A program made the translations under genes and the position numbers. The notes under the pieces were generated by a model that made no database searches, was not told the DNA's origin, and saw only the letters and a program-made list of their open reading frames with translations. This document shows positions 1 to 64,000 of a DNA stretch of 64,000 nt, piece after piece; positions within the stretch are counted from its first letter, which is position 1; each line of letters opens with the position of its first letter. The stretch comes from Halorubrum salinarum. GTDB lineage: Archaea; Halobacteriota; Halobacteria; Halobacteriales; Haloferacaceae. Location of the stretch: contig NZ_CP053941.1 of assembly GCF_013267195.1 (NCBI RefSeq), positions 310,001 through 374,000 of the forward strand. Reading direction: 5' to 3'.

Positions 1-285
1 GAGCTGAGCATCTCAGTGACCGCGCCGTCGTCAAGGTCGGACCGGGTTGTTGTCAGCATCAAAGACGACGGACCTGGGATCCCCGAGTTAGAGAAGCGCT
101 CGTTAGAAAAGGCTCAAGAGACACCAACGGCTCACAGCACAGGCATCGGACTGTGGACGATGCAGTGGCTCACCCGACGTATCGGAGGAGCAGTGTCCGT
201 AGCGGAAAACACACACGGTGGAACGACGGTCGAATTGGAACTACCCATCTCCTTCGAGAGTAAACAGGCCCTCTCGTCGGAGTAG
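1..285 (+). CDS. Sensor histidine kinase, C-terminal fragment (5' end outside window)
   Basis: The frame is open at the first base, so only the last 94 residues are seen. They form the ATP-binding end of a histidine kinase: a G1-type motif DDGPGIP, then a G2-type motif GIGLW and closing strands ending near ELELPIS. The kinase would autophosphorylate a His upstream of the window and pass phosphate to a response regulator. Its sensor domain cannot be seen. Base composition is lower in GC than the core genes to the right, matching the accessory island, so it may be island cargo. No gene follows for about 390 bases. Confidence 0.85.
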   Translation, partial: ELSISVTAPSSRSDRVVVSIKDDGPGIPELEKRSLEKAQETPTAHSTGIGLWTMQWLTRRIGGAVSVAENTHGGTTVELELPISFESKQALSSE

Positions 286-673
286 TGTATCACTTGTAGT
301 AGGACTCGTGTCGGGTATGTACGCTCAGGGTTATTACAATCGGTTTTTTGTATACTTTGGCGAGTATTGAGGCTACACCGCACATACTTTATTGATACGG
401 AGCAATAGCCGGCACCTCATTTTTCGGGTGCCCGACACGCGCCCTGTATTCAGCACAGCCTCAAGAAACTATCAGCGCTTTAGGATTTCGACAGAGCCAC
501 ACCCAGGTGTTCGCACTGCGCCAGCGTAGTGTTCCTAACCAGGATGATCGGCACACTTGAACCTAATTGGTTCGGCGACCACCACTTGTTCTAGGGTCTA
601 CCGGCCCTTACAATCCGTAAAGTGAGCATCTCTACAATATGTGCCTCGTAGACCCAACTCTTCACCCAAATTG
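286..673. other. Intergenic, no gene recognised
   Basis: About 390 bases between the histidine kinase end and the convergent nuclease-like gene. Open frames here are short and have no recognisable product. I see no tRNA, no repeat array and no strong hairpin. It could hold a decayed gene. Confidence 0.6.
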
Positions 674-2548
674 CTAGTACCCGAATCTTTCTTGTGGGTC
701 TAGCGGGTGCTTCTCCGACGTTTCTGGGAGAAACTCCTCAAAGAGAGTTTTAAGCTCAGAGGAACTGGCATGCTCGATCTCTGGGGCATTTTGGATACAC
801 GAATACTCGAGGTCTTCTTCATAGAGCCATGCCCGCGTTTCATCATTCGGCTCTTCCCATGCCCAAACCTCCCCATTTACCTGTTTGTCGTTGTCGCTGA
901 AGGCACCGACTTTCCTCTCTAACTGTGCTGTCAGTTCCGAGAGGCGCGAATTACTGAGGTCAACCTTGGTTTCGACGACTTTGATTTCATCCGGCTTTTC
1001 GATCCAGGCGTCGATTTCTTCTCCATTCACTGTATGGCTCCAGAACACCTCTCCATCGGAGTTGCGCCGAGCAAGAACGTAGGCACACGCCAGTTCAGCT
1101 ATTGTAGACCTTGCTGAATTGATACCCGACATGAGATTCGAGTTCGCTTCGGCAATCTCAAGATAGTCGTCAGAAAGCCGGGGAGATATCTCCTCAATGA
1201 AGTCGTCTCTGTCGACTTCTATCTCCAATCGCTTCACGGGGTTCAAATCGTCTATGTTATCGATGAGGTCTTCTACCCGACGGATTTTCCACTCGCCTTC
1301 AATTTCGTAGTCAGCTCCGACGCTATCGAATATCAGCCACCCAGATGGGTCACCAACGGCTCGCGGAGGAAGACGTTGAAGAATAGCGTACGTTACAACC
1401 GACCCTTCGTCGGCCACCGGATGGTTAAACCGCGTAACATGGATGGGAACCTCCTCGTCTTCGTACTTCGAATAGCTCATCGCGAGTCCCCACAGAGTCG
1501 TTTCGATCAGAGGGACCTTGCTAAATGTGGCATTCCCGAGCCACTCGACTTGCCGACTCCAATGCAACCCGAATGCTGTCCTCGCGCTCGGACTTATATC
1601 CTCAAGCTCACGATAATCGGTCTCTCTTAGTAGAGGGCCAAAATAGGATTTGAGGGCCTTTTGCTTGGAAGTCTCCAGTAGGTCGTCGGGGCCAAGTGAC
1701 CCTGCTGACTCATATCCATTGTAGCGATCATCAATCTTCTCGATGATGGAGTCGCGTATCTTGACCCGGAACGAATTGAGCGTCGTCTTTGGCTCGTTGC
1801 TGAGTCCTTCTTCCTCCAATTCCCAGGCATCACGCGGACTCCATCTTTCACTTTCGGTGAGTTTCCCAAGCTCCACTTTGTCGAGCTGGTCATCTGGGGC
1901 CAGCTCAGACCAAGCTACCTGTAGGGTAGCTGAATAGCCGAATATTGAATTTTCCCGTGGTCCAGTATCGACCCATGTATTGTAATTTGACGGGCCATAG
2001 CCGTGTGGAAGGTTTTTTCGGCTCTGCTGGAATGCGACATAGAGCGAAAGGGCCATGCAATCGCGCTTCACCTGCTCGAAGTCGAGATTTTTATCGACTG
2101 GCTCGAGATTCTCTGAGAGGGTCTTTTTTACTTCTAGCAATGGTGTCAATGCAGATCTGGATTGCTCAATATATATGGCTGAATCGTATGGGGGCGATAT
2201 CTCCCGCAAATCTTTCTGTACCTCCCGGACGTTTCGTGAGAAATCCAGTTTCTCAGTCGAGTGTGGTACTTTGTCCAGGGTAGGTAGTTGCCGAATTGCT
2301 CGATCGCTGATATAGTCTGAATCGAGTCCCACAGCGGGACTATCTTGAGCAATGTTGACAAAATGCCGAACACCGGTTTCCAAGAAGAGTAGATGGCCTG
2401 GCGCGAAGTCTGACAACCCAATCTCTTCTTCGTCACAAAACTTAGTCATCCGGTCTCTTTGGGTGGTAAAGTCCAGTATAGAAAGCAGCGCCCAGATCCG
2501 ACCTCCCTTAGCGTACCATTCGACATCGGATTCTTCTGGCTCAGACAT
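674..2548 (-). CDS. Putative PD-(D/E)xK nuclease, large orphan protein of the island
   Basis: 624-residue acidic protein of no family I can name. The first ~450 residues show no recognisable domain. Near the C-terminus a pattern typical of PD-(D/E)xK nucleases is visible: an alpha-helical stretch with a conserved-looking Glu (AELACAY), then D513 (GEEIDAW), a 12-residue gap, and E526-T527-K528 (KVVETKVDL). D-x(n)-E-x-K is the metal-binding and catalytic core of that fold. No signal peptide or membrane segment is seen. It is divergently transcribed from the membrane-protein gene at 2647 with a ~100-base AT-rich gap. In this context a DNA-cleaving or DNA-sensing role in phage defence is the best inference; the substrate is unknown. 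Confidence 0.6.
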   Translation of the reverse strand: MSEPEESDVEWYAKGGRIWALLSILDFTTQRDRMTKFCDEEEIGLSDFAPGHLLFLETGVRHFVNIAQDSPAVGLDSDYISDRAIRQLPTLDKVPHSTEKLDFSRNVREVQKDLREISPPYDSAIYIEQSRSALTPLLEVKKTLSENLEPVDKNLDFEQVKRDCMALSLYVAFQQSRKNLPHGYGPSNYNTWVDTGPRENSIFGYSATLQVAWSELAPDDQLDKVELGKLTESERWSPRDAWELEEEGLSNEPKTTLNSFRVKIRDSIIEKIDDRYNGYESAGSLGPDDLLETSKQKALKSYFGPLLRETDYRELEDISPSARTAFGLHWSRQVEWLGNATFSKVPLIETTLWGLAMSYSKYEDEEVPIHVTRFNHPVADEGSVVTYAILQRLPPRAVGDPSGWLIFDSVGADYEIEGEWKIRRVEDLIDNIDDLNPVKRLEIEVDRDDFIEEISPRLSDDYLEIAEANSNLMSGINSARSTIAELACAYVLARRNSDGEVFWSHTVNGEEIDAWIEKPDEIKVVETKVDLSNSRLSELTAQLERKVGAFSDNDKQVNGEVWAWEEPNDETRAWLYEEDLEYSCIQNAPEIEHASSSELKTLFEEFLPETSEKHPLDPQERFGY

Positions 2549-2646
2549 CTTTTCTCAAGATAAGATTTTCAGGATAAAATAGTCATAGGTGGATTCTGAT
2601 CCTCCAGAACAACTTACAAAATGCTGTACTCATTCAAGAGATATAC

Positions 2647-4392
2647 ATGAGCCTGGACTGGGAGGACCTCCGCTCACTAATCCAATGGGTCGTCCCCTGT
2701 GTGGCCATCGGGGCTACGTTGCTCGCCGCGCTCGTCCCAAGCCTGTTCGCTGTCGATCAATCAGTCCAGGGCCTCCTCCAGACGCTCGTTACTGCCCAAG
2801 CGAGCATCCTTGCAATCGTCGTCTCAGTCACACTCCTGGCGACCCAACTGGTGGCAACGAACTACGCCCCGCGGATGTCGACGCTCCTCCTGCGAACGGA
2901 CCAGTTCAGGCAAACCTTCGCCCTATTCATCGGCTCGATCACTCTCGACCTCGTCGTGTACCTCGCCCTCGGGCAGGCCCAACACCCCCTTCTCTCCGGG
3001 CTATTTTACAGTACCCTAGTGCTGTTCGTCCTGGTCCTAGTATCGATCTACCTGTTCTCGATTGAGATGGTCACTCAATCGATTCCGGAACGCTTCGTAG
3101 AACTGTTCACCCAGACGGTCTCGCTCGAGGAGTACATCGACAAAGTCGAAGCTTACGCCGAGAGCCCGGAGTCGAACACACACCCGCTACAACCGCTTTT
3201 TCGCTATACCATGACAGCGTTGTCGAAAGGCGAGTATTCAGCTGCTACCTCGGCGTTAGACCACTATATCCCCTACACAGAGAAGACCCTCACCGAGGTC
3301 GAGGAGCGGGAGTTGTTGGATGATTCGGAGTTCGGCGCTAAGGAGGAACTGTTTGGCCCGGTCCTGAAAGACCATCTCCACCTCATCGCTCAGCACGCCG
3401 CCGAGAACGACGAATCACAAATACGGAATACGGCGATTAGGGGCCAGGTCGAGATCGGCACACAAGGGGTTGGAATTGGGCCACAGTCACGAGTCACGAA
3501 TCAGGCCTTGAGGGGGCTCCAGAACACGATTCGCGACGGGCCGTATACCGACCGCGGGTACGCCTCACTGAACCAGTGCTGGAAAGGAGTGGGCGAATTG
3601 GCCGAAGCTGCCTCTGAGGTCGAATCGAGCACGACCGTGCTTACAGCTCGTGGAATCGTACGCCGGTGGCTGCGCCATTCCGTCAGAACTGTCGAAGAAC
3701 CTGGGTGGATGTCCGACTCGTCTCGTGTCTTGTTCGAGCACCTCTGTGAGGCGCATGCAAATACGCTCGACTTAATCGGTGAGAACCAGCCTCTCAAACA
3801 GTTCGGGCCCGACGACCTACATGGCGACGGCAGACAAACACCGCCTGATGTAGTCGAACAACTGCGATATTGTCAGCAAGCACTCTTCGAGTTCACCAGC
3901 GTCTTTCTCGAGCATCGAATCGAGAACGGGCGATGGATACCGACTGAAGGCAATTACAGGCGAGCCTGGCAGAACCTCGTAATCGATACTGCTGACACTG
4001 GTGCCACTGTCTTAGCCGTTGACCTGTGCGAGGTGCTGATCCAGATGGCCTTTATCGAGAACACAGCCAAGCTCCCATCTGTTGATCGGCCCACAGCCAG
4101 GGGGATCGACCCAGTGGATCTGAACGAGGTCAGCCACTGGGTCAGAGAACTTCAGACAATCGAAGAAAAAACGGCCTCCGATGTCGTCTCTCGGGCCTTC
4201 GAGAACCTCCTATCGTACGAACCAGTGGACCCGTCGCCAAACCACTTCATCGTGACTGGTGAAGAAGAACCTGAACGAGAAGAGCTCTACCAGTTCGATG
4301 TGGACGTCGACGACTACCATGAGCTCAACACGCGAGAGGAGTACCCGGGTGCCCTTCGTCAGTTGAGAGATGAAGTTCTCAGGCCCGGATAG
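2647..4392 (+). CDS. DUF2254-like integral membrane protein with large soluble domain
   Basis: 581 residues. The N-terminus carries four predicted membrane helices (about residues 12-36, 47-72, 88-112 and 117-140). The segment with VSVTLLATQLVATNYAPR followed by a helix after RQTFALFIGS resembles DUF2254 membrane proteins. The remaining ~430 residues are cytoplasmic-looking, helical and acidic, with no motif I recognise. It starts about 100 bases from the divergent nuclease-like gene, so the two may share a regulatory region. Function is unknown; sitting among nucleases it could be a membrane effector of a defence module, but nothing in the sequence proves that. Confidence 0.65.
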   Translation: MSLDWEDLRSLIQWVVPCVAIGATLLAALVPSLFAVDQSVQGLLQTLVTAQASILAIVVSVTLLATQLVATNYAPRMSTLLLRTDQFRQTFALFIGSITLDLVVYLALGQAQHPLLSGLFYSTLVLFVLVLVSIYLFSIEMVTQSIPERFVELFTQTVSLEEYIDKVEAYAESPESNTHPLQPLFRYTMTALSKGEYSAATSALDHYIPYTEKTLTEVEERELLDDSEFGAKEELFGPVLKDHLHLIAQHAAENDESQIRNTAIRGQVEIGTQGVGIGPQSRVTNQALRGLQNTIRDGPYTDRGYASLNQCWKGVGELAEAASEVESSTTVLTARGIVRRWLRHSVRTVEEPGWMSDSSRVLFEHLCEAHANTLDLIGENQPLKQFGPDDLHGDGRQTPPDVVEQLRYCQQALFEFTSVFLEHRIENGRWIPTEGNYRRAWQNLVIDTADTGATVLAVDLCEVLIQMAFIENTAKLPSVDRPTARGIDPVDLNEVSHWVRELQTIEEKTASDVVSRAFENLLSYEPVDPSPNHFIVTGEEEPEREELYQFDVDVDDYHELNTREEYPGALRQLRDEVLRPG

Positions 4393-4519
4393 AGCCCGGG
4401 TTTTTACACCGGCTACAGCCTTCAGTGTCTGGTTTTGAATCTTGGTCTCCACCCTCATCCGATAACGGCGATATACCCTGAGAGCCAACTTAACATAGCA
4501 ACCGGACAAGACTCCTATC

Positions 4520-5830
4520 ATGGACGAGCGGTTATACGACGCGTATCAGCAAATTTGGGAACCTCCAAAGACCGACGAAGTACGTATTCAAATGGGTCAG
4601 GAATCTGCATTCAAGACGAACCTTTACAACGCAATCCGGGATCTCGGACTTGACAGAGATCACCACCGAATCACGAATAGAGGTCTCGCCAGGAAATTTC
4701 AAGAAGGACTCATCGAGATAGCCGAAACGCACGGGACAGACCTTACCGAAGACGAGTTGAGCGCTCATTTTCAGAACAAGAAGAACAATATTTTCTCGAA
4801 TTGGTTAGGGACACCACCAGGCACGTACACGCTTGTCTTCCCGATAATGATTCGGAGCAAGCATTTCCCAAATGAGGTCGAGCTCTACGAGTCGAAAATA
4901 GAGCAAATCGACGAAAGCAAGTGGGAAGACCATCTCACGACGGCCAAAAATGATGATGAGTCAAACTTCGACTCCTTCTTGGATGAACTCCCGAACGACT
5001 ACTCTGACCACCCGTTGAAACGCCGTGAGTGGACCTATTTGAAAGTCGAAATTGAAGCACGAGACGAATTCTATGGCCTATACTGGGTCTCTGAACTCAT
5101 CGAAACACGCTTCGCGGAGATAAACTTCTTCGATCAACTCTGGGTCGCAGGTATGCCGCAACCGGGGGGTTCAGACCGTCCTTCCTACGAGAAATGGACC
5201 AGACATCAAGAACCACCGTTCTACCTCATATTCCAAGAAGGGGATTTCGTTACGTATCGCCCGATGGATTTCGATTATCGGCGTTCGATAGGTCGCTTCC
5301 ATTTCAACCACACAGATGATGTCGACGAAATTAGCGACATCCCAACGTTCGACTATGATGCTGACAAGGGAACCTACGAGGGCTATATTATCAGTGCGCT
5401 ACTCGCATATCAAGATGGGATAACCGAACGGCCTGTTCGGCAATCCTTCTTCAGTTTCTGGAGGGGCATCGAGATCCTCTCAAATACCAGCGACTATTCG
5501 AACGCCAGCGACTTCGACAAAATGGTTGACCGTGGCGAATTTGCATTAGCCTATCACCATGACAGGGATGACTCGCTCCGTCCCGAATTGAAGCGGGCTA
5601 TCGAAGAGATAGAGGGGAAACGCCACGAACTCGTTCATGAAGGGCTGAAGACCGAGATTCACCGAGGTCACCGGAATGGTGCGAAATTACTGCTGGACGG
5701 GTTGTTACTCCTACACATCGACAAATACGGACAATGGGATATCGATGATATGGAGTCGTTCCTCAAACATGGCGTCGAATATCAAGAGAAGGTTCAGTTC
5801 GTCACAACGCTGCTATCGGACTTCTCGTAG
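4520..5830 (+). CDS. Putative HEPN-domain ribonuclease
   Basis: 436 residues, orphan. The C-terminal third is helical (from about residue 290) and contains R368-H369-E-L-V-H373, which fits the R-x4-6-H catalytic motif of HEPN ribonucleases, including the usual polar residue after Arg. A preceding helix (FFSFWRGIEILS) is what HEPN bundles normally show. The N-terminal ~280 residues have no recognisable fold and could be the sensor. HEPN enzymes commonly act as RNA-cleaving effectors in toxin-antitoxin and abortive-infection systems, and no antitoxin-sized partner lies next to it. It is convergent with the membrane-protein gene ending at 5845, 14 bases away. Confidence 0.6.
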   Translation: MDERLYDAYQQIWEPPKTDEVRIQMGQESAFKTNLYNAIRDLGLDRDHHRITNRGLARKFQEGLIEIAETHGTDLTEDELSAHFQNKKNNIFSNWLGTPPGTYTLVFPIMIRSKHFPNEVELYESKIEQIDESKWEDHLTTAKNDDESNFDSFLDELPNDYSDHPLKRREWTYLKVEIEARDEFYGLYWVSELIETRFAEINFFDQLWVAGMPQPGGSDRPSYEKWTRHQEPPFYLIFQEGDFVTYRPMDFDYRRSIGRFHFNHTDDVDEISDIPTFDYDADKGTYEGYIISALLAYQDGITERPVRQSFFSFWRGIEILSNTSDYSNASDFDKMVDRGEFALAYHHDRDDSLRPELKRAIEEIEGKRHELVHEGLKTEIHRGHRNGAKLLLDGLLLLHIDKYGQWDIDDMESFLKHGVEYQEKVQFVTTLLSDFS

Positions 5831-5844
5831 CGGTTCCAGGGTTA

Positions 5845-6741
5845 TCACACATTCTCGTCGTCAAGAGAGATCTCCGGCTCGTCAGGAATGTCTCCACCGT
5901 CTTCGTCGAGCTGCTCTCTGAGGTGATTAAATACGTAGACCAATCCACCGACCCATATGACGAATATACTCCCTGGCTCAAGCCATACCGGGACATCCGT
6001 GACGAATGTGAACTCCGCCACCCGAAGTAGATAGGCGAATAGTGGAACCCCGACAGAGAGAACGATCGTTACAACCGTCGCTCGGAGACTTCCTCGAATA
6101 CGTGACGGATCTAACGACTCGTGACGATCAACGAGCCGTTCTCGCTCATCTTGTAGTGACCTGATCTCGGTCATCGTCTGAATCCAGCGACGATAGTTTC
6201 GGTTGTACCGCTCGTTGGTATACATTTGCCACATATGTTCTATCTGATTATTACTCGCGATGACCGCTGAGTCAGTGAAGGTGCCAGGGTCAATGTTGGG
6301 CCCCATCCAACTCGAAGACGGCGTGAGGGCTTCTTGGATATCTTCGAAGTGTTCCTGAAGGACGTTATGCTGTTCTTCGTTTAATCGATCTACTCCAAGG
6401 TAGTCGGCAAACTCCTGCTGTAGCCTTCGTGGTGTGAGGTCGTCAGGATCGATGTCAAATTCGGTTCCGACATGATCCTCGATGAACTCGTCAACCTGAT
6501 CTGCTGCTTCCTCGCGACGTTGGTTGGCTTCCTCTTGTTCCCGAATTTGTTCGAGGGTATCTTGGAAATGCTCGTACTGAGTATCTAAGTTCCCAATACG
6601 GGCATCGATTGTCTCTATACGTCGCTCGATTCGTTCTCGTTGCGCGTTGAGGTTTGATAGGTTACTCGCCAGCAGCGCCGTGAGGATACCAATGAAGACG
6701 CTGGCTGCCCCAGCAAGTGCCGCATAGAACCCCGTAACCAT
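5845..6741 (-). CDS. Coiled-coil membrane protein, partner of the Mrr-like gene
   Basis: 298 residues. One membrane helix at the N-terminus (about residues 5-27), then a long charged coiled coil (about 30-90, with runs of E, R and Q), a soluble middle, and two more membrane helices near the C-terminus (about 218-240 and 256-277). No enzymatic motif is seen. It follows the Mrr-like nuclease gene with only 3 bases between stop and start, so the two are almost certainly one transcript. A sensor/nuclease plus membrane-effector pair is a common design in defence systems; that role is inferred. Confidence 0.65.
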   Translation of the reverse strand: MVTGFYAALAGAASVFIGILTALLASNLSNLNAQRERIERRIETIDARIGNLDTQYEHFQDTLEQIREQEEANQRREEAADQVDEFIEDHVGTEFDIDPDDLTPRRLQQEFADYLGVDRLNEEQHNVLQEHFEDIQEALTPSSSWMGPNIDPGTFTDSAVIASNNQIEHMWQMYTNERYNRNYRRWIQTMTEIRSLQDERERLVDRHESLDPSRIRGSLRATVVTIVLSVGVPLFAYLLRVAEFTFVTDVPVWLEPGSIFVIWVGGLVYVFNHLREQLDEDGGDIPDEPEISLDDENV

Positions 6742-6744
6742 TGG

Positions 6745-7941
6745 TCAGCGATCCCCCTCTTCAAGAAGCGTGTCTCCATTCACTGTGTAACTACCCCGAT
6801 CCCATTTTCCATTCTCAATGTTCTCTGTACCGGCTTCGTGACCAAACTGTCGCCATATTTCCGATAGAATAGGCTCCAAGTCACCGATCACTTCTTCAGA
6901 TCTAATCTGAACCGTCCCGTACTCTGTGGTGTAGAAGTCAGTTCCAAAGGTCGACGGATGAGAAAGTCGAATACCTCTGCCTTGGTTAGGTCGGTCAAGT
7001 TTCACTTCGCTGGCGTCTAAGAATGAGAGGAAAACGAATGCACTCCCCGAAAATCCCATCTTTGCTAACTTGGATACGACATCCCTTGTAGTCAAGACGA
7101 TGTGTGCGTCAAGTCCTATCCCAGCACCACTTTGGATTGCTCCACGAATCCATTGATCACCACCATTCCCGGCTATGATGGCCGATGTTGAAACGGACTC
7201 GTATAGCCCATCATTCTGAAAGAGTCCGTATGAGTGCTTTTCATCACTACCGAGATGATTCCCGTAAGCGATAGTGGACTTCCCTCGAGTCTCAGGGTAA
7301 CTGTGTCGCTCATAGAGAATCGGTGGATCAGGAATCTTCCCTGCTGACTTGACCTTTCTCTTCGAAAATATTCCGTTGGGGATGATATGTAGGACGACAG
7401 CTGGTCCTGATTTAATTTCACTGGCGTCGCCGTCGCGATTCCGAATTTGCTTGAGCCGATCCTGAACCAACTCCTCGATCTCTTCGATGTGGTCACTATC
7501 CCGTTGAAGATCGGCGTCGAGGTACTTCTCCGCTAATTGCTGGTGATTCTGACGTAATTCTCCGAGGATATTGTCCCGGTGGAGGAGTTTCAACCGCCAA
7601 CCGTATTCGCTCTGAATCTCGTCCTCCATCTCCAGCTCTTGCTGTCCCGTAACCCGCTGGTTAGTCACGAACAGCAGGAGGTCGTACTCCTCGTCACGGT
7701 TCTCCTCTAACTGTTCGACCTTCTCGGCGTCATCCCGTAGTTTCCGTTTCCAGTCCTTCCGCTTACTCGCGTGGGCGATTCCGTTCCGCTCACCGAGTTC
7801 GATACGGGCGTCCCAGCCACCATCAGCTCCGGCCCCGCCACTTTCGTGGACCTCATACCCTTCCTCACGGAGAAACGCCATCGAGAAATCCTCGAAACGC
7901 TGCCCGTCGATAGTTTCGAGGGCAAACTCGAGCTCGTCCAT
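6745..7941 (-). CDS. Mrr-like restriction endonuclease domain protein
   Basis: 398 residues. Residues 1-150 look like an Mrr-type restriction endonuclease domain: E17 in the first helix (RFEDFSMAFL), GADGGWD with D44, and a third motif HASKRKDWKRKL (K60/K62), where the usual (E/Q)-x-K is replaced by an S-K-R-K-D-W version. A later strand reads LLLFVTNQ. The C-terminal ~220 residues, starting near VVLHIIPNG, resemble the domain that often follows AlbA_2-type nucleic-acid-binding domains (weak recognition). It is first gene of a two-gene unit with the membrane protein at 5845. A type-IV-like restriction or abortive-infection role is likely; no methyltransferase is nearby. Confidence 0.7.
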   Translation of the reverse strand: MDELEFALETIDGQRFEDFSMAFLREEGYEVHESGGAGADGGWDARIELGERNGIAHASKRKDWKRKLRDDAEKVEQLEENRDEEYDLLLFVTNQRVTGQQELEMEDEIQSEYGWRLKLLHRDNILGELRQNHQQLAEKYLDADLQRDSDHIEEIEELVQDRLKQIRNRDGDASEIKSGPAVVLHIIPNGIFSKRKVKSAGKIPDPPILYERHSYPETRGKSTIAYGNHLGSDEKHSYGLFQNDGLYESVSTSAIIAGNGGDQWIRGAIQSGAGIGLDAHIVLTTRDVVSKLAKMGFSGSAFVFLSFLDASEVKLDRPNQGRGIRLSHPSTFGTDFYTTEYGTVQIRSEEVIGDLEPILSEIWRQFGHEAGTENIENGKWDRGSYTVNGDTLLEEGDR

Positions 7942-7990
7942 GTCTGGTATTGATGAACTCTAGCGTATAATCACTCGGGAGACAGAAGCG

Positions 7991-8758
7991 TTAGGCTTGG
8001 TCCCAGAAGCCGGCGTCGCCGTACTCGACTCGGACTACGTCCTCACATTCTTCGAGTTCTGTCTTGATCTGTTCTCGGTCGTCTCCCGTGATGTCCGCAA
8101 TCTCAGTGGTAGTGATCGGGCCGTATTCGCCAACGAGCTGGTCGTAAGTCGATGGGTCGCCGACAGGCAGGACATCGTTGTCGAGTAAGACGCCATAAGC
8201 AAGACCATATTCGAGGTGACCGCTCCACGGGATCTCGTGGTCTCCGATCGTTACATGCATGATCGGTATTGCCTCGGACTCACCCATATCGTCGATATCC
8301 CCGTACCAGTTCTCCTCAAACTCGTAGGTGTCAAAGCCTACTTCGCCTGCGAGTTCGACGAGCAGCTCACGATCCTCAATATTTCGACCTTCGGCTAACG
8401 CAACGATCCGTAAGCGCCGAAGGTAATCCCGGAAGAGATCCGGATCCAGTTCTTGGGCGACGTGTAGCGCACTCGTTGACAGCTTCGTGTTGTCGGGAAG
8501 TTCAACGACCTGAGCGTAGGGCATGTCGTACCGGGAAGACACTTCTCCCCAGTCGTTGCTGTCGAGTTCACGTGGTGTGAAGGGCTCGTAGGAGAGGTCA
8601 AAACTCAGGCCGAAGTCCTGTTCCAACTTCTTGAGGACGGGTTCGATACCCCAGCCTGTCGCGTCCCAGGCGTCGGTGTAGACGACCAGTTCGCCTTCCT
8701 GTGGCTCTTGATCGTCATCTTCTACAAGTACTGGCAGAACGGGGCCGAGTTTCCGCAC
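7991..8758 (-). CDS. DsbA-family thioredoxin-fold protein lacking the CxxC
   Basis: 255 residues. The first β-strand and helix (VVYTDAWDATGWGIEPVLKKL) and the later helical insert (STSALHVAQELDP, then LRRLRIVALAEGRNIEDRELLVELAGEVGFD) follow the DsbA/FrnE pattern. The place where the redox CxxC should be reads A-T-G-W, so thiol-disulfide exchange is not expected. The last ~60 residues look like a small winged helix (ITTTEIADITGDDREQIKTELEE). It is upstream of the Mrr-like unit on the same strand with ~50 bases between them. It may bind a partner or ligand rather than act as an oxidoreductase. Confidence 0.65.
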   Translation of the reverse strand: MRKLGPVLPVLVEDDDQEPQEGELVVYTDAWDATGWGIEPVLKKLEQDFGLSFDLSYEPFTPRELDSNDWGEVSSRYDMPYAQVVELPDNTKLSTSALHVAQELDPDLFRDYLRRLRIVALAEGRNIEDRELLVELAGEVGFDTYEFEENWYGDIDDMGESEAIPIMHVTIGDHEIPWSGHLEYGLAYGVLLDNDVLPVGDPSTYDQLVGEYGPITTTEIADITGDDREQIKTELEECEDVVRVEYGDAGFWDQA

Positions 8759-8779
8759 CCCGTGGACTACAATCCGTTC

Positions 8780-9484
8780 ATGATCGCGAAAAAGAAAATG
8801 TCTCTCTCAACTCGGCGGGTGAAGGAACCACCCCGAATTCCGGTTGAGGATCTACGGGACGTAGTCCGGGACGTGAAGCACATTCGGGACCGCGCGTTCA
8901 TCGTAACGCAGCTCAAACTGGGCCTGCGCGCCAGTGAGATGGCAAACATCAAGATAAGCGAACTGAACATCACCAACAGCGAAGTGGCTGAGCATTACCC
9001 GGAAATGGGAACCTCACCGCATGTCTCTCGGTTTGAGAACGCCGTCTACATCCCTCACGATCGTGAAGGGAATAAATCAAAACGCCCCCGAATTCTCCCT
9101 GTCGACGAGGAACTTCGCCGACTTTGGATGAACTATCTACTCATCCGGCCTGACAACGAGCAGCCATGGTTGTTCCTCTCTCGTACGAGCAACTCACAGG
9201 TAGACGATGAGGCGATTAACCTCGCTTGGAAGCGCCACTTCCATCCAGAGTATGAAGAGACACAGCAGTACCGGGCTGTAACATCGCACTATGGCCGTCA
9301 CCGGTTCACTACGTTCTGGCGCGTTGAGCAAGACTTGAACCGAGAATTGATCAAATATATGCGCGGTGATACTTCAGCCGGTGGGACTACTGATCCTGCT
9401 GGTGGGATCGACCACTACATCCATAGCTACTATGAGGATATTGAACCACTCTATCGAGAACGAATTTACAAACTGGTGATATAG
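8780..9484 (+). CDS. Short tyrosine recombinase (site-specific integrase)
   Basis: 234 residues from the ATG at 8780. An upstream in-frame ATG at 8708 exists, but that extension would overlap the divergent DsbA-like gene. Catalytic features of the family are visible: Arg in LGLRASEM, a β-hairpin with basic residues before RILPVD, H-x-x-R in SHYGRHRF, and the tyrosine region YIHSYYEDI near the C-terminus. The usual N-terminal core-binding (SAM-like) domain is absent or very short, so the protein is catalytic domain only. Such short recombinases are found in haloarchaeal elements. It may be the integrase of this island or of a smaller nested element. Confidence 0.8.
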   Translation: MIAKKKMSLSTRRVKEPPRIPVEDLRDVVRDVKHIRDRAFIVTQLKLGLRASEMANIKISELNITNSEVAEHYPEMGTSPHVSRFENAVYIPHDREGNKSKRPRILPVDEELRRLWMNYLLIRPDNEQPWLFLSRTSNSQVDDEAINLAWKRHFHPEYEETQQYRAVTSHYGRHRFTTFWRVEQDLNRELIKYMRGDTSAGGTTDPAGGIDHYIHSYYEDIEPLYRERIYKLVI

Positions 9485-9658
9485 CCACGCTAAGCTCGGT
9501 TGAAATGATTATTTATAATCGATGGTCATTTATGAAATGTCGACTAATGATTACATTCTGAACTTCTCAAATAAGACGAAGGGAATGAATTATTCTCCCA
9601 ATCGTATCTGATGATTGGCGACCAAACTATTTGACACAAGACTTCCTAGAGGACTTCC

Positions 9659-11284
9659 ATGGACCGAGATACTGTAGGATCTGCCCCACGTAACGGGAAA
9701 ACCTTCGATTCTCGGATACACAAAATTGACAGCGCTGGGAAGGGAGTTATCGAAACCGCCGGTAAAAACGACATAATTCTCGGTCCGGTTGACCAGGACG
9801 CAGTCGGCGAACGGATTGAAGCAATGAAGCTGCCTGGACCATATGCGAGAATCAAGAGACCTAGAAAAATACTTCCTTCAAATTATATTGAAGAACTTCA
9901 GGATCTCGTGCCATACGATTTCTCTATTGACTACGGTGACGCATACGGAACTATCGGGAAACAGGGTTTAGATTATCACGAGAAGGGATACGGAATCCTC
10001 GAGTACGTGCCGCCATGGGAGACTAATGAATTACATGAAGCCACAATTGATAGGAGAAGCAACGCTGGCAATGGAATCGTCTACATAGATGATCGTTCTG
10101 TGAATATTGGACCGGTTCGAGAAGGTGTTACAGGCTCTGATATCACGGTGATTCTGGTTGGGCCGTCAGTCGGTGTCTGTAAGACCATCTCCGTAAGAGC
10201 AGAGAACTATTTCAAAAACCTGCCGAAATCCATAGATGAAGATCTAATTGACACTACAGATAATTTTAAAATTGGTATGAAGGTCCGAGACCGTGAGGCG
10301 GATGATTCAAAAAATTTTGTTGTCGTCAATCTTCCTCCAATCCCGGCCCAAGACTACATCGTATATCACGGCAGTCAAACAGAGATTTCGGTTGCCGAAG
10401 ACAACCCTCAGTATGACCAATTTGCCTCTGTTGTCATCGTCGTCGATGAAAAGACCCTAACCGAGGAGTATCCAGATTTTACTGGCGACAAACCAATACC
10501 GTTGGAAACTCTCTCCAGCGGTAATACAGACCATTACACGTTTCCTCCAGAGCGTCTGGAACCAACCGGGGATTACCTTTCACAAGCAATTGAAGATTCA
10601 GAACAGATAGATCCGGGAACTGTTTCTCAAGTAGATTCGTCACATCCTAGCCATTTCGATTCCAACGAATCAGGCGGTGAAGTAGATAATAGTGAACCAG
10701 AAGATGTGATAGCCAACGACGACTCTCCAAATAAATATCGGACACATTTAAACAGCGGTTCTGAAATAAATTCTAGTGATCTGAATGCTTCAACAGCTAC
10801 AGATCAGACAAACCCGGAGGCAACCAACTCACGTTATTCACCTAGCACAGATGAAGAAGAATCCAGTCGATCGCAGGACCAGCAGAGGAATACCTCGTCT
10901 CCAGAATCAGGCAGTAAGGATCTAGACGAGCTTCGAGAGAAAGCACAAGAAAGTGCTGTTGAGGAAGTATCTCAGGGAGCAGTTACCACGAATTCGACCT
11001 CTCAGTATTCCCGTTCATCCGAAATCCGCGAATATGTAATGGCTCGTGCAGATGGAACATGCGAGGGATGTAACAACCCTGCTCCATTCACTAGCAAGAC
11101 TGGAGAACCCTATCTACATGCCCATCATATCCACGAATTGAGCGACGGAGGCTCAGATACACCTGATACGGTTACAGCACTTTGCCCCAACTGCCATTAT
11201 CGAGTTCACCATGGTAAGAACGGTGACGAGTTCAACAAAGAGTTGCTAGAAAAGGTTCAGCGGCTTGAGGAGGACAGAAATTAG
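9659..11284 (+). CDS. HNH endonuclease with TRAM-like N-terminal domain(s)
   Basis: 541 residues. The last ~85 residues are an HNH nuclease: CEGC zinc knuckle, HAHHIHELSDGG with the catalytic His, then CPNC-HYRVHH. The N-terminus (about residues 18-65) reads like a TRAM β-barrel (KIDSAGKGVI ... ILGPV). A second similar stretch lies at about 140-185 (GNGIVYIDDRSVNIGPV). A long low-complexity linker rich in S, N, D and E (about 320-450) joins the two halves. HNH enzymes of this layout often cut modified or foreign DNA. GC is markedly low for this genome, a sign of transfer. It is convergent with the nuclease-like gene at 11294, 9 bases apart. Confidence 0.75.
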   Translation: MDRDTVGSAPRNGKTFDSRIHKIDSAGKGVIETAGKNDIILGPVDQDAVGERIEAMKLPGPYARIKRPRKILPSNYIEELQDLVPYDFSIDYGDAYGTIGKQGLDYHEKGYGILEYVPPWETNELHEATIDRRSNAGNGIVYIDDRSVNIGPVREGVTGSDITVILVGPSVGVCKTISVRAENYFKNLPKSIDEDLIDTTDNFKIGMKVRDREADDSKNFVVVNLPPIPAQDYIVYHGSQTEISVAEDNPQYDQFASVVIVVDEKTLTEEYPDFTGDKPIPLETLSSGNTDHYTFPPERLEPTGDYLSQAIEDSEQIDPGTVSQVDSSHPSHFDSNESGGEVDNSEPEDVIANDDSPNKYRTHLNSGSEINSSDLNASTATDQTNPEATNSRYSPSTDEEESSRSQDQQRNTSSPESGSKDLDELREKAQESAVEEVSQGAVTTNSTSQYSRSSEIREYVMARADGTCEGCNNPAPFTSKTGEPYLHAHHIHELSDGGSDTPDTVTALCPNCHYRVHHGKNGDEFNKELLEKVQRLEEDRN

Positions 11285-11293
11285 AAAACTCGA

Positions 11294-12571
11294 CTATTGG
11301 AGATCAAATAGTTTGACAGCGACCTTGACCGGAGTACCTGAATCAATCTGGAATCGGTACACATTGTGGTCGTCGTGGCCCGGTAACTCTGTCTCAAATC
11401 GTTCGTGACTCTTCGTAGCCTCCCTAGCCTTCTCCTGGATCTCGTTAAACCTTGATCTCCTAGAGAACATCATCAAACACGCGTGAGAGTCACGGACTGT
11501 TAGATTCCCCAAAAGCTGATCCATCGCATCTATGAACTGGGCCTGTCCTGACCAGAACTTACATTCCGCAACGAACAGATTCCAGTTCTCATACGGAAGC
11601 AGAATATCCGTCTTTCCGCTCCGATTGAAAGACTCACCCTGTGCAATCCCGGCGTAGTGAGAGTTGATGCCAATAAGGAAAATATCACGTAGAGACTCCT
11701 CATCCAGATCACGCACCGTATCAACTGACCGCTCAATATTTACTCCGAGATCGTCGATAAGATTCAGAATCTCCAAATAGTGGTTGTCCGGGATAATACT
11801 CGGAGAACTGCTGTCGTCAGGTTTTGGAAGTTCAATACTCCGCTTCTTCTCTGGGACTACAAATCCCTGATCCCCTGACCCTTCCGTTTCGACACCAAGT
11901 TCCTCCATCACCTGCGTCTTGGTTTCAATCTCTCCCCGACGCCGTTCAATCGCTGAACGAGCCTTGGTCTCAGCCTTCTCCCGCATCTGCCTGATATCTG
12001 AATTCAGGTTCTCAACCCACGAGCGGACATCATCTCTCCACCCCTCAATATCAGACCGAAGTTCCTCACCTACCTCTTCCGCATCACGATTCTGCGTCCG
12101 GTAATCGAAGTACCTCACAACCTCACTGCTTTTGAGCTTGTCGTACAATGGAGGGTTGAAGTTGTAGCTGCTAGGCTTGTAACGGAATAATTCCTTATTT
12201 CCGTCAAACTGGAACTTCACCTTCAGCCTCTCGTATTTTCTCGTTGGTGTGCCTCGACCAAGGCTTGGGATCCCGGTCTGGTTTTGAACTTCTTTCTCAA
12301 CCTGCCCTACGTCCTCCTTTATAACGTCATAAAGGTGGATTTGAGAAGGCGTATATTTGGAAGAGAAAATTATCGCTAGAGAGTCTGTACTGTTCTCATC
12401 CAGTTCTCCCGAGGTGAGGGATGAAATCTCGTCCTCCATTTCCCCCATTTTCTCACGCTTCAAATCGTGGAAATTGTAATCACAGAATAGAGTGCCTCTG
12501 TTCCTTCCCATTACCCGGGATTCGCCAGTCCAACATATTGATTCTTCCCCACACAATGGAATGCTGACCAA
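11294..12571 (-). CDS. PD-(D/E)xK nuclease-domain protein
   Basis: 425 residues (a later in-frame ATG at 12511 is an alternative start). The C-terminal domain is a clear PD-(D/E)xK fold: LRDIFLIGINSHY, GESFNRSGKTDILL with D322, a 13-residue gap, then VAECKFW with E336-x-K338, followed by a helix AMDQLLGNL. The middle (about 165-220) is a charged coiled coil. A Cys-rich N-terminus (C7, C13, C29) might bind zinc if the long start is right. Proteins with this C-terminal signature occur in restriction and defence neighbourhoods. It is divergent from nop5 with ~280 bases between them and is the last island gene. Confidence 0.7.
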   Translation of the reverse strand: MVSIPLCGEESICWTGESRVMGRNRGTLFCDYNFHDLKREKMGEMEDEISSLTSGELDENSTDSLAIIFSSKYTPSQIHLYDVIKEDVGQVEKEVQNQTGIPSLGRGTPTRKYERLKVKFQFDGNKELFRYKPSSYNFNPPLYDKLKSSEVVRYFDYRTQNRDAEEVGEELRSDIEGWRDDVRSWVENLNSDIRQMREKAETKARSAIERRRGEIETKTQVMEELGVETEGSGDQGFVVPEKKRSIELPKPDDSSSPSIIPDNHYLEILNLIDDLGVNIERSVDTVRDLDEESLRDIFLIGINSHYAGIAQGESFNRSGKTDILLPYENWNLFVAECKFWSGQAQFIDAMDQLLGNLTVRDSHACLMMFSRRSRFNEIQEKAREATKSHERFETELPGHDDHNVYRFQIDSGTPVKVAVKLFDLQ

Positions 12572-12699
12572 TCCTGTTAATCAGACAAAACTGTACGTCT
12601 CAAAAACCAGATCTCGCCCCCTCCTCTAGGGCTCATGCTCGTAGTTCTAGTAATTGTAATTTCCTTGCTGTTTACCCCCATCCAACTCTTGAAGGAAAA

Positions 12700-12709
12700 T
12701 TTATATATT
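12700..12709 (+). promoter_or_regulatory. TATA box of the replacement nop5 promoter
   Basis: TTTATATATT in an AT-rich stretch, preceded by a purine-rich BRE-like GAAGGAAAA. An archaeal start site ~25 bases further would fall near 12,733. That gives a short leader for the ATG at 12,757 or a ~115-base leader for the ATG at 12,850. The promoter lies in island-type sequence, so it is probably supplied by the element. Confidence 0.5.
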
Positions 12710-12849
12710 ACATTCGTCATTAGTTGCTTCAGTCACCGACTTGTGCCGAATATTAGATGAGGAATATTTCAACACAGTCGTTTTTTGAGACGAATTCAAA
12801 GACTGCCACATCGGGATACATATACGAATTCGAGTCCACAACTCAGTAT

Positions 12850-13755
12850 ATGACTGACGCCGGCCCCGACTCAGGTTGGTTTGAATCGGTTCCACCTGAC
12901 GACCTCGAAGCCGCCCGAAAGGCCATTGAAAACGGTAGCACAGAAACGCCAAAAGATTGGCCCACAAAGGCTGTTGAGGCTGACTTCGCGGAAGACCAAG
13001 AGGAATATTACGATAGACTCCATGAAGCAACAATTTACGCCACCCGAGGAGCCGTACAAGAAAGAGAAAGATCAGATGACCAACAGTTAAAACATAGTAT
13101 TCGTGCCATGGACGACGCGGAGCGCGTGGCCAACGAGCTCGCCGAACGCGCCGTCGAGTGGGCCGGGAGCCTCTTCGACGACGTGGGGTCCGGCGTCGAG
13201 GGCGCCCGGGCGATCGCGGCCCGCGAGCCGGAGAGCGAGGTCGAGCGGCGGGCGGTGTCGCTCGCGGCGCGCGCGGCCGACTTGGACGACGAGCGGGCCG
13301 AACTCGCGGCGACGATCGGTCGGATCGCGCCCGCGGTCGCGCCGAACCTCACCGAGATGGCCGGGCCGGAGCTCGCCGCGCGCCTGATCGCGCTCGCGGG
13401 CGGCCTGGAGTCGCTCGCGAAGAAGCCCTCGGGCACGGTTCAGGTGCTCGGCGCCGAGGACGCGCTGTTCGCGCACCTCTCGGGGCGGGCCCCCTCGCCG
13501 AAACACGGGATCATCTACACGCACGAGTTCGTCCGCGGCACGCGACCGGCGGACCGCGGCTCGGCGGCGCGCGCGCTCGCCGGGAAGCTGACGCTCGCGG
13601 CGCGGGCCGACCACTACGCCGGCGAGCGACGGGCGCAGCTCCACGACGACCTCCGGGAGCGGATGGCGACGATTCGCGCCCGCGCAGACGAGGAAGCGGG
13701 GAGCGACCGCGACGGCGACGGAGCGGCGAGCGAGGGGGAGGCCGACGATGAGTGA
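12850..13755 (+). CDS. nop5: NOP5/NOP56-family C/D-box sRNP core protein, chimeric 5' end
   Basis: 301 residues from the ATG at 12850; an in-frame ATG at 12757 would add 31 residues not typical of the family. It binds C/D-box guide RNAs and fibrillarin to position 2'-O-methylation of rRNA and tRNA. The Nop domain is recognisable (AARAADLDDERAEL, VAPNLTEMAGPELAARLI, KKPSGTVQVLGAEDALF, HGIIYTHEFV). Codons 1-86 use A/T-ending codons freely (about 8 of the last 30 before the switch end in G/C). From the ATG at 13,108 onward nearly every codon ends in G/C. The protein sequence stays family-like across the join, so the 5' part is a functional but foreign copy. It overlaps flpA by 8 bases. Confidence 0.9.
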   Translation: MTDAGPDSGWFESVPPDDLEAARKAIENGSTETPKDWPTKAVEADFAEDQEEYYDRLHEATIYATRGAVQERERSDDQQLKHSIRAMDDAERVANELAERAVEWAGSLFDDVGSGVEGARAIAAREPESEVERRAVSLAARAADLDDERAELAATIGRIAPAVAPNLTEMAGPELAARLIALAGGLESLAKKPSGTVQVLGAEDALFAHLSGRAPSPKHGIIYTHEFVRGTRPADRGSAARALAGKLTLAARADHYAGERRAQLHDDLRERMATIRARADEEAGSDRDGDGAASEGEADDE

Positions 13756-14386
13756 GCCGTCCCTTCCCGACGGGGTCGAGCGCCGCCAGATAGCTGGCGA
13801 GGAGCGGTTGGCGACCCGCGGCGAGCCGGTGTACGGCGAGCCGACCGCGGACGGCTGGCGCGCGTGGGACCCCGAGCGGTCGAAGCTCGGCGGCATGCTG
13901 GAGCTCGGGCTGGAGACCGGGCTCGCGGGCGGGGAGACGGTCCTCTACCTCGGCGCGGCGAGCGGGACGACCGTCAGCCACGTCGCCGACTTCGCCGGGC
14001 CGACGTACGCGGTCGAGTTCGCCCCGCGGCCGGCGCGCGACCTGCTCGACGCCGCCGAACCGCGCGACAGGCTCTTCCCGCTGCTCAAGGACGCTCGGAG
14101 GCCCGAGACGTACGCGCACGTGGTGGAGGCCGACGTCGACGCGGTCGTTCAGGACGTGGCCACGCGCGGGCAGGCCGACGTGGCCGTGCGCAACGCGCGG
14201 TTCCTCGCCGACGACGGCCGACTGCTGCTCGCGATCAAGGCGCGCAGCGAGGACGTGACCGCGGCGCCGGACGCGGTGTTCGATGACGCGCTCGACCGCC
14301 TTCGGGAGGCGTACGAGGTCCTGGAGACGCGGCGGCTCGACCGGTTCCACGAGGACCACCTCGGCGTCGTGGCGACGCCGAAGTGA
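13748..14386 (+). CDS. flpA: Fibrillarin-like rRNA/tRNA 2'-O-methyltransferase
   Basis: 212 residues, normal length for archaeal fibrillarin. SAM-binding fold with VLYLGAASGTTVSHVAD, the acidic strand YAVEFAPRPARDLL, and later LLLAIKARSED and DHLGVVA at the C-terminus. It methylates riboses at sites chosen by C/D guide RNAs, working with Nop5 and L7Ae. Its start overlaps the nop5 stop, the usual translationally coupled archaeal pair. It ends directly against the convergent HTH gene with no spacer. Confidence 0.95.
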   Translation: MSEPSLPDGVERRQIAGEERLATRGEPVYGEPTADGWRAWDPERSKLGGMLELGLETGLAGGETVLYLGAASGTTVSHVADFAGPTYAVEFAPRPARDLLDAAEPRDRLFPLLKDARRPETYAHVVEADVDAVVQDVATRGQADVAVRNARFLADDGRLLLAIKARSEDVTAAPDAVFDDALDRLREAYEVLETRRLDRFHEDHLGVVATPK

Positions 14387-14581
14387 TCACTCGGCCGGTT
14401 CGAAGATGTCCTCGATCCGGCAGTCGAAGTGGGCCGCGAGCGCGAACGCCAGCTCCAGCGAGGGGTCGTAGCGCTCGCGTTCGATGGCGTTTATGGTCTG
14501 TCGGGTGACGCCGACCGCGGCGGCGAGGTCGGCCTGGCTCTCGCCGGTCTCGGCGCGTCTGTCGGCGATGTCGTTCCTCAT
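14387..14581 (-). CDS. XRE-family HTH repressor, small
   Basis: 64 residues. Almost the whole protein is one XRE helix-turn-helix: GESQADLAAAVGVTRQTINAIERERYDPSLELAFALA, followed by a short tail CRIEDIFEPAE. The chosen ATG overlaps the stop of the upstream membrane-protein gene by four bases (ATGA), which supports it over a further-upstream in-frame ATG. Small regulators of this type are typically paired with a membrane protein and repress their own operon. The tandem palindromes at 15025-15057 are the likely binding sites. Confidence 0.85.
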   Translation of the reverse strand: MRNDIADRRAETGESQADLAAAVGVTRQTINAIERERYDPSLELAFALAAHFDCRIEDIFEPAE

Positions 14582-14994
14582 GACCGGTACTTGTGATAGC
14601 CGACGGCAACGCCGTACACGACGTATATCGCGAACAGCGTCCACGTCGCGCCGTGGAACCAGCCGGGGAGCGTGACCGCGCCGGTCTCGGCCAGCACGAG
14701 GCCGCCCGGCAGCCCGAGGACGAAGACGTACGCGAAGACGTTCAGCGTGACCTGGCTCGCCTTTCGGTCGATGGTGCTGTCGCGCTCGTCGTACAGTTCG
14801 ACGGGGCTGAACCGTTGGACCAGCCCCATACCGAGGCCGCCGGCCCAGTAGAGGGCGACGCCGAGGACGAACCTATCGAGGGCGATGGCCACGAACAGCG
14901 CGGCGATGCCGGCGCCGAGCAGTCCGTAGGCGATGCGCTTGTAGCGTTTCCGTGTGGAGGGCCGAGTCGTCGCGGAGGCGGTGTGTTCGCTCAT
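14578..14994 (-). CDS. DUF2178-like four-helix membrane protein
   Basis: 138 residues with four predicted membrane helices (about 20-38, 42-60, 82-104 and 113-133). A basic/acidic motif, ELYDERDSTIDRKAS, sits between helices 2 and 3 and is typical of DUF2178 proteins. It is first gene of a two-gene operon with the XRE regulator (4-base overlap). Function is unknown; the pair is widespread and usually autoregulated. The palindromic operators lie 31-63 bases upstream of its start. Confidence 0.75.
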   Translation of the reverse strand: MSEHTASATTRPSTRKRYKRIAYGLLGAGIAALFVAIALDRFVLGVALYWAGGLGMGLVQRFSPVELYDERDSTIDRKASQVTLNVFAYVFVLGLPGGLVLAETGAVTLPGWFHGATWTLFAIYVVYGVAVGYHKYRS

Positions 14995-15002
14995 GGTAGG
15001 GG

Positions 15003-15057
15003 GTAAAGCGAGCGGGAACCGTGTGTAAAGCTCGCTTTACAGTAAAGGACACTTTAC
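15003..15057. promoter_or_regulatory. Tandem palindromic operators GTAAAG-N4-CTTTAC
   Basis: Two perfect inverted repeats, GTAAAG-N4-CTTTAC at 15025-15040 and again at 15042-15057, are separated by one base, giving a 17-base period. A further single half-site GTAAAG lies at 15003-15008, close to the start of the DUF2178 gene. The arrangement fits cooperative binding of a dimeric repressor, most simply the XRE protein of the same operon. Confidence 0.75.
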
Positions 15058-15138
15058 GTTAGATAATAAAACTGTCGCCGGCGAGGTCACCGGTGGCTCA
15101 CGAGGGTCGAGACAGTCGTTCGCCGCCGCTCCGCCGTG

Positions 15139-15474
15139 CTACCACGACGGCGGCGAGAAGCCGGCGTCCTCTAAGATCGGCTTCCAGCGCTTCTGGACCG
15201 AGAGCCGCGAGACGTCCATCGCGTCGGCGACCGCCGACTGCGAGCGCTCCTCGCCGCGGATCAGTCCGGCGGCGTAGAGGCTGGCGGCGGCCGCGACGCG
15301 CTTCCCGCGGTCGTCGTCGGGGGCGCGCGAGAGGAACAGGTCGACCGCGGTCGAGCGCGTCTCGTCGTCGAGGTCGAGCGAGCGGCACGCTTCATCGAGC
15401 AGTTCGATCCACGCCTCGTTGTCGACTCGGTCGCTCGCGCGGTACACGCGGCGAGGTAGTCGCGGGAGGGACAT
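15139..15474 (-). CDS. Single cyclin-repeat TFIIB-like protein
   Basis: 111 residues. The layout matches one cyclin fold of TFB: helices ending in LFLSRAPDDDRGKRVAAAASLYAAGLI, then a helix-turn-helix-like end SQSAVADAMDVSRLSVQKRW. Full TFBs have an N-terminal zinc ribbon and two cyclin repeats, and both the ribbon and one repeat are missing here. It might modulate transcription by binding the BRE or competing with TFB; this is inference. It is divergent from the endonuclease III gene. Confidence 0.7.
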   Translation of the reverse strand: MSLPRLPRRVYRASDRVDNEAWIELLDEACRSLDLDDETRSTAVDLFLSRAPDDDRGKRVAAAASLYAAGLIRGEERSQSAVADAMDVSRLSVQKRWKPILEDAGFSPPSW

Positions 15475-15547
15475 AAACGCCCGCGTCGGCGCGCTCGGAG
15501 TTCCCCGCGGTCGCCGGTCTCAAGTCGCACGCGCACGTAGCGCGCGT

Positions 15548-16246
15548 ATGTCGACGCAGACGTGGGACGAGACGCGGGTCCGCGCGCTTCACGACGATCT
15601 CGTCGAGCTGTACGAGCCGGTCGACCGGGTCGCCGAACACGGCGCGGACCCGACCGCGGAGCCGGGCGAGGGCGTCAGGCAACTGGTGACGACGATCCTC
15701 TCGCAGAACGTCGCCGACGAGAACACGCGGCGCGCCTCGGAGGCGCTGTTCGAGCGGTACGACGACTTCGCGGCCATCGAGGCCGCCGACCACGACGAAC
15801 TGGCCGAGACCATCCGGGTCGCCGGCCTCCCCGACCAGAAGGCCGCGCGGATCCAGCGCGCGCTGACCGCGATCCGCGAGGAGACCGGCGGCGCGTACTC
15901 GCTGGCGTTCCTCGACGCGATGGCGACCGACGACGCGAAGGCGTGGCTGACGGAGATCAAAGGCGTCGGGCCGAAGACCGCCAGCGTCGTGTTGAACTTC
16001 CACTTCGGGAAGGCAACGATGGCGGTCGACACCCACGTCGAGCGCGTCTCGAAGCGGTTCGGACTGGTGCCGGAGTCGGCCTCGAACGAGCGCGCCCACG
16101 AGGTGCTGGACGCGCAGGTGCCCGACGAGCTGATCTACCCGCTTCACGTCCTCCTGATCCGACACGGGCGGGAGCACTGTTCCGCGCGGGGCGCGGACTG
16201 CGACAACCCTGTCTGCGAGGCGTACTGCGACTGCGAGTACTGCTGA
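15548..16246 (+). CDS. nth: Endonuclease III (DNA glycosylase/AP lyase)
   Basis: 232 residues from the ATG at 15548. It removes oxidised pyrimidines in base-excision repair. The helix-hairpin-helix and catalytic lysine lie in EIKGVGPKTASVVLNF (K about 142), and the catalytic Asp in MAVDTHVERVSKRFG (about 160). The C-terminus carries six cysteines (CSARGADC, then four more to the end) for the [4Fe-4S] cluster. Their spacing begins C-x6-C but then departs from the bacterial C-x2-C-x5-C pattern. Confidence 0.93.
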   Translation: MSTQTWDETRVRALHDDLVELYEPVDRVAEHGADPTAEPGEGVRQLVTTILSQNVADENTRRASEALFERYDDFAAIEAADHDELAETIRVAGLPDQKAARIQRALTAIREETGGAYSLAFLDAMATDDAKAWLTEIKGVGPKTASVVLNFHFGKATMAVDTHVERVSKRFGLVPESASNERAHEVLDAQVPDELIYPLHVLLIRHGREHCSARGADCDNPVCEAYCDCEYC

Positions 16247-16379
16247 TACGGTGAGCAAGGAGCGATTCGTGACCGGTTCGGAGTGAATTCTGCTGGTCGC
16301 TCGGTGGCGACCGCCTCCCAAAGCCCCGGCCGCTCCTTTGAGTCCCGCCCCGCACAGCACCTCAGACCTCCCCAACCTC

Positions 16380-16406
16380 GTCGCTGGCGCCGATGGCGCC
16401 AGCGAC
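16380..16406. repeat. Perfect 12-bp hairpin between nth and tRNA-Leu
   Basis: GTCGCTGGCGCC and its exact complement are separated by a 3-base loop (GAT). There is no T-run after it. It could end nth transcription or be a palindromic element. About 26 bases further is a CCGCTTCGCTC core that recurs inverted near other tRNA tails in the window. Confidence 0.55.
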
Positions 16407-16473
16407 TCCCTCGCGCGGGCTCTCGCGACCTCCGCTTCGCTCCGGCCGCTCGCAGGCACGCGCCGCGCACGAT

Positions 16474-16483
16474 ATTTATAAAT
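16474..16483 (+). promoter_or_regulatory. TATA box for tRNA-Leu
   Basis: ATTTATAAAT in otherwise GC-rich sequence, about 60 bases before the tRNA. This leaves room for a start site near 16,507 and a short 5' leader. Confidence 0.5.
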
Positions 16484-16541
16484 CATATCGCCGCTGTCGG
16501 TCCGTCAGGTTCTTGACTCGGTTTCGCGTACGCTGGTTTGC

Positions 16542-16626
16542 GCGCGGGTTGCCGAGCCAGGCCAAAGGCGTAGCGCTTAGGACGCTATCCCGTAGGGGTC
16601 CGCCGGTTCAAATCCGGTCCCGCGCA
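16542..16626 (+). tRNA. tRNA-Leu (anticodon UAG)
   Basis: Acceptor arms GCGCGGG (16542-16548) and CCCGCGC (16619-16625) pair perfectly, with discriminator A. The anticodon stem is TAGCG/CGCTA around loop CTTAGGA, so the anticodon is TAG. A long variable arm (class II) and the T-loop GGTTCAAATCC confirm leucine. CCA is not encoded. Confidence 0.93.
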
Positions 16627-16693
16627 CTGAGCGGATTTATAACCCAGAGGACGAGCGAAGCGAGTCCTCGCGGTTCGAATCCGGTCCCGCGCA
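16604..16693 (+). repeat. Duplicated 3' end of tRNA-Leu with structured element between copies
   Basis: Bases 16604-16626 (3' end of the tRNA) recur at 16671-16693 with one mismatch (A to G in the T-loop), 67 bases downstream. Between them is a hairpin with arms GAGGAC/GTCCTC enclosing GAGCGAAGCGA. The duplication looks like an attachment-site remnant or a tRNA-tail repeat. Confidence 0.7.
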
Positions 16694-16759
16694 TACTGCC
16701 TCGAACGAACATGAGAGACATTTTTGGCGCAGGTTCGAATTCCCTCGGCATCCGAATCC

Positions 16760-16781
16760 GTGTTAGTAGTTATATACTAAC
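16760..16781 (+). promoter_or_regulatory. Palindromic promoter/operator of the PAS kinase gene
   Basis: TGTTAGTA-N6-TACTAACA, a perfect 8-base inverted repeat. Its spacer GTTATA forms the TATA box about 28 bases before the ATG at 16799, so the transcript is probably leaderless. A dimeric regulator bound here would block TBP. Confidence 0.6.
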
Positions 16782-16798
16782 AGGGGCGTTGAGTAGCC

Positions 16799-17938
16799 AT
16801 GGGAGGGGACCCCGGCGACGCCGATGTCCACCGGGAGACCGGCGCTGCCGGCGATCGGTATCGGATGCTGTTCGAGAACAACCCGATCGTCATCTGGGAG
16901 CACGACTTCTCGGCGGCGAAGTCGTATCTGAATTCGCTGAGAGTCGACCCGACGGAGGTCGCGGCGTTTCTCGACTCGCACCCCTCGGAAGTGGCGGCGC
17001 TCTTCGACGAGGTCGAAACGGTCGACGTGAACCGGAACGCGGTGGAGTACTACGGGGCGCGTTCGAAGGAGCACCTCCTCGACAACGTCGATCAGGTCCT
17101 CGACGAGGAGGCGTGGGATCTCACCGTCGAACTCTGGGCCGGCATCGCCGCCGGGAAGACGCGGTTTCGGGGCGAGACGGTCGCTAACACGTTCGACGGG
17201 AAGCGCCGGCACCAGATCCTCCAACTGTACGTCCCCGAGGCGTACGCCGAGACCTACGAGCGCGTGTACATGACCGGGACCGACATCACCGACCTCAAAG
17301 AGCGCGAACGCGAGTTACAGCGGGAGCGCGACAAGCTCGACGAGTTCGCGAGCATCGTCTCGCACGACCTTCGCAACCCGTTGGGCGTCGCGCAGGGTCG
17401 TATCGCGCTCGCCCGAGCGGACGGAGACCTATCCCACTTGGCGCCCGCCGCCCGGTCGATCGATCGGAGCCTCGAACTGATCGACGATCTGCTCTCCCTC
17501 GCCCGCGCGGGCAGTGAGATCGGCGACCTGGACGACATCCCGCTGGCGGCCGTCGTCCGCGACTGCGAGGCGCAGGTCGACGGCGCCGCCGTCTCGCTCG
17601 TCGGCGACCTCCCCACGATCCGGGCCGACCGCAGCCGGGTGGGCACGCTGCTGGAGAACCTGCTCAGGAACGCGGTCGAACACGGCGGCGGCGACGTTGC
17701 CATCGCCGTCGGCGGCCTCGACGGCGGGTTCTACCTCGAAGACGACGGGGCAGGCATCCCCGCGGACGACAGGGACGCCGTCTTCGACGTCGGGTTCTCG
17801 TCGAACGCCGACGGCACCGGCTTCGGGCTGAGCATCGTCGCGCAGATCGCCGACGCGCACGGGTGGGACGTACGGGTGACCGACGGCGCCGACGGCGGAG
17901 CGAGGTTCGAGGTCACCGGCGTCGAGAGCGCGTCGTAG
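16799..17938 (+). CDS. PAS-domain sensor histidine kinase
   Basis: 379 residues, no membrane helix, so cytoplasmic. A PAS domain covers roughly residues 20-160 (YRMLFENNPIVIWEHDF ... MTGTDITDLKERE). It contains a ~50-residue acidic insertion after the first strand. A short coiled linker leads to the HisKA helix with phospho-acceptor His in SHDLRNPL (about 189). The ATPase domain shows NLLRNAVEHG (N box), DDGAGIP (G1) and GTGFGLSIV (G2). No response regulator is adjacent, so its partner is elsewhere. Confidence 0.9.
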   Translation: MGGDPGDADVHRETGAAGDRYRMLFENNPIVIWEHDFSAAKSYLNSLRVDPTEVAAFLDSHPSEVAALFDEVETVDVNRNAVEYYGARSKEHLLDNVDQVLDEEAWDLTVELWAGIAAGKTRFRGETVANTFDGKRRHQILQLYVPEAYAETYERVYMTGTDITDLKERERELQRERDKLDEFASIVSHDLRNPLGVAQGRIALARADGDLSHLAPAARSIDRSLELIDDLLSLARAGSEIGDLDDIPLAAVVRDCEAQVDGAAVSLVGDLPTIRADRSRVGTLLENLLRNAVEHGGGDVAIAVGGLDGGFYLEDDGAGIPADDRDAVFDVGFSSNADGTGFGLSIVAQIADAHGWDVRVTDGADGGARFEVTGVESAS

Positions 17939-18033
17939 GGACGTGGGCCCGCTCGGCGACCCCGCCGCGGCGAGACGGGGGCACCAGACCTCCCGAACCG
18001 TGAAGTAGCGACACGAGAGACGACCGGCCGACC

Positions 18034-18354
18034 GTGTTGACCGACGCCGAGGAACGGCTCGTCGAGGGGATCCTCGACGCGGGCGAGGCCGTCGAGCGTG
18101 ACACGTTCGAGTTCATGATCGCGGAGGGGCTGCCGGCCGAGCAGCTCCAGGTCCTCGGAGGCGACGGAGACGTCGAGGCGGTCATCGAGAGCCTCGAAGC
18201 GAAGGGGCTGGTCGCCACCGAACCGGTCGAGGAGACGGTCCGCGACGCCGGCTCCGTCGAGGACTCGCTCCGCATACCGGGGACCGATTTCGAGCGCGTC
18301 GAGCGTCGGTACGTCCACTTCACCGCGAAGCTCGAAGCGAAGTATCGAGAGTAG
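18034..18354 (+). CDS. Small acidic hypothetical protein
   Basis: 106 residues from a GTG. Helical and acidic, with a two-part layout resembling a small winged-helix or predicted DNA-binding domain (AEERLVEGILDAGEAV; later VEAVIESLEAKGLVA). I do not recognise the family. It sits between the histidine kinase and the convergent protease gene; co-transcription with the kinase is possible (95-base gap). Confidence 0.6.
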   Translation: MLTDAEERLVEGILDAGEAVERDTFEFMIAEGLPAEQLQVLGGDGDVEAVIESLEAKGLVATEPVEETVRDAGSVEDSLRIPGTDFERVERRYVHFTAKLEAKYRE

Positions 18355-18369
18355 CTCGCCGCTCGACCG

Positions 18370-19881
18370 CTATTCCGGCCAGGCCTCGCGCTCGCGTCTG
18401 TCCGCCTCGCCGGTGAGCTCCGGCGGGACCTCGTCCAGCAGCACCGGCGCCAGCGACGCGCCGACGTGCCACGCGACGACTTCCTCGTCGAGCTCCTCCA
18501 GCCGCACGTCCTGTTGCCCGTAGTACTCGCCGTCGACCGTACAGGACCCGCCGCCGTCGGCGAAACAGACCTCGCCGCGCTCGTCGTAGGTGATCTGGAG
18601 GTGCGCGTCGCGCGCGCTGTCGACGAACTCCCACGCGAACCCGTCGTTGCCGACGACGTCGTCGCGGGCCGCGAAGTGGTCGAGCGCCGCGGCCACCTCG
18701 TCTTCGACGGGGCCGGTGACCGCGCCGTCGTCCCCGCGCAGGTGGACTTTCACCGGGCTATTGGTGGCGAGCGTGCTCGTCGCGTTCATCAGCCCGGCGG
18801 GCTCGTCGCCGTGTTCGAGCCCCTGGACGTGCCCGAGCTCGTGGATGATCGTCGAGTTCATCTCCGCGTCGGAGATCCGGGGATCGACGGTCGCGGTCAT
18901 CGGGGTCCGCGGTTCGTCGACGAGCAGGTCCGCGCAGCCGAAGTACCGCGCGTCGTCGTCCTCGACGCCGCACCGCTCGACGCGCTCGAAGCGGAGGATC
19001 ACGTCCGCGGCGTCGGCGTCGGCGACGCGCTCGTACGCGACCGGGTAGCCCAGGTAGCGCTCGTCGTTCCGCTCCCAGTAGCCCGTCGCGGCCGCGACGA
19101 CGCCCGAGACGTTCCGGTCGACCGCCTCGTCGTCGACGTAGAGGCCGAGCGTCGTCTTCCCGTAGGGGCTCGGGTGGATCACCGAGACGGCCAGCTCGCG
19201 CGTCCGGTTCGCGGTCGTCACGACGACCGGGTGGTCGCCGCCGTCGAATCGCACGTCGGCGAACGTGACGGAGACACGCGTTTCCCCGCCCCCGTCGAGC
19301 GTCACCGTCCGGTTCGCGCTCGCGGCGGTCCCGTACCGGAACGAGACCATCTGTGCGCCCGCCAGGTCGCCGCGGTTGGTCACGGTCGCCGTGACCGAGA
19401 GGTCCTCGCCGTACGCGACGCGCTCCGGGGCCTCGATCCCCGAGACCGCGAACGTCGCCGCCCGCGCCTCCTCGACGACGATCGACCGGGTCGCGTTCGC
19501 CTCTCCGACGGTCACTGTGAGCTCGTGCTCGCCGGGGTCGAGCGCCGCGGCGTCGACCACGGTCGTCACCGTCATCGTCCCGTTCGCGGGGACGGACCGG
19601 TTCTCCGCGAGCAGCGTCGCGTCGCCGATCCGGACCGTCACCCGGACCGGATCGAGGCTCGCGTTCGGCGCGTCCGAGCCCGCCGCGCCGCTGCCGTCGG
19701 CCAGGGCGGCCCACCGCGCGGTGGCCCGGACCGTCGCGCGCTCGTCGTGGCCGAGCGACGCGGGCGCGTCGACGGACTCGATGGTCGGCGAGGCGTCGGT
19801 CAGTGACTGCCCGCCGAGGCCGCCGCAGCCGGCGAGCACGACGAGGAGCGCGGCGACGAGGGCGGCGCTGGCGTGACGCAT
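18370..19881 (-). CDS. Secreted lipoprotein metalloprotease (matrixin-like) with CARDB-like domains
   Basis: 503 residues. A lipoprotein signal ends at LAGC (about residue 19). Two β-rich repeats of the CARDB/Ig-like kind follow (about 35-140 and 145-230). The catalytic part carries HELGHVQGLEH (about 347-357), the HExxHxxGxxH zinc site of metzincins, followed by a Met-turn GLMN. A C-terminal domain of ~110 residues follows. It is probably an extracellular, membrane-anchored endopeptidase. Its start overlaps no real gene; the divergent PAS gene begins further away at 20050. Confidence 0.85.
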   Translation of the reverse strand: MRHASAALVAALLVVLAGCGGLGGQSLTDASPTIESVDAPASLGHDERATVRATARWAALADGSGAAGSDAPNASLDPVRVTVRIGDATLLAENRSVPANGTMTVTTVVDAAALDPGEHELTVTVGEANATRSIVVEEARAATFAVSGIEAPERVAYGEDLSVTATVTNRGDLAGAQMVSFRYGTAASANRTVTLDGGGETRVSVTFADVRFDGGDHPVVVTTANRTRELAVSVIHPSPYGKTTLGLYVDDEAVDRNVSGVVAAATGYWERNDERYLGYPVAYERVADADAADVILRFERVERCGVEDDDARYFGCADLLVDEPRTPMTATVDPRISDAEMNSTIIHELGHVQGLEHGDEPAGLMNATSTLATNSPVKVHLRGDDGAVTGPVEDEVAAALDHFAARDDVVGNDGFAWEFVDSARDAHLQITYDERGEVCFADGGGSCTVDGEYYGQQDVRLEELDEEVVAWHVGASLAPVLLDEVPPELTGEADRREREAWPE

Positions 19882-20049
19882 CGGTTACCGGAACCTCGGG
19901 ACCGGAGACACATAACCTTCGTTTCAGGCGACGACCACGTCCGGTCGGGCGGGCTCGTCCCGTGCCGGCGCGCTCCGATATTGACTCCGCGCGCGGCGCG
20001 CTGGTCGCCGGAACGACACCGCCTTGTCGATCGGTCGCGAACCGGATCC

Positions 20050-20586
20050 GTGACGCTCCGACGCGACGTGCTCGCGGCGATCGACGCCGACCGCGGCTCG
20101 TTCCGGCCCGCGCTCTGGGGGCTTCTCGACGAGTACGACCTCGCGCTCGGGAGGACTCCGACGCCGGTCGAGCACCCCGACGACCGAACGGAGCGCGAGG
20201 CGCGCTTCGTCGACCGACTCCGGGCGCTCGACGACGCGCCGATCGGGCTCACGCTCACCGGTCCGGCGTACCGCGACACCCCGATCGTCTACGTCAACCG
20301 CTGGTTCCGCGAGCGGACCGGCTACCGGCTCGACGACCTCCGCGGCCGGAACCCTCGACTGTTTCAGGGCGCCGACGCCGACGCGGACGCCCGTGCGGAC
20401 TTCCGCGAGGCGCTGTCGACGTGGTCGGCGGTCACCGTCGACCTCCGCAACCGCCGCCGGGACGGTACCCCGTTCGCGAACCGCGTCACGCTGCGGCCGC
20501 TGTTCGGCGACGCGGGCACGGTCACGCACTGGGTCGCCGCGCAGGAGCCGCGGCCGATCGAGGGGTCGGACGCGGGCGTCGAGTGA
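20050..20586 (+). CDS. PAS/LOV-like single-domain protein
   Basis: 178 residues from the GTG at 20050. The frame extends further upstream, but that part overlaps the divergent protease start and reads as non-coding Arg-rich sequence. A PAS domain of LOV type is present: YVNRWFRERTGYRLDDLRGRN, PRLFQG, then VTVDLRNRRRDGTPFANRV. Photoactive LOV domains have GRNCRFLQ with a flavin-reacting Cys; here that position is Pro (GRNPRLFQ), so blue-light adduct chemistry is not expected. No output domain is attached. It could be an adaptor for a two-component system. Confidence 0.75.
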   Translation: MTLRRDVLAAIDADRGSFRPALWGLLDEYDLALGRTPTPVEHPDDRTEREARFVDRLRALDDAPIGLTLTGPAYRDTPIVYVNRWFRERTGYRLDDLRGRNPRLFQGADADADARADFREALSTWSAVTVDLRNRRRDGTPFANRVTLRPLFGDAGTVTHWVAAQEPRPIEGSDAGVE

Positions 20587-20610
20587 GCGAGCGACCGCCG
20601 CGCACGCCGC

Positions 20611-22188
20611 TCACCGCAGCGTCGACGTGGGGACGACCGACGGGAACGCGCCGCTCCCGGTCGCGTCCTCGACGACCGCCTCGGCGACGTGTTCGCCGCT
20701 GAGCAGGCACATCGGCATCCCGATGCCGGGGTTCGTGTACGCGCCGACGTAGTAGAGGCCGTCGACGCCGGGCGCGCGGTGCGCCGGCCGGAGCGGCCCG
20801 GTCTGGTCGAGCGTGTGCGACAGCGCCAGCGCGGTGCCGCGGGGCGCGTTGAACCGCCGCCGGAAGTCGGAGACGCAGGCCGTCTCCTCGAAGACGATCC
20901 GGTCGCGGAAGTCGACGCCGGCGTGCTCGGCGAGGTCGTCGAACACCAGGTCGCGGAACCGCTCGCGGGTCTCCGGGTCGTCCTCCAGCCCGGCGGCCAG
21001 CGGCACGAGCAGGAAGACGGCCTCGTGGCCCTCGGGCGCCGCCTCCGGGTCCGTCTTCGAGGGGACGTGGACGTAGTACGCCGGGTCGTCCGGCCACCCC
21101 GGCTCGTCGAAGATGGCGTCGAAGTGCGGCCGCCAGTCGGTCGGGAACACGAGCGTGTGGTGGTCCAAGTCCACCTCGCCCTCCACGCCGATGTAAGAGA
21201 GGTACGCCGAGGGCGCGTACGTCCGCGACTCCCAGTACGACTCGCGGTCGACGGTCCCCGCGGGGAGGAGCTCGCGCTCGACGTGCGGCGGGGCGGCGTT
21301 CGCCACGACGCGGTCGAAGCGGGCCGAGCGGGGCGACGCGCCCGGTTCGCGGGGCGCCGACTCCACGGTGAACTTCGGGACCGACGGCTCGATCGCGGCC
21401 ACCGGCTCGCTCGTCCGGATCGAGACGCCGAGATCCGCGGCGAGGTCGGCCATCGCGTCCACGACGCTCGCGATCCCCCCGACCGGGTGGTAGACGCCGA
21501 GGTTCATGTCGACGTGGCTCATCAGCGTGTAGATCGCCGGCGTGTTGTACGGCGAGCCGCCGAGGAAGACGAGCTTGTACTCCGCGATCTGTCGGAGCTT
21601 CTCGCTGTCGAAGTAGTCGCCGACGTAGTCGTCCATCTCCCGGAGCTTCGGGAGCGCGCGGCCGGACCGGAGCACGTCGGCGTCGACCATGTCGCGCAGC
21701 CGCGAGCGGCTCGGGTAGACGAACCGGTCCATGCCCAGCTCGTACGCCTCCGCCGCGTCCGCGAGGTAGTCGTCTAAGACCTCCCCCGCGCCCGACTCGT
21801 AGGACTCGAACAGCGCCTTCTGCCCCTCGCGGTCGGCGGGCATCGACGCGCGGTCGCCGTCCTTCCAGATCACCTCGTACAGGGGGTCGAGTTCGATCAG
21901 GTCGTAGTAGTCGTCGGTCGAGCGCCCGAAGTGCTCGAAGAAGCGGTCGAACACCTCCGGCATGAGGTACCACGAGGGCCCGGTGTCGATCCGGAACCCG
22001 TCGCGCTCGATCCGCCCGGCGTACCCGCCGGGGTGGTCGTTCCGCTCGAAGAGCGTCACGTCCGCACCCGCGTCGGCGAGGTGGCTGGCCGCGGCGAGGC
22101 CGCCGAAGCCGGCGCCGACGACCGCGATGGACTCCCCGGCGAGCGGCTCGCCCGCGTCCGACCGCCCCGCGTCCGGTTGGGGTGACAT
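20611..22188 (-). CDS. crtI: Phytoene desaturase family enzyme (CrtI-like)
   Basis: 525 residues, normal for CrtI. The FAD-binding dinucleotide motif VVGAGFGGLAAASHLADAG lies near residue 22, followed by GGYAGR and IDTGPSWYLMPEVF. The C-terminal FAD motif is GLYYVGAYTNPGIGMPMCLLSGE. It introduces double bases in carotenoid precursors (phytoene to lycopene, or 3,4-desaturation for bacterioruberin) at the membrane. No crtB, lyeJ or cruF lies beside it, so which desaturation step it does cannot be fixed from context. The stop lies close to the convergent PAS gene. Confidence 0.88.
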   Translation of the reverse strand: MSPQPDAGRSDAGEPLAGESIAVVGAGFGGLAAASHLADAGADVTLFERNDHPGGYAGRIERDGFRIDTGPSWYLMPEVFDRFFEHFGRSTDDYYDLIELDPLYEVIWKDGDRASMPADREGQKALFESYESGAGEVLDDYLADAAEAYELGMDRFVYPSRSRLRDMVDADVLRSGRALPKLREMDDYVGDYFDSEKLRQIAEYKLVFLGGSPYNTPAIYTLMSHVDMNLGVYHPVGGIASVVDAMADLAADLGVSIRTSEPVAAIEPSVPKFTVESAPREPGASPRSARFDRVVANAAPPHVERELLPAGTVDRESYWESRTYAPSAYLSYIGVEGEVDLDHHTLVFPTDWRPHFDAIFDEPGWPDDPAYYVHVPSKTDPEAAPEGHEAVFLLVPLAAGLEDDPETRERFRDLVFDDLAEHAGVDFRDRIVFEETACVSDFRRRFNAPRGTALALSHTLDQTGPLRPAHRAPGVDGLYYVGAYTNPGIGMPMCLLSGEHVAEAVVEDATGSGAFPSVVPTSTLR

Positions 22189-22273
22189 TACGTCGTGATA
22201 AGCGGCCGACCACGTTTACCCTGCGGTCATACCATGTTAGGGGCGTCGCCGTCGGTCGGATCCAGCGCGTCCG

Positions 22274-22951
22274 TCAGGCGTCGTCTCCGACGCCGTCGCC
22301 CTGGAGCCGCCGGGCGCCCAGCGCGAACAGGCCCAGCCCGATCAGGTAGAGCCGCCACCCGCTGTTCGCGACCGGGAACCGGCGGTCGACCGGCTCCGCG
22401 ACGTCGAGGTCGGGGTCGCGCGGCTGGACCGGGTTGTCGACGTGGACCGACTCGCTGGTGCCGCCCGCGCCCGCGTCGACGGTCCGGCTCCCCGTCTCCG
22501 GGTCGATCCGCACGTCCACGAACGTCTGGACGAGCCCGTCGGCCGTCGAGTAGAGGACCTCGCCGTCCAGCCGGAAGAAGCGGTCGCGGAGCGGCCAGAA
22601 GGCGTTGACCCCGTCGAGGTGGGTCCAGTCGATCGCGACGTGCGCGAAGGCGTGGACGAAGAGGGCGACCCACGCGACGGCGACCCACCGCGCCGAGAGC
22701 CGCTCGCGGACCAGCGACCGCTCCCGGACGCGCGTGTCGTAGTACAGCGCCAGCGCGGCGACGCCGGGGAGGACGAAGTTGTGCCCGACGGTGCGGTGCG
22801 CGCCCTCCATGATCACCCCGAGGAAGCTGTCCGCCTCCGGGAGGACGAGGACGACGAGCAGGACCGCGAGCGCCCGCCGGTCGTAGTACGCGCCGAGCAG
22901 CCCGGCCGCGAGCAGCAGCGCGAACCCGGCGTGGACGACCGTGGAGGGCAT
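22274..22951 (-). CDS. YdjM-type membrane-bound metal-dependent hydrolase
   Basis: 225 residues with about four membrane helices. It belongs to the YdjM/DUF457 membrane hydrolase group: H7 in MPSTVVHAGFALL, PEADSF, a conserved His in HRTVGHNFVLP, and HVAIDWTHLDGVN. These are the probable metal ligands. Its start directly abuts the stop of the paralogue at 22952, so they form an operon. Substrate unknown. Confidence 0.75.
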   Translation of the reverse strand: MPSTVVHAGFALLLAAGLLGAYYDRRALAVLLVVLVLPEADSFLGVIMEGAHRTVGHNFVLPGVAALALYYDTRVRERSLVRERLSARWVAVAWVALFVHAFAHVAIDWTHLDGVNAFWPLRDRFFRLDGEVLYSTADGLVQTFVDVRIDPETGSRTVDAGAGGTSESVHVDNPVQPRDPDLDVAEPVDRRFPVANSGWRLYLIGLGLFALGARRLQGDGVGDDA

Positions 22952-23629
22952 TCAGCGGGCCACCTCCGGGCCGCCCGTCGCCGCACCGCCGCGCCGGAAG
23001 CGGACCGCGAGCGTCGCGGCCGCCGCGGCGACGACGACCAGCTGCCACCCGCCGTCAATGAACCGGAACTCGCGGTCGGCGGCCGGGTCGAGGCCGGGGC
23101 GCCCGTCGGGGTTGACCCACGAGGCGACGGGGTCCGCGACCGCGCCGCCGGCGGTCCGGAGCGGCAGGACGCCGGACCCGTCGCCGCCGGACGCGAGGAA
23201 CGTCTGGACGACCCCCTCCTGCGTCGAGAGCACGAGCCGCCCGCGGACGACGTAGCGCGCGTCCTCCAGCGGGTACAGGAGCGCCGCCCCCTCGCCGGCG
23301 AACAGCGCGGACCCGATCCCGGCGACGACGAACGACGCGAGCGCGACCCACGCGACCCGCACGCCGCGGCGACCGAACCGGTCGCGGAGCGCCGACGCCG
23401 GGCGCAGCGACGTGTCCCAGTGGACCGCCGCGCCGACGAGCAGCGGCGCCCAGACGGCGTGGAGGAGGGCGTTCGTCGCGCCCGGGACGACGAGGCTCGC
23501 GGCAGCGTCGAGGGAGGGGACGACCGCGGCCGCGACGACGACCGCGACCGCCCGCCGGTCGAACGCGCCGCCCAGCAGCGCGGCCGCGAGCAGCGCCCCC
23601 ACGGCCGCGCTCACGAGCGTCGGAGCCAT
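22952..23629 (-). CDS. Degenerate paralogue of the YdjM-type hydrolase
   Basis: 225 residues, exactly the same length as the next gene and clearly related in layout (VSAAVGALLAAALLGGAFDRRAVAV; HWDTSLRPASALRDRFG; VLSTQEGVVQTFL). The metal-ligand positions are changed: H7 is Ser, PEADSF is PSLDAA, and the HVAIDWTH segment has no His. This is a tandem duplicate whose hydrolase site appears lost. It may be a structural partner of its neighbour. Confidence 0.7.
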   Translation of the reverse strand: MAPTLVSAAVGALLAAALLGGAFDRRAVAVVVAAAVVPSLDAAASLVVPGATNALLHAVWAPLLVGAAVHWDTSLRPASALRDRFGRRGVRVAWVALASFVVAGIGSALFAGEGAALLYPLEDARYVVRGRLVLSTQEGVVQTFLASGGDGSGVLPLRTAGGAVADPVASWVNPDGRPGLDPAADREFRFIDGGWQLVVVAAAAATLAVRFRRGGAATGGPEVAR

Positions 23630-23671
23630 ACCCGTCCTGACGCTCGGAGGCGAATAAGCGCTCCGGGCGGG

Positions 23672-24526
23672 TCAGTCGCGGTCGTCCGGATCGGGGTCGG
23701 CGGTGTCCGCGTCGAACTCGAAGCCGTCGGCGTCAGCGTCGAGACCCTCGTCCAACTCCGCTTCGCGGTCGTCGCCGGGTTCGTCGTGAGTCTCGTCGGG
23801 GCCGCCGTCGGCTTCGTCGAGAACCCCGTCGCCGCGATCGACCGTGAGGCGGTCGCCGTCGTCCCCGTCGTCCGACTCGTCGCTCTCCCCGAGCAGCGCG
23901 ACGGCCATCAGCCGGGCGCCGCCCGCGATCAGGTTCGTCAGGTGGAGGCCGACAAGCAGGCCCACGACCCCGACGCCCGCCGCCAGGGCGGCCTCCGGCG
24001 CCGTGTCGATCGCCCACACCGCCGGCTCGCCGTTCACCTCGCCGAACTGCGGCGCGTAGGGGTACCGGGCCGGGGCGGCGACGAGCGCGAGCGACCGCGA
24101 GAGGACGGCGAGCGGCGCGAACGCCAGGACTGTGACCCAGAACTTCAGCGAGACGAACCCGAGCCCCCGCCAGGTCGACGGCGCCGACAGGTACGCCCGA
24201 ACGGTCGCGACCGCGCCGGACGACCCGCCGTCCGCGGCGGCGGGGAGGTCGTCCGCCGCGACCAAGTCGGTGCCGAGCAGGCGGTTCGCCAGCCACCGTT
24301 CGAGCCCGGCGGCGATCCGCGAGGCGACGACGGCCGCGATCAGGACGCCGACCCCGACGAGGATGACCGAGAAGACGATCCCGAACGCGAGCGCGAAGGT
24401 GACGAACCCGGTGTAGACGAACCACAGCGGGACCGCGATCAGCAGGTACAGCAGGCGGCGATACGTGCGGCCGTCGGCGACGACGCCGACGACCGGGAGG
24501 GCTGCCAGCGGTCGGAGGGAGACCAT
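23672..24526 (-). CDS. Putative membrane sensor-domain protein
   Basis: 284 residues. Four membrane helices in two pairs (about 25-45 and 48-70; about 125-150 and 180-205) carry the arrangement of the haloarchaeal 'sensor' domain family (RTYRRLLYLLIAVPLWFVY near the start). The last ~75 residues are an extremely acidic D/E/G tail without structure. No output domain is attached. It is first gene of the block leading to the YdjM pair; a 42-base gap separates them. Confidence 0.65.
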   Translation of the reverse strand: MVSLRPLAALPVVGVVADGRTYRRLLYLLIAVPLWFVYTGFVTFALAFGIVFSVILVGVGVLIAAVVASRIAAGLERWLANRLLGTDLVAADDLPAAADGGSSGAVATVRAYLSAPSTWRGLGFVSLKFWVTVLAFAPLAVLSRSLALVAAPARYPYAPQFGEVNGEPAVWAIDTAPEAALAAGVGVVGLLVGLHLTNLIAGGARLMAVALLGESDESDDGDDGDRLTVDRGDGVLDEADGGPDETHDEPGDDREAELDEGLDADADGFEFDADTADPDPDDRD

Positions 24527-24596
24527 ATCCCGACTGGTTCGCCGTCCGACAAAAATCGATCGCTCGACGGCGGTCGGCCCGCCGCGGGGAGCCGGC

Positions 24597-24932
24597 TCAG
24601 CCGAGGAAGAAGTCGATCGCGTTGCCGGACGACTGGCCCTTGTACAGCTCGGAGTAGCCGCAGTCGGCGCAGGAGACGACCACGAACCGCCGGTTCTGGA
24701 CGTCGAACATCTTGGTCAGTCCCGTCCCGCTGGTGGCTATCTCGTCGGTCTCCGTCTCGGTGCCGCCGCACTTCGGGCAGCCGTCCTCGCCGCCGCCGAG
24801 GGACTGCGGTCGGTCGCCGGTCGCCGCCTCGCCGCGGCCGGTGGGCGACCCGCCGTCGCCGCGCTCGCTCTCGTCCGTCGATTCGTCGCCGCCGAAGACG
24901 GAGTACTTCGTGTCGTCGGTTTCGGAGGGCAT
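24597..24932 (-). CDS. Zn-ribbon nucleic-acid-binding protein
   Basis: 111 residues from the ATG at 24932. The first ~55 residues are disordered and acidic (rich in E, D, G). The rest is a zinc ribbon: CPKCGG, later CADCGYSELYKG, with the motif RFVVVSCADCGY seen in the archaeal Zn-ribbon nucleic-acid-binding family. The same frame stays open far upstream through purB, but that part is non-coding shadow. It is 44 bases downstream of purB on the same strand. Confidence 0.75.
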   Translation of the reverse strand: MPSETDDTKYSVFGGDESTDESERGDGGSPTGRGEAATGDRPQSLGGGEDGCPKCGGTETETDEIATSGTGLTKMFDVQNRRFVVVSCADCGYSELYKGQSSGNAIDFFLG

Positions 24933-24976
24933 CGGTCCCCCCTGCTCGGCCGAGGAGTAAACGTCTTGTGCCGTCG

Positions 24977-26449
24977 CTAGGCGGACCCGTCGTCCTCGTC
25001 GTCCCCGTCGTCGAGTTCGTCCGCGAGCGCGTCGGCGACGCCCGTGTAGCCGGCGGGCGTCAGCGCGTTCAGCTCCGCGCGGACCGACTCGTCGACGTCG
25101 AGGTCGTCGAACAGCTCGCGGAAGTCGTCGAGCGTCACCGACCGACCGCGCGAGAGCGCCTTCACGCGCTCGTAGGCCTCGGTGTCGCCCTCGCGGCGCA
25201 GTATCGTCTGGACCGCCTCGCCGATCACCTCGGGGGTCGCGTCCAGCTCCTCGCGCATGACCGCCTCGTTCGGGACGACCTTGCCGAGCCCGTCGGCGGC
25301 CTTCGAGTAGCCGATCAGGCAGTGCGCGAGCGCGGCGCCGACGTTGCGCTTGACGGTGGAGTCCGAGAGGTCGCGCTGGAGCCGGGAGGCGGTCACGTAG
25401 TCGGCGAGGAAGGTGAGGTCCGAGTTCGCCTTCGAGAGGTTCCCCTCGCTGTTCTCGAAGTCGATCGGGTTCACCTTGTGCGGCATCGTCGACGAGCCCG
25501 TCTCGCCCTCGACGGCCTCCTGCCCGAGGTAGCGGTCGGAGACGTACAGCCACGCGTCGAGGTCTAAATCGAGGAGGACGTTGTTGACGCCGCGGAGCGC
25601 GTCGAAAAGCGCCGCGAGGTCGTCGCAGGGGTTCACCTGCGTTGCGAGCGCGGTGTGTTCGAGGTCGAGCCCGCGCACGAACGACGCGGAGAACGCCCGC
25701 CAGTCGACGTCGGGATAGGCGGCGTCGTGGGCCGCGAAGGTGCCCGAGGCGCCGGCGAGCTTCCCCGAGAGGTCCCCGTTCGCGACGACGACCCGCCCGA
25801 GCGCGCGGCCCAGCCGGGCGGCGTACACGGCCATCTCCTTGCCGAAGGTGGTCGGCGTCGCGGGCTGGCCGTGGGTGCGCGCCAGCATCGGCGTGTCGCG
25901 GTGTTCGCGGGCCAGATCGGCGAGGGCGTCGCGCACCTCGCGGACGGCGGGGACGATCACCTCGCTCACCGCGTCCTTGACGAGGAGCCGGTGCGCGAGG
26001 TTGTTCACGTCCTCGCTGGTGAGCCCGAAGTGGATCCACGGGTACAGCGACTCGGCGTCGTCGAGGGGCGCGTCGGGGCCCTCCGCGACCTCGGCCAGCC
26101 GGACGCGGAGGAAGTACTCGACCGCCTTCACGTCGTGGTTGGTCGCGTCGTACCCCTCCGCGCCCTCGGTCTCCAAGTCCTTGATCAGGCGGGCGTCCTC
26201 GGCGGAGAACTCCCGGTAGATTCCGCGGAGCGCCGCCTCGGTCGCCTCGTCGAAGCCGATCGGCGTCGCCGAGAGCGCGCCCAGCGCGAGCAGGTACTCG
26301 ACCTCGACGCGGGTCCGGGCGCGCATCAGCGCGGCCTCGCTCGCGTACGGAGACAGCGGCGCCGTTCGGCCGGCGTAGCGGCCGTCGAGCGGGGAGACGG
26401 CCGCGAGCGGGTCCGACCGTGACAGCCCCGAGATGGCATCGTCGGTCAT
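24977..26449 (-). CDS. purB: Adenylosuccinate lyase
   Basis: 490 residues from the ATG at 26449; an upstream in-frame ATG gives a tail foreign to the family. It cleaves SAICAR and adenylosuccinate, releasing fumarate, in purine and AMP synthesis. The fumarase-superfamily signature GSSTMPHKVNPIDFEN is intact, as are HFGLTSEDVNNLAH and ARTHGQPATPTTFGKE. The C-terminus is acidic. It is divergent from the purN-purH fusion, with a 167-base intergenic region that holds the palindrome GTGTACAC (26558-26565). Confidence 0.96.
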   Translation of the reverse strand: MTDDAISGLSRSDPLAAVSPLDGRYAGRTAPLSPYASEAALMRARTRVEVEYLLALGALSATPIGFDEATEAALRGIYREFSAEDARLIKDLETEGAEGYDATNHDVKAVEYFLRVRLAEVAEGPDAPLDDAESLYPWIHFGLTSEDVNNLAHRLLVKDAVSEVIVPAVREVRDALADLAREHRDTPMLARTHGQPATPTTFGKEMAVYAARLGRALGRVVVANGDLSGKLAGASGTFAAHDAAYPDVDWRAFSASFVRGLDLEHTALATQVNPCDDLAALFDALRGVNNVLLDLDLDAWLYVSDRYLGQEAVEGETGSSTMPHKVNPIDFENSEGNLSKANSDLTFLADYVTASRLQRDLSDSTVKRNVGAALAHCLIGYSKAADGLGKVVPNEAVMREELDATPEVIGEAVQTILRREGDTEAYERVKALSRGRSVTLDDFRELFDDLDVDESVRAELNALTPAGYTGVADALADELDDGDDEDDGSA

Positions 26450-26616
26450 GCCCGCGACTGCCCCCGGAGCCAGCAAAAGCGTGTCGATAGGGTGTCGCAC
26501 GGACGTGGATCTGAATCCGCCTCGAACCGCCACAAAACCACTCTCCGATCCCCGATCGTGTACACACACGCGGCGCGGACCGCAATCGATATACCCGATC
26601 GGTCGGACGTTCGCGT

Positions 26617-28221
26617 ATGAAGATCGCGGGACTCGCGAGCAACCGGGGACGGAACCTCAGACACATCGCCGACGCCGCGCCTGGCGGGGCGGAGCTGTCG
26701 GTCGTCCTGACGAACCGCGAGCAGGCGCCCGTGTTGGGCGCCGCGACCGAGCGCCGGATCCCGACCGAGGTCGTCGGGCGCGAGAACGGGGAGTCGCGCG
26801 AGTCGCACGAGCGCCGGATCGTCGAGCGGCTCTCGGACTACGACGTCGACCTCGTCTGCCTGGACGGCTACATGCGCGTGCTCACCGACGAGTTCCTCGA
26901 CGCCGTCCCGACGACGCTGAACGTCCACCCGTCGCTGCTCCCGTCGTTCCCCGGCGCGGACGCCCACGAGCAGGTCCTCGACGCCGGGGTCCGGACGACC
27001 GGGTGTACGGTCCACGTCGTCACCGAGGAGGTCGACGCCGGCCCGGTCGTCACCCAGGAGCCGATCCCGGTGTACGAGGACGACGACGCCGACTCGCTGA
27101 AGGCGCGCGTCCTCCGCGAGGCCGAGTTCACGGCGTACCCGCGGGCGGTCCGCTGGTTCGCCGAGGACCGCGTGACGGTCGAGCGGGACGCCGACGGCGA
27201 GCCGGTCGGCGTCGCGGTCGACGGCGACGTGGGCGGCGACTTCCCGGAGCGGCGGTTCGTCTCCGAGGAGCGGTCCGCCTCGCTGCGCTACGGCGAGAAC
27301 CCGCACCAGGACGCCGCCCTCTACGTCGACGACGGCTGCGAGGAGGCGAGCGTCGTCGAGGCCGACCAGCTGAACCCCGGCGCGAAGGGGATGGGGTACA
27401 ACAACTACAACGACGCCGACGCCGCGCTCGACCTCGTCAAGGAGTTCGACGAGCCGGCGGCCGCCGTGATCAAGCACACGAACCCCGCCGGCTGCGCGGT
27501 CGGGTCGGACCTCTCCGACGCGTACGACCGCGCACTGCGCACCGACGCGAAGTCGGCGTTCGGCGGCATCGTCGCGCTGAACCGCGAGTGCGACGCCGAC
27601 ACGGCGACCGCCGTCGCCGACTCGTTCAAGGAGGTCGTCGTCGCGCCCGGCTACACCGACAGCGCGCTCGACGTGCTCCGCGAGAAGAAAAACCTCCGGG
27701 TGCTCGACGTGGGCCCGCTCGGCGAGGGCGACGAGCGCTTCTCCGAGCGGTTCACGGAGAAGCCCATCGTCGGCGGGCGCCTCGTCCAAGAGCGCGACCG
27801 CCAGTCGCCGACCGCCGACGACCTGGAGGTCGTCACCGAGCGCGAGCCGACCGACGAGCAGGTCGAGACGATGCTGTTCGCGTGGAAGACGCTGAAACAC
27901 GTGAAGTCGAACGGCATCCTCTTCGCGACCGGCACGGAGACGGTCGGCGTCGGCATGGGGCAGGTCTCCCGCGTCGACGCCGTGACGCTCGCGGCGATGA
28001 AAGCCGAGAAGGACGCGGAAGGGAAATCCGCCGAGGGCGCCGTGATGGCCTCGGACGCCTTCTTCCCGTTCCCGGACGCGATCGAGGAGGCGGCCGACGC
28101 CGGCATCGAGGCCGTCATCCAGCCCGGCGGCTCCGTCAACGACGAGGACGTGATCGCCGCGGCCGACGAGCGCGACATGGCGATGGCGTTCACCGGGTCG
28201 CGCTGCTTCCGGCACGACTAG
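26617..28221 (+). CDS. PurN-PurH(AICAR transformylase) fusion
   Basis: 534 residues. Residues 1-~185 are glycinamide ribonucleotide transformylase (PurN): LTNREQAPVLGAA, the formyl-folate site NVHPSLLPSFPGADAHEQ, and GCTVHVVTEEVDAGPVV. Residues ~215-534 are the AICAR transformylase half of PurH, beginning RYGENPHQDAAL, with IKHTNPAGCAVG and MLFAWKTLKHVKSN. The IMP cyclohydrolase domain of bacterial PurH is missing; archaea usually use PurO for that step. One protein thus does both folate-dependent formyl transfers. A TATA-like GATATACCC lies ~28 bases before the ATG, suggesting a leaderless mRNA. Confidence 0.93.
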   Translation: MKIAGLASNRGRNLRHIADAAPGGAELSVVLTNREQAPVLGAATERRIPTEVVGRENGESRESHERRIVERLSDYDVDLVCLDGYMRVLTDEFLDAVPTTLNVHPSLLPSFPGADAHEQVLDAGVRTTGCTVHVVTEEVDAGPVVTQEPIPVYEDDDADSLKARVLREAEFTAYPRAVRWFAEDRVTVERDADGEPVGVAVDGDVGGDFPERRFVSEERSASLRYGENPHQDAALYVDDGCEEASVVEADQLNPGAKGMGYNNYNDADAALDLVKEFDEPAAAVIKHTNPAGCAVGSDLSDAYDRALRTDAKSAFGGIVALNRECDADTATAVADSFKEVVVAPGYTDSALDVLREKKNLRVLDVGPLGEGDERFSERFTEKPIVGGRLVQERDRQSPTADDLEVVTEREPTDEQVETMLFAWKTLKHVKSNGILFATGTETVGVGMGQVSRVDAVTLAAMKAEKDAEGKSAEGAVMASDAFFPFPDAIEEAADAGIEAVIQPGGSVNDEDVIAAADERDMAMAFTGSRCFRHD

Positions 28222-28243
28222 GCTTCGCCGACGCTGCGCCGCC

Positions 28244-29305
28244 TCAACTCTGTGGACCGCCGTCGGGGTACCAAACGGCCTGCCCCGGCGTGTGGTGATG
28301 CCAGTGGTCGTCCTCGCGGAGGAGCCGCGCGTCGCGCCACCTGAACCGAGCGTTGGCGACGTACGAGAACGGATCGGGCGTCCCGGTCGGAGTCAAAAGC
28401 GAGCGCTGGCAGGCGGTGAAGCCACGGCGCGTGCGGTCGCTGGTGGACTCGAACCTGTGGTCGACCGCGTCGTCGCTCCCGTCCTCCTCGCGTCGAACCG
28501 TCAGTCCGTCGGTCTCGCCCGTCGGCGGCGCGGTCGCGTGGAGCGGGTCGTCGAACGACGCGACCAGCCGAATTCGGTCGACGTCGTAGCGGTCACCACT
28601 GCTGTCGACATCCCCTCGGTCCTGAATTGTTCCCCGCATCGAGAGCACCACCCGCGTGCGGTCCGGGCCGGGGGCGATCCGAAGGTCGTCCCGGCGGGTG
28701 AAGCGTCCCGCCTCGTTGCGGCCGTGGACGTACGCGGTGCCGAGCGCCCGCCCTCGGTCGTCGAACCCGTTCGGGTACCCCGGCAGCTCCGGATCTACCT
28801 CGCAGGCTGCGTGGGGCGGGTTCAAGATGCGGTCGAGCGCGTCCGGGAGACCGCCCGGCACGCCGACGCCTTCGAAGACATGCGTGGCGAGGACCTCACC
28901 GTACGGGACTACGGCGGCGACGGGCGTCGTCGGATCCCAACTCTCACCAGCGAGGCCGTAGGCGCGACCGTCGCCGGCGCAGATGTCCGCGAGCGTTGCC
29001 TGCGCGTTGCGACCGACGACCGCGACCGGCGTGGCGCCCCGCAGCGCGGCAAGCGCCTCGTCCAGATCCGGGTTCCTCGCCGGAAACAGTGCGAGCCGGC
29101 CGCCCGTCGGGTCCTCGACGGTAAGTAGGTCCGCGCCGTCCGGCAGCGGCACGCCGTCAGCGACGTAGAGCGGGTCGATGTCGGTGAGTCGGGTCGGAGG
29201 GGGCGACGCCGACGATCCGCCTATCCGGGCGTTACAGCCGGCGATACCGCCGGCGAGTCCGGTCGTAACCGCCGCGAGGAGGGAGCGACGCGAGCGGGGA
29301 GGCAT
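28244..29305 (-). CDS. Tat-type lipoprotein, unknown function
   Basis: 353 residues from the ATG at 29305. The N-terminus has a twin-arginine region (PRSRRSLLAAV) and a lipobox IAGC near residue 24, so it is exported folded and lipid-anchored. The rest is a mixed α/β protein without motifs I recognise. A His-rich stretch near the C-terminus (DDHWHHHTPGQ) might bind metal. It is downstream of the TupA-like gene on the same strand with 47 bases between; shared transcription is possible. Confidence 0.7.
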   Translation of the reverse strand: MPPRSRRSLLAAVTTGLAGGIAGCNARIGGSSASPPPTRLTDIDPLYVADGVPLPDGADLLTVEDPTGGRLALFPARNPDLDEALAALRGATPVAVVGRNAQATLADICAGDGRAYGLAGESWDPTTPVAAVVPYGEVLATHVFEGVGVPGGLPDALDRILNPPHAACEVDPELPGYPNGFDDRGRALGTAYVHGRNEAGRFTRRDDLRIAPGPDRTRVVLSMRGTIQDRGDVDSSGDRYDVDRIRLVASFDDPLHATAPPTGETDGLTVRREEDGSDDAVDHRFESTSDRTRRGFTACQRSLLTPTGTPDPFSYVANARFRWRDARLLREDDHWHHHTPGQAVWYPDGGPQS

Positions 29306-29352
29306 GCGCGCTCGGATACTCCGCCGTGGCACCTCAATCCTCTGGCTCCACG

Positions 29353-30237
29353 CTACCCGTCCCAGTCGCTCGGGACGTACTGGTCGAACGCGGGGTCGGC
29401 CGAGCGGGCGAGCGGCCGGAACGCCCGCTCCCCGTCGACCCGGAACTCCTCGATCCGCGACTGTCCGGGGCCGGTGAGGTAGCCGACGTAGGACATGGCG
29501 AGCGCGTACGCCGCGTCGTGTCGCGCGGGGTTGACCGGGATGACGGCGTACTCGTTCCGGAGGAGCGGCGGCGGGTCGTCGATGCCGCGGTCGACGTGCC
29601 GCGCGAGGGCGCCGTCGCCGCCCACGGCGAGGAAGGTGCCGCGGTCGACGAGCGTGTACGCGCCCGACTGCCGGGCGGCGATCAGCGTGTCGCCCATCCC
29701 CTGGCCGGTTTCGAGGTACCACTCGCCGCCGGGGTCGACGCCCGCCTCGTCCCAGATCCGTCGTTCGCGGATGTGCGTCCCCGAGCGGTCGCCGCGCGAG
29801 AGGAACGTCGCTCCCGCGTCGGCGACGGCTTCAAGCGCCGCCACCGGATCGCCTCCTGCGACGCCCGCGGGGTCGTCGGGCGGCCCGACGACCAGGAAGT
29901 CGTTAACCATCACCCGCCGCCGGTTGACGCCGTGTCCCTCCCGGAGGAACTCGTCTTCCAGCGGGCGGGCGTGGACGAGCACGGCGTCGCAGTCGCCGTC
30001 CCGGGCGGTCCGGAGCGAGGCGCCCGTCCCCCGAACCACCGACTCCACCCGCGCCCCGAACCGGTCGGCGTACCCCCGGTTCAGGACGGGGAGCAGCCCG
30101 CTGTCGTACGCCGTCGTGGCGGTCGCGAGCGTCACCGTGCCGCGGTCGCCGGAGGGCGTCTGGGCCCGGGTCGTACAACCGGCCAGCGAGGCAGCACCGC
30201 CGAGGCCGAGCGCCCGCAGGTACTGTCGGCGACGCAT
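29353..30237 (-). CDS. Tungstate-type (TupA-like) ABC substrate-binding lipoprotein, orphan
   Basis: 294 residues. Tat lipoprotein signal: RRRQYLRAL then LAGC. The body matches TupA-type oxyanion-binding proteins: LATATTAYDSGLLPVL, DAVLVHARPLEDEFL, SRGDRSGTHIRERRIW, WYLETGQGMGDTL and GAYTLVDRGTFLA. It would capture tungstate (or molybdate) outside the cell for an ABC importer. No permease or ATPase gene is adjacent, unlike the usual tupABC layout, so it must use components encoded elsewhere. Confidence 0.82.
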   Translation of the reverse strand: MRRRQYLRALGLGGAASLAGCTTRAQTPSGDRGTVTLATATTAYDSGLLPVLNRGYADRFGARVESVVRGTGASLRTARDGDCDAVLVHARPLEDEFLREGHGVNRRRVMVNDFLVVGPPDDPAGVAGGDPVAALEAVADAGATFLSRGDRSGTHIRERRIWDEAGVDPGGEWYLETGQGMGDTLIAARQSGAYTLVDRGTFLAVGGDGALARHVDRGIDDPPPLLRNEYAVIPVNPARHDAAYALAMSYVGYLTGPGQSRIEEFRVDGERAFRPLARSADPAFDQYVPSDWDG

Positions 30238-30422
30238 GTGTGACGTGATCGGAATTGCCTACACTTCCGTAAGAAGTAACCGGTCGTTGTTTCCGTTCGG
30301 GAACGCGGTCCGCCCCGGTGCGGTCGACCCCCGTCGTCCCGTCGAACCGACAACCCCACGCGGACCGCCGGATCGACGGCGCTTTTTTCTCGGGATCCCC
30401 TTGGCTCGAAACAGAGACGACC

Positions 30423-31724
30423 GTGGCGAAGTTCGGCAACTCGGTACGGCTGCTCGGGGACCGCGAGTTCGCGGCGCTCGCCGGGACCGCGTTCGCGCGC
30501 AGCCAGGCGTACTCGACGATCCTCATCGCCCTGGCGCTGTACGCCGACCTCTTCGGCACCACCGGGTTCATCGAGGGGCTGTTCGGCACCGCGTTCGCGA
30601 TCGTCCAGTTGGTCATCGTCCTGCCGCTGGGGCGGAAGGTCGACACCGGGAACGCGAAGCGGTGGCTGCTCGGCGGCTTCCTGATCAACGTCGCCGTCTT
30701 CGTCGGCTTCGCGCTGGTCGACAGCTCCGTCCACATCATCCTCGTGCGGATGGTCCAGGGCCTCGGCGCGAGCGTCCTCTGGATCACGGGCGCGACCGTG
30801 ATCGGCGAGATCAGCCCGGACGACGAGCAGGGGCGGTGGCTGGGCTCGTACAACCAGTTCGCCTCCTTCTCGTCGCTCGCGGGCGACCTCGTCGGCGGCT
30901 ACCTCCTGTACGCCTACGGGTTCTCCGAGACGTACCTCGTCTTGACGCTCGTCACGCTCGCCGCGTTCGCCTTGGTGTTCGCGTTCCTCCGCGACAACCC
31001 CGGCGGGCGGAAGGATCCCGAGGACGCGGGGGGGATCGAGACGTTCCGGTCGCTGCTCGGGCTCCCATTGCTGCGCGCCTTGGTCTTCTTCCGGTTCACG
31101 TTCAGCGTCGGGAAGATGGCGGTGATCATCTTCCTCCCCATCTACGCGCGGACGACGTTCGGCATCTCGGCGTTCGCCATCGGCTGGATCATGGCGGGCG
31201 GGAAGCTGACGAAGGCGCTCACGCAGGGGTTCGTCGGCGACCTCACCGACCGCTACGAGCGCACGTACCTGTTCGTCGCCGTCGGCGCGCTCCTGTACGG
31301 CGTCGGCACCGCGACCATCCCGCTCGCGGCGTACTTCGAGGGGACCCTCTCGCCCGTCACCGTCTCGTACCTCGGCGACTCGCAGACGCTCGGCGGGGCC
31401 TTCTTCGCGCTGTTCGGCGCCTACTCCCTCCTCGGGATCGCCGACTCGATACGCCTCCCGGCGAGCATGTCGCTGTTCGTCAGCGAGGGCGAGGCGTACG
31501 ACTCCGTCGCCAGCGCGATGAGCCTCCGGTCCGTCTCGTGGAAGGTCGGCCAGGTCGTCGGGCCGGTGCTGGTCGGCGTCACGATGGACGGGACGAGCAC
31601 GGAGACCGGGTTCCTGCTCGCGGCCGGGTTCATCGCGTTCGCGACGGTCGGCTTCGCGTGGCAGGCGCGGGGGGCCCACCGCGCGGCAAGCGACCCGGGG
31701 CCGGCCGTCCCGAGCGACGACTGA
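30423..31724 (+). CDS. Major facilitator superfamily transporter
   Basis: 433 residues from the GTG at 30423; the open frame upstream is Arg/Pro-rich and not membrane-like. About twelve predicted membrane helices. The loop after helix 2 reads LPLGRKVDTGNAKRW, the MFS motif-A position. The symmetric loop in the second half is VGDLTDRYERTYLF. Drug or small-molecule efflux is the usual guess for this type, but the substrate cannot be read from the sequence. Confidence 0.85.
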   Translation: MAKFGNSVRLLGDREFAALAGTAFARSQAYSTILIALALYADLFGTTGFIEGLFGTAFAIVQLVIVLPLGRKVDTGNAKRWLLGGFLINVAVFVGFALVDSSVHIILVRMVQGLGASVLWITGATVIGEISPDDEQGRWLGSYNQFASFSSLAGDLVGGYLLYAYGFSETYLVLTLVTLAAFALVFAFLRDNPGGRKDPEDAGGIETFRSLLGLPLLRALVFFRFTFSVGKMAVIIFLPIYARTTFGISAFAIGWIMAGGKLTKALTQGFVGDLTDRYERTYLFVAVGALLYGVGTATIPLAAYFEGTLSPVTVSYLGDSQTLGGAFFALFGAYSLLGIADSIRLPASMSLFVSEGEAYDSVASAMSLRSVSWKVGQVVGPVLVGVTMDGTSTETGFLLAAGFIAFATVGFAWQARGAHRAASDPGPAVPSDD

Positions 31725-31751
31725 CCCGCGCCGGCGCGGCGCCCAGCGGGC

Positions 31752-32810
31752 TTACAGGGTGTAATCGTGCTCGCCGGTCTCGGACTCCAAGAAGGCCGTC
31801 AGCAGGTCGATCGTCGCCTCGACGTCGCCGCCGTCCGCGGTCTCCGTGACGGTGTGGAGGTACCGCGTCGGGATCGAGACGGCACCGACGGGCTTCGCGC
31901 CCGCCGTGTTCTGGAACCCCGCGGTGTCGGTGCCGCCCGCGGGTAGCACCTCGTGCTGGTGGTCGATCCCCTCGCCTTCGGCCACCTCGGTGAGCCGGGC
32001 GTGGACCTTCGGGCTGGTGATCACCGAGGAGTCCTTCAGCTTCACCGCCGTCCCCTCGCCGAGTTCGGTGACGGCGTCCGCGGGGTCGCCGACCTGCGGC
32101 ACGTCGTTGGCGACGGTCACGTCTAGGGCGACCGCGAGGTCCGGGTCGATGTCGACGCCGAGCGCCCGCGCGCCCCGAAGGCCGACCTCCTCCTGGACCG
32201 TCGCCGCGAAGTGAATCGTCACGTCCGGGTCCTCGATCCGCCGGGCGGCCTCCAGCATCGCGAACACGCAGATCCGGTCGTCGAGCGCCTTCCCGGTGAC
32301 CCGGTCGCCCATCCGCGTCGTGGTCTGGTCGAGGGTGACGAGGTCGCCGACGCTCACCGCCTCCTCCACCGCCTCGGCGTCGCGGCCGAGGTCGATGAAG
32401 ACGTCTTTCACCTCGTCGTCCTTCTCCCGTTGCTCCTCCGTGAGCGTGTGCGGCGGGACCGAGCCGATGACGCCCGTCAGGTCCTCGTCGCCGTGGACGG
32501 TGACGCGCTGCGCGCGCAGCACCCGGGCGTCGAACCCGCCGAGCGGGTCGACCTGGACGAACCCCTCGTCGGTGACGTGACGGACCATGAACCCGATCTC
32601 GTCCATGTGGGCGGCGACGGCGACCGAGTAGTCCGAGTCGCCCTCGACCGTGCCGACGACGTTGCCCATCGCGTCCGTCCGGACGCGGTCGACGCTCTCG
32701 GCGAACTCGCGGCGGACGATCTCGCGCACGTCGTCCTCGTAGCCGGGCACGCCGCGGGCCTCGGTCAGCTCTCGGAGCAGGTCGAACTCGAAGTCGAACT
32801 CGCGTGGCAT
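31752..32810 (-). CDS. M42-family metallo-aminopeptidase
   Basis: 352 residues from the ATG at 32810. Co-catalytic metal ligands of the M42/TET peptidases are visible: AAHMDEIGFMV (His), GKALDDRIC (Asp), VQEEVGLRGARAL (catalytic Glu and ligand Glu), VALDVTVAND (Asp) and IPTRYLHTVTE (His). It is a cytoplasmic aminopeptidase, normally a large tetrahedral oligomer that finishes peptide degradation. The gene is convergent with the MFS transporter. Confidence 0.92.
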   Translation of the reverse strand: MPREFDFEFDLLRELTEARGVPGYEDDVREIVRREFAESVDRVRTDAMGNVVGTVEGDSDYSVAVAAHMDEIGFMVRHVTDEGFVQVDPLGGFDARVLRAQRVTVHGDEDLTGVIGSVPPHTLTEEQREKDDEVKDVFIDLGRDAEAVEEAVSVGDLVTLDQTTTRMGDRVTGKALDDRICVFAMLEAARRIEDPDVTIHFAATVQEEVGLRGARALGVDIDPDLAVALDVTVANDVPQVGDPADAVTELGEGTAVKLKDSSVITSPKVHARLTEVAEGEGIDHQHEVLPAGGTDTAGFQNTAGAKPVGAVSIPTRYLHTVTETADGGDVEATIDLLTAFLESETGEHDYTL

Positions 32811-32949
32811 GTCGGCACGTGGCCGCGCCAGCGACAAAGGTCCGCAGGATCCGGCACGACCGTCGCCCTTCGGCGACGGGTATTCAACCGTAAATATGTT
32901 TATCGTTGTTCCGCAACCCTTTTGCGGGCGCTCGCGGGATGGGATGAGT

Positions 32950-33207
32950 ATGAGCGACGTGAAAGCGGAACTCCGCGAACAGTTCTTAGAGGCCTTCGGC
33001 GGCGCCGACTTCCCCGTCCAGAACCAGATGGACCTCGTCCCGGCGCTGCCGGACGGCCCGGCGACGAAGTTCGAGGCCGGCGACGTGAGCTTCACCGCGA
33101 TGGAGATGGCCGCGAAGCTCGGCAGCGAACAGGAGTTCCCCTACGACACCGCCGAGGAGCTCGTCGACGACATCCTCGACGGGCTCGAGTCGAAGGGCAT
33201 GATCTGA
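32950..33207 (+). CDS. MTH865-family small protein
   Basis: 85 residues from the ATG at 32950 (another in-frame ATG lies 6 bases earlier). The sequence pattern VKAELREQFLEAFGGADFPV, LVPALPDGP, KFEAGDVSFTAMEM and the C-terminal VDDILDGLESKG fits the MTH865 family of EF-hand-like small archaeal proteins of unknown function. An AT-rich region with TAAATATG at about 32,891 precedes it. Confidence 0.8.
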   Translation: MSDVKAELREQFLEAFGGADFPVQNQMDLVPALPDGPATKFEAGDVSFTAMEMAAKLGSEQEFPYDTAEELVDDILDGLESKGMI

Positions 33208-33313
33208 GTCGGCCTCACGGAACCGCTCTTCTCACCGCACCGCGCGCACCGCTCCCGCCCCGTAGCCGCCGCCCCGGCGGGAGGTTGATTACCGCGGAGC
33301 CGCTACGGCGGGT

Positions 33314-34045
33314 GTGTTCGCCGATCTCACGACGCTGGTGCCGCGGTGGGTCCTCTGGGGGGTCGGCCTCGGGGTCGTCGCCACCGCGCTCGTCGCGCTC
33401 GCGTTCTACCTCGGGGACCGGTTCGCGCCGGCCCCGGCCGCGTCGACGGGGCGCCGCGGCGCCGCGGGCGACGAGCGCCGCCGCCGCGAGATCCGGACGT
33501 ACCTGGAGGCGGCGGGCGAGCGCTTCGCCGAGGACCACGCGATCGACGAGGTGACGGTCCCCTTCTACCTCCCCAAGCGCGGCGTCGCCATCACCTTCGA
33601 CGCGCACGACTACTTCCGGCTGGAGGGCGAGGGCGTCTACACCGTCCTCTGCGAGCACGAGATGCCGGGCCGCGGGCTCGGTCGCCGGCTCCCGTTCGAC
33701 GTCGACGAGCCCGACTGGGCGACCGGCGAGTCCGCCGGGTCGAGCGCGGGGCGCGCCGGGCGCTTCGGCGGCGACCGGTTCGGGGCCGCGACCGGGGCCG
33801 CCGGCCGGCCCGACCCCGTCGGCGACGCCTTCGACGAGCTGGGCCTCGACCGCGACGCCGACCTCGACGCGGTGAAGGGCGCCTACCGCGAGCGCGTCAA
33901 GGAGACCCATCCCGATCAGGGCGGCGACGAGGAGTCGTTCCGCCGCGTCCGCGAGGCGTACGCGACCGCCCGCAACCACGCCGACGGCGGGCCGGCGGAC
34001 CGCGGCGGCGCGCGCCGCGAGCCCTCGACCGGGTACGGCCGGTGA
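33314..34045 (+). CDS. Membrane-anchored J-domain protein
   Basis: 243 residues from a GTG. One N-terminal membrane helix (about 10-34), a soluble middle domain with HGVAITF-like strands, and a C-terminal J domain (about 180-232): DAFDELGLDRDADLDAVKGAYRERVKETHPDQGG with the HPD tripeptide that stimulates Hsp70. A C-terminal rather than N-terminal J domain sets it apart from DnaJ. It probably recruits DnaK to the membrane. Its stop overlaps the start of the next gene (GTGA). Confidence 0.85.
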   Translation: MFADLTTLVPRWVLWGVGLGVVATALVALAFYLGDRFAPAPAASTGRRGAAGDERRRREIRTYLEAAGERFAEDHAIDEVTVPFYLPKRGVAITFDAHDYFRLEGEGVYTVLCEHEMPGRGLGRRLPFDVDEPDWATGESAGSSAGRAGRFGGDRFGAATGAAGRPDPVGDAFDELGLDRDADLDAVKGAYRERVKETHPDQGGDEESFRRVREAYATARNHADGGPADRGGARREPSTGYGR

Positions 34046-34842
34046 CCGACCGACGCCCCGGCGCCGCGGGCCCGACCGCGTTCGCCGACGCCGCGTTCGC
34101 GGAGCGAGCGGTCTACCTCCGCGCCCACGACGCGCTCGTCGTCGCCGACCTCCACGTCGGCCGCGGGGAGGCCTCGGCCGTCTCGCTCCCCCTCGGCGAG
34201 CGCAGGGACCTCGTCGACCGCCTCGACGCGTTGCTCGACCGGTTCGACCCCGGAACGGTCGTTGTCGCGGGCGACGCGGTCCACACCTTCGACCGGGTGA
34301 CCGACAGGGCCCGCGGGACCCTGAACGCGCTCCGCGACCGCTGCGAGGCGAGCGGCGCGACCCTCGAACTCGTCGCCGGCAACCACGACGCCGCGCTCGC
34401 CGACGCGTGGGACGGACCGGTCAGCGAGGAACTGGTCCTGACCGGGGGCGACGGCTCCGACGGCGACCCCGCCGGCCCGCCGCGCACCGTCGTCCGCCAC
34501 GGTCACGAGGCGCCCGCGGCCGACCGCGCGTCGACGCCCCCCAACCGCTACGTGATCGGCCACGTCCACCCGACGATCGAGATCGAGGGCGACCGGCGCC
34601 CCTGTTTCCTCGCCGGCTCCGGGACCTACCGCGGCGCCGACCTCCTCGTGGTGCCCGCGTTCACGCGCCTGGCGGCGGGCGTCCCGGTCAACGACGCGGT
34701 CCGGTCCGGGCTCGACTCCCCGCTCGTCACCGACGCGGCCGCGCTCGCGCCGGTCGTGTACGACCCCGACGCCGACGCCGCTGACGGCGCAGAGAGCGCG
34801 CTTCGGTTCCCGCCGCTCGGCGAGTTCGACCGGCTGCTGTGA
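34042..34842 (+). CDS. Metallophosphoesterase
   Basis: 266 residues from the GTG at 34042, overlapping the J-protein stop by 4 bases. Calcineurin-like metal motifs are present: VVADLHVGRGE, VVVAGDAVHTFD, LVAGNHDAAL, VVRHGH and VIGHVHPTIE. The layout matches the archaeal/bacterial family of cytoplasmic phosphoesterases often found beside DNA-repair helicases. Substrate unknown. Co-transcribed with the J protein. Confidence 0.87.
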   Translation: MTDRRPGAAGPTAFADAAFAERAVYLRAHDALVVADLHVGRGEASAVSLPLGERRDLVDRLDALLDRFDPGTVVVAGDAVHTFDRVTDRARGTLNALRDRCEASGATLELVAGNHDAALADAWDGPVSEELVLTGGDGSDGDPAGPPRTVVRHGHEAPAADRASTPPNRYVIGHVHPTIEIEGDRRPCFLAGSGTYRGADLLVVPAFTRLAAGVPVNDAVRSGLDSPLVTDAAALAPVVYDPDADAADGAESALRFPPLGEFDRLL

Positions 34843-34932
34843 CCCCTTGCCGGGTGGATCGACGTGCGACACCGCTGCGCCCGCGAGGTCTGCGACGAAC
34901 GTTTATGTGAATTCCGCGTGAGTTTCTCACGC

Positions 34933-35973
34933 ATGGAAGCCGCGAGACTCCACGAGTACACGGACGACATGAGCGAGGGACTGACGATCGACGAGGTCGA
35001 CCGCCCGACGGCGAGCGGTCCGGACGACGTGATCGTCGAGGTCGAGGGGGCGGGGTGGTGTCAGACGGACAACCACATCATCGAGGGGATGTGGGCCGAG
35101 TACGTCCCGCAGGAGCTGCCCATGACCCTCGGGCACGAGAACGCCGGCACCGTGGTCGAGACGGGGGACAACGTCGACCTCGTCTCGCCGGGCGACCCGG
35201 TGATCTGCCACCCGGTCCAGACCTGCGGGACGTGTCGCCCCTGTCGGCTCGGCGAGACGATGTACTGCGAGAACGACGCGTTCAACGGGCTCACGACCGA
35301 CGGCGGCTTCGCCGAGTACCTCCACACCAGCGAGCGCTCGGTGATCCCGCTCCCGTCGGGCGTCGAACCGATCGACATCGCGCCCCACGCCGACGCGGGG
35401 ATCACCGCGTACCACGCCGCGAAGAAGGCGGTCGGCGACCTGAACCCGGGCGACCACGCGGTCGTCATCGGCGTCGGCGGGCTCGGCCACATCGGCCTCC
35501 AGTGCCTCGACGCGATGAGCGCGGCCCGGATCACCGCGGTCGACCTCAAGGAGTCGGCGCTCAACCTCGCGGACAGCTACGGCGCCGACTACCTGATCAA
35601 CCCGAGCGAGGAGGACGTGGCGGCCGAAATCGAGGGGATCACGGACGGCACCGGCGCGGCGCAGGTCCTCGACTTCGTCGGCGAGGACGTGACGACCGCC
35701 TACGCCCCCGAGATCACCGCCGCCGGCGGCGACCACCACATTATCGGCTACGGCGGCCACGTCCACGAGCCGTCGCAGGCGCTGGTGAACGGCGAGTTCT
35801 CCTTCGTCGGCAACATCGTCGGCCGGTACGCCGAGCTCCAGGAGCTCGTCGCGCTCGTCGAGCAGGGCGACGTGGACCTCCACACCAGCCGGTACGACCT
35901 CGGCGAGGTCAACGCGGTCGCCGAGAAGCTCGAACACCGCGAGATCGACGGCCGCGCCGTCATCACGCCCTGA
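34933..35973 (+). CDS. Zinc-dependent NAD(P) alcohol dehydrogenase
   Basis: 346 residues from the ATG at 34933. Medium-chain dehydrogenase: catalytic zinc site GWCQTDNHI and GHENAGTV, structural zinc C-x2-C-x2-C-x7-C in CGTCRPCRLGETMYC, and a Rossmann motif VIGVGGLGHIGLQ. Asp follows β2 (TAVDLK), which favours NAD over NADP. Oxidises alcohols or reduces aldehydes in the cytoplasm; the substrate is not evident. Confidence 0.9.
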   Translation: MEAARLHEYTDDMSEGLTIDEVDRPTASGPDDVIVEVEGAGWCQTDNHIIEGMWAEYVPQELPMTLGHENAGTVVETGDNVDLVSPGDPVICHPVQTCGTCRPCRLGETMYCENDAFNGLTTDGGFAEYLHTSERSVIPLPSGVEPIDIAPHADAGITAYHAAKKAVGDLNPGDHAVVIGVGGLGHIGLQCLDAMSAARITAVDLKESALNLADSYGADYLINPSEEDVAAEIEGITDGTGAAQVLDFVGEDVTTAYAPEITAAGGDHHIIGYGGHVHEPSQALVNGEFSFVGNIVGRYAELQELVALVEQGDVDLHTSRYDLGEVNAVAEKLEHREIDGRAVITP

Positions 35974-36045
35974 GCCGGTCAACTGGCCGCGCCGCGGGCC
36001 GCGACCCACCGAAGATTTTTGTTATTCGTCTCGAAGCTCCCGAGC

Positions 36046-37419
36046 ATGGACCGCAGAGCCCTCCTCTCGGCCCTCGGCGGCTCAGCCGTCGCCCTCTCGG
36101 GGTGCGTCGGCGAGACCGGCACGGGGCCGGCGACGAACGGAACGGACGGAACGGACGACGACGACGGTTCGACCGGATCGCTCGACGTCGAACTGCGGAC
36201 GGTCCCCCACGTCGTCACCGCCTACGAGCCGTCGCCGACCCGCGGAATCGACCCCAACCACGTGGTCCCGCAGTCGGAGATCCCCGACGCGCTGCGCGAG
36301 CCGCTGGCCGCGGCGCGCGACGGCGGGTTCGAGACCGACGACCCGAGCGACGCGCTGTTGGCCGCGGTCGACGGGTTCCGCGTCTACGACCGCGGCGAAC
36401 TGAAGCCGTACGTCGAGATCGACGGGACGCGCTACGCGTTCGACCCGTCGCTCCCGACGTTCACCGCGGCGCTCGCGGACGCGACGGCAGAGGGATACGA
36501 CGAGGACCGCGTCCTCCGCGAGGCGGGTCAGGGCGACGACCTCGGCGCCGCGGCCGTCGAGACGTTCGTGAACGCCCTGACGGCGTACGGTCCGAACGTG
36601 GCCCGCGGCGAGTACCGACGGTGCGTCCGCCCCGAGCCGGTCGACGACTTCCTCGACGAGTACGACTACCTCGAAGACGGGAGGGGCGTCTCCCGGATCC
36701 GCACGGCCGTCGAGCACGAGGATCCGCCGTACGCGATCACGGCCCGGGAGCTGACCGACGGGGACATGTGGGACCGGCCGGTCGTCGACGAGTCGGTGCT
36801 CGACCCCGAACTGGTGACCTTCTTCGAGCGCGCGCTGGCGTCGGAGCACCGCGCCCCCGCGCTGCCGACGCCGGACCGGAGCCAGCTCTTCGCCGACGAC
36901 GTGCCGGACGCCTACGCGGCGTTCGCCGCCGAGCACGACGAGCCGGTGTACTACCGGATAAACGGGACCGTGTACAGCGTCATCGTCGGCGAGCCGCTGT
37001 ACGACCGCGTCCCGGTGTCGGTCGCGGTCGCGGCGGCCGAGGACGCGCCCCGCGAGTTCGCGCTGACGGTCGCGCCGGCCCCGGAGAACGCCGCCGGCGA
37101 GGCCGAGGGGCCGTACACGTTCACGAGCCGGGGCGCGCTGCCGAGCGCGCTCTGGACCTTCCACGACGGCGAGCGCCGCTTGCTGGAAATCGTCGAGACC
37201 GAGGGCGTCGAGGGGCCGCGCCCGAGCGGCAGCGACGGACAGGCGCTGGAGTCGCTCGACGCGGGCGAGGAGATGGTCGCGACGTACGCCGTCCCGGCGG
37301 ACCTCCCCGCGGGGACGTACGTGAGCCGCGGCCTGTTCAACGTCTCGTGGAACGTGCCCGGACAGACGCCGAGCGAACACGGGGCGTACCCGTTCGAACT
37401 CGCGATCGGGGTCGCGTGA
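36046..37419 (+). CDS. Tat lipoprotein, unknown function
   Basis: 457 residues from the ATG at 36046. DRRALLSALGGSAVALSGC is a twin-arginine-type signal ending in a lipobox Cys, followed by a G/T/D-rich linker. The mature protein is acidic with no known motif. The C-terminal ~100 residues (ETFHDGERRL-like strands, VSRGLFNVSWN) look β-rich. It is a cell-surface protein of a haloarchaeal-type family I cannot name. Confidence 0.7.
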   Translation: MDRRALLSALGGSAVALSGCVGETGTGPATNGTDGTDDDDGSTGSLDVELRTVPHVVTAYEPSPTRGIDPNHVVPQSEIPDALREPLAAARDGGFETDDPSDALLAAVDGFRVYDRGELKPYVEIDGTRYAFDPSLPTFTAALADATAEGYDEDRVLREAGQGDDLGAAAVETFVNALTAYGPNVARGEYRRCVRPEPVDDFLDEYDYLEDGRGVSRIRTAVEHEDPPYAITARELTDGDMWDRPVVDESVLDPELVTFFERALASEHRAPALPTPDRSQLFADDVPDAYAAFAAEHDEPVYYRINGTVYSVIVGEPLYDRVPVSVAVAAAEDAPREFALTVAPAPENAAGEAEGPYTFTSRGALPSALWTFHDGERRLLEIVETEGVEGPRPSGSDGQALESLDAGEEMVATYAVPADLPAGTYVSRGLFNVSWNVPGQTPSEHGAYPFELAIGVA

Positions 37420-37506
37420 GCGGCGGCGCGGACGCGCCGCCGGGAAGGCACAAGTCGACGCTTCACCCACGGGAAGGACTTTACTTCGCCTCCGTGACAT
37501 TCGAGT

Positions 37507-37959
37507 ATGGCCTCTCCGATCTCGTCCGCGTCCGAGCCCGGTGCCTCGCGGCGGTGGTCGGTCCTCGCCGGCGTCTACGCGTTCGGCTGCGGCGCGGTCA
37601 CGGCGCTGGTCCTGTCGACCGTCCTGCGCGTCTTCGCGCAGGTGGTCGGGCTCCCCGAGTCGTTCCCGGTGCCGCTCCTCGCGGCGCCGGCGCTCCTCGT
37701 CGGCGGCGTGGTCTGGTGGGCCCTCGTCGAGCGCCGGGCGACGTACACGTATCCCGCCGGGATCGGGTACGGGGCGCTCACGGCCCTCCTCACCGGGGTC
37801 GTCTGGACCGCGTGGTTCCTCGTCGTCTGGAGCGTCGACCTGCTGGCCGCCGGCCCCGCGCCGCTCCTCGTCGGCCTCGTGTTCGCGCTGACGACGCTCG
37901 CCGGAACGCTGATCGGCCCGCCGATGATCTTCGTCCGTCGGCGGTACGCGGGTGGGTGA
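37507..37959 (+). CDS. Four-helix membrane protein
   Basis: 150 residues with four hydrophobic segments (about 18-42, 55-75, 86-108 and 114-136) and a short charged C-terminus (RRRYAGG). No catalytic motif. It sits between the Tat lipoprotein and the E1 alpha gene on the same strand. Unknown function. Confidence 0.65.
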   Translation: MASPISSASEPGASRRWSVLAGVYAFGCGAVTALVLSTVLRVFAQVVGLPESFPVPLLAAPALLVGGVVWWALVERRATYTYPAGIGYGALTALLTGVVWTAWFLVVWSVDLLAAGPAPLLVGLVFALTTLAGTLIGPPMIFVRRRYAGG

Positions 37960-38011
37960 CGCGCCGCCGCGACCGCTAACTCCTTGTGACGTGGGCGCAC
38001 ACCGATCGCGC

Positions 38012-39166
38012 ATGGACGAGAACGGCGCCGGCGCGTCCGACGGCGGCGACGCGACCGACCCCCTCGCCGACGAGGACCTCTACCGCGTGCTCGGGCCGGA
38101 CGGCAGCCCCCTGCCGGACGCGACGGTCCCGGACCTCTCGGACGAGGAGTTCCGCGCGATCTACCGCGACCTGGTCGTCACCCGCCGGTTCGACGAGCGC
38201 GCGGTAAGTCTTCAGCGGCAGGGCCGCATCGGGACGTACGCGCCCTGCGCGGGCCAGGAGGGGTCGGCGGTCGGCTCGACGCACGCGCTCGCGGCCGACG
38301 ACCTGATCAGCTACCAGTACCGCGAGCACGGCGCGGTCGTCGTCCGCGACCTCCTCGGCGAGTACCTCCCCTACTGGATGGGCCACGAGTCCGGGACGGA
38401 GGCGATCGCGGCGGGCAACGTCTTCCCGCTGAACATCGGCATCGCGGCCCACCTCCCGCACGCGGTCGGCGCCGCGTGGGCGTTCGACCACCGCGACGAG
38501 GACCGCGTCGTGGCCGCGCACTTCGGCGACGGCGCGACCAGCGAGGGCGACTTCCACGAGGCGATGAACTTCGCGGGCGTCTTCGACACGCCGACGCTGT
38601 TCTGCTGTCACAACAACGGCTGGGCCATCTCGATCCCCGAGTCGCGACAGACCGCGAGCGACACGTTCGCCCAAAAGGCGACCGCCTACGGGTTCGACGG
38701 CGTCCGCGTCGACGGGATGGACCCGCTCGCGAGCTACGCGGTCACGCGGGAGGCCGCCGAGCGCGCGCGAGGCGGGACGGACGACGCCGACGGCGACGAG
38801 TCGCGCCCCGTCCTCATCGAGTTCGTCGAGTACCGCTTCGGCGCGCACACGACCGCCGACGACCCGAGCGCCTACCGCGACCCCGACGACGTGGACCCGT
38901 GGCGCGCGCTCGACCCGCTCGACCGCACGGAGGCGTTCCTCCGCGAGACCGGGCGGATCGACGACGAGGGCGTCGCGGCGATACGCGACGAGGCCGACGA
39001 GGTCGTCGCCGACGCCATCGACTTCGCGGAGTCCGTCGCGCCCGACCCGAGCGAGATGTTCGACCACGCGTACGCCGACCTCCCGCCCGAGATACGCCGC
39101 CAGCGCGACGACCTCCTCGCCGCCGTCGAGGAGCACGGCGAGGGCGCGTTCCTGCGGGAGGAGTGA
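38012..39166 (+). CDS. 2-oxoacid dehydrogenase E1 component, alpha subunit (orphan)
   Basis: 384 residues from the ATG at 38012. Thiamine-diphosphate enzyme: RRFDERAVSLQRQGRIGTYAPCAGQEG, the ThDP motif GDGATSEGDFHEAMNFAGVF, then NNGWAISIPESRQT and the phosphorylation-loop-like YRFGAHTTADDP. In a full complex E1 alpha/beta decarboxylates pyruvate or branched-chain 2-oxoacids and loads lipoate on E2. No beta, E2 or E3 gene follows, so the partner is elsewhere or the enzyme has another use. Confidence 0.9.
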   Translation: MDENGAGASDGGDATDPLADEDLYRVLGPDGSPLPDATVPDLSDEEFRAIYRDLVVTRRFDERAVSLQRQGRIGTYAPCAGQEGSAVGSTHALAADDLISYQYREHGAVVVRDLLGEYLPYWMGHESGTEAIAAGNVFPLNIGIAAHLPHAVGAAWAFDHRDEDRVVAAHFGDGATSEGDFHEAMNFAGVFDTPTLFCCHNNGWAISIPESRQTASDTFAQKATAYGFDGVRVDGMDPLASYAVTREAAERARGGTDDADGDESRPVLIEFVEYRFGAHTTADDPSAYRDPDDVDPWRALDPLDRTEAFLRETGRIDDEGVAAIRDEADEVVADAIDFAESVAPDPSEMFDHAYADLPPEIRRQRDDLLAAVEEHGEGAFLREE

Positions 39167-39230
39167 GACGGCGAGGACGGTCGGTCCGCGGACCGCCAGC
39201 ACTATCGGTCGGCCGCCGAGTTCCGTCCGC

Positions 39231-39413
39231 ATGAACGACGCCGCCCTCCGGACCCGCCTCGACGCGATCCTCCTCCTGCTGGCGACGAACGCGCTCCTCC
39301 AGTTCGGGATCGGATTCCGGTACGCGAGGGAGATCGCGGTGGGGGTGGCCGTCCTCGCCGCGCTCGTCGGGTACGGAATCGTTCGGGGACGGCGGTCCGG
39401 CGCGCTGCCGTGA
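39231..39413 (+). CDS. Small two-helix membrane protein
   Basis: 60 residues with two hydrophobic segments (about 11-28 and 34-52) joined by a short polar turn and a basic tail RGRRSGALP. Coding-like composition. No recognised family. Confidence 0.5.
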   Translation: MNDAALRTRLDAILLLLATNALLQFGIGFRYAREIAVGVAVLAALVGYGIVRGRRSGALP

Positions 39414-39483
39414 GCCGCGTCGGGCACGCCCCGGTGGCGGAACCGCGGTAGGCGGGCCGCCGGGGCGACGGTGCCGGAACCGC

Positions 39484-40806
39484 CTACAGGTGCTCCGCCG
39501 CCGCCGCGGCCGCAGCCCGCCCGCTCTCCAGCGCGCCCTGGATCGACGACCACTCGGTGTAGTCACCGGCGAGCGTCACCGGCCCCTCCGGGTCGTCGGC
39601 GTCGGGGAGGTCCGCGTGGACACCCGGAGGCTGCGCGAACTGGGCGAACCGGATCCGGTGGACGTCGAGCGTCTCCAACCCCTCGAACTCGCGGTCCGGG
39701 ATCCACGCCTCCAGCGCGTCACGCACGTCCGCGCGGAGGGCCTCGTTGTCGCGCTCCAAGGCCTCCTCGCCGAGGAACGTCGCGGCGAGCAGCGCGCGGT
39801 CGCCCGGGGCGTACTCGGGCGCGACCTCCGACATCGGGACCACGGCGTTCGGCGACTCGTCCGCGGCGTTGAGCAGGATCCGTTTCCCCGTCTCGAACGA
39901 CTCGCCCGCGGGGAGCGCGTACCAGCCGGTCGTGTTCGGCACGCCCTCTGTCGGGACCGACTCGACGCCGGTGAGCCGCCGCGCCTCGGGCGGCGAGGTC
40001 GCGACGACGACCGCGTCCGCCTCGCGGGTCGACCCGTCCGCGAGCTCGACGGTGGCGCCCTCGGCGTCGGCCGCACCGCTCCGGAACGGGATCCGGCCCT
40101 GTCCGGCGATTCTGACCGCCTCCACGTCCTCGCCGGTCCGGATCTCGACGCCCGCCTCGCGGGCGCGGTCGGCGAGCGCGGCGGGGAGCGCGGCCATCCC
40201 CTCGGCGGGGACGCCGATCGACCCGCGGCCCATCGCGCGGAACGTGTACTCGAACACGTGCTTCGAGGTCGACAGCGTGCGGTCGAGGGTGATCCCGCCG
40301 TAGAACGGCTCGACGAAGTTCTCGACGTAATCGTCGGCGAACCCCCAGTCGCGGAGGTACTCGCGGATCGAGGCGTCGGGGCCGGCGAAGAAGTCGTCCT
40401 CGTCGCGGTTAGCGAGGTCGTACCGGAGCGCGAGCGTCCGGAGCTTGTCGGAGACGGAGACCTCGTCGTTCAAAAGCGAGGGGACCGCGGACCGCGGGTC
40501 GCGGAGCGGGTCGCCGAGGACCGAGCGCGAGCCGGGCCGACAGATCGTCGCGCCGGGCGCGAACCTCCGCAGGTCGAGGTCGTCGAGCCCGTCCGGTCCG
40601 AGTTCGCGCGCGACCGCGGGGTAGCTGGAGAAGAGGACCTGGAAGCCCCGGTCAAGCGTGAACCCGTCGACCGTCTCCGTCCGCACGCGCCCGCCGACAT
40701 CGGGCCGTCGCTCGTACAGCGTCACGTCCGCGCCCGCCTCGGCGAGCCGCGCCGCCGCGACGAGCCCCGCGAGCCCGCCGCCGACGACCCTGGCGTCTCC
40801 GTTCAT
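39484..40806 (-). CDS. FAD-dependent amine-oxidase/protoporphyrinogen-oxidase-like oxidoreductase
   Basis: 440 residues. N-terminal FAD site VVGGGLAGLVAAARLAEAG, then ERRPDVGGRV and LDRGFQVLF. The C-terminal FAD contact is LAGDYTEWSSIQGALESG. The family includes desaturases and amine oxidases, and the substrate is not deducible. It is distinct from the crtI at 20611 by sequence layout. Its start is 133 bases from the end of the intergenic region before the gene at 41062. Confidence 0.85.
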   Translation of the reverse strand: MNGDARVVGGGLAGLVAAARLAEAGADVTLYERRPDVGGRVRTETVDGFTLDRGFQVLFSSYPAVARELGPDGLDDLDLRRFAPGATICRPGSRSVLGDPLRDPRSAVPSLLNDEVSVSDKLRTLALRYDLANRDEDDFFAGPDASIREYLRDWGFADDYVENFVEPFYGGITLDRTLSTSKHVFEYTFRAMGRGSIGVPAEGMAALPAALADRAREAGVEIRTGEDVEAVRIAGQGRIPFRSGAADAEGATVELADGSTREADAVVVATSPPEARRLTGVESVPTEGVPNTTGWYALPAGESFETGKRILLNAADESPNAVVPMSEVAPEYAPGDRALLAATFLGEEALERDNEALRADVRDALEAWIPDREFEGLETLDVHRIRFAQFAQPPGVHADLPDADDPEGPVTLAGDYTEWSSIQGALESGRAAAAAAAEHL

Positions 40807-41061
40807 ACTCGGGGTATCGGGTCGCGGGATTATAAGCGGCGGCGGGTTCGGGTCGCGGGCGTCGCTCCGAACTGGCTGGAATCACGAGTGATAACCCCGG
40901 GATCGGTTTGAAAACCCCCTGCGCGGATCGGACGGTATGTGCCCCGAGGCGCCGTTCGGAGGCGGTCTCGCCGTCCCCGAGACGGGCTCGGCGGCGACCC
41001 GGACGTCTCGCCCGCTGAGAACCGCTCGCCGCGCGGCGACCGCATCGACGGGGAGGGTGCC

Positions 41062-41514
41062 GTGAGCGGGTCCGACGACCGCTGGCTCCACTACGGCGCG
41101 GTCGCGACGCCGATCGACCGACCGGACCGGACCTTCGGCTACGTCGACGAGGCGGAGAACCCGAAGTTCGGCACGTTCCCCTCCGACTTCCTGAACCGGG
41201 TCGACGTTCCCGCCGACGAGGAGCGCAGCCGGGTGCCGCTCGGCGAGCTCGACCCCGACCTCTACCGGCGGTTCGGGAACGGGTTCCAGCGGGTCGACGT
41301 GGGCGCGCTCGCGGGCGACCTCGTCGCCGCGTCGCTGTTCCCGCCCCACGAGGCGCGGATCGTCGTGCTGTACGGCTGGTTCGACATGGACCGAGAGGCG
41401 ACCGCCGAGGCGCTCGAGACGGAGCCGGACCGCGTGCGGCGGCTGGTCGAGACCGTCCGCGACCGCCGCGAGCGGGCCGACCGGACGGCGACGGTCCGGT
41501 TCACCCCCGAGTAA
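41062..41514 (+). CDS. Hypothetical acidic protein
   Basis: 150 residues from a GTG at 41062; the frame is open further upstream but there reads as Arg-rich shadow. The N-terminal half shows a repeated β-type pattern (FGYVDEAENPKFGTFPSDFLNRVDVP). The C-terminal half has a helix-turn-helix-like stretch (DMDREATAEALETEPDRVRRLVETVRD). Unknown function. Confidence 0.55.
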   Translation: MSGSDDRWLHYGAVATPIDRPDRTFGYVDEAENPKFGTFPSDFLNRVDVPADEERSRVPLGELDPDLYRRFGNGFQRVDVGALAGDLVAASLFPPHEARIVVLYGWFDMDREATAEALETEPDRVRRLVETVRDRRERADRTATVRFTPE

Positions 41515-41562
41515 TCGCCCCCGAGTGCGAAGCGATTAGTCGCCGCCGCCGCAAGGATCGGT

Positions 41563-42810
41563 ATGGCTTATTCCGAGACCACGCCGGCGTTTCGCGGGCT
41601 GGAGAGTCGGGCGTCGGGACGCGTCCACGAGACCGCCGACGCGGCGGCGATCGACGGCGACGAGCGGGCGCGCGGCCTCGACCCCGTCTACGACTACGAC
41701 GCGGTCGGCCCGGACGACCTGTTCGACCCCGCCGCCCGCGGGGGGAGCGGCGACGCCCGGGCCGCGCCCGCGACCGCCCGCGGCCACTGGCGGTTCGACG
41801 CGCTGCTCCCGTTCCCGGCCGAGGCGGCGCTCACCGCCGGCGAGGGCGCCACGCCGCTCGTGGCGACCGACCGGCTCGCGGACGAGCTGGACGTGGAGGC
41901 GGTGTACGTCAAAGACGAGGGGCGGAACCCGACGGGGACCGTCCTCGACCGCGGGCTCTCGCTCGCGATGACGGCGGTCGCGAGGCGGGCGGCCGACGGC
42001 GCCGACGTGGAGCCGCTCGTCTGCGCGAGCCCCGGCAACGCCGGGCAGTCGATGGCGGCGTACGCGGGCCGGGCGGACCTGCGCTCGTACGCGTTCGTCC
42101 CCTCCCGCTGCGCGTTCTCGAACAAGTCGATGGCGAACGTCCACGGCGGGGAGATGCGCGTGGTCGGCGGGCGCTTCCCGGACGCCGCCGAGGCGGTCGA
42201 CGAGCAGCTGGAGACCGAGTACACCGACCTCGGCGAGTTCGTCACCCCCTACCGCCACGAGGGCGCCAAGACGGTCGCGTTCGAGCTCGTCGCCGACCTC
42301 GGCGACGCCCCGGACGTCGTCGTCGTCCCGACCGGCTCCGGCGAGGTCGTCGCCGGCGTGTACAAGGGGTTCGCTGAGCTCGACCGGATAGGCGCGATCG
42401 ACGGTACCCCGAAGGTCGTCGCGGCGCAGGCGGCGGGCTGCGCCCCGATCGCGGCCGCCGTCGAGCGCGGCCTCGACGAGCCGGAGCCGTGGGGGACGCC
42501 CGACACCATCTGCGGCGAACTGGAGATCCCGGACCCCGCCGGCGGCGCCGCGGCCGTCGCGGCGGTCACCGAGAGCGGCGGGACCGCGGTCGGCGTCGAC
42601 GACGACGACATCCTCGCGAGCGCGGTCGCCGTGGCGCAGAACGAGGTCGTCGAGATGGGCGCGACGGGCGGCGCGGCCCCCGCCGGCGCGTGGGCGCTCG
42701 CCGAGGAGGGCTTCTTCGACGGCGACGAGACCGTCGTGCTGCTCAACAGCGACGCCGGGCTGAAGACGCCCGACGTGCTCCGCAGCCACCTGATGGGACA
42801 GGGGATCTAG
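41563..42810 (+). CDS. Threonine-synthase-like fold-II PLP protein lacking the Schiff-base lysine
   Basis: 415 residues. Overall pattern is threonine synthase: YVKDEGRNPTG, CASPGNAGQSMAAYAG, VPTGSGEVVAGVYKGF and the C-terminal LLNSDAGLKTPD. In active enzymes the PLP-binding motif is NPTGSFKDRG; here the same place reads NPTGTVLDRG, with Leu where the lysine should be. The DNA at 41926-41955 is unambiguous. Without that lysine normal PLP catalysis is not expected, although the phosphate-binding loop is kept. It may be a pseudoenzyme or have an altered cofactor. Confidence 0.82.
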   Translation: MAYSETTPAFRGLESRASGRVHETADAAAIDGDERARGLDPVYDYDAVGPDDLFDPAARGGSGDARAAPATARGHWRFDALLPFPAEAALTAGEGATPLVATDRLADELDVEAVYVKDEGRNPTGTVLDRGLSLAMTAVARRAADGADVEPLVCASPGNAGQSMAAYAGRADLRSYAFVPSRCAFSNKSMANVHGGEMRVVGGRFPDAAEAVDEQLETEYTDLGEFVTPYRHEGAKTVAFELVADLGDAPDVVVVPTGSGEVVAGVYKGFAELDRIGAIDGTPKVVAAQAAGCAPIAAAVERGLDEPEPWGTPDTICGELEIPDPAGGAAAVAAVTESGGTAVGVDDDDILASAVAVAQNEVVEMGATGGAAPAGAWALAEEGFFDGDETVVLLNSDAGLKTPDVLRSHLMGQGI

Positions 42811-42858
42811 AAGGAACCGCCGGTCAGCGCTCGGTGCGGTTCGCGCGCTCCTCGCCCG

Positions 42859-44094
42859 TCACTCGCGCCGCGCGAGCAGGCCGGTCGCGAGCAGCGCGAG
42901 CGCGGCCGCGACGACGCCGAACCCGGGCGACTCGGCGCCCGTGTCACCGGCGCTCTCCCCGTCGCCGCCGTCGCTTCCGGTCGAATCGCCGGTCGTCGAG
43001 CCGTCGCCGTCGGACGCGTCGCCGTCTCCGGAGCCGTCGCCCGAGGAATCGGTGCCGTCGGAGCCGTTCCCGTCAGACGAGCCGCCCTCGGCGCCGTCCG
43101 TCGACTCGCTGCCGTCGCTCTGGAGTTCGACCACGGCGTTCGACAGCGTCGTCGTCGACTCGATCACGCTGCGCGGCGCCGGCTGGTTGAGGTAGTTCAC
43201 GTTCAACACCACGTAGCTGTCCTTGGCGCCCGCGGTCGTGCTGGCGTACGGCTCCTGGTCGAGGATCGCGGCCTCGGGGTCGGTGACGATGATGAGTTCG
43301 GGGTCCGTTTCCAAGATTACCTCGTCGGAGAGCTGGGGGTACGCCTCGTACTCCGCGGCGGCGTTGTCGGTCCCGCCCGCGTTCATGATCGCGTCGATGA
43401 AGGTGTTGTTCGCCGCCACGTAGCCGCCGCCGAGGGGGTAGAGGGCGGTCGGCCGCTCGACGCCGCTGGTCCGCTCCTCGGCCGCCTCGACCGCGTCGTA
43501 CATCTCCGCGTTGGTCTCGCTCGCGGCCTCGCACGCGCCCACGAGCCGACCGATCGTCTCCGTCTTCTCGGCGATGTCGTCTATCGAGGTCGCCGCCGGG
43601 AAGTGGTAGACGGTCAGCCCCTGCTCGCGGAGCGGCTCCACGTCTGCCGCCGAGGAGTTCGGCGCCAGCACGAGGTCCGGCTCGGTGTCGACGACGCGCT
43701 CGACGCTCGCGCCGAACGAGGCGGAGACGTTCGCGCGCTCCTCGGCGCCGTCGAGGTAGAAGGCGAACTGGCTCACGCCGACGACGCGGTCCTGCGCGCC
43801 CAGCTCCCACAGCGTCTGCGCCGCCGACGGGTTGATCGTCGTGATCCGGTCGGGGCGCTCCTCCAAGGTGATCGTCTCGCCGGTGGCGTCGGTCGCGTTG
43901 TACGGGAAGCCGCAGGCGCCGTCCGTCTGTGCGGGCCCCGCGCCCGTCGCCGCGGCGCCGACCACCGGCTGCGCGCCCGCGGCCGGTCCGTCGGTCGATA
44001 TCGTCGGCTGTGCGCCCGTCGCCGTCCCGGCGACGCCGCCGATCAGGGCGGTCGCCACCAGCATCGCCATCGCGATCGCGAAGCTGTCTCGCAT
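42859..44094 (-). CDS. btuF: Cobalamin-type ABC substrate-binding protein with PGF-CTERM anchor
   Basis: 411 residues. N-terminal signal peptide (about 1-27). The binding domain (about 65-320) is BtuF/FepB-like: ITTINPSAAQTLWELGAQDRVVG, PDLVLAPNSS, YPQLSDEVILETDPELIIV. A long S/G/D-rich linker leads to SPGF and a C-terminal hydrophobic helix with Arg, the PGF-CTERM sorting signal, so the protein is processed by an archaeosortase and lipid-anchored. It is divergent from btuC with 62 bases between, and captures B12 or a similar metal chelate. Confidence 0.87.
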   Translation of the reverse strand: MRDSFAIAMAMLVATALIGGVAGTATGAQPTISTDGPAAGAQPVVGAAATGAGPAQTDGACGFPYNATDATGETITLEERPDRITTINPSAAQTLWELGAQDRVVGVSQFAFYLDGAEERANVSASFGASVERVVDTEPDLVLAPNSSAADVEPLREQGLTVYHFPAATSIDDIAEKTETIGRLVGACEAASETNAEMYDAVEAAEERTSGVERPTALYPLGGGYVAANNTFIDAIMNAGGTDNAAAEYEAYPQLSDEVILETDPELIIVTDPEAAILDQEPYASTTAGAKDSYVVLNVNYLNQPAPRSVIESTTTLSNAVVELQSDGSESTDGAEGGSSDGNGSDGTDSSGDGSGDGDASDGDGSTTGDSTGSDGGDGESAGDTGAESPGFGVVAAALALLATGLLARRE

Positions 44095-44156
44095 CGCATC
44101 GATGACCGGACTCGTCCAATAAGTATTTACCTACTACAAGTTGTGTTGGAGTACGT

Positions 44157-45323
44157 ATGCGACCCTGGGTTCGGTCGGCGTACTGGTCGGCGACGGTAGC
44201 CGCGCTCCTCGCGGTCGCCGTCGTCGTCAGCGCCGCGATCGGTCCCATCTCCATCCCGCCCGAGACCGTCGTGAAGTCGGTGTTGAACGCGCTCGCGGTG
44301 CCCGCGGGGATCGAGACGAGCGCCAGCGGCGTCGGCCCGCTGCCGGTCCCGGGCGTCGGACCGCTCACGCTCCCGGGCGTCGACCTCGCGTTCACGTCCC
44401 CGTTCGCGTTCCCCGTCGACTCGGTCCACCAGCAGATCGTGGTTGGCGTGCGGCTCCCGCGGATCCTGCTGGCCGCGCTCGTCGGGTTCGCGCTCGCGGC
44501 CGCCGGCACGGTGATGCAGGGCTTCTTCCGCAACCCGATGGCCGACCCCTCGATAATCGGCGTCTCCTCGGGCGCGGCGGTCGGCGCGGTCGCGTTCATC
44601 GTCTTCCCCGTGGCGCTCTCGACGACGGTCGCCCTCCCTCTCCTCGGCCCGGTCGAGGTCGCGCTCTCGCGCGGCGCCGGGACGAGCCTCTTCGCGTTCG
44701 TCGGCGCGCTCGTCGCCGCCTTCGGCGTGTACGCCATCGCGACCCGGGGCGGCCGAACGCCCGTCGCCACCCTCCTCTTGGCCGGCGTCGCGGTTCAGAC
44801 GTTCCTCGGCGCGGTCGTCTCGTACCTCCAGCTCCAAGCCGGCGAGTCGCTCCGACAGATCGTCGCGTGGCTGATGGGGCACCTCTCCGGCGCCGCGTGG
44901 AGCGAGGTCGCCCTCACCGCCGTCGTCGTGCCGCCGCTTTTCGCCGTGCTGCTCGCGTACGCCCGCGACCTCAACGTCCTCCTGCTCGGCGAGGAGGAGG
45001 CCCGGGGGCTCGGCATCGCCGTCGAGCGCACCAAGCGCGTCCTGCTCGCGGCGTCGGCGCTGGTCACGGCCGCGGGCGTCGCGTTCGCCGGCGTGATCGG
45101 GTTCGTCGGCCTCATCGTGCCCCACATGCTCCGGCTCGTCGTCGGCCCCGACCACCGGGTGCTGCTCCCGACCGCGGCGCTTTCCGGCGGCACCTTCCTC
45201 GTCGCGGCCGACACGCTCGCGCGCTCCGCCCCAGCCGAGTACCCCGTCGGGATCATCACCGCCGCGGTCGGGGCGCCCTTCTTCGTCTACCTGCTCGTGA
45301 CCCGGGAGGTGACGGAGCTGTGA
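44157..45323 (+). CDS. btuC: Cobalamin/siderophore ABC transporter permease
   Basis: 388 residues, about ten membrane helices. FecCD/BtuC family motifs: RLPRILLAALVGFALAAAG, MQGFFRNPMADPSIIGVSSGA, GVIGFVGLIVPHMLR and ARSAPAEYPVGIITAAVGAPFF. A ~45-residue extracellular insertion rich in G/P/V lies between helix 1 and the first conserved motif. The TATA-like AATAAGTATTTA is ~30 bases upstream, so the mRNA is probably leaderless. The stop overlaps the btuD start. Confidence 0.93.
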   Translation: MRPWVRSAYWSATVAALLAVAVVVSAAIGPISIPPETVVKSVLNALAVPAGIETSASGVGPLPVPGVGPLTLPGVDLAFTSPFAFPVDSVHQQIVVGVRLPRILLAALVGFALAAAGTVMQGFFRNPMADPSIIGVSSGAAVGAVAFIVFPVALSTTVALPLLGPVEVALSRGAGTSLFAFVGALVAAFGVYAIATRGGRTPVATLLLAGVAVQTFLGAVVSYLQLQAGESLRQIVAWLMGHLSGAAWSEVALTAVVVPPLFAVLLAYARDLNVLLLGEEEARGLGIAVERTKRVLLAASALVTAAGVAFAGVIGFVGLIVPHMLRLVVGPDHRVLLPTAALSGGTFLVAADTLARSAPAEYPVGIITAAVGAPFFVYLLVTREVTEL

Positions 45324-46657
45324 GCGCGGACCGCCACGCGGACGGCGAGGCGGCGGAGGGGGAGGCGGGGGAGACGGACGCAGCGGCGGCCGAGGCCCGA
45401 TCGGCCGCCGCCGCGCGCGACGTGTCGGCCTCGCTCGCGGGACCGGCGTCGCTCCCGGACACCGCGCGGTCGTTCGGCGACGACCCGCTGCTGTCGGTCG
45501 CGGACGTGGCCGTCTCGTTCGGCGACCTCGACGTCGTCTCCGGGGTCGACCTCCGCGTCGAGCCCGGCTCGCTCGTCGGCCTCGTCGGCCCCAACGGCGC
45601 CGGCAAGACGACGGTGTTGCGCGCGGTGACCGGGGCCGTCGAGCCGGACGCGGGGACCGTCGAGATCGGGGGCGACCCGGCGGCGTCGCTGTCGGCCAAG
45701 GAGGTCGGGCGCCGGGTCGCGACCGTCCCGCAGGCGACGAACCTCGCGTTCGACTTCCGCGTGCGCCACGTCGTCGAGATGGGGCGGACCCCGCACCTCG
45801 GCCGCTTCGACGCGCACGGCGTCGCGGACGACGAGGCGGTCGACGCCGCGATGGCCGCGGCCGACGTGAAGCGCTTCGCGGACCGCTCGATCACCGAGGT
45901 CTCCGGCGGCGAGCGCCAGCGCGTCCTGCTCGCCCGCGCGTTGGCGCAGGCGGCCCCGCTCCTCCTCCTGGACGAGCCGACCGCCAGCCTCGACGTGAAC
46001 CACGCGGTCGAGACGCTCGAACTGGTCCGCGCGTTCGTCGACGACGGCGACCGCGGGGCGATCGCCGCGATCCACGACCTCGACGCCGCGGCCCGGTACT
46101 GCGACGAGGTCGTCGTCCTCGCGAACGGCGGGGTCCGGGCCGCCGGCCCCCCGGAGTCGGTGCTGTCCGCGTCGACCGTCGGCGCCGCCTTCGACGCGGA
46201 GGCGTTCGTCGGCCGCGACCCGGCGACCGGGGCGCCCGCGGTGACGGCGTTCCCCCACAGCGACGTCGAGCCCCGGCGCGTCCACGTGATCGGCACGGGG
46301 CGCCCGGCGGCGCGCGCCGTCGCCCGGCTGGCGGCCGCGGGCCACGAGCCCTCCGTCGGCGTCGTTCCGGCAGGGGACGCGGTCGCCGGCGCCGCCGCGG
46401 ACGCGGACGCGACCGCCGTGACGGCGCCGCCGTTCGAGGCCCCGTCCGCGGCGGCGGTCGCGGCGGCCAAGGACCTCGCGGCCGACGCGGACGCGACGCT
46501 CGCCGTCGGGGCGGAGGGGTCGGGTGACCCCGACGCGGTACGCGGCCCGAACGCCGAGGTGGCGGCGGCCGCCGACCGGGTCGTCCCGGTCGCCGCCGAC
46601 GCCGACGGCGCGGACCTGCTCGACGCGGTCGCGGCCGCGACCGCGGACGGGGAGTGA
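45320..46657 (+). CDS. btuD: Cobalamin ABC transporter ATPase with C-terminal extension
   Basis: 445 residues from the GTG at 45320, overlapping the btuC stop by 4 bases. The ATPase core has Walker A GPNGAGKTT (about 90), signature SGGER (about 195), Walker B LLLLDEP (about 215) and switch His in IAAIHDLD. There is an acidic ~50-residue N-terminal extension. After the ATPase comes a further ~125 residues starting VHVIGTGRPAARAVARLAAAG, which look like a Rossmann-type nucleotide- or ligand-binding domain; this part is unusual for BtuD. With btuC and btuF it completes a B12-type importer. Confidence 0.92.
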   Translation: MSADRHADGEAAEGEAGETDAAAAEARSAAAARDVSASLAGPASLPDTARSFGDDPLLSVADVAVSFGDLDVVSGVDLRVEPGSLVGLVGPNGAGKTTVLRAVTGAVEPDAGTVEIGGDPAASLSAKEVGRRVATVPQATNLAFDFRVRHVVEMGRTPHLGRFDAHGVADDEAVDAAMAAADVKRFADRSITEVSGGERQRVLLARALAQAAPLLLLDEPTASLDVNHAVETLELVRAFVDDGDRGAIAAIHDLDAAARYCDEVVVLANGGVRAAGPPESVLSASTVGAAFDAEAFVGRDPATGAPAVTAFPHSDVEPRRVHVIGTGRPAARAVARLAAAGHEPSVGVVPAGDAVAGAAADADATAVTAPPFEAPSAAAVAAAKDLAADADATLAVGAEGSGDPDAVRGPNAEVAAAADRVVPVAADADGADLLDAVAAATADGE

Positions 46658-46707
46658 GCCGCCCGCGAAGCGTCACCGTTTATTCGCTCGCACGCGTCCC
46701 TCCGACG

Positions 46708-47703
46708 ATGAGCGTCCCCTGCGTCGCGGTCGACCGCGAGCGCGGCGAGACAGTCCGGAGCCGGCTCGCCGACGCCGATGCCCTCGACGGCGACCACCAG
46801 ATCGCCGTCGACGGCGACACGATCTACATCCCCGTCGCGGACCGCGATCGGGTCCCTGCCGACCTCGCTGACCGGATCGTGGAGCGCGACGCGGCGGCCC
46901 GGGACCGACCCACGACGCCCGCGGAGATCCTCGGCTACGAGCCCTCGATCGAGCGGCTCGGCGACATCGTCATCGTCGACGAGGACGACGACGAGCGCGC
47001 CCGCGAGATCGCAGAGGCGGTCATGGCCGCCGATCTCCCCTGCGACACGGTCCTCAACCGCGCGTCGCCGATCGAGGGCGAACTGCGGGTCCGTCAGTGG
47101 GACGTGCTGGCCGGGAACGGCACCGAGACGGTCCACCGCGAGTACGGCCACGAGTTCGCGCTCGACGTCGCGGAAGTGTACTTCTCGCCGCGGCTCGCGA
47201 CCGAGCGGCACCGCGTGGTCGAGCAGGTGGAGCCCGGCGAGTCGGCGATAGACATGTTCGCCGGCGTGGGACCGTACGCCGTCCCCATGGCCGCCCGCGG
47301 CGCCGACGTGGTCGCGTGCGACCTCAACGAGCGCGCCGTCGAGTACCTCCGGGAGAACGCCGAGCGCAACGGCGTCGCGGATCGGGTGACGGCCGTCGCG
47401 GGCGACGTCCGCGACCTCGCCGGCTCGTACGCCGACACCGCCGACCGGCTCGTGATGAACCTCCCGCACTCCGCGGACGAGTTCCTCGACACTGCGGTCG
47501 CGCTCGCGGGCGACGACTGCGCGGTCCACTACTACGACATCCAGCACGAGGACGACCCGTTCGGCCCGGGGCGTCGCGCGATGGAGGCGGCCGCGGGCGA
47601 CGCCTACGCCGTCGACGTCGAGACCGAGCGGGTCGTCCGGTCGTACGCGCCACACGAGTACAACGTGTGTCTCGACGTTCGACTGACCCGCGTCGCCGAC
47701 TGA
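46708..47703 (+). CDS. Trm5-family tRNA (guanine37-N1)-methyltransferase
   Basis: 331 residues from the ATG at 46708. An N-terminal D1/D2-type region is followed by a class I methyltransferase: DMFAGVGPYAVPMAARGADVVACDLN (SAM site, about 180-205), GDVRDLAG, and NLPHSADEFLD, the N-x-P catalytic region typical of Trm5. It methylates G37 next to the anticodon to prevent frameshifting; some archaeal paralogues act in wyosine synthesis, which I cannot exclude. Confidence 0.87.
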   Translation: MSVPCVAVDRERGETVRSRLADADALDGDHQIAVDGDTIYIPVADRDRVPADLADRIVERDAAARDRPTTPAEILGYEPSIERLGDIVIVDEDDDERAREIAEAVMAADLPCDTVLNRASPIEGELRVRQWDVLAGNGTETVHREYGHEFALDVAEVYFSPRLATERHRVVEQVEPGESAIDMFAGVGPYAVPMAARGADVVACDLNERAVEYLRENAERNGVADRVTAVAGDVRDLAGSYADTADRLVMNLPHSADEFLDTAVALAGDDCAVHYYDIQHEDDPFGPGRRAMEAAAGDAYAVDVETERVVRSYAPHEYNVCLDVRLTRVAD

Positions 47704-47788
47704 GCCCCGGGGCGGGCTCCGCCGCGGGACGGGCACAGACACGTCAGGCCGCTCACTTATGCGTGTCACTCACTATCGTATATTACGT

Positions 47789-48010
47789 ATGAGCGACGCC
47801 GAAGACCCCGCGGAGCGCATCGACGAGACGACCACGTGGCCCGACCTGGCGATCGGACTGTACGACCGACTCACGGGTCGGAACGCGGAGATACACTACC
47901 AGTTCGAGGACCTGACCGTCGAGGTGCCGAGCGGGACCGGCGACGACGCCGAGCACGCCGAGTGGCGCGTCGACGGCGGCGTCCGGGTCACCACGAGTGA
48001 GCGGGAGTGA
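47789..48010 (+). CDS. Small acidic hypothetical protein
   Basis: 73 residues from the ATG at 47789, preceded by an AT-rich promoter-like CGTATATTACGT. One short β-rich domain (AEIHYQFEDLTVEVPS ... AEWRVDGGVRVTT). It overlaps the start of the next gene by 14 bases, so the two are coupled. Function unknown. Confidence 0.65.
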   Translation: MSDAEDPAERIDETTTWPDLAIGLYDRLTGRNAEIHYQFEDLTVEVPSGTGDDAEHAEWRVDGGVRVTTSERE

Positions 48011-48386
48011 GTCCGGGCGGCGCCTCTCGGTCGAGACCGAGGACCTGACGCTCTCGGTCGACGGGGTCGACGCCGCGGTCCGCGCGACCGGACGCCGACT
48101 GTTCGTCGAGGTCGACAGCGTCGGCGACGCCCTCCGCATCGCCCGGCGGCTGCCGGCGGAGTCCGTCTCTACCCTCGCGGCCGCGGAGCTGGTCCGGGGC
48201 GGCCTCACCGCCGAGGTCAGGGTCCGCGGTCGCACGGTCGCGGTCGCGGGCGCCGACGCGCGGCCGGGGCCGCTCTCGCACCGCCTCGGCGTCGCGCCCG
48301 CGGAACTGCGGCTCGCGGGCGTCGTCGGCGCCGGGTACGCCGGGCTCTCCGCGGGAGTCCGTCGCGCGCGGCGGCTGTTCGCGTGA
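47997..48386 (+). CDS. Hypothetical protein, partner of the preceding gene
   Basis: 129 residues from a GTG inside the end of the previous gene (14-base overlap). The first half is β-rich with repeated strands (LSVETEDLTLSVDGVDAAVRAT; EVRVRGRTVAVAGADARPG). The C-terminus is a basic helix ending GVRRARRLFA. No family recognised. Confidence 0.6.
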   Translation: MSGSESGRRLSVETEDLTLSVDGVDAAVRATGRRLFVEVDSVGDALRIARRLPAESVSTLAAAELVRGGLTAEVRVRGRTVAVAGADARPGPLSHRLGVAPAELRLAGVVGAGYAGLSAGVRRARRLFA

Positions 48387-48963
48387 GGAGAGTCGCCCCC
48401 GCTCGAGCGCCCCGGCCGGTCCGGTCGCTCGCGAGGGAGTCGAGACAGCGAGAACGCCGCGTCGCCCCGAGGGGGGTCGGGGCGACGCGGCCGGGGCCCG
48501 TCACATGACAAGCGGTCGCGGCGGCGGTCGGGGACCAGAGGCGATTTTGCGCTTGGCGCGTCGGAGACGCGTTTCACACGGAAGCCGCGACGGGACGCTG
48601 CTGGGGATGACGGCCGCGTCGAGTCGCCGTGGGGCCGGCGACCGACGTGACTATCGCCGCCCGGTACGGGCTTCGACCGGGCACGCACCGCCGAGGGATT
48701 CGATCCCCGCCGTCTCGGCACGCGGGCGGTGTCATCACGTCTGAATTCAAACCCGAACACGTATTTAGTCTTTTTCCTTATACACTTGTGAACTATGTCG
48801 GTTTCTTGTGGGTATCAAGATAGAATACGAGCTATCACGAGACGATTGTCAGATTACTACCGGAACAATTCGCCGATTCCGTCGCCGGAGTCGGCGCGTC
48901 GGATCGCCGTCCCGTCCCCGTTTCGGAACCCTTATTTTTCCGTCCGGGAATTATCGAATGCGC
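48387..48963. other. 577-base intergenic region before tRNA-Thr
   Basis: No convincing protein gene. It holds a strong hairpin at 48457-48490 and a conspicuously AT-rich patch at about 48,745-48,860. It also contains the tRNA promoter CTTATTTTTC at 48931-48940. A non-coding RNA could start after the hairpin, but I see no known RNA family. Confidence 0.55.
48457..48490. repeat. Strong 12-bp hairpin
   Basis: Arms CCGCGTCGCCCC (48457-48468) and GGGGCGACGCGG (48479-48490) are perfectly complementary around a 10-base G-rich loop. It lies 70 bases after the gene at 47997. No U-tract follows. Confidence 0.65.
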
Positions 48964-49036
48964 GCCGGAGTAGCTCAGCTGGCAGAGCGATTCCTTCGTA
49001 AGGAATAGGTCGAGGGTTCAAATCCCTCCTCCGGCT
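48964..49036 (+). tRNA. tRNA-Thr (anticodon CGU)
   Basis: Acceptor GCCGGAG pairs with CTCCGGC, with discriminator T, usual for archaeal tRNA-Thr. The D arm is GCTC/GAGC. The anticodon stem is ATTCC/GGAAT around TTCGTAA (anticodon CGT). The T arm is GAGGG-TTCAAAT-CCCTC. No intron, CCA not encoded. Confidence 0.95.
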
Positions 49037-49147
49037 CTTCTGACGGAACGGAGTGGAGTCGAAGAGCCGCGGGCGAGATTTGAACCAGGGAGTGAAGCGA
49101 AGCGGAACGACCGTGGTTCACAATCCCTCCTCCGGCTCTTCTGACGG
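49015..49147 (+). repeat. Duplicated 3' end of tRNA-Thr, with an inverted partial tail between
   Basis: Bases 49015-49046 (tRNA 3' end plus 10 downstream bases) recur at 49115-49147 with one inserted base, 100 bases later. Between them, 49061-49087 reads on the minus strand as another tRNA-like tail (TGGTTCAAATC ... CGGCTCTTC). GAAGAGCCG (49061-49069) pairs with CGGCTCTTC at 49032-49040 and so may also act as a terminator hairpin. Arms TGAACCA/TGGTTCA enclose a GAAGCGAAGCGG core. Confidence 0.7.
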
Positions 49148-49315
49148 TGCGACGCCGAGCCGGTGAGCGACGGGACCGGATCGCTGGCGCGAGCGCGGTT
49201 CTCGGATCCGATCGAGCCGTTCCGATCGTTCGGTCACCCCTTCTCGGAGAACCATTTATATTCTAGAAATAATATTAGGTGTGTGGTTATCTATCACGGA
49301 GTTCTATGAGCGTAC

Positions 49316-49447
49316 ATGCGACCAGAATACGACTGCGACAGCGAAGAAGTGTACGAGTGTTTCAAATGCGGCCGTCGGACCGGCTCCCCCGGCGAGTGCG
49401 AGTGCGGGGGTGAACTGCTTCACATCGGTCGCTCGCGGGACCTGTGA
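49316..49447 (+). CDS. Rubrerythrin-like zinc-ribbon microprotein
   Basis: 43 residues from the ATG at 49316. Four metal-binding cysteines: YECFKCGRRT, then ECECGG, followed by ELLHIGRSRDL. The spacing matches the small haloarchaeal rubrerythrin-like domain proteins. It probably binds zinc or iron; function unknown. Confidence 0.75.
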   Translation: MRPEYDCDSEEVYECFKCGRRTGSPGECECGGELLHIGRSRDL

Positions 49448-49489
49448 GCGTGGCCGAACTGGGCCGTCTCCGGGCCGTTGACGGCGCGG

Positions 49490-50710
49490 TCAGTCGCCGG
49501 TAGCGTCGCCCTCGTCGCTCGCGTCTTCCCCGTCGCGCTCCTCGTCGCCGCCGTTCCCGCCGTCCTCGTCGGCTCCGTCCGCGTCTCCCTCCGGGTCGTA
49601 GTCGGGCAGCGAGAGGACGTTCTCGCGGCCCAGGCGGAAGCCGTCGAGGTCGCCCTCGTCGCGCAGCCCCGTCACCACCTGGCTCGTCTTCGCGGCGGTC
49701 CAGTCCAACCGCTCGGCCACCTGCTTCTGTTTCATCCGTCCGCCCTCCGACTCGATCAGTCGGAGCACCTGTTCCTCGTTGCTCAACAGGTCGTCGTCGA
49801 CGGGCCGGGGCTCGTCCGAGTCCGGCTCCGACGCGTCGCCGTCGTCGTCGCCGGTCGTCGGTTCCGCCGCCGAGTCGCTGGCGGCGGCCGCCGTCGCCGC
49901 TCCCGAGTCGTCCGCCGGCGCGTCGCCGGTCGCCTCGGTCTCGGCGTCTCCGCCCCCGGCGGGCGCCGCGGCCCCGGCGTCCCGGCGGCGGTAGGCGACG
50001 GCGGCGCCGGCGACGACGAGCGCCCCGAGGAGCGCGGCGATGCCGGCGGTCGGCACCCCCGAGAGCGGCCCAGCGGGCGCGACCGAGACGCGCGGCTGGC
50101 CGGCGGAGAAGTCGACGGGCCCGTTCCAGACCACCGACCGCTCCCGTACCTCGCTCGGCTCGGGCGTCGTCTCGCCGAGGCGGTACCCCTCCGGCCACGA
50201 GACGATCAGCGACGAGGCGTCGTCGAGGAACAGCCCGTCGACGGCGTCGCCGACGCGGAGCCGGTCGCCGTCGACGGCCGCGAAGTTCGTCCACTCGAAC
50301 CGGTAGGTCAACACGCCGTACGCCTGCGGGAGCTCGCGCCGCTCGGCGGTCACCGTCGCGTTCGACACGGTCATGTTGCGGCCCGTCGCCGACTCGGCGG
50401 TCTCCGCGGTCGAGACCATTCGGTCGCGGAACCGAGTCGTGTACGCCTCCGTGTCGTTCTCCACGTCCGCGCGGAGCTGTTCGAACGCCTGTTCCTCCTC
50501 GTCGGTGCCGAGTCGGATCCGGTACTCGACGGTCCACCGCGCGTCCCCGTCCGGCTGGACGGCGACCTCCATCGACACGTCGTCCGGTTCGACGTCCATC
50601 TGGGCGAACCCGCCCTCGAACGGGACCGCGCCGGCGCCGCCGGCGCCGAGCGCGAGACCGACGGCTCCGAGGAGGGCGAGGACTGCGAGGAGGATCGGCA
50701 GTCGCTGCAC
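49490..50710 (-). CDS. Membrane-anchored protein with cytoplasmic winged-helix domain
   Basis: 406 residues. Signal peptide (about 1-28), an extracytoplasmic β-rich domain (about 35-215), and one membrane helix (about 225-243). An acidic A/D/E linker follows, then a winged helix (about 310-372): LLSNEEQVLRLIESEGGRMKQK, VAERLDWTAAKTSQVVTGL, LGRENVLSLP. The tail is highly acidic. This layout suggests a one-component transmembrane regulator that senses outside the cell and binds DNA inside. It is a haloarchaeal-type family. Confidence 0.8.
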   Translation of the reverse strand: MQRLPILLAVLALLGAVGLALGAGGAGAVPFEGGFAQMDVEPDDVSMEVAVQPDGDARWTVEYRIRLGTDEEEQAFEQLRADVENDTEAYTTRFRDRMVSTAETAESATGRNMTVSNATVTAERRELPQAYGVLTYRFEWTNFAAVDGDRLRVGDAVDGLFLDDASSLIVSWPEGYRLGETTPEPSEVRERSVVWNGPVDFSAGQPRVSVAPAGPLSGVPTAGIAALLGALVVAGAAVAYRRRDAGAAAPAGGGDAETEATGDAPADDSGAATAAAASDSAAEPTTGDDDGDASEPDSDEPRPVDDDLLSNEEQVLRLIESEGGRMKQKQVAERLDWTAAKTSQVVTGLRDEGDLDGFRLGRENVLSLPDYDPEGDADGADEDGGNGGDEERDGEDASDEGDATGD

Positions 50711-50815
50711 GGGCTAAGTCATTCGGACTGTCGGTAAATTCCTTCCCATCCGGAACCGGGTCGCCCCGTCGCCCGGCGCCGGGCGGGGAAGTGCGCGCTC
50801 ACGGCGCGACGCCGC

Positions 50816-51904
50816 TCACGCATCGAGGCGCGAGGGACTCTCGGCGACCGTCGGGGCGGCGACCGCGGCGCCGACCGACGGCGCGTCCGCGCCGCCGCCC
50901 GTCCCGTTGCCGCCGGGCCCGCCGCCGCTCGGACCGCCGTCACCCGGACCGCCCTCGCTCCCGGATCCGGTGCCGGAGCCGTCCGGCGGGCCGGTCGACG
51001 CGTTGCCGGAGCCGCCGTCGGTCGCGTTCCCGGACCCGCCGGGGCCCGAGCCGGTCGCGTTCCCCGAGTCCGGCGGGCCGGCTGACCCGTCACCGGGACC
51101 GCCGACCGAGCCGTTCCCGGGTCCCGCTCCCGGCGCTCCGGTTGAACCGTTCCCGGGTCCCGCTCCCGGTGCCCCCATCGAGCCGTTTCCCGAGGTCCCG
51201 CCCGGGGCGTCGGCACCGGGCGGACCGGCGTCGCCCGGCGGGCCGCGTTCGGTGCCGTTCGCCGGCGGGCCGCGCCGCCCGGGCGCCACCGGCCCGCCGA
51301 CGCCCTCGCCGGCCACGCCGCGGGCGATGGCGGCGACCTCGGGGCCGCTGAGCTCGCGCGCGCGCTCGCGCAGCGCCGTCAGTCGCTCGCCGTCGACGCC
51401 CGCCTCGCTGCGGACGGCGGCCGGGAGCTCGGCGGCCGCGCTCGCGCTCCGGTTCAGCCCGCGAGAGAGCGTCTCGATCCGCGCGGTCGTCGTCGCCATC
51501 CGCGCGGCGTACTCCCCCTGACTCAACTCGCCGGCCGCGCGGCGCTCCCGCAGCTCCTCCTGTCGCTGCTCCAGCTCCGCGAGGCGCTCCTCGGTCCGGT
51601 TCAGGCGCTCCGCCACGACGGCGGCGCGGCTCTCGTTGCTCGCCGCCTCGCGGAGCCCGACCTCGAAGGCGCGCGACTCCACCTCGCCCTCGATCTCGGC
51701 GCCCTGTACGCCGACGACGCCGGCGAGCTGCTCGCCGGGACTCAGGTCGACCGTCCCGTTCTCGGCGCCGGAGTCCGCACCGCTCCCGTTCGGCGCGTCG
51801 GTCTGTGCGGTCACCGCTCCCGCCGGCGCGGCGGCGGCGGCCCCCGCGATCACCGCGGCGGCGACGGCCGCGACGACGAGGCCGGCAATCCATCGGTTCA
51901 TCAC
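50816..51904 (-). CDS. Secreted protein with helical domain and collagen-like Gly/Pro repeats
   Basis: 362 residues. Signal peptide (about 1-33). A helical region with a coiled coil (about 85-150, RLNRTEERLAELEQRQEELRER) is followed by ~150 residues of Gly/Pro/Ser/Asn low complexity. Tandem 12-residue units of the form GNGSxGAPGAGP occur, with many N-glycosylation sequons (NGS, NGT, NAT). It is likely a glycosylated surface or secreted protein; no anchor is seen at the C-terminus. It is upstream of the regulator gene on the same strand. Confidence 0.7.
   Translation of the reverse strand: MMNRWIAGLVVAAVAAAVIAGAAAAAPAGAVTAQTDAPNGSGADSGAENGTVDLSPGEQLAGVVGVQGAEIEGEVESRAFEVGLREAASNESRAAVVAERLNRTEERLAELEQRQEELRERRAAGELSQGEYAARMATTTARIETLSRGLNRSASAAAELPAAVRSEAGVDGERLTALRERARELSGPEVAAIARGVAGEGVGGPVAPGRRGPPANGTERGPPGDAGPPGADAPGGTSGNGSMGAPGAGPGNGSTGAPGAGPGNGSVGGPGDGSAGPPDSGNATGSGPGGSGNATDGGSGNASTGPPDGSGTGSGSEGGPGDGGPSGGGPGGNGTGGGADAPSVGAAVAAPTVAESPSRLDA
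51111..51182. repeat. 36-bp tandem repeat encoding the 12-residue Gly/Pro unit
   Basis: Two near-identical 36-base units (51111-51146 and 51147-51182) plus a diverged third start inside the coding region of the collagen-like protein. The period is a multiple of three, so copy-number change would keep the frame. Confidence 0.75.
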
Positions 51905-52110
51905 CAGCGCGTACGCACTCCGTCCCTATATACCCGGAACTCCGTTAAGTCGGATCAACGCGGATTAATCGCACGACTTGAGAGGGACAGGAAGATCCCG
52001 AAGGAACTTCGCGTCGCCGGGTGGTCGCTCCCGCAGGGGCACCGGGTCCGGACCGGATCGCCGTCACCGCGCGAGCGAGACACCGCGGGCGGCGCCGGCA
52101 CCGCCGCGGC

Positions 52111-53586
52111 TCAGTACGTCTTCGCGAAGTAGGCGGTCCGCTCGGCGTCGGCGTCGCACATCGCGCACGTCTCGTCGTGCCCCCCGTCGGCGAGGGGGTC
52201 GTCGTCCTCGAACGGCACCATCACGATCTCGGCGGCCATCGGCTCCTTGATCGGCTCCTCGCAGGCCTCGTCGCCGCACCACGGGGCCTTCACGTAGCCG
52301 CCGTGCTGGCCGAGCGTGCCGAGGATGTCGGCGCGGTCGTCGGCCTCGCGCACGCCGTCGTCGAGGGTCTCCTCGGCGGTCGCGTACAGCTTGGCGTATA
52401 TCTCGTCGAACTGGTCGCGGACGGTCTCGGCGACCCCGTCGCGGTCGACCTCGACGCTCTCGCCGTCGGGCCGGTGGACCAGGGTGAGCTCCTCGTCGTC
52501 GACCTCGTGGGGCCCGATCTCGATCCGGAGCGGGATCCCGTTGAGCTCGTGTTCGTTGAACTTGAACCCGGGGTTGCGCTCGTCGCGGTCGTCAAGCTCG
52601 ACCCGGATCCCCGCCTCGTCGAGGTCGTCGGCCACGCCCTCTGCGTACGCCAGCACGTCGTCTTTCGTGTCCTCCTGCCAGATGGGGACGATGACGACCT
52701 GCGTGGGGGCGACGGTGTGGGGGAGGACGAGCCCCTGCTCGTCGGAGTGGGTCATGATCAGCGCGCCCAGCGCGCGCCACGAGAGCCCCCACGAGGTGGT
52801 GTGGGCGACTCGTTCCTCCTCGTCCTCGTCCGAGTAGGTGATGTCGAACGCCTCGGCGAACGACTGGCCGAGGTGGTGAGAGGTGCCGGCCTGGACCGAC
52901 TTCCCGTCGGGCATCAGCGCCTCGACGGTCGTCGTCGTGTCCGCGCCGGGGAACTTGTCGTGGTCCGGCTTCTGTCCCTTCAGGACCGGCAGCGCGAGCA
53001 GGTCCTCGTAGACGGACTCGTACTGGTCGAGCCGCGTCATCGTCTCGTCCCACGCGTCCTCGCGGGTCGCGTGCGCGGTGTGGCCCTCCTGCCAGAGGAA
53101 CTCCTTCGTGCGGAAGAACGGCTTCGTCTCGGTCGCCTCCCACCGCACCACCGAGCACCACTGGTTCACGCGCAGCGGGAGGTCGCGGTGGCTCCGGACC
53201 CACTGGCTGATGTACGGCGTGATGATCGACTCGGAGGTGGGGCGGACCGCCAGCCGCTCTTCGAGCTCCTTGTTGCCGGCCTCGTCGACCCACGCCACCT
53301 CGGGGTCGAACCCCTCGACGATGTCCTTCTCGCGTTCGAGGTACGACTCGGGGATGAACAGCGGGAAGTAGGCGTTCTGGACGCCGGTGTCCTTGAACTT
53401 CGCGTCGAGGAAGCCCTGGAGGCGCTCCCAGACGGCGTACGCCCGCGGGCGGGTGACGATGAACCCGCTCATCCCCTCGGGGCCGTAGTCCGCGAGCCCC
53501 GCCTTCCGTACGACCTCGGCGTACCACTCGCCGGTGTTGTGCGTCTTGGACTCGGTGATACCGAGCTCCTGGTCGTCGTCGCTCAT
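52111..53586 (-). CDS. proS: Prolyl-tRNA synthetase (archaeal/eukaryal type)
   Basis: 491 residues from the ATG at 53586. Class II aminoacyl-tRNA synthetase: motif 2 region RVNQWCSVVRWE ... PFFRTKEFLWQEGHTAH, TSHHLGQSF, and motif 3 region TTSWGLSWRALGALIM. It has the C-terminal zinc-binding domain of the archaeal form (WCGDEACEE ... CAMCDAD) and the conserved terminal Tyr. It lacks the bacterial editing insertion. Charges tRNA-Pro. Confidence 0.96.
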   Translation of the reverse strand: MSDDDQELGITESKTHNTGEWYAEVVRKAGLADYGPEGMSGFIVTRPRAYAVWERLQGFLDAKFKDTGVQNAYFPLFIPESYLEREKDIVEGFDPEVAWVDEAGNKELEERLAVRPTSESIITPYISQWVRSHRDLPLRVNQWCSVVRWEATETKPFFRTKEFLWQEGHTAHATREDAWDETMTRLDQYESVYEDLLALPVLKGQKPDHDKFPGADTTTTVEALMPDGKSVQAGTSHHLGQSFAEAFDITYSDEDEEERVAHTTSWGLSWRALGALIMTHSDEQGLVLPHTVAPTQVVIVPIWQEDTKDDVLAYAEGVADDLDEAGIRVELDDRDERNPGFKFNEHELNGIPLRIEIGPHEVDDEELTLVHRPDGESVEVDRDGVAETVRDQFDEIYAKLYATAEETLDDGVREADDRADILGTLGQHGGYVKAPWCGDEACEEPIKEPMAAEIVMVPFEDDDPLADGGHDETCAMCDADAERTAYFAKTY

Positions 53587-53758
53587 TACTCTCGAAAGCG
53601 GGTGTCTCGGGCTTAAAAGGTCCGAACCCGACCGCCGTCGCCCATCCGCGGGGTACGTCGGTACGGAGCCCCTTCGGCCCGGCGCGTCGCCAAATTCGGC
53701 TAAACTCGGGACGAGGGTCGGCGGGGTACTTGGTCGCCCCGCCCCTCCCGCGAACACG

Positions 53759-53854
53759 ATGTACCCGACGAAGCGGACCGTCCTGCTCGCGGCGATGATC
53801 GTCGTGCTGTCGGCGCTCGTGGCGACGCTCGTCCGTCAGATACCGGCGATCTGA
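53759..53854 (+). CDS. 31-residue single-helix membrane microprotein
   Basis: The ATG at 53759 opens a 31-residue frame with a basic N-terminus (MYPTKR), one hydrophobic helix (about 8-24) and a short RQIPAI tail. Topology is as expected for a small membrane protein; there is no other support. Confidence 0.4.
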   Translation: MYPTKRTVLLAAMIVVLSALVATLVRQIPAI

Positions 53855-53956
53855 GCCGGGGTCGGCGCGTCGCCCCGGCCTCCGCGCGATACGTTCCCGT
53901 CCGACGCGGTCGGAATTCGCGGAAACGTTAACCGCGTCGCGTCGCCTACCTCGTCC

Positions 53957-54556
53957 ATGGACCTGTCGGGGCTGCGTCGACACGCGCCGCAGTCGCTCGC
54001 CGGGCGCCGGGAGGCGGCCGTGCTGGCGCCGGTGATCGCGCGGGACGGCGACGCCCACCTCCTCTTCACCAAGCGCGCCGCGCACCTCGGCGAGCACCCC
54101 GGGCAGATGAGCTTCCCCGGGGGCGGCCGCGAGCCGATCGACCGGACGCTGACCGACACCGCGCTGCGCGAGGCCGACGAGGAGGTCGGGATGCGACCGA
54201 CGGAGGTCGACGTCGTCGGGCGCCTCGACGACACCCGCACGTCGAGCAAGTACGCGGTCCGCCCGTTCGTCGGCGTCGCCCCCGACCGCGAGTACGTCCC
54301 GGACGAGTCTGAGGTCGCCGAGGTGGCGATCCTCCCGGTCGACGCGCTCACAGACCCGGCGAACTACGAGTCGGAGCGCCGGGTCGGCCACCCGGAGTAC
54401 GGCGATCACCGCGTGCACTTCTTCCACGTCGGCGGCTACACCGTCTGGGGCGTGACCGGCCGCATGGTCGTCCAACTCCTCGAACGGACGACCGACTGGC
54501 GCGCGCCCGCGGAGCCGGACCGGGTCGTCGGCGCGGACGCGGAACTCCCGATCTGA
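53957..54556 (+). CDS. Nudix hydrolase, CoA-pyrophosphatase type
   Basis: 199 residues. The Nudix box reads GGGREPIDRTLTDTALREADEEVG. The preceding MSFPGGG and the Asp in the box are typical of the NudL/NUDT7 group that splits CoA and its derivatives into phosphopantetheine and 3',5'-ADP. Cytoplasmic. Magnesium is bound by the READEE glutamates. Confidence 0.85.
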   Translation: MDLSGLRRHAPQSLAGRREAAVLAPVIARDGDAHLLFTKRAAHLGEHPGQMSFPGGGREPIDRTLTDTALREADEEVGMRPTEVDVVGRLDDTRTSSKYAVRPFVGVAPDREYVPDESEVAEVAILPVDALTDPANYESERRVGHPEYGDHRVHFFHVGGYTVWGVTGRMVVQLLERTTDWRAPAEPDRVVGADAELPI

Positions 54557-54610
54557 ACGGTTTCGGCCCCGAATGACCAGTTTTACTACGACGAAGGACG
54601 CTTCACCGGT

Positions 54611-54958
54611 ATGTCCGACCTCGTCGAGAGCCTCCGCGCGGTCGACGGCGCGGAGGCCCGGGTGATAGCCCACCTCGGGTCCCTCGATTTCACCATCGAG
54701 TACGTCCGGGACGACCTCGCGTCCCTGTACTCGGACCAGGATCTGGAGTCCGCCTACCGGCTGATAATGGCGAATCAGGTCTCCAGCGACGATTTCAAGC
54801 AGCTGATCGACGAGTCGATCGAGGCCCAGACGCTGTTCTTCGAGAACGTCGTCGTGTTCGTGTTCCCCTCGGCCCGCTACGAGGCCGTCTTCGCCTCGTT
54901 CGACCGGACCGATCCGTTCCCCGTCCTCGACATCATCGACGCCGCCGATCGGTCCTGA
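54611..54958 (+). CDS. Haloarchaeal small hypothetical protein
   Basis: 115 residues. An α/β pattern: IEYVRDDLASLYSDQDLESAYRLI, then FENVVVFVFPSARYEAVFASFD. The layout is typical of small haloarchaeal proteins often encoded near bacterio-opsin-type regulators. I cannot name a function. Confidence 0.65.
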   Translation: MSDLVESLRAVDGAEARVIAHLGSLDFTIEYVRDDLASLYSDQDLESAYRLIMANQVSSDDFKQLIDESIEAQTLFFENVVVFVFPSARYEAVFASFDRTDPFPVLDIIDAADRS

Positions 54959-54989
54959 CCGCTCGCGGCGTCCGACTCGGAGCGGCCGC

Positions 54990-55514
54990 TCACGCCGGCT
55001 CGACCGCCAGCCGCAGCGCCGCGGGGGCGCCGTCGGCGAGCGCGGCGACGAGGTCGCGGTCGAGGTCGGCCGCGGCGCCGTCGCCGTCGACGAGGACCGT
55101 CCGCTCGTCGTCGGTGTAGTCGCTCGTGCGTCCGACCATGGAGCGCTCGTCGAGCAGGGCGAGCCCGGGGTCGCCGCGGCCGACGACCCGGTCGACGTGA
55201 GCGGGGTCCGCGAGGTCGACCGCCTCGGCGCCCGGCTCCCCGGCCGCGACGGTGGCCGTGATCGTCGCGTCCGCGTCCCGGCAGGCCTCGCGGAACTCGG
55301 CCGAGAAGTCCCGCGGGGCCCGGTCCGCCTCGACGCCGACGATACAGTCGCCCGCCGGCGTGAGCCAGTCGTCGGTCGTGAACTCGAACGTGCTCGCGTG
55401 CTCGGCGGTGACGTGCTCGTGACCGACCGCGCGCACGACCTCGACGTACGGTTCGTCGGCGCCCGCGTCGGGGTCGCCCGCGACGGGCTCGCTCCGGGCG
55501 TCTGCGTCGCTCAT
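54990..55514 (-). CDS. DUF371-family protein
   Basis: 174 residues from the ATG at 55514. The family motif is clear: VGHEHVTAEHASTFEFTTDDWLTPAGDCIVGVEAD, followed by strands with SMVGRTSDYTDDE. DUF371 is a conserved archaeal β-rich protein of unknown biochemical function. It is convergent with the preceding hypothetical gene. Confidence 0.87.
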   Translation of the reverse strand: MSDADARSEPVAGDPDAGADEPYVEVVRAVGHEHVTAEHASTFEFTTDDWLTPAGDCIVGVEADRAPRDFSAEFREACRDADATITATVAAGEPGAEAVDLADPAHVDRVVGRGDPGLALLDERSMVGRTSDYTDDERTVLVDGDGAAADLDRDLVAALADGAPAALRLAVEPA

Positions 55515-55596
55515 GTCCGTCGGTCGGCGGCGGCGCGACAAGTGCGCGTCGCTTCGGCGGCGCGGATCGATCCGCGGGCGGCGGGGGCGCTCCGGG

Positions 55597-56427
55597 TCAC
55601 ACGTCGGCGCCCTCGGCGAGCGCGGGGACGAGGCGGGCGGGGTTCTTCGCCAGCACGCGCCGCATCAGGTCCTCGGAGACGTCGAGCGTGAGCACCTCCA
55701 TCACGCCGACGTTCGGGTGGACGTCCGGCGCGCCGGAGCCGAAGAGGACGCGGTCGGGGTGTTCCAAGACGCCGCGTTCGAGCACCTCGCGGTACCGGAC
55801 CGCGCTCGTGTCGACGTGGAGTCGGTCGTACTCGTCGAGCAGGTCGAGCGTCTCGTTCATCAGGTCGGCGTCCAGCGGGTACCCGCCGAAGCTACCCAGC
55901 ACGACCGGGAGGTCGTAGTCGAGCAGCTCCGTCTCGACCGCCTCGGGCGGGAACTCCCGGCCCGCGTGGACGAACAGGGGGAGGTCGGCGTCCTCGAGGC
56001 GGGTCAGCACGTCCTCGTTGGGGAGGCCGTCGACGTGGGGCGCCAGCGTGAATCCGTGGAAGCGGTCGTCGTAGGAGTACTGCTCGACGTCGTCGGGGCG
56101 GGTGTGGTGGTCGTCGCGCTCGGCCCGCAGGTTCCGGACGGCCGACACCGGGCCGGTCCCGGGGTCGCGGGGGCCGTTGAGGCGGGCGAACGCGACGAAC
56201 GGGCGGTCGATGGAGAGGCGGGCGACGGCGTTGTTCGCGCGGAGGTAGCTCCGCCCGGCGGCGCGTTGCCCGGGGCTCGCGACCGCGCGGACGATCCCGG
56301 CCTGGAGCATCTCGCGTTCCAGGCGCTCCGGCGAGATGTCGCGCCCGTGGGTGGCGACCGACGACTCGTCGGGGTCGAGGGTCGCGCGGGTGTCGACGAT
56401 CCGGAAGTCGTGTTCGAGCCCGAGCAT
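55597..56427 (-). CDS. Amidohydrolase-family TIM-barrel metal hydrolase
   Basis: 276 residues from the ATG at 56427 (56463 is an alternative). Barrel strands include FRIVDTRATLDPD, FVAFARLN, GFTLAPHVDGLP, LPLFVHAGREFP, YDRLHVDTSAV and RVLFGSGAPDVHPN. The N-terminal strand has D-T-R where amidohydrolases show D-x-H, so the first metal His is missing; His remains in VHAG. It may be a single-metal or altered member. Substrate unknown. Confidence 0.75.
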   Translation of the reverse strand: MLGLEHDFRIVDTRATLDPDESSVATHGRDISPERLEREMLQAGIVRAVASPGQRAAGRSYLRANNAVARLSIDRPFVAFARLNGPRDPGTGPVSAVRNLRAERDDHHTRPDDVEQYSYDDRFHGFTLAPHVDGLPNEDVLTRLEDADLPLFVHAGREFPPEAVETELLDYDLPVVLGSFGGYPLDADLMNETLDLLDEYDRLHVDTSAVRYREVLERGVLEHPDRVLFGSGAPDVHPNVGVMEVLTLDVSEDLMRRVLAKNPARLVPALAEGADV

Positions 56428-56565
56428 GCCGCTCTCTACCGGCCCGTCTCGGGCGACCCGCATGTGCCTGTCGGTCGCACGGCGGAGACCGCCCCCGCGC
56501 CCCGACCGGGACGGCGACGCACACCGGACGAACGCTGAAGTGACCGTCCGCCGTCGCGGATCGAC

Positions 56566-57033
56566 ATGGAGCTCGTGGCAGCCGACGAGGACGACCTCGA
56601 CGCGCTCGTCGAGCGATGGTACGACCTCGCGACGGCGATGGAGTCGCACTCGACGCTGAACGAAATCGTCTATCCGGACGCGGAGGCGGTCCCCGACGAC
56701 GGGTTCCGCGCGCACCTCGACGACCCCTCCGTGACCGACTACCTCGTGGTCGTCGACGGCGAGACGGTCGGGTTCGTCACCCTCGAAGCGGGCGAGCGCC
56801 CCTCCCGGGAACGGGGGCGGTACCTCGACGTGGTGAACCTCGAAATCGACCCGGGCCGCCGGAACGAGGGGCACGGCAGCGCGGTCCTCGAGCGGGTGGA
56901 GGCGATGGCCCGCGAGGAGGATCGCGACTACCTCACCGTCTCCTGCGAGTGGGGCAACGACGGCGCGCGGCGGTTCTACCGCGACGCGGGCTTCGAGCCC
57001 AAGCAGGTGACGTACGCGCGCTCGCTGGAGTGA
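56566..57033 (+). CDS. GNAT-family N-acetyltransferase
   Basis: 155 residues, the usual GNAT length. Motif A: VVNLEIDPGRRNEGHGSAVLERVEAMA, with the acetyl-CoA loop RRNEGHG. Motif B: VSCEWGNDGARRFYRDAGFEP. Acceptor substrate unknown. Confidence 0.88.
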   Translation: MELVAADEDDLDALVERWYDLATAMESHSTLNEIVYPDAEAVPDDGFRAHLDDPSVTDYLVVVDGETVGFVTLEAGERPSRERGRYLDVVNLEIDPGRRNEGHGSAVLERVEAMAREEDRDYLTVSCEWGNDGARRFYRDAGFEPKQVTYARSLE

Positions 57034-57095
57034 TCAGCGGGCGGCGCCCACCACCGGCGACGCCCCCGGCCGATGACGCTCGCTCCCCGAGGTCG

Positions 57096-58283
57096 CTACG
57101 GCCCGGCCGTCGAGACGATCTTGACCACGTCGCCCTCGGTCAGCTCGTGGCCCTCGCCGATCCGGCGCGAGGCGCGCGCGTCGACCGCGTGGAGGTATCC
57201 CTCGCCGATGTCGGAGTGGACCGCGTACGCGAGGTCGCGCGGAGTCGAGCCCGCGGGCAGCAGGAAGGCGTCGGGGAGGACGTTGCCCGTCCCGTCCGTC
57301 CACTTGCCGGCGTCCTGGACCGGGTAGGCCGTGATCCGGTCGAGCAGGTCGTAGACGGCCGCGTTCAGCGCGGTCTGGACCCCCGTCCCGCCATGGGCCG
57401 CCATCGACTCGCGGAGCGCGTCGAGGCCGGCGCGCTGGTCGTCGGAGACCTCGCCGGTGATGGCGAACGCCTCGTCGCCCGGATCGTAGTCGACGATCCC
57501 GGCCTCCGCGGCGCGGCGCAGGGCGAGTTCGCCGTCGGCGGTCGCCGGGATCACGGGCTTGTCGGTCCCCTCGCGGATGCGCTCGACCGCGCCGTCGGGC
57601 GCCGCGTCGACCTTGTTCGCGACGACGACGATGGGCTTGGTGCGGCGGCGGACCGCCCGCGCGAGCGCCTCGCGGTCGTCGTCGGTCCACGCCTTCGGGT
57701 CGTCCGGGTACTCCAGCCCGCGCAGGACCGCGGTCACGTCGCGCTCGGTCGCGCCGAACCCCGTGAGCATGTCCGACAGCGCCGCTTCGAGGTCGAAGTC
57801 CGGCGCGCGGGACTGCCGCTCGACGCCCTCCCAGTTGCGGTCGACGATGCCGGCGAGCCACAGGTCCATCTCCTCCTCGATGAAGTCCACGTCGTCGAGG
57901 GGGTCGTGGCTCCCGACCTCCACCGGGTCGCCCTCGGCGTTCGTGGCGCCGGAGGCGTCGACGACGTTCAACACCACGTCCGCGTTCGTCAGCTCGTCGA
58001 GGAACTGGTTGCCGAGCCCCTTCCCCTCGTGGGCGCCGGGAACGAGGCCGGCGACGTCGAGGAGCTCGATCGGGACGTACCGCTTCCCGTCGCGGCAGTT
58101 CTCCGCCCCGCAGCGCTCCTCGCGGTCGAGGCAGGGGCACTCGGTGCGGACGTAGGTCACGCCTCGGTTCGGGTCGACGGTCGTGAACGGGTAGTTCGCG
58201 ACGTCGACGTCGGCCATCGTGGCGGCGGTGTAGAAGGTGGACTTGCCGGCGTTCGGCTTGCCCGCGAGCGCGACCGTGAGCAT
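57096..58283 (-). CDS. YchF/Ygr210-type OBG GTPase with TGS domain
   Basis: 395 residues. P-loop GKPNAGKST near residue 8, effector region YPFTTVDPN, switch II DVAGLVPGAHEGKGLG, and NKVD as G4. A cysteine-containing insertion CPCLDREERCGAENC follows the effector region. The C-terminal TGS domain ends the protein. OBG-family nucleotidases associate with ribosomes. It lies directly after the DRG gene on the same strand, ~60 bases apart. Confidence 0.92.
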   Translation of the reverse strand: MLTVALAGKPNAGKSTFYTAATMADVDVANYPFTTVDPNRGVTYVRTECPCLDREERCGAENCRDGKRYVPIELLDVAGLVPGAHEGKGLGNQFLDELTNADVVLNVVDASGATNAEGDPVEVGSHDPLDDVDFIEEEMDLWLAGIVDRNWEGVERQSRAPDFDLEAALSDMLTGFGATERDVTAVLRGLEYPDDPKAWTDDDREALARAVRRRTKPIVVVANKVDAAPDGAVERIREGTDKPVIPATADGELALRRAAEAGIVDYDPGDEAFAITGEVSDDQRAGLDALRESMAAHGGTGVQTALNAAVYDLLDRITAYPVQDAGKWTDGTGNVLPDAFLLPAGSTPRDLAYAVHSDIGEGYLHAVDARASRRIGEGHELTEGDVVKIVSTAGP

Positions 58284-58343
58284 ACCCGAGGGTCGCGGCC
58301 CCGCGAAAAGCGCCTTTCGGTCGGGCGGGGCGAGCGCGCGGGG

Positions 58344-59453
58344 CTACTTCCGCGCGACGATCCGGAGCACGTCCTCGTCGGCCAGTTCGTGCCCCTTCCC
58401 GACCTGCTGGTCGTCGTGTTTCGCGCTCTCGCCGGTCACGCGCGCGAACTTGAACCGCTCGTCGAACTCGCCGCCGAGCTTCTCGCAGGCGTCGCCGACG
58501 GTGTCGCCCTCGAACAGGATGAGCGGCTCCTCGTAGTCGACGCCGCGGCCCGGCTTGTCCATGTAGATCCGGATGACGCCCAGCTCCTCCCAGAGGCGCT
58601 CCTTCAGCCCGTCGAGGCCGAGCCCCTCCTGCGCGGAGATGAACACCACGTCGTCGGGGTCGAGGTCGCGCTCGCGCAGCTCCGCTTTCACGGTCGGGAG
58701 GTAGCTCTTGTCGATGAGGTCCGCCTTGTTGACCGAGACCATCGAGGGGAGGTACTCGCGGTTGTCCATCACGGCGTCGACCAGCTCGTCGATGGTGAGG
58801 TCGTGGGGAATCGTCACCTTCGCGTTGACGTAGCCGTACTCGCGGAGGACCTGCTTGACCGTCTCCTCGTCGAGGCTCACCTCGTCGCTCATCGTCACGC
58901 CGAGCCCGTCCTTGTGCGTCTTCCGGATGTTGATGTTCGGGGGCTCGGTGTCGAGGCGGATGTTCGTGTTGTACAGCTCCTCGCGGAGCCGGTCGTACTG
59001 CTCGATCTCGAAGACCGAGAGCATGAACACGACCAGGTCCGCGGTCCGGACCACCGAGAGCACCTCCTTCCCGCCGCCGCGGCCGCCCGCGGCGCCCTCG
59101 ATCAGGCCCGGCACGTCGAGGATCTGGATGTTCGCGCCGCGGTACTGCAGCATGCCGGGGTTGACGTCGAGGGTCGTGAACTCGTAGGAGCCGACCTCGC
59201 TGTCGGCGTTCGTGAGGGCGTTGATGAGGGTGGACTTGCCGACGCTCGGGAACCCGACCAGGGCGACGGTGGCGTCGCCGTGCTTCTCGACTGCGTAGCC
59301 GTGGCCGCCGCCGGCGGAGGACTGGTTCTCCAGCTTCTCCTTTTTCTCCGCGAGCTTCGCCTTCAGCCGCCCGATGTGGGCCTCCGTGGCCTTGTTGTAG
59401 GGCGTGTTGGCGATCTCCTCGCGGAGGTCTTCGATCTCCTCCTCCAGTCCCAT
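58344..59453 (-). CDS. DRG-family GTP-binding protein
   Basis: 369 residues. An N-terminal helical region (EEIEDLREEIANTPYNKATE) precedes the G domain: P-loop GFPSVGKST, YEFTTLDVNPG, DVPGLIEGAAGGRGGGKEVL and NKADL, with the DRG-specific insert (FEIEQYDRLREELYNTNIRL). A C-terminal TGS domain follows (GRGVDYEEPLILFEGDTVGD). DRG proteins assist ribosomes in translation. Adjacent to the YchF-type gene. Confidence 0.95.
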   Translation of the reverse strand: MGLEEEIEDLREEIANTPYNKATEAHIGRLKAKLAEKKEKLENQSSAGGGHGYAVEKHGDATVALVGFPSVGKSTLINALTNADSEVGSYEFTTLDVNPGMLQYRGANIQILDVPGLIEGAAGGRGGGKEVLSVVRTADLVVFMLSVFEIEQYDRLREELYNTNIRLDTEPPNINIRKTHKDGLGVTMSDEVSLDEETVKQVLREYGYVNAKVTIPHDLTIDELVDAVMDNREYLPSMVSVNKADLIDKSYLPTVKAELRERDLDPDDVVFISAQEGLGLDGLKERLWEELGVIRIYMDKPGRGVDYEEPLILFEGDTVGDACEKLGGEFDERFKFARVTGESAKHDDQQVGKGHELADEDVLRIVARK

Positions 59454-59633
59454 TACCCGTTCCTCGGCCGGTCGGCTCGTTAAAGGTGTTCCTTCGGGTC
59501 GCCGGCCCGCAGTGGGGGATCGGATCGACCGTCAGCCCCGCGCGAGCCGGCCGTTCGCCGCCGCCGCGAGTGGTTGGGCCGCCGATACTTCGACACGGTT
59601 ATATCGGAGACGAATAACCCACTCACACGCCGA

Positions 59634-59834
59634 ATGCCAGATCCGTCGAGCCTTCGCGACAGTACGCAGATCGTCCTCCCGCGCCGCGCGCTCGACGGGC
59701 ACCGGGAGTGTCTCGAATCCCGCTTCACCGTCACCGTCGTGGAGGGGTCCGACCAGTACCGGATCATCGGGAGCCCGGTCGAGATCAAGGCCGCCAGCAA
59801 CTACCTCGCGCGCAACGGCGTCGCGGTCGCGTGA
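59634..59834 (+). CDS. VNG_1110C-family small protein
   Basis: 66 residues from the ATG at 59634, with TATATC at about 59,601 giving a near-leaderless transcript. Sequence (LRDSTQIVLPRRALDGH; RIIGSPVEIKAASNYLARNGV) matches the small haloarchaeal VNG_1110C family. Function unknown. Confidence 0.8.
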   Translation: MPDPSSLRDSTQIVLPRRALDGHRECLESRFTVTVVEGSDQYRIIGSPVEIKAASNYLARNGVAVA

Positions 59835-59978
59835 GTCGCCCGGCGGTCGCTCGCGGATTCCCGTGAGCGACGGTCCCCCGCCGCGACTCCTCGACCGCCG
59901 CGCTGGCTGCGAGTTTCGGATCCCCACGCCGGCTGCTGGGGTCCAAACCCTATTGCGTTCCATCCCCCAACGGCGACC

Positions 59979-60998
59979 GTGACGGACACCAACCGCGAGT
60001 GGCTTCTCGCCGAGCGGCCGACCGGCGAGCCCGACCAAGACAGCTTCGAACTGCGCGAGACCGAGGTCCCCGACCCCGACCCGGGCGAGCTCCTCGTCCG
60101 CGTTCGGTACCTCTCCGTCGACCCGTACATGCGCGGCCGGATGCGCGACGCCGAGTCGTACGCCGAGCCGTGGGACGTGGGCGACGCGCTCAAGGGCGGC
60201 GTCGTCGGCGAAGTGGTCGAAACGGAGAGCGACGCGTACGACGCGGGCGACCTCGTGACCGGCGAGGGGCGCTGGGCCGACTACGCGACGCTCGACGCCG
60301 ACGACGTCGCGCCGGTCGACCCGGCCGTCGCCGACCCCGAGGCGTACCTCGGCGTCCTCGGGATGCCCGGCCGGACCGCCTACTTCGGCCTCCTCGACGT
60401 GGGCGAGCCGAAGCCCGGCGACACGGTCGTCGTCTCCGGCGCGGCCGGCGCCGTCGGCTCCGTCGTCGGCCAGATCGCGAAGCTGAACGGCTGTCGGGTG
60501 GTCGGCTTCGCGGGCAGCGACGAGAAGACCGACTGGCTCACCGACGACCTCGGCTTCGACGCCGCGATCAACTACAAGACGACGGACGACTACCGGGCCG
60601 CGCTCGACGAGGCGGCGCCGGACGGCGTCGACGTGTACTTCGACAACGTCGGCGGTCCCATCACCGACGCCGTGTTCACGAAGCTGAACCTCGACGCGCG
60701 CGTCGCGGTCTGCGGCCAGATCGCCCACTACAACGACGAGACGGTCCCGACCGGGCCGCGGAAGCTCCCGCAGCTCATCTCCGTGCGCGCGAGGGTCCAG
60801 GGCCTGCTCGTCGGCGACTTCGCGACCCGGTTCGGCGAGGCGAGCGAGCGCCTCGCGGGGTGGGTCGCGAGCGGCGACCTCGAACACCGCGAGACGGTCG
60901 TGGAGGGCCTGGAGAACGCGCCCGACGCCTTCCTCGGCCTGTTCTCCGGCGACAACATCGGGAAGCAGGTGGTGCGGGTGTCGGCGGCGGAGCAGTAG
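59979..60998 (+). CDS. Zinc-independent MDR-family NADP oxidoreductase
   Basis: 339 residues from a GTG. Leukotriene-B4-dehydrogenase/CurA-like member of the medium-chain reductases: LSVDPYMRGRM, GMPGRTAYFGLLDVG, VVSGAAGAVGSVVGQIAKL and DVYFDNVGGPITD. No zinc ligands, so it reduces activated double bonds with NADPH. Cytoplasmic. Confidence 0.9.
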   Translation: MTDTNREWLLAERPTGEPDQDSFELRETEVPDPDPGELLVRVRYLSVDPYMRGRMRDAESYAEPWDVGDALKGGVVGEVVETESDAYDAGDLVTGEGRWADYATLDADDVAPVDPAVADPEAYLGVLGMPGRTAYFGLLDVGEPKPGDTVVVSGAAGAVGSVVGQIAKLNGCRVVGFAGSDEKTDWLTDDLGFDAAINYKTTDDYRAALDEAAPDGVDVYFDNVGGPITDAVFTKLNLDARVAVCGQIAHYNDETVPTGPRKLPQLISVRARVQGLLVGDFATRFGEASERLAGWVASGDLEHRETVVEGLENAPDAFLGLFSGDNIGKQVVRVSAAEQ

Positions 60999-61113
60999 CC
61001 GCGGCCCGCTCGACCGCGTTACGCGGGAGGCTGCGGGCCGGCACCGCGGCGGTCGTCACCGCTGCGAGGGAACCGTCGGCAGGGCTATACGACGCTGAGA
61101 TGTATCGGCGCGT

Positions 61114-62013
61114 ATGGAATTACGCCGCTGGGCCGCGGTCGCGCTCGTCGGGGCCGTCGTCGTCGCCGCCGCGTACGCGGTCTTCGCGGGCGTCCTGATC
61201 GGGTCCGACGTGGCGTCGTACTCCTCGGACGGCGTCACCGTGTCGGACCTCGCGTACGAAGACGCCTTGGACCGAGCCGACGCGGCCGGGTACGCGGTCG
61301 AGCGCGTCGGATCGAGCGGTTTCCACCCGGCGGGGATCGACGAGCTCGACGCCGACCTCGGCCCGGAGTACGAGGCGTTCAGGGTCACGTTCGACCGCTC
61401 GGAGGCGACGCGGCTGTGGGCAACCTTCTACGCCGACGAGGGCGTCACCGTCGTGACCGTCTTCGCGGACGGCAACCGCGGCGCGTTCACCGTCGACGAC
61501 CTCCCGCCGGAGGAGTGGCTCGTCGATCGGTTCACGACGCTGTTCGAGATGGACGAGGCGACCGCGGCGGGGTACGTCGAGGACCTCCGAACGAACGTCC
61601 GTGACGCCGAGCCCGACGAGCCCGGGGCGGGCGCCCCGGAGATCCGGATCGAGGAACCGGTCGCGTTCCGCGCGACGTACGACGAGTTGACCGCTCGCGC
61701 GACGACGGTCACCGAGCGTTCCGTCCCGGGCTCCGGTCAGCACACTCGGGAGTACTACGCGGGCGAAGCGCGACTGGGAGCGATCGACTTCGTCCTCTCT
61801 CGGGCGACCGTCACGCACGAGGTCGATGGGGACACCTACCGCGTCCACCTCGATTATCACGGCGGGATCGAGGTCGACGCGCAGACGCGCGCCTCCCGGT
61901 CCTTCGAGGAAGAGGCCGTTCGCGCGACCTTCCGACGGATGTTCGAGGAGATGGGGATCCCGCCGGAGACGGCCGACCACCTACGGCTGGAGTACCGGGG
62001 CAGCGTGTGGTGA
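61114..62013 (+). CDS. Membrane-anchored acidic protein
   Basis: 299 residues. One N-terminal membrane helix (about 6-30), then an extracytoplasmic acidic α/β region without recognised motifs (VTFDRSEATRLWATFY; later THEVDGDTYRVHLDYHGGIEVD). Probably surface-exposed. It is the last core-type gene before the integrated element. Confidence 0.65.
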   Translation: MELRRWAAVALVGAVVVAAAYAVFAGVLIGSDVASYSSDGVTVSDLAYEDALDRADAAGYAVERVGSSGFHPAGIDELDADLGPEYEAFRVTFDRSEATRLWATFYADEGVTVVTVFADGNRGAFTVDDLPPEEWLVDRFTTLFEMDEATAAGYVEDLRTNVRDAEPDEPGAGAPEIRIEEPVAFRATYDELTARATTVTERSVPGSGQHTREYYAGEARLGAIDFVLSRATVTHEVDGDTYRVHLDYHGGIEVDAQTRASRSFEEEAVRATFRRMFEEMGIPPETADHLRLEYRGSVW

Positions 62014-62265
62014 ACGGGAAGAGGTCTCTTCGTTCGATGCGTGTGAGTGAGGGTTCGACCCCTCAGTACGGATTACACCGACCGCGACGTTTTGCTCGCG
62101 GCGCAGAAACACGGACTCGCGGGGGTCCCGCGAGCGAACGCAGTGAGCGAGTGGGACCACGCGAGGGAACGACTAAGCGAACGAAGTGAGCGCAGGAGTG
62201 GACTCGCGGGGAGAGACGCTCCCCGACGAGCCCCGGTTCCGTGGTGGGATTCTGGGTGATTGCGT
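62014..62265. repeat. Putative attachment-site region with structured repeats
   Basis: Between the last core gene and the integrase. A T-loop-like stretch GAGGGTTCGACCCCTC lies near 62,048. A hairpin has arms CTCGCGGG/CCCGCGAG (62116-62134). GGTCCC/GGGACC arms enclose a GCGAACGCAGTGAGCG core, and a second GCGAACGAAGTGAGCG core follows. The T-loop-like part does not fold as a proper tRNA arm, so it is at most a tRNA-tail remnant. Confidence 0.45.
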
Positions 62266-63291
62266 TCATAGGTCTCGGATCAGGTCGCGGCGAAGCCGCA
62301 TCTTCTCGCGCTCGGAGCGCTCGTCGTAGTGCTCCTCGATGACATCGAGGGAACTGTTCATCCGGTCGCTGACCACCTCCTCGGGCGTCCCGTCGCGGAG
62401 GTGCTTCGTGATCGCTCCACGCCGCACGCCGTGAGGCGACCTCGACGACGGACACTTCGAGAGCGACTCCCGGTTCCGCCACTCGCAGGTGTTCGGGTCC
62501 TCATCGTGCGGGCACTCGGCCCACCGACACGGCTGGGTCCAGCGGTAGACCGTCAGCCGAATCGGCGACTCGGACAGCCGACCGTGGACGCTCGTGAAGA
62601 GCGGCCGGCGGCCGTAGTCGTCCTTCACGTCCGGCCGGTTGTGCTCGATGTAGTCGTGGAGGACCTCGACATCGTACTCGCCGAGCGCGATGGACCGCTC
62701 GGCGGCGTGGCCGTTCTTGAGCGGCGTCTCCTGCTCGGGGCGGTGGCGGACGTCGAGGCACCGTTCCTCGGTGTCGAGGTCGTCCACGTCGAAGGCGCGG
62801 AGCGTTCCAAGCCGGATGCCGGTGTGCCAGAGGATCGAGAGTATCGCATGCTCTCGGCTCGCGTACCTGAACTCCTCCAAGTACTCCAGCATCTGCTCGG
62901 CGTTCTCCTCGGACAGCTGCTCGTCGCGGGAGATCTCCTCCGAGGTCAGCTTCGGCATCCGGACGCGCTCGCGGAGGCCGTCCTCGACGGCGTCGATGCT
63001 ATCGCAGAACTCCAGGAACACGCGAAGCGTCGCGAGGTTTCCCTTCAGCGTCGGCTTCGACACCGCGTCGTACTTGTCACCTTCTCCGCTCTGGCGCCAG
63101 ACGCGGAACTCGTGGATAGTCCGGCCGGTCACCTCGTTCATGTTCTCGATGTCTTTCTCGTCGCAGAACTCGAGCCACGAGTCCAGTCGGTAGCGGTGGT
63201 TCTCCAAGCTCTTCTCCGACAACTCCATCTCGCGATCTGCGAGGTAGAGGCGGACCGCTTCCCGCGGCGTGATCGGTTCAAGGTCGCTCAC
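62266..63291 (-). CDS. Tyrosine integrase, full-length haloarchaeal type
   Basis: 341 residues. N-terminal core-binding domain (about 8-110: REAVRLYLADREMELSEKSLENHRYRLD). The catalytic domain has Arg in HTGIRLGTLRAF, H-x-x-R in SPHGVRRGAI, and the tyrosine in VIEEHYDERSERE. A Cys/His insertion (CRWAECPHDEDPNTCEW ... SKC) between β-sheet and box II may bind zinc. It performs site-specific recombination between element and chromosome. Four-base overlap (ATGA) with the upstream small gene. Confidence 0.93.
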   Translation of the reverse strand: MSDLEPITPREAVRLYLADREMELSEKSLENHRYRLDSWLEFCDEKDIENMNEVTGRTIHEFRVWRQSGEGDKYDAVSKPTLKGNLATLRVFLEFCDSIDAVEDGLRERVRMPKLTSEEISRDEQLSEENAEQMLEYLEEFRYASREHAILSILWHTGIRLGTLRAFDVDDLDTEERCLDVRHRPEQETPLKNGHAAERSIALGEYDVEVLHDYIEHNRPDVKDDYGRRPLFTSVHGRLSESPIRLTVYRWTQPCRWAECPHDEDPNTCEWRNRESLSKCPSSRSPHGVRRGAITKHLRDGTPEEVVSDRMNSSLDVIEEHYDERSEREKMRLRRDLIRDL

Positions 63292-63596
63292 CGTTCACCC
63301 CCGAGCGCGCGGATCGCGCTTTTCAGCATCTCCTCGTCGGCGCCGTTCGCGAGCTCGACGAGCCGCTTCACCAAGAGGTCCTGCTCGGTCGGCGTCTGAG
63401 CGTCCGGCCATGGCGTCCCGCGGACCTCCGTCCAGAGCAGGTACATCGCGTCCGCATCGAACTCGACTTCGAGCGGGCCGTCCGCGGTGATCAGCGTGAG
63501 GACGTAGCCGTCGTCGTCGACCGTCGGCCCGTACGTTACCCCGGTAAGTGGGCGCTCGGCGTCGACGACGCGGCGCTCGATGTTTCTACTGCCCAT
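63288..63596 (-). CDS. Small element-encoded hypothetical protein
   Basis: 102 residues. A β-rich N-terminal half (YVLTLITADGPLEVEFDADAMYLLW) and a helical C-terminal half (EQDLLVKRLVELANGADEEM). It overlaps the integrase start by four bases and the preceding gene by one base, so all three are co-transcribed. It could regulate integrase use; no DNA-binding motif is evident. Confidence 0.6.
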   Translation of the reverse strand: MGSRNIERRVVDAERPLTGVTYGPTVDDDGYVLTLITADGPLEVEFDADAMYLLWTEVRGTPWPDAQTPTEQDLLVKRLVELANGADEEMLKSAIRALGGER

Positions 63597-64000
63597 CAGA
63601 TTTGACCGGACTTGTACGCTTCCGCGATCAGACGCGGAACTTGTTTCACGAACAACAGCGCGACGACGACGATCAGTGCCACGGCGAACAGATCCGAAAC
63701 AGACGGCGCTAACGCGACGGTTTCACCGTTGATCGTGATTGAACCAAGACGCCGACTCACACCAACAGCAACTGCGAATCCGATTCCGAGCGGGAAGACC
63801 GTCGCAAGTGCGGATATCGCCTTACGTCCCCACTCCTCGCGTCGCTGCTGGCGTTTTTCGCGCTCCGTTCGAGGCTCCGTGGCCCTATCCCAGTAACGTG
63901 GGAGGCGCTTCGTCACCTCACCTTCCCAGTGGACGATGAAGTCGTTGACATCACCTTCGCGTTCGACTACCTCAATTTCGACGATATCGTAGTCGTCGCA
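63596..64000 (-). CDS. Element membrane protein, 5' end outside window
   Basis: The frame is open to the last base of the window (the GTG at 63916 is only an internal possibility), so the protein is at least 134 residues. The visible part starts with an acidic segment (DIVEIEVVEREGDVNDFIVHWEGE), then a basic helix (PRTEREKRQQRREEWGRK). Two membrane helices (about 32-54 and 72-94 counted from the internal GTG) and a short cytoplasmic tail follow. Unknown function. Confidence 0.6.
   Translation of the reverse strand, partial: CDDYDIVEIEVVEREGDVNDFIVHWEGEVTKRLPRYWDRATEPRTEREKRQQRREEWGRKAISALATVFPLGIGFAVAVGVSRRLGSITINGETVALAPSVSDLFAVALIVVVALLFVKQVPRLIAEAYKSGQI

Follow-up and report, generated by a model that had tools for sequence, protein, structure and literature searches.

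The nop5 gene of Halorubrum salinarum appears to be the attachment gene of a site-specific integrative element that belongs to a haloarchaeal family, and we put the probability of this reading at roughly 94%. The element is inferred to have supplied its own nop5 promoter and first 86 codons, which are joined in frame to the remainder of the host gene. The original prediction, made from the 64,000 bp stretch of DNA analysed here (the window), held that an inserted element had joined a foreign 5′ third to the native gene, and it is supported by the discovery of the displaced native 5′ end and by conflicting trees for the two parts of nop5.

Composite structure of nop5

The nop5 open reading frame occupies positions 12,850–13,755 of the forward strand (ATG at 12,850, stop at 13,755) and matched the Pfam Nop family (1.7e-37) as well as the NCBIfam aNOP56 equivalog, the latter with an E-value of 1.1e-51 that was nevertheless under the model's cut-off. 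Plotted along the gene, GC content at third codon positions (GC3) was 0.42 over codons 1–86 and 0.94 from codon 87 onward, with a maximum-likelihood change point at 13,105 (score reached in 0 of 2000 permutations) and the join itself at 13,108. The composition break originally noted at this point proved exact, with 8 of 30 codons ending in G or C immediately before 13,108 and 29 of 30 immediately after it. Overall GC content fell leftward across the join from ~0.70 to ~0.47.

We annotate 12,850–13,107 (+) as an element-borne, low-GC replacement for codons 1–86 on the basis of its GC3, its identity to other elements and its dN/dS, and 13,108–13,755 (+), which encodes the coiled coil and Nop domain, as the native remainder on the basis of its GC3 and of the 3′ tree, which groups it with the host species. 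Downstream in the same operon is the native fibrillarin gene (13,748–14,386, +; Pfam Fibrillarin, 1.1e-51). The putative element-borne nop5 promoter lies at 12,800–12,849 (+), homology between elements beginning at ~12,800, and its TATA box (CATATA, 12,819–12,824) is 31 nt upstream of the ATG, a spacing equal to that of the native promoter and of the other elements.

Native haloarchaeal nop5 genes (about 30 compared) had high GC3 in both halves (0.69–0.99), and the 5′ drop recurred solely in genomes with a related element or with apparent former carriage of one. Island-free relatives had high-GC nop5 5′ ends, so a low-GC 5′ end in the absence of the island, which would have refuted the prediction, was not encountered. 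As a separate observation, the nop5 genes of G152, G148 and G164 (loci L095, L100 and L094) showed intermediate 5′ values of 0.69–0.77 against 0.86–0.96 in their 3′ parts; these are possibly old element scars drifting toward host composition.

Displaced native 5′ end and extent of the element

A native 5′ end of nop5 had been expected to the left of the window, and was located there by searching the genome with the Nop5 protein, which returned a second match to codons 1–92 at C1:306,229–306,507 (E-value 1.9e-26) and no other full nop5. The displaced 5′ end (C1:306,229–306,519, 3.5 kb left of the window) has a GC3 of 0.97, carries its own TATA box at the native spacing, and is broken within the same codons as the join of the chimera (...GCGGTCCGGGCG ATAAACGAC ATGGCCAGAAAACTAGTATAG). 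On its left are a ParB/CBS gene and a small ORF, the immediate upstream genes of nop5 in island-free relatives, many of which retain the empty site with these two genes directly upstream of an uninterrupted nop5. Because the displaced end sits in the native neighbourhood and is cut at the same codons, we conclude that the native nop5 has been split by 16.6 kb. The element extends from about C1:306,490 to window position 13,107 (about 16.6 kb) and has a GC content of 0.51 compared with ~0.70 in the surrounding DNA, with the displaced 5′ end at its left and the chimera at its right. The nop5 ORF and join in the original prediction were thus right, but the true unit is this ~16.6 kb element and not the 906 bp of nop5.

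In all elements the displaced nop5 fragment runs into an in-frame stop within about 20 codons past the core (LV-stop, LL-stop or similar). A small N-terminal Nop5 fragment with the native promoter remains coded at attL, although it is unknown whether it is produced.

Foreign origin of the 5′ copy

In a set of 170 family genomes, nucleotide identity of 82–88% to the low-GC 5′ copy was found in only five others, namely G006 (Halorubrum yunnanense), G033, G167 (Halobellus captivus ZY8), G112 and G124, the last two of which represent other genera; G006 and G033 are draft contigs that terminate in or near the element. In all six genomes, including that of the window (G000), the 5′ copy joins the species' own 3′ half at CGTGCY/ATGGACGAC (slash marking the join). 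Separate trees for the two parts of nop5, which had been proposed as a check, placed the gene differently and in strong conflict: the six element-bearing species formed one clade in the 5′-part tree (support 99/96), and the same six were scattered in the 3′-part tree, where a single clade was rejected (AU p = 1e-36). A sister relationship between the 5′ copy in the window and the species' own displaced copy was also rejected (p = 5e-4), and the nearest relative of the displaced copy was G007, which lies within the host's 3′ clade. A single clade of all element 5′ copies, G143 excluded, was neither shown nor excluded (AU p = 0.11). Split nop5 trees and small "truncated nop5" ORFs in annotations are explained by these elements.

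The original prediction had named as its alternative a homologous recombination with a lower-GC haloarchaeon, which would have replaced the 5′ third of nop5 beside an island that is adjacent only by chance. The trees do make the 5′ copy foreign to the species, and native nop5 5′ ends seem to have been exchanged among Halorubrum lineages, since trees of the native 5′ and 3′ parts disagree at some points. We reject this alternative, which we consider barely credible, because the native 5′ end still exists, having been moved to the other end of the island instead of being overwritten. Nor can it explain the recurrence of the arrangement, with a join at identical codons in six species, or the presence of an integrase gene and inverted-repeat att arms at the nop5 joint (see below); moreover, the low-GC 5′ copies form one clade and are found only with elements or apparent element scars.

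In G112 (L061:17,770–18,060) an element-type low-GC nop5 5′ end abuts high-GC genes, and neither an element nor a displaced copy was detected beside it. It is possible that this represents a scar following element loss.

A proposed attachment site within the nop5 coding sequence

The attR core at the junction between element and native nop5 is ATGGACGAC (13,108–13,116, +), corresponding to Met-Asp-Asp codons and found in 13 of 15 element copies. The 9-bp core was intact at both ends in G374, G307, G240, G405, G451 and G143. In two elements the ends were not identical, the attL core being ATAAACGAC in G000 and CTCTGGACG in G167; this may reflect the attP sequence or later change, and the exact points of strand exchange are therefore not fixed and remain inferred. 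As the Met-Asp-Asp core falls within a motif whose conservation extends to the solved aNop56 3id5, the target of the element is slowly changing code. The only tRNA genes of the window, at 16,542 and 48,964, are away from the element boundary, and a tRNA target was rejected.

The core is flanked by an inverted repeat, ATAGTATTCG-N-GCCATG. Nearly all copies have CATAGTATTCGNGCYATGGAC at the right element end, the left end is exemplified by GAC-ATGGGACGAATACTATTATAG, and the two ends combined form an inverted repeat around GACGA. In the window, the right-end arm lies at 13,094–13,110 (+) in nop5 codons H-S-I-R-A-M and matches the left-end arm at 13 of 17 positions (p = 5e-5). Between 9 and 15 matches in 17 were observed in 10 of 11 elements, with p < 0.001 in eight: 15 in G374, G307 and G240, 14 in G451, 13 in G000 and G419, and 9–12 in G167, G405, G286 and G465. 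The sole exception was G143, in which no left arm could be recognised.

Across 15 element copies, CAT AGT ATT was identical in 43 of 44 codons having the majority amino acid, compared with a mean third-position majority of 0.62 outside these three codons. This synonymous freeze exists despite dS values of 0.3–0.9 elsewhere in the element copies. The right arm of the integrase site is, on this evidence, embedded in the element's own nop5 codons, and it offers a clear example of protein code that overlaps the binding site of an integrase, with the proviso that the action of the integrase at the site is inferred.

Integrase operon and proposed mechanism

A truncated tyrosine integrase gene that retains the catalytic domain was identified at 8708–9484 (+; Pfam Phage_integrase, 2.2e-10). 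Its product has 94% identity to residues 104–363 of the 363-aa integrase of G033, which comprises SAM-like and catalytic domains (PF02899 and PF00589), and is without about 103 N-terminal residues that include the SAM-like domain. In comparison with L055, the place held in related elements by the integrase N-terminus and the helper genes is occupied in the window by a gene for a thioredoxin/DsbA-like protein (7991–8758, −; Pfam Thioredoxin_5, 1e-5, slightly under the curated cut-off).

An operon of orfB (153 aa), orfA (168 aa) and int (363 aa) adjoins the nop5 copy in G033, G167, G405, G419 and G286. The operon is partial in G307, the integrase of which is frameshifted, int is reduced to its end in G374, and the elements of G143, G451 and G465 showed no integrase. 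Intact integrases in relatives (e.g. G033, G167, G405 and G419) are 363–399 aa long. Both orfA and orfB are conserved with int; the orfB product looks like a coiled coil, and there was no MarR-like Pfam match. In G405 (L116, C10:46,390–46,450) and G286 (L119, 3,801–3,880) 12–27 bp separate the int stop from the start of nop5. The final int codons (R-I-Y-K-L-G-V-stop) contain a TATA-like motif, so that the element nop5 promoter and the 3′ end of int seem to overlap.

We propose that a circular form of the element, the existence of which is inferred, would carry an attP made up of its own promoter and nop5 codons 1–86, which end in one inverted-repeat arm (ATAGTATTCGNGCCATG), followed by a short core (GACGA, within ATGGACGAC) and, at the left end of the element, the second arm. 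The tyrosine integrase would recombine attP with the matching Met-Asp-Asp codons of the chromosomal nop5. This would carry the native promoter and 5′ third to the far end of the element, where the displaced third gains a new stop codon. The native 3′ two thirds would be left fused, in frame, to the element's 5′ copy, giving a full-length chimeric Nop5.

With the N-terminus of its integrase lost, the copy in the window is probably trapped and unable to excise itself, although this is judged from the gene sequence alone. It could be argued more generally that the chimera is only the relic of a dead element, that nop5 survived by chance, and that the AT-rich codons record mutation bias and have no function as a site. 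The truncated integrase of the window, the frameshifted one of G307 and a GC3 that is low across the whole element copy are in keeping with such a history, and for the window's copy taken alone the "locked in" part of it is likely true. We nevertheless consider it unlikely as an account of the chimera, given that relatives retain intact integrases, that CAT AGT ATT is frozen at synonymous positions, and that these same codons form an inverted repeat together with the other end. Under the preferred reading of a site-specific integrative element, any loss of the window's copy that is not a precise excision would disrupt nop5.

Function of the chimera

The 5′ copies of the elements had dN/dS ratios of 0.10–0.30, as in native copies, and are evidently under purifying selection. 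Because of this native-like constraint and the lack of any other full nop5 in the genome, the chimeric gene is very likely the cell's working Nop5; its functionality is inferred from sequence and its essentiality is untested. The original suggestion that nop5 has come under the control of the element is likewise only inferred, the position of the element's TATA box being equal to the native one. At somewhat less than even odds, we tentatively suggest that nop5 elements are order-wide vehicles for the antiviral defence systems of haloarchaea (type I-B CRISPR-Cas, restriction and Pbe/Dnd-like systems) and hold a core gene hostage, since after integration the Nop5 of the cell would depend on the element's own promoter and 5′ coding part. 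If so, imprecise loss of an element would disrupt nop5 and probably also the fibrillarin operon downstream of it, and this would stabilise the defence cargo.

Recurrence across Halobacteriales

Displaced and element nop5 5′ ends were found together in 12 genomes from four families (G000, G167, G132, G143, G240, G286, G307, G374, G405, G419, G451 and G465), with the two ends on separate contigs in G240 and G286; G124 is a thirteenth genome, in which the displaced end has decayed. In an evenly drawn sample of Halobacteriales genomes, both ends were present in 9 of 392 (2.3%). The distance between the displaced and element 5′ ends ranged from 1.2 to about 21 kb. As far as can be read from these genomes, related elements occupy the same nop5 site across the whole order Halobacteriales. 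Second nop5 matches in G212 and G431 were rejected as displaced copies, being frameshifts.

An insertion of 1.2 kb in the nop5 of G132 (L060:8150–10300) has as its sole content an apparent DUF433/DUF5615-like toxin-antitoxin pair, named by eye. Both nop5 5′ copies in this genome are near-identical, as if gene-converted, and the arm motif is absent.

Cargo

The predicted cargo within the window begins with the C-terminal end of a PAS/histidine-kinase gene (1–285, +; ORF C1:308345-310285), which is low in GC and lies within the element. It is followed by genes for a 624-aa protein without a Pfam or PADLOC match (674–2548, −), a DUF2254 membrane protein (2647–4392, +; Pfam, 1.5e-9), a 436-aa protein of unknown family (4520–5830, +), a coiled-coil membrane protein with only weak LMBR1 or coiled-coil matches (5845–6741, −) and an Mrr-type restriction endonuclease (6745–7941, −; Pfam Mrr_cat, 2.9e-7; PADLOC, 2.1e-7). 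Between the integrase gene and nop5 are genes for an HNH nuclease resembling type IV restriction enzymes (9659–11284, +; Pfam HNH, 4.5e-9; PADLOC mREase_IV, 7.8e-20) and for a PDC-S54 candidate phage-defence protein (11294–12571, −; PADLOC, 3.4e-92, 308 bits, full length).

Cargo is variable between nop5 elements and, by annotation, largely concerned with defence; the G000 and G167 elements have only their ends and the integrase in common. Type I-B cas operons were found in four elements, those of G374 (identified by PADLOC) and of G307, G167 and G451 (identified by ORF size and similarity). The G405 element contains PbeA/PbeC and a methyltransferase, and that of G143 contains transporter genes. 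The cas loci are L105:2476-11360 and L106:3-6500 (G374), L107 (G307), L058/L059 (G167) and L113/L117 (G451), and the G374 CRISPR array has at least 98 repeats. The type I-B operon of G451 runs in the opposite orientation, which suggests that these operons were loaded separately.

The insertion might in principle be a provirus, or a plasmid that has integrated, carrying genes for virions or replication, as a similar general type of tyrosine integrase serves haloarchaeal proviruses (PMC8371274). However, no structural, replication, virion or packaging gene was recognised among the ORFs of the G000 element, the ORFs of the compared elements represent defence and metabolic cargo, and searches of viral contigs (with the integrase and with the 5′ copy), of phage records and of plasmids returned no element or circular form, leaving this explanation improbable. 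A match on a Natrinema thermotolerans megaplasmid was rejected as an element, being an ordinary nop5-fibrillarin pair.

Relationship to known integrative elements

SXT/R391 integrative and conjugative elements, which are conjugative bacterial elements of 100 kb, enter the 5′ end of prfC and supply a promoter and 5′ coding sequence. The nop5 element resembles them in entering the 5′ end of its target gene and supplying both, but no conjugation genes were recognised in it. A further close parallel is provided by the dusA-specific islands and prophages of bacteria (PMC4482086; see also PMC8409611). These tyrosine-integrase elements enter a conserved gene for RNA modification at its 5′ end, substitute their own coding sequence and promoter there, and leave the original end beyond their far boundary (PMC4482086). 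The nop5 element shares with them the tyrosine integrase, the in-frame supply of a promoter and 5′ coding part, and the displaced original end. It differs in its archaeal host, in its target, in an integrase of a different lineage within a three-gene operon (no sequence relationship was tested), and in replacing 86 codons, the last of which form an integrase arm.

Among archaeal systems, integrases of the SNJ2 family combine Phage_int_SAM and Phage_integrase domains and share an operon with genes for two small proteins, a coiled coil and a MarR-like one; SNJ2 itself is reported at a tRNA 3′ end, with a 13-bp att site (PMC8371274). The G033 integrase is similar in its SAM-like and catalytic domains and perhaps in its two small partner genes, whereas the nop5 clade uses nop5 coding sequence and not a tRNA 3′ end; no match to the nop5-element integrase was found in a phage collection, although IntSNJ2 itself was not compared. 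Among pTN3/SSV-type integrations, those by pTN3-like integrases target a tRNA gene in its 5′ half, which is left expressed from the integrase promoter, and 14 thaumarchaeal elements reside in protein-coding genes (PMC8371274, PMC6563490), at their 3′-distal ends (PMC6563490). Neither is equivalent to the nop5 elements, the pTN3 target being a tRNA and the thaumarchaeal cases leaving promoter and N-terminus unreplaced. The targets reviewed for tyrosine recombinases of archaea are tRNA genes, intergenic sites and a small number of protein-coding genes, with no 5′ coding replacement among them (PMC8371274), and nop5 is not mentioned in a Halorubrum island survey (PMC11078007) or in work on provirus CRISPR (PMC12596717). 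No report of nop5 as a target, or of 5′-coding replacement in archaea, was found in the open-licence literature. Replacement of a 5′ end together with its promoter is known from bacteria, and the nop5 target and the archaeal case appear to be new, although a report elsewhere is possible. Like the dusA and prfC islands of bacteria, mobile elements in archaea can take over the start of a core gene and need no tRNA as their target. The nop5 site and its integrases could be developed into a tool for inserting DNA at a defined site in haloarchaea.

Sister integrases with 54–64% identity that share the partner genes were noted in G019, G129, G009, G139, G157 and G099 (L120–L125). No nop5 or obvious 5′-gene copy follows these operons, and their target was not found. 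In G157 the operon is followed by repeats resembling a CRISPR array.

Follow-up and report, generated by a model that had tools for sequence, protein, structure and literature searches.

The window, a 64,000-nucleotide stretch of DNA from Halorubrum salinarum, carries on its minus strand a compact array of GTAAAG and CTTTAC words in front of a two-gene operon, which raises the question of which protein recognizes the array and what is controlled through it. The first gene of the operon (14578..14994, minus strand) encodes a 138-amino-acid membrane protein with four predicted helices that scores 25.5 bits against PF09946 (DUF2178), above the curated cut-off of 22.8. The second gene (14387..14581, minus strand) overlaps the first by four bases and encodes a CylR2-like XRE (Cro/C1-type) regulator of 64 amino acids, with a score of 50.2 bits against PF01381 (HTH_3; curated cut-off 23). 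Among solved structures, the sequence closest to the regulator is PDB 9k3w ("Transcriptional regulator, PbsX family", E 1.2e-14), and chains of CylR2 also match it (2xiu, E 2.9e-12; 1utx, E 8.4e-11). In the model of the DUF2178 protein (pLDDT 88.8), the third of the four helices starts with the conserved DER stretch; of the 23 matches that a Foldseek search with this model returned at E up to 10, none reached 0.001. Immediately preceding the pair, on the same strand, positions 15139-15474 encode a 111-amino-acid protein in which one TFIIB repeat is recognized (PF00382, 26.0 bits; cut-off 23.6).

We consider it likely that the array is an autorepressor operator for the XRE protein of this operon, with the membrane protein as sensor, extra targets of the same array elsewhere and a probable hairpin in the leader. 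The operator part of this explanation is supported by sequence comparisons across archaea and bacteria.

An array of dyads at the promoter of a DUF2178-XRE operon

Two perfect dyads one base apart and an additional half-site had been described in the original prediction, and all are present: GTAAAGCTCGCTTTAC at 15025-15040, GTAAAGGACACTTTAC at 15042-15057, and GTAAAG on the plus strand at 15003-15008. Read on the coding (minus) strand, dyad 1 (15042..15057) is GTAAAG-TGTC-CTTTAC and dyad 2 (15025..15040) is GTAAAG-CGAG-CTTTAC, both of them conserved; the base at their junction (15041) is a T, as in 106 of 110 arrays in which the membrane protein gene comes first. The third CTTTAC ends 8 nucleotides before the ATG. 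The array had also been called phased, and its spacing is indeed regular, but the two dyads do not lie on one face of the helix, their centres being 17 bp, or about 1.6 turns, apart.

These sites are unique. The window contains two matches to GTAAAG-N4-CTTTAC at up to two mismatches, both perfect, compared with a mean of 0.22 in shuffled windows. The proposed search of the genome found just these two perfect sites in 3,340,250 bases, both at the pair's own promoter, and none for a reversed control pattern. At up to two mismatches, 11 places match in the genome versus 25 for the control, and weaker matches are uninformative because the control outnumbers them.

Upstream of dyad 1 are a TATA box, TTTATTAT (15063..15070, minus strand), and a BRE-like CGACAG (15072-15077, minus strand). 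When 109 membrane-first arrays, mostly haloarchaeal, are aligned, an AT peak that corresponds to this TATA box appears at -13 to -7 before dyad 1, preceded by a GC-rich BRE-like stretch, and the position of the array is fixed relative to TATA. The distance from the centre of a TATA box to the transcription start is ~26 bp, so that dyad 1 would lie between the TATA box and a predicted start at the dyad junction (15041 or 15040), and the dyads would span about -17 to +16. Since they are located just downstream of TATA and around the predicted start, a protein bound to them would be expected to block polymerase, which suggests autorepression. In the mechanism that we propose, two XRE dimers would bind the two dyads of one array and keep RNA polymerase off the promoter, so that the operon would repress its own transcription. 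A signal at the membrane or envelope would most likely be sensed by the DUF2178 protein, which would thereby set or relieve repression by XRE; we infer this role from the co-occurrence of the two genes and from what is proposed for CylR1 and CylR2 (PMC3709268).

Conservation of the array and its association with XRE genes

Whether such sites are conserved upstream of homologous operons was a question raised by the original prediction, and conservation proves extensive. Homologues of the membrane protein occur in 50 of the 148 genomes of the family, with 54 matches altogether, and the loci of 50 of these matches were examined for the 33-bp array, allowing up to 4 mismatches among its 25 fixed letters and a distance of up to 1.1 kb upstream. 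The array is present at 49 of the 50 loci and the control at 0 of 50; 30 of the 49 arrays are perfect, in a set that includes many closely related genomes. An XRE gene lies downstream of the membrane protein gene at 49 of the 50 loci, and the single locus that lacks the array (L052) is also the single one that lacks the XRE gene. The distance exceeds 800 bp at seven of the loci, with one or more further genes following the array. At the level of the class, arrays with at most 3 mismatches are found in 160 of 391 genomes and in 55 of 86 genera, with no match to the reversed pattern among the matches listed.

Individual loci show variations on this arrangement. One copy of the pair appears to be decaying (L018, at G071:C2): its membrane protein gene has no recognizable start codon, its XRE reading frame runs beyond the usual end, the recognition helix is altered and both dyads are degenerate, with the third site intact. 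This copy was omitted from the protein alignment because its start codon is not assignable. At another locus (L186, 3159-3236), two back-to-back DUF2178 genes each have one array at their common promoter region. In L046, L047 and L050, dyad 2 contains the start codon (GTAAAG-N-ATG), so that operator and coding sequence overlap, and an ATG occurs at this offset inside dyad 2 in ten arrays.

The same association emerges from the DNA pattern alone. A scan of genomes with the pattern GTAAAGNNNNCTTTACTGTAAAG, using no protein input, returned at least 120 stretches, and in 100 of these 120 a related XRE gene, matching the haloarchaeal profile, lies beside the array. The nearest XRE gene is 380-560 bp from the array in 62 cases, with one gene between, and 20-60 bp from it in 28 cases, where XRE comes first; seven others are at 800-900 bp, and one each at -280, 65 and 1084. 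XRE genes are missing from 20 stretches; in 16 of these the array is no more than 700 bp away from an end of the stretch, and in the other four (L061, L070, L076 and L108) it is farther away. The stretches span haloarchaea, a methanogen, Alphaproteobacteria, Bacillaceae and Actinobacteria; among the matches listed, the taxa are haloarchaea, Erythrobacter and relatives, Hyphomonas, Bacillaceae, Arthrobacter, Tessaracoccus, Methanobrevibacter and a few Clostridiales.

In the bacterial and methanogen families sampled the array is rare, being found in 10 of 119, 2 of 99 and 8 of 120 genomes; one methanogen genome in this sampling matched the control pattern. In each of ten bacterial or methanogen genomes the array is confined to a single locus (two in G423), and the control pattern is absent. 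Sphingomonads and Tessaracoccus have a triple array with the same 17-bp period. In three sphingomonad loci (L055, L072 and L105) the triple array holds CTTGAC/GACAAG halves, in which TTGAC resembles, by eye, a promoter -35 element. In the Clostridiales stretches L066, L087 and L108, the array adjoins an rbgA-like GTPase gene unrelated to the pair, and in L108 it lies between rbgA-like and rnhB-like genes (names assigned by eye); no XRE gene matching the profile was present in the stretch examined around any of the three. A possible homology between DUF2178 and the membrane partners in bacteria was tested with hhalign and is not supported (probability 5-7%), one aligned stretch being DER-like.

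Recognition helices and candidate additional targets

We collected 70 loci of a Bacillaceae-type XRE family by protein similarity alone, dropped five, and compared the 65 with a readable recognition helix, counting GTAAAG-N4-CTTTAC at no more than one mismatch within 860 bp upstream. The site occurs upstream of 23 of 37 genes whose product has N or I after RQT[IV], and upstream of none of the 28 with G, V, A or S at this position; the remaining 14 of the 37 N/I genes have no site in these 860 bp. Six control palindromes matched at 2, 0, 0, 0, 0 and 0 of the 65 loci. The rule was first noticed on the initial 30 loci (8 of 15 versus 0 of 14), and the 40 loci fetched afterwards gave 15 of 22 versus 0 of 14, for which a Fisher test yields 6e-5, a value that overstates the significance since some of the loci are near-identical. 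Among the 100 XRE proteins adjacent to arrays, 99 have N or I at the position, the exception being from Methanobrevibacter. The recognition helix of CylR2 (SRQTINGIE) is of the same type. Seven Bacillaceae-type loci (L204, L224, L226, L231-L233 and L240) encode a TRQT[IV]NAIE helix and have two dyads 44-46 bp apart, rather than 16-17.

Some haloarchaeal genomes contain two or more arrays, and the extra ones are found in front of other genes. In L061, L084, L173, L177 and L192, they precede genes for an ABC ATPase and a membrane protein of ~580 amino acids without a Pfam match. In L065, L070 (identical to L184), L173, L177, L179, L182 and also L141, they precede a lipoprotein gene whose product combines DUF3887 and alpha/beta-hydrolase domains, and ABC transporter genes adjoin some of these lipoprotein genes. 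One array (L077) precedes the gene of a 634-amino-acid protein that, by eye, is like a secreted serine hydrolase. There are 145 arrays (136 distinct) in stretches L053-L192, and 120 of them precede DUF2178 genes, XRE genes or both. The other 25 comprise 12 at ABC transporter or lipoprotein genes, those in L077 and L181, and 11 without an assigned gene, ten of which are near the end of a stretch, the last being that in L108.

These observations bear on three alternatives to an autorepressor array. We reject the idea that the repeat arose by chance and has no function, to which we attach practically no credence: 3 of 100 shuffled windows did contain two or more matches at two mismatches, but the perfect sites are unique in the genome with no control match, and the array is retained throughout the class and at nearly every DUF2178 locus, where the control is absent. 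It is also very improbable that the array serves a different regulator of the same genome, one that would control the pair, with the XRE protein of the pair binding elsewhere. A global regulator could in principle act on a conserved promoter, but a genome with only two perfect sites does not suggest a global regulator, and the array co-occurs with this type of XRE, carrying one class of recognition helix, across archaea and bacteria.

Somewhat less remote, although still unlikely, is that the XRE protein activates transcription or, like the controller proteins of restriction systems, forms a tunable switch of two dimers, and is not a plain repressor. Tandem dyads at a 17-bp period permit occupancy in two steps, and the three dyads of some lineages and the widely spaced dyads at some Bacillaceae-family loci are compatible with such a device. 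Against it, the dyads lie downstream of TATA and around the predicted start, where a bound protein usually blocks transcription, and the aligned promoters have no activator-like site upstream of the BRE. Autorepression by the XRE protein of the operon is the reading that we retain for the two dyads, and the third CTTTAC calls for separate consideration.

The third CTTTAC and a candidate leader hairpin

The third CTTTAC (15003-15008, minus strand) had been viewed as a half-site of the array. It may be something other than a third operator half, because its flank, in leaders that have the site, covaries with dyad 2 as if the two were paired in the transcript. An exact CTTTAC occurs within the next 60 nucleotides in 34 of 110 membrane-first arrays; in its place, control hexamers are found 0, 1, 1, 0 and 0 times, and control hexamers that overlap the CTTTAC word 3, 13 and 5 times. 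The four letters before the third site equal the reverse complement of the dyad 2 spacer at 112 of 136 letters, compared with a mean of 84.7 in permutations and maxima of 100 (5,000 permutations) and 99 (10,000 permutations). Among the 19 unique combinations, the two letters adjacent to the core match at 35 of 38 (permutation mean 25.7, maximum 33).

It is somewhat more probable than an even chance that the third CTTTAC is the 3' arm of an RNA hairpin in the 5' leader, whose 5' arm would be the left half of dyad 2. In the window, the putative 5' arm is GTAAAGCGAGC (15030..15040, minus strand), overlapping dyad 2, and the putative 3' arm is the third CTTTAC with the preceding GCTCG (15003..15013, minus strand). 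The leader of the window is predicted to fold with an 11-bp stem at -17.0 kcal/mol, versus -5.35 (sd 2.02) for shuffled sequences; two other leaders reach z -3.5 (L028) and just -1.66 (L016). Among 12 distinct leaders whose third site comes 10 nucleotides after dyad 2, each of the four variable pairs in the long stem has changes in both arms, and the stem has a covariation of 0.209 versus 0.083, a level reached in 0 of 500 shuffles. Two of five measures of covariation are not significant, namely the number of pairs changing on both sides (reached in 55 of 500 shuffles) and the number of further pair types (127 of 500), and these are the measures least prone to effects of relatedness. The third site ends 7-9 nucleotides before the first ATG in 22 of 33 cases, while the length of the loop varies. 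A search of Rfam with positions 14380-15500 gave nothing close to a gathering score, its three matches having E values of 0.23-0.48.

A weak third operator in place of the hairpin has a considerable chance of being correct, though one under a half. The third CTTTAC would then be an operator half or part of a weak dyad, and its match to dyad 2 would reflect the preference of the protein, relatedness of the genomes or mutation by template switching. In these 12 leaders, the hexamer that precedes the spacer of the third site does resemble GTAAAG (with the G and an A invariant); moreover, the genomes are related, and the two robust measures lack significance. However, the other three spacers fail to match the flank of the third site (29, 25 and 48 of 136 letters), the spacing from the third site to the first ATG is kept despite the varying loop, and pairing within a local third dyad exhibits no covariation. 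We favor the hairpin, in the guarded terms given above.

Related systems and implications

The pair most resembles CylR1/CylR2 of Enterococcus faecalis, in which, according to PMC3709268, CylR2 acts as a repressor at its promoter, with CylR1 believed to relay the signal. Both systems have an XRE protein of ~65 amino acids, of the same sequence family and helix class, adjoining a gene for a small membrane protein. By analogy the haloarchaeal pair may work in a similar way, but we do not class it as a CylR1/CylR2 system because the divergent target operon of that system is absent here: no perfect site in the genome lies outside the pair's own promoter, and the upstream neighbour, the TFIIB-repeat gene, is on the same strand. 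Small XRE dimers that bind palindromes upstream of their own genes are the subject of a survey in bacteria, which reports 223 motif clusters and binding in nine of ten cases tested (PMC12565409). The survey is confined to bacteria, and its accessible text describes no tandem 17-bp array, reach into archaea or membrane partner. Neither GTAAAG nor CTTTAC appears in its main text, although its motif table may contain this motif. DUF2178 is mentioned in none of the literature searched, and none of the papers examined for the array describes this operator, with the same proviso about the motif table of PMC12565409.

Two adjacent dyads at their own promoter are bound by the controller (C) proteins of restriction-modification systems, which are small XRE dimers. 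The array shares this layout with them and differs in sequence. What appears to be new is the reach of the array across archaea and bacteria, the recognition-helix rule, the extra targets and the possible hairpin.

These elements can be joined in a broader proposal, which we advance tentatively and rate a little short of an even chance. The tandem GTAAAG-N4-CTTTAC code, with its 17-bp period and RQT[IV][NI] helix, would be common to archaea and bacteria by descent or transfer, with a different membrane partner and different machinery at the promoter. Some haloarchaea would, in addition, use the left half of dyad 2 as the 5' arm of a hairpin located at the very beginning of the mRNA, with the 3' arm ~8 nucleotides before the start codon, such that one sequence would be preserved in two capacities: as DNA that the repressor recognizes, and as RNA that serves expression of the first gene. 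An operator that doubles as a hairpin arm would, if real, be an unusual overlap of control at the DNA and RNA levels.

Pairs of an XRE and a membrane protein are widespread, and their targets and signals are mostly not established. The contrast of N or I with G, V, A or S in the recognition helix provides a concrete hypothesis of specificity, and a searchable recognition sequence allows regulons to be read from genomes; for some haloarchaea it already suggests ABC transporters and lipoprotein hydrolases as members.
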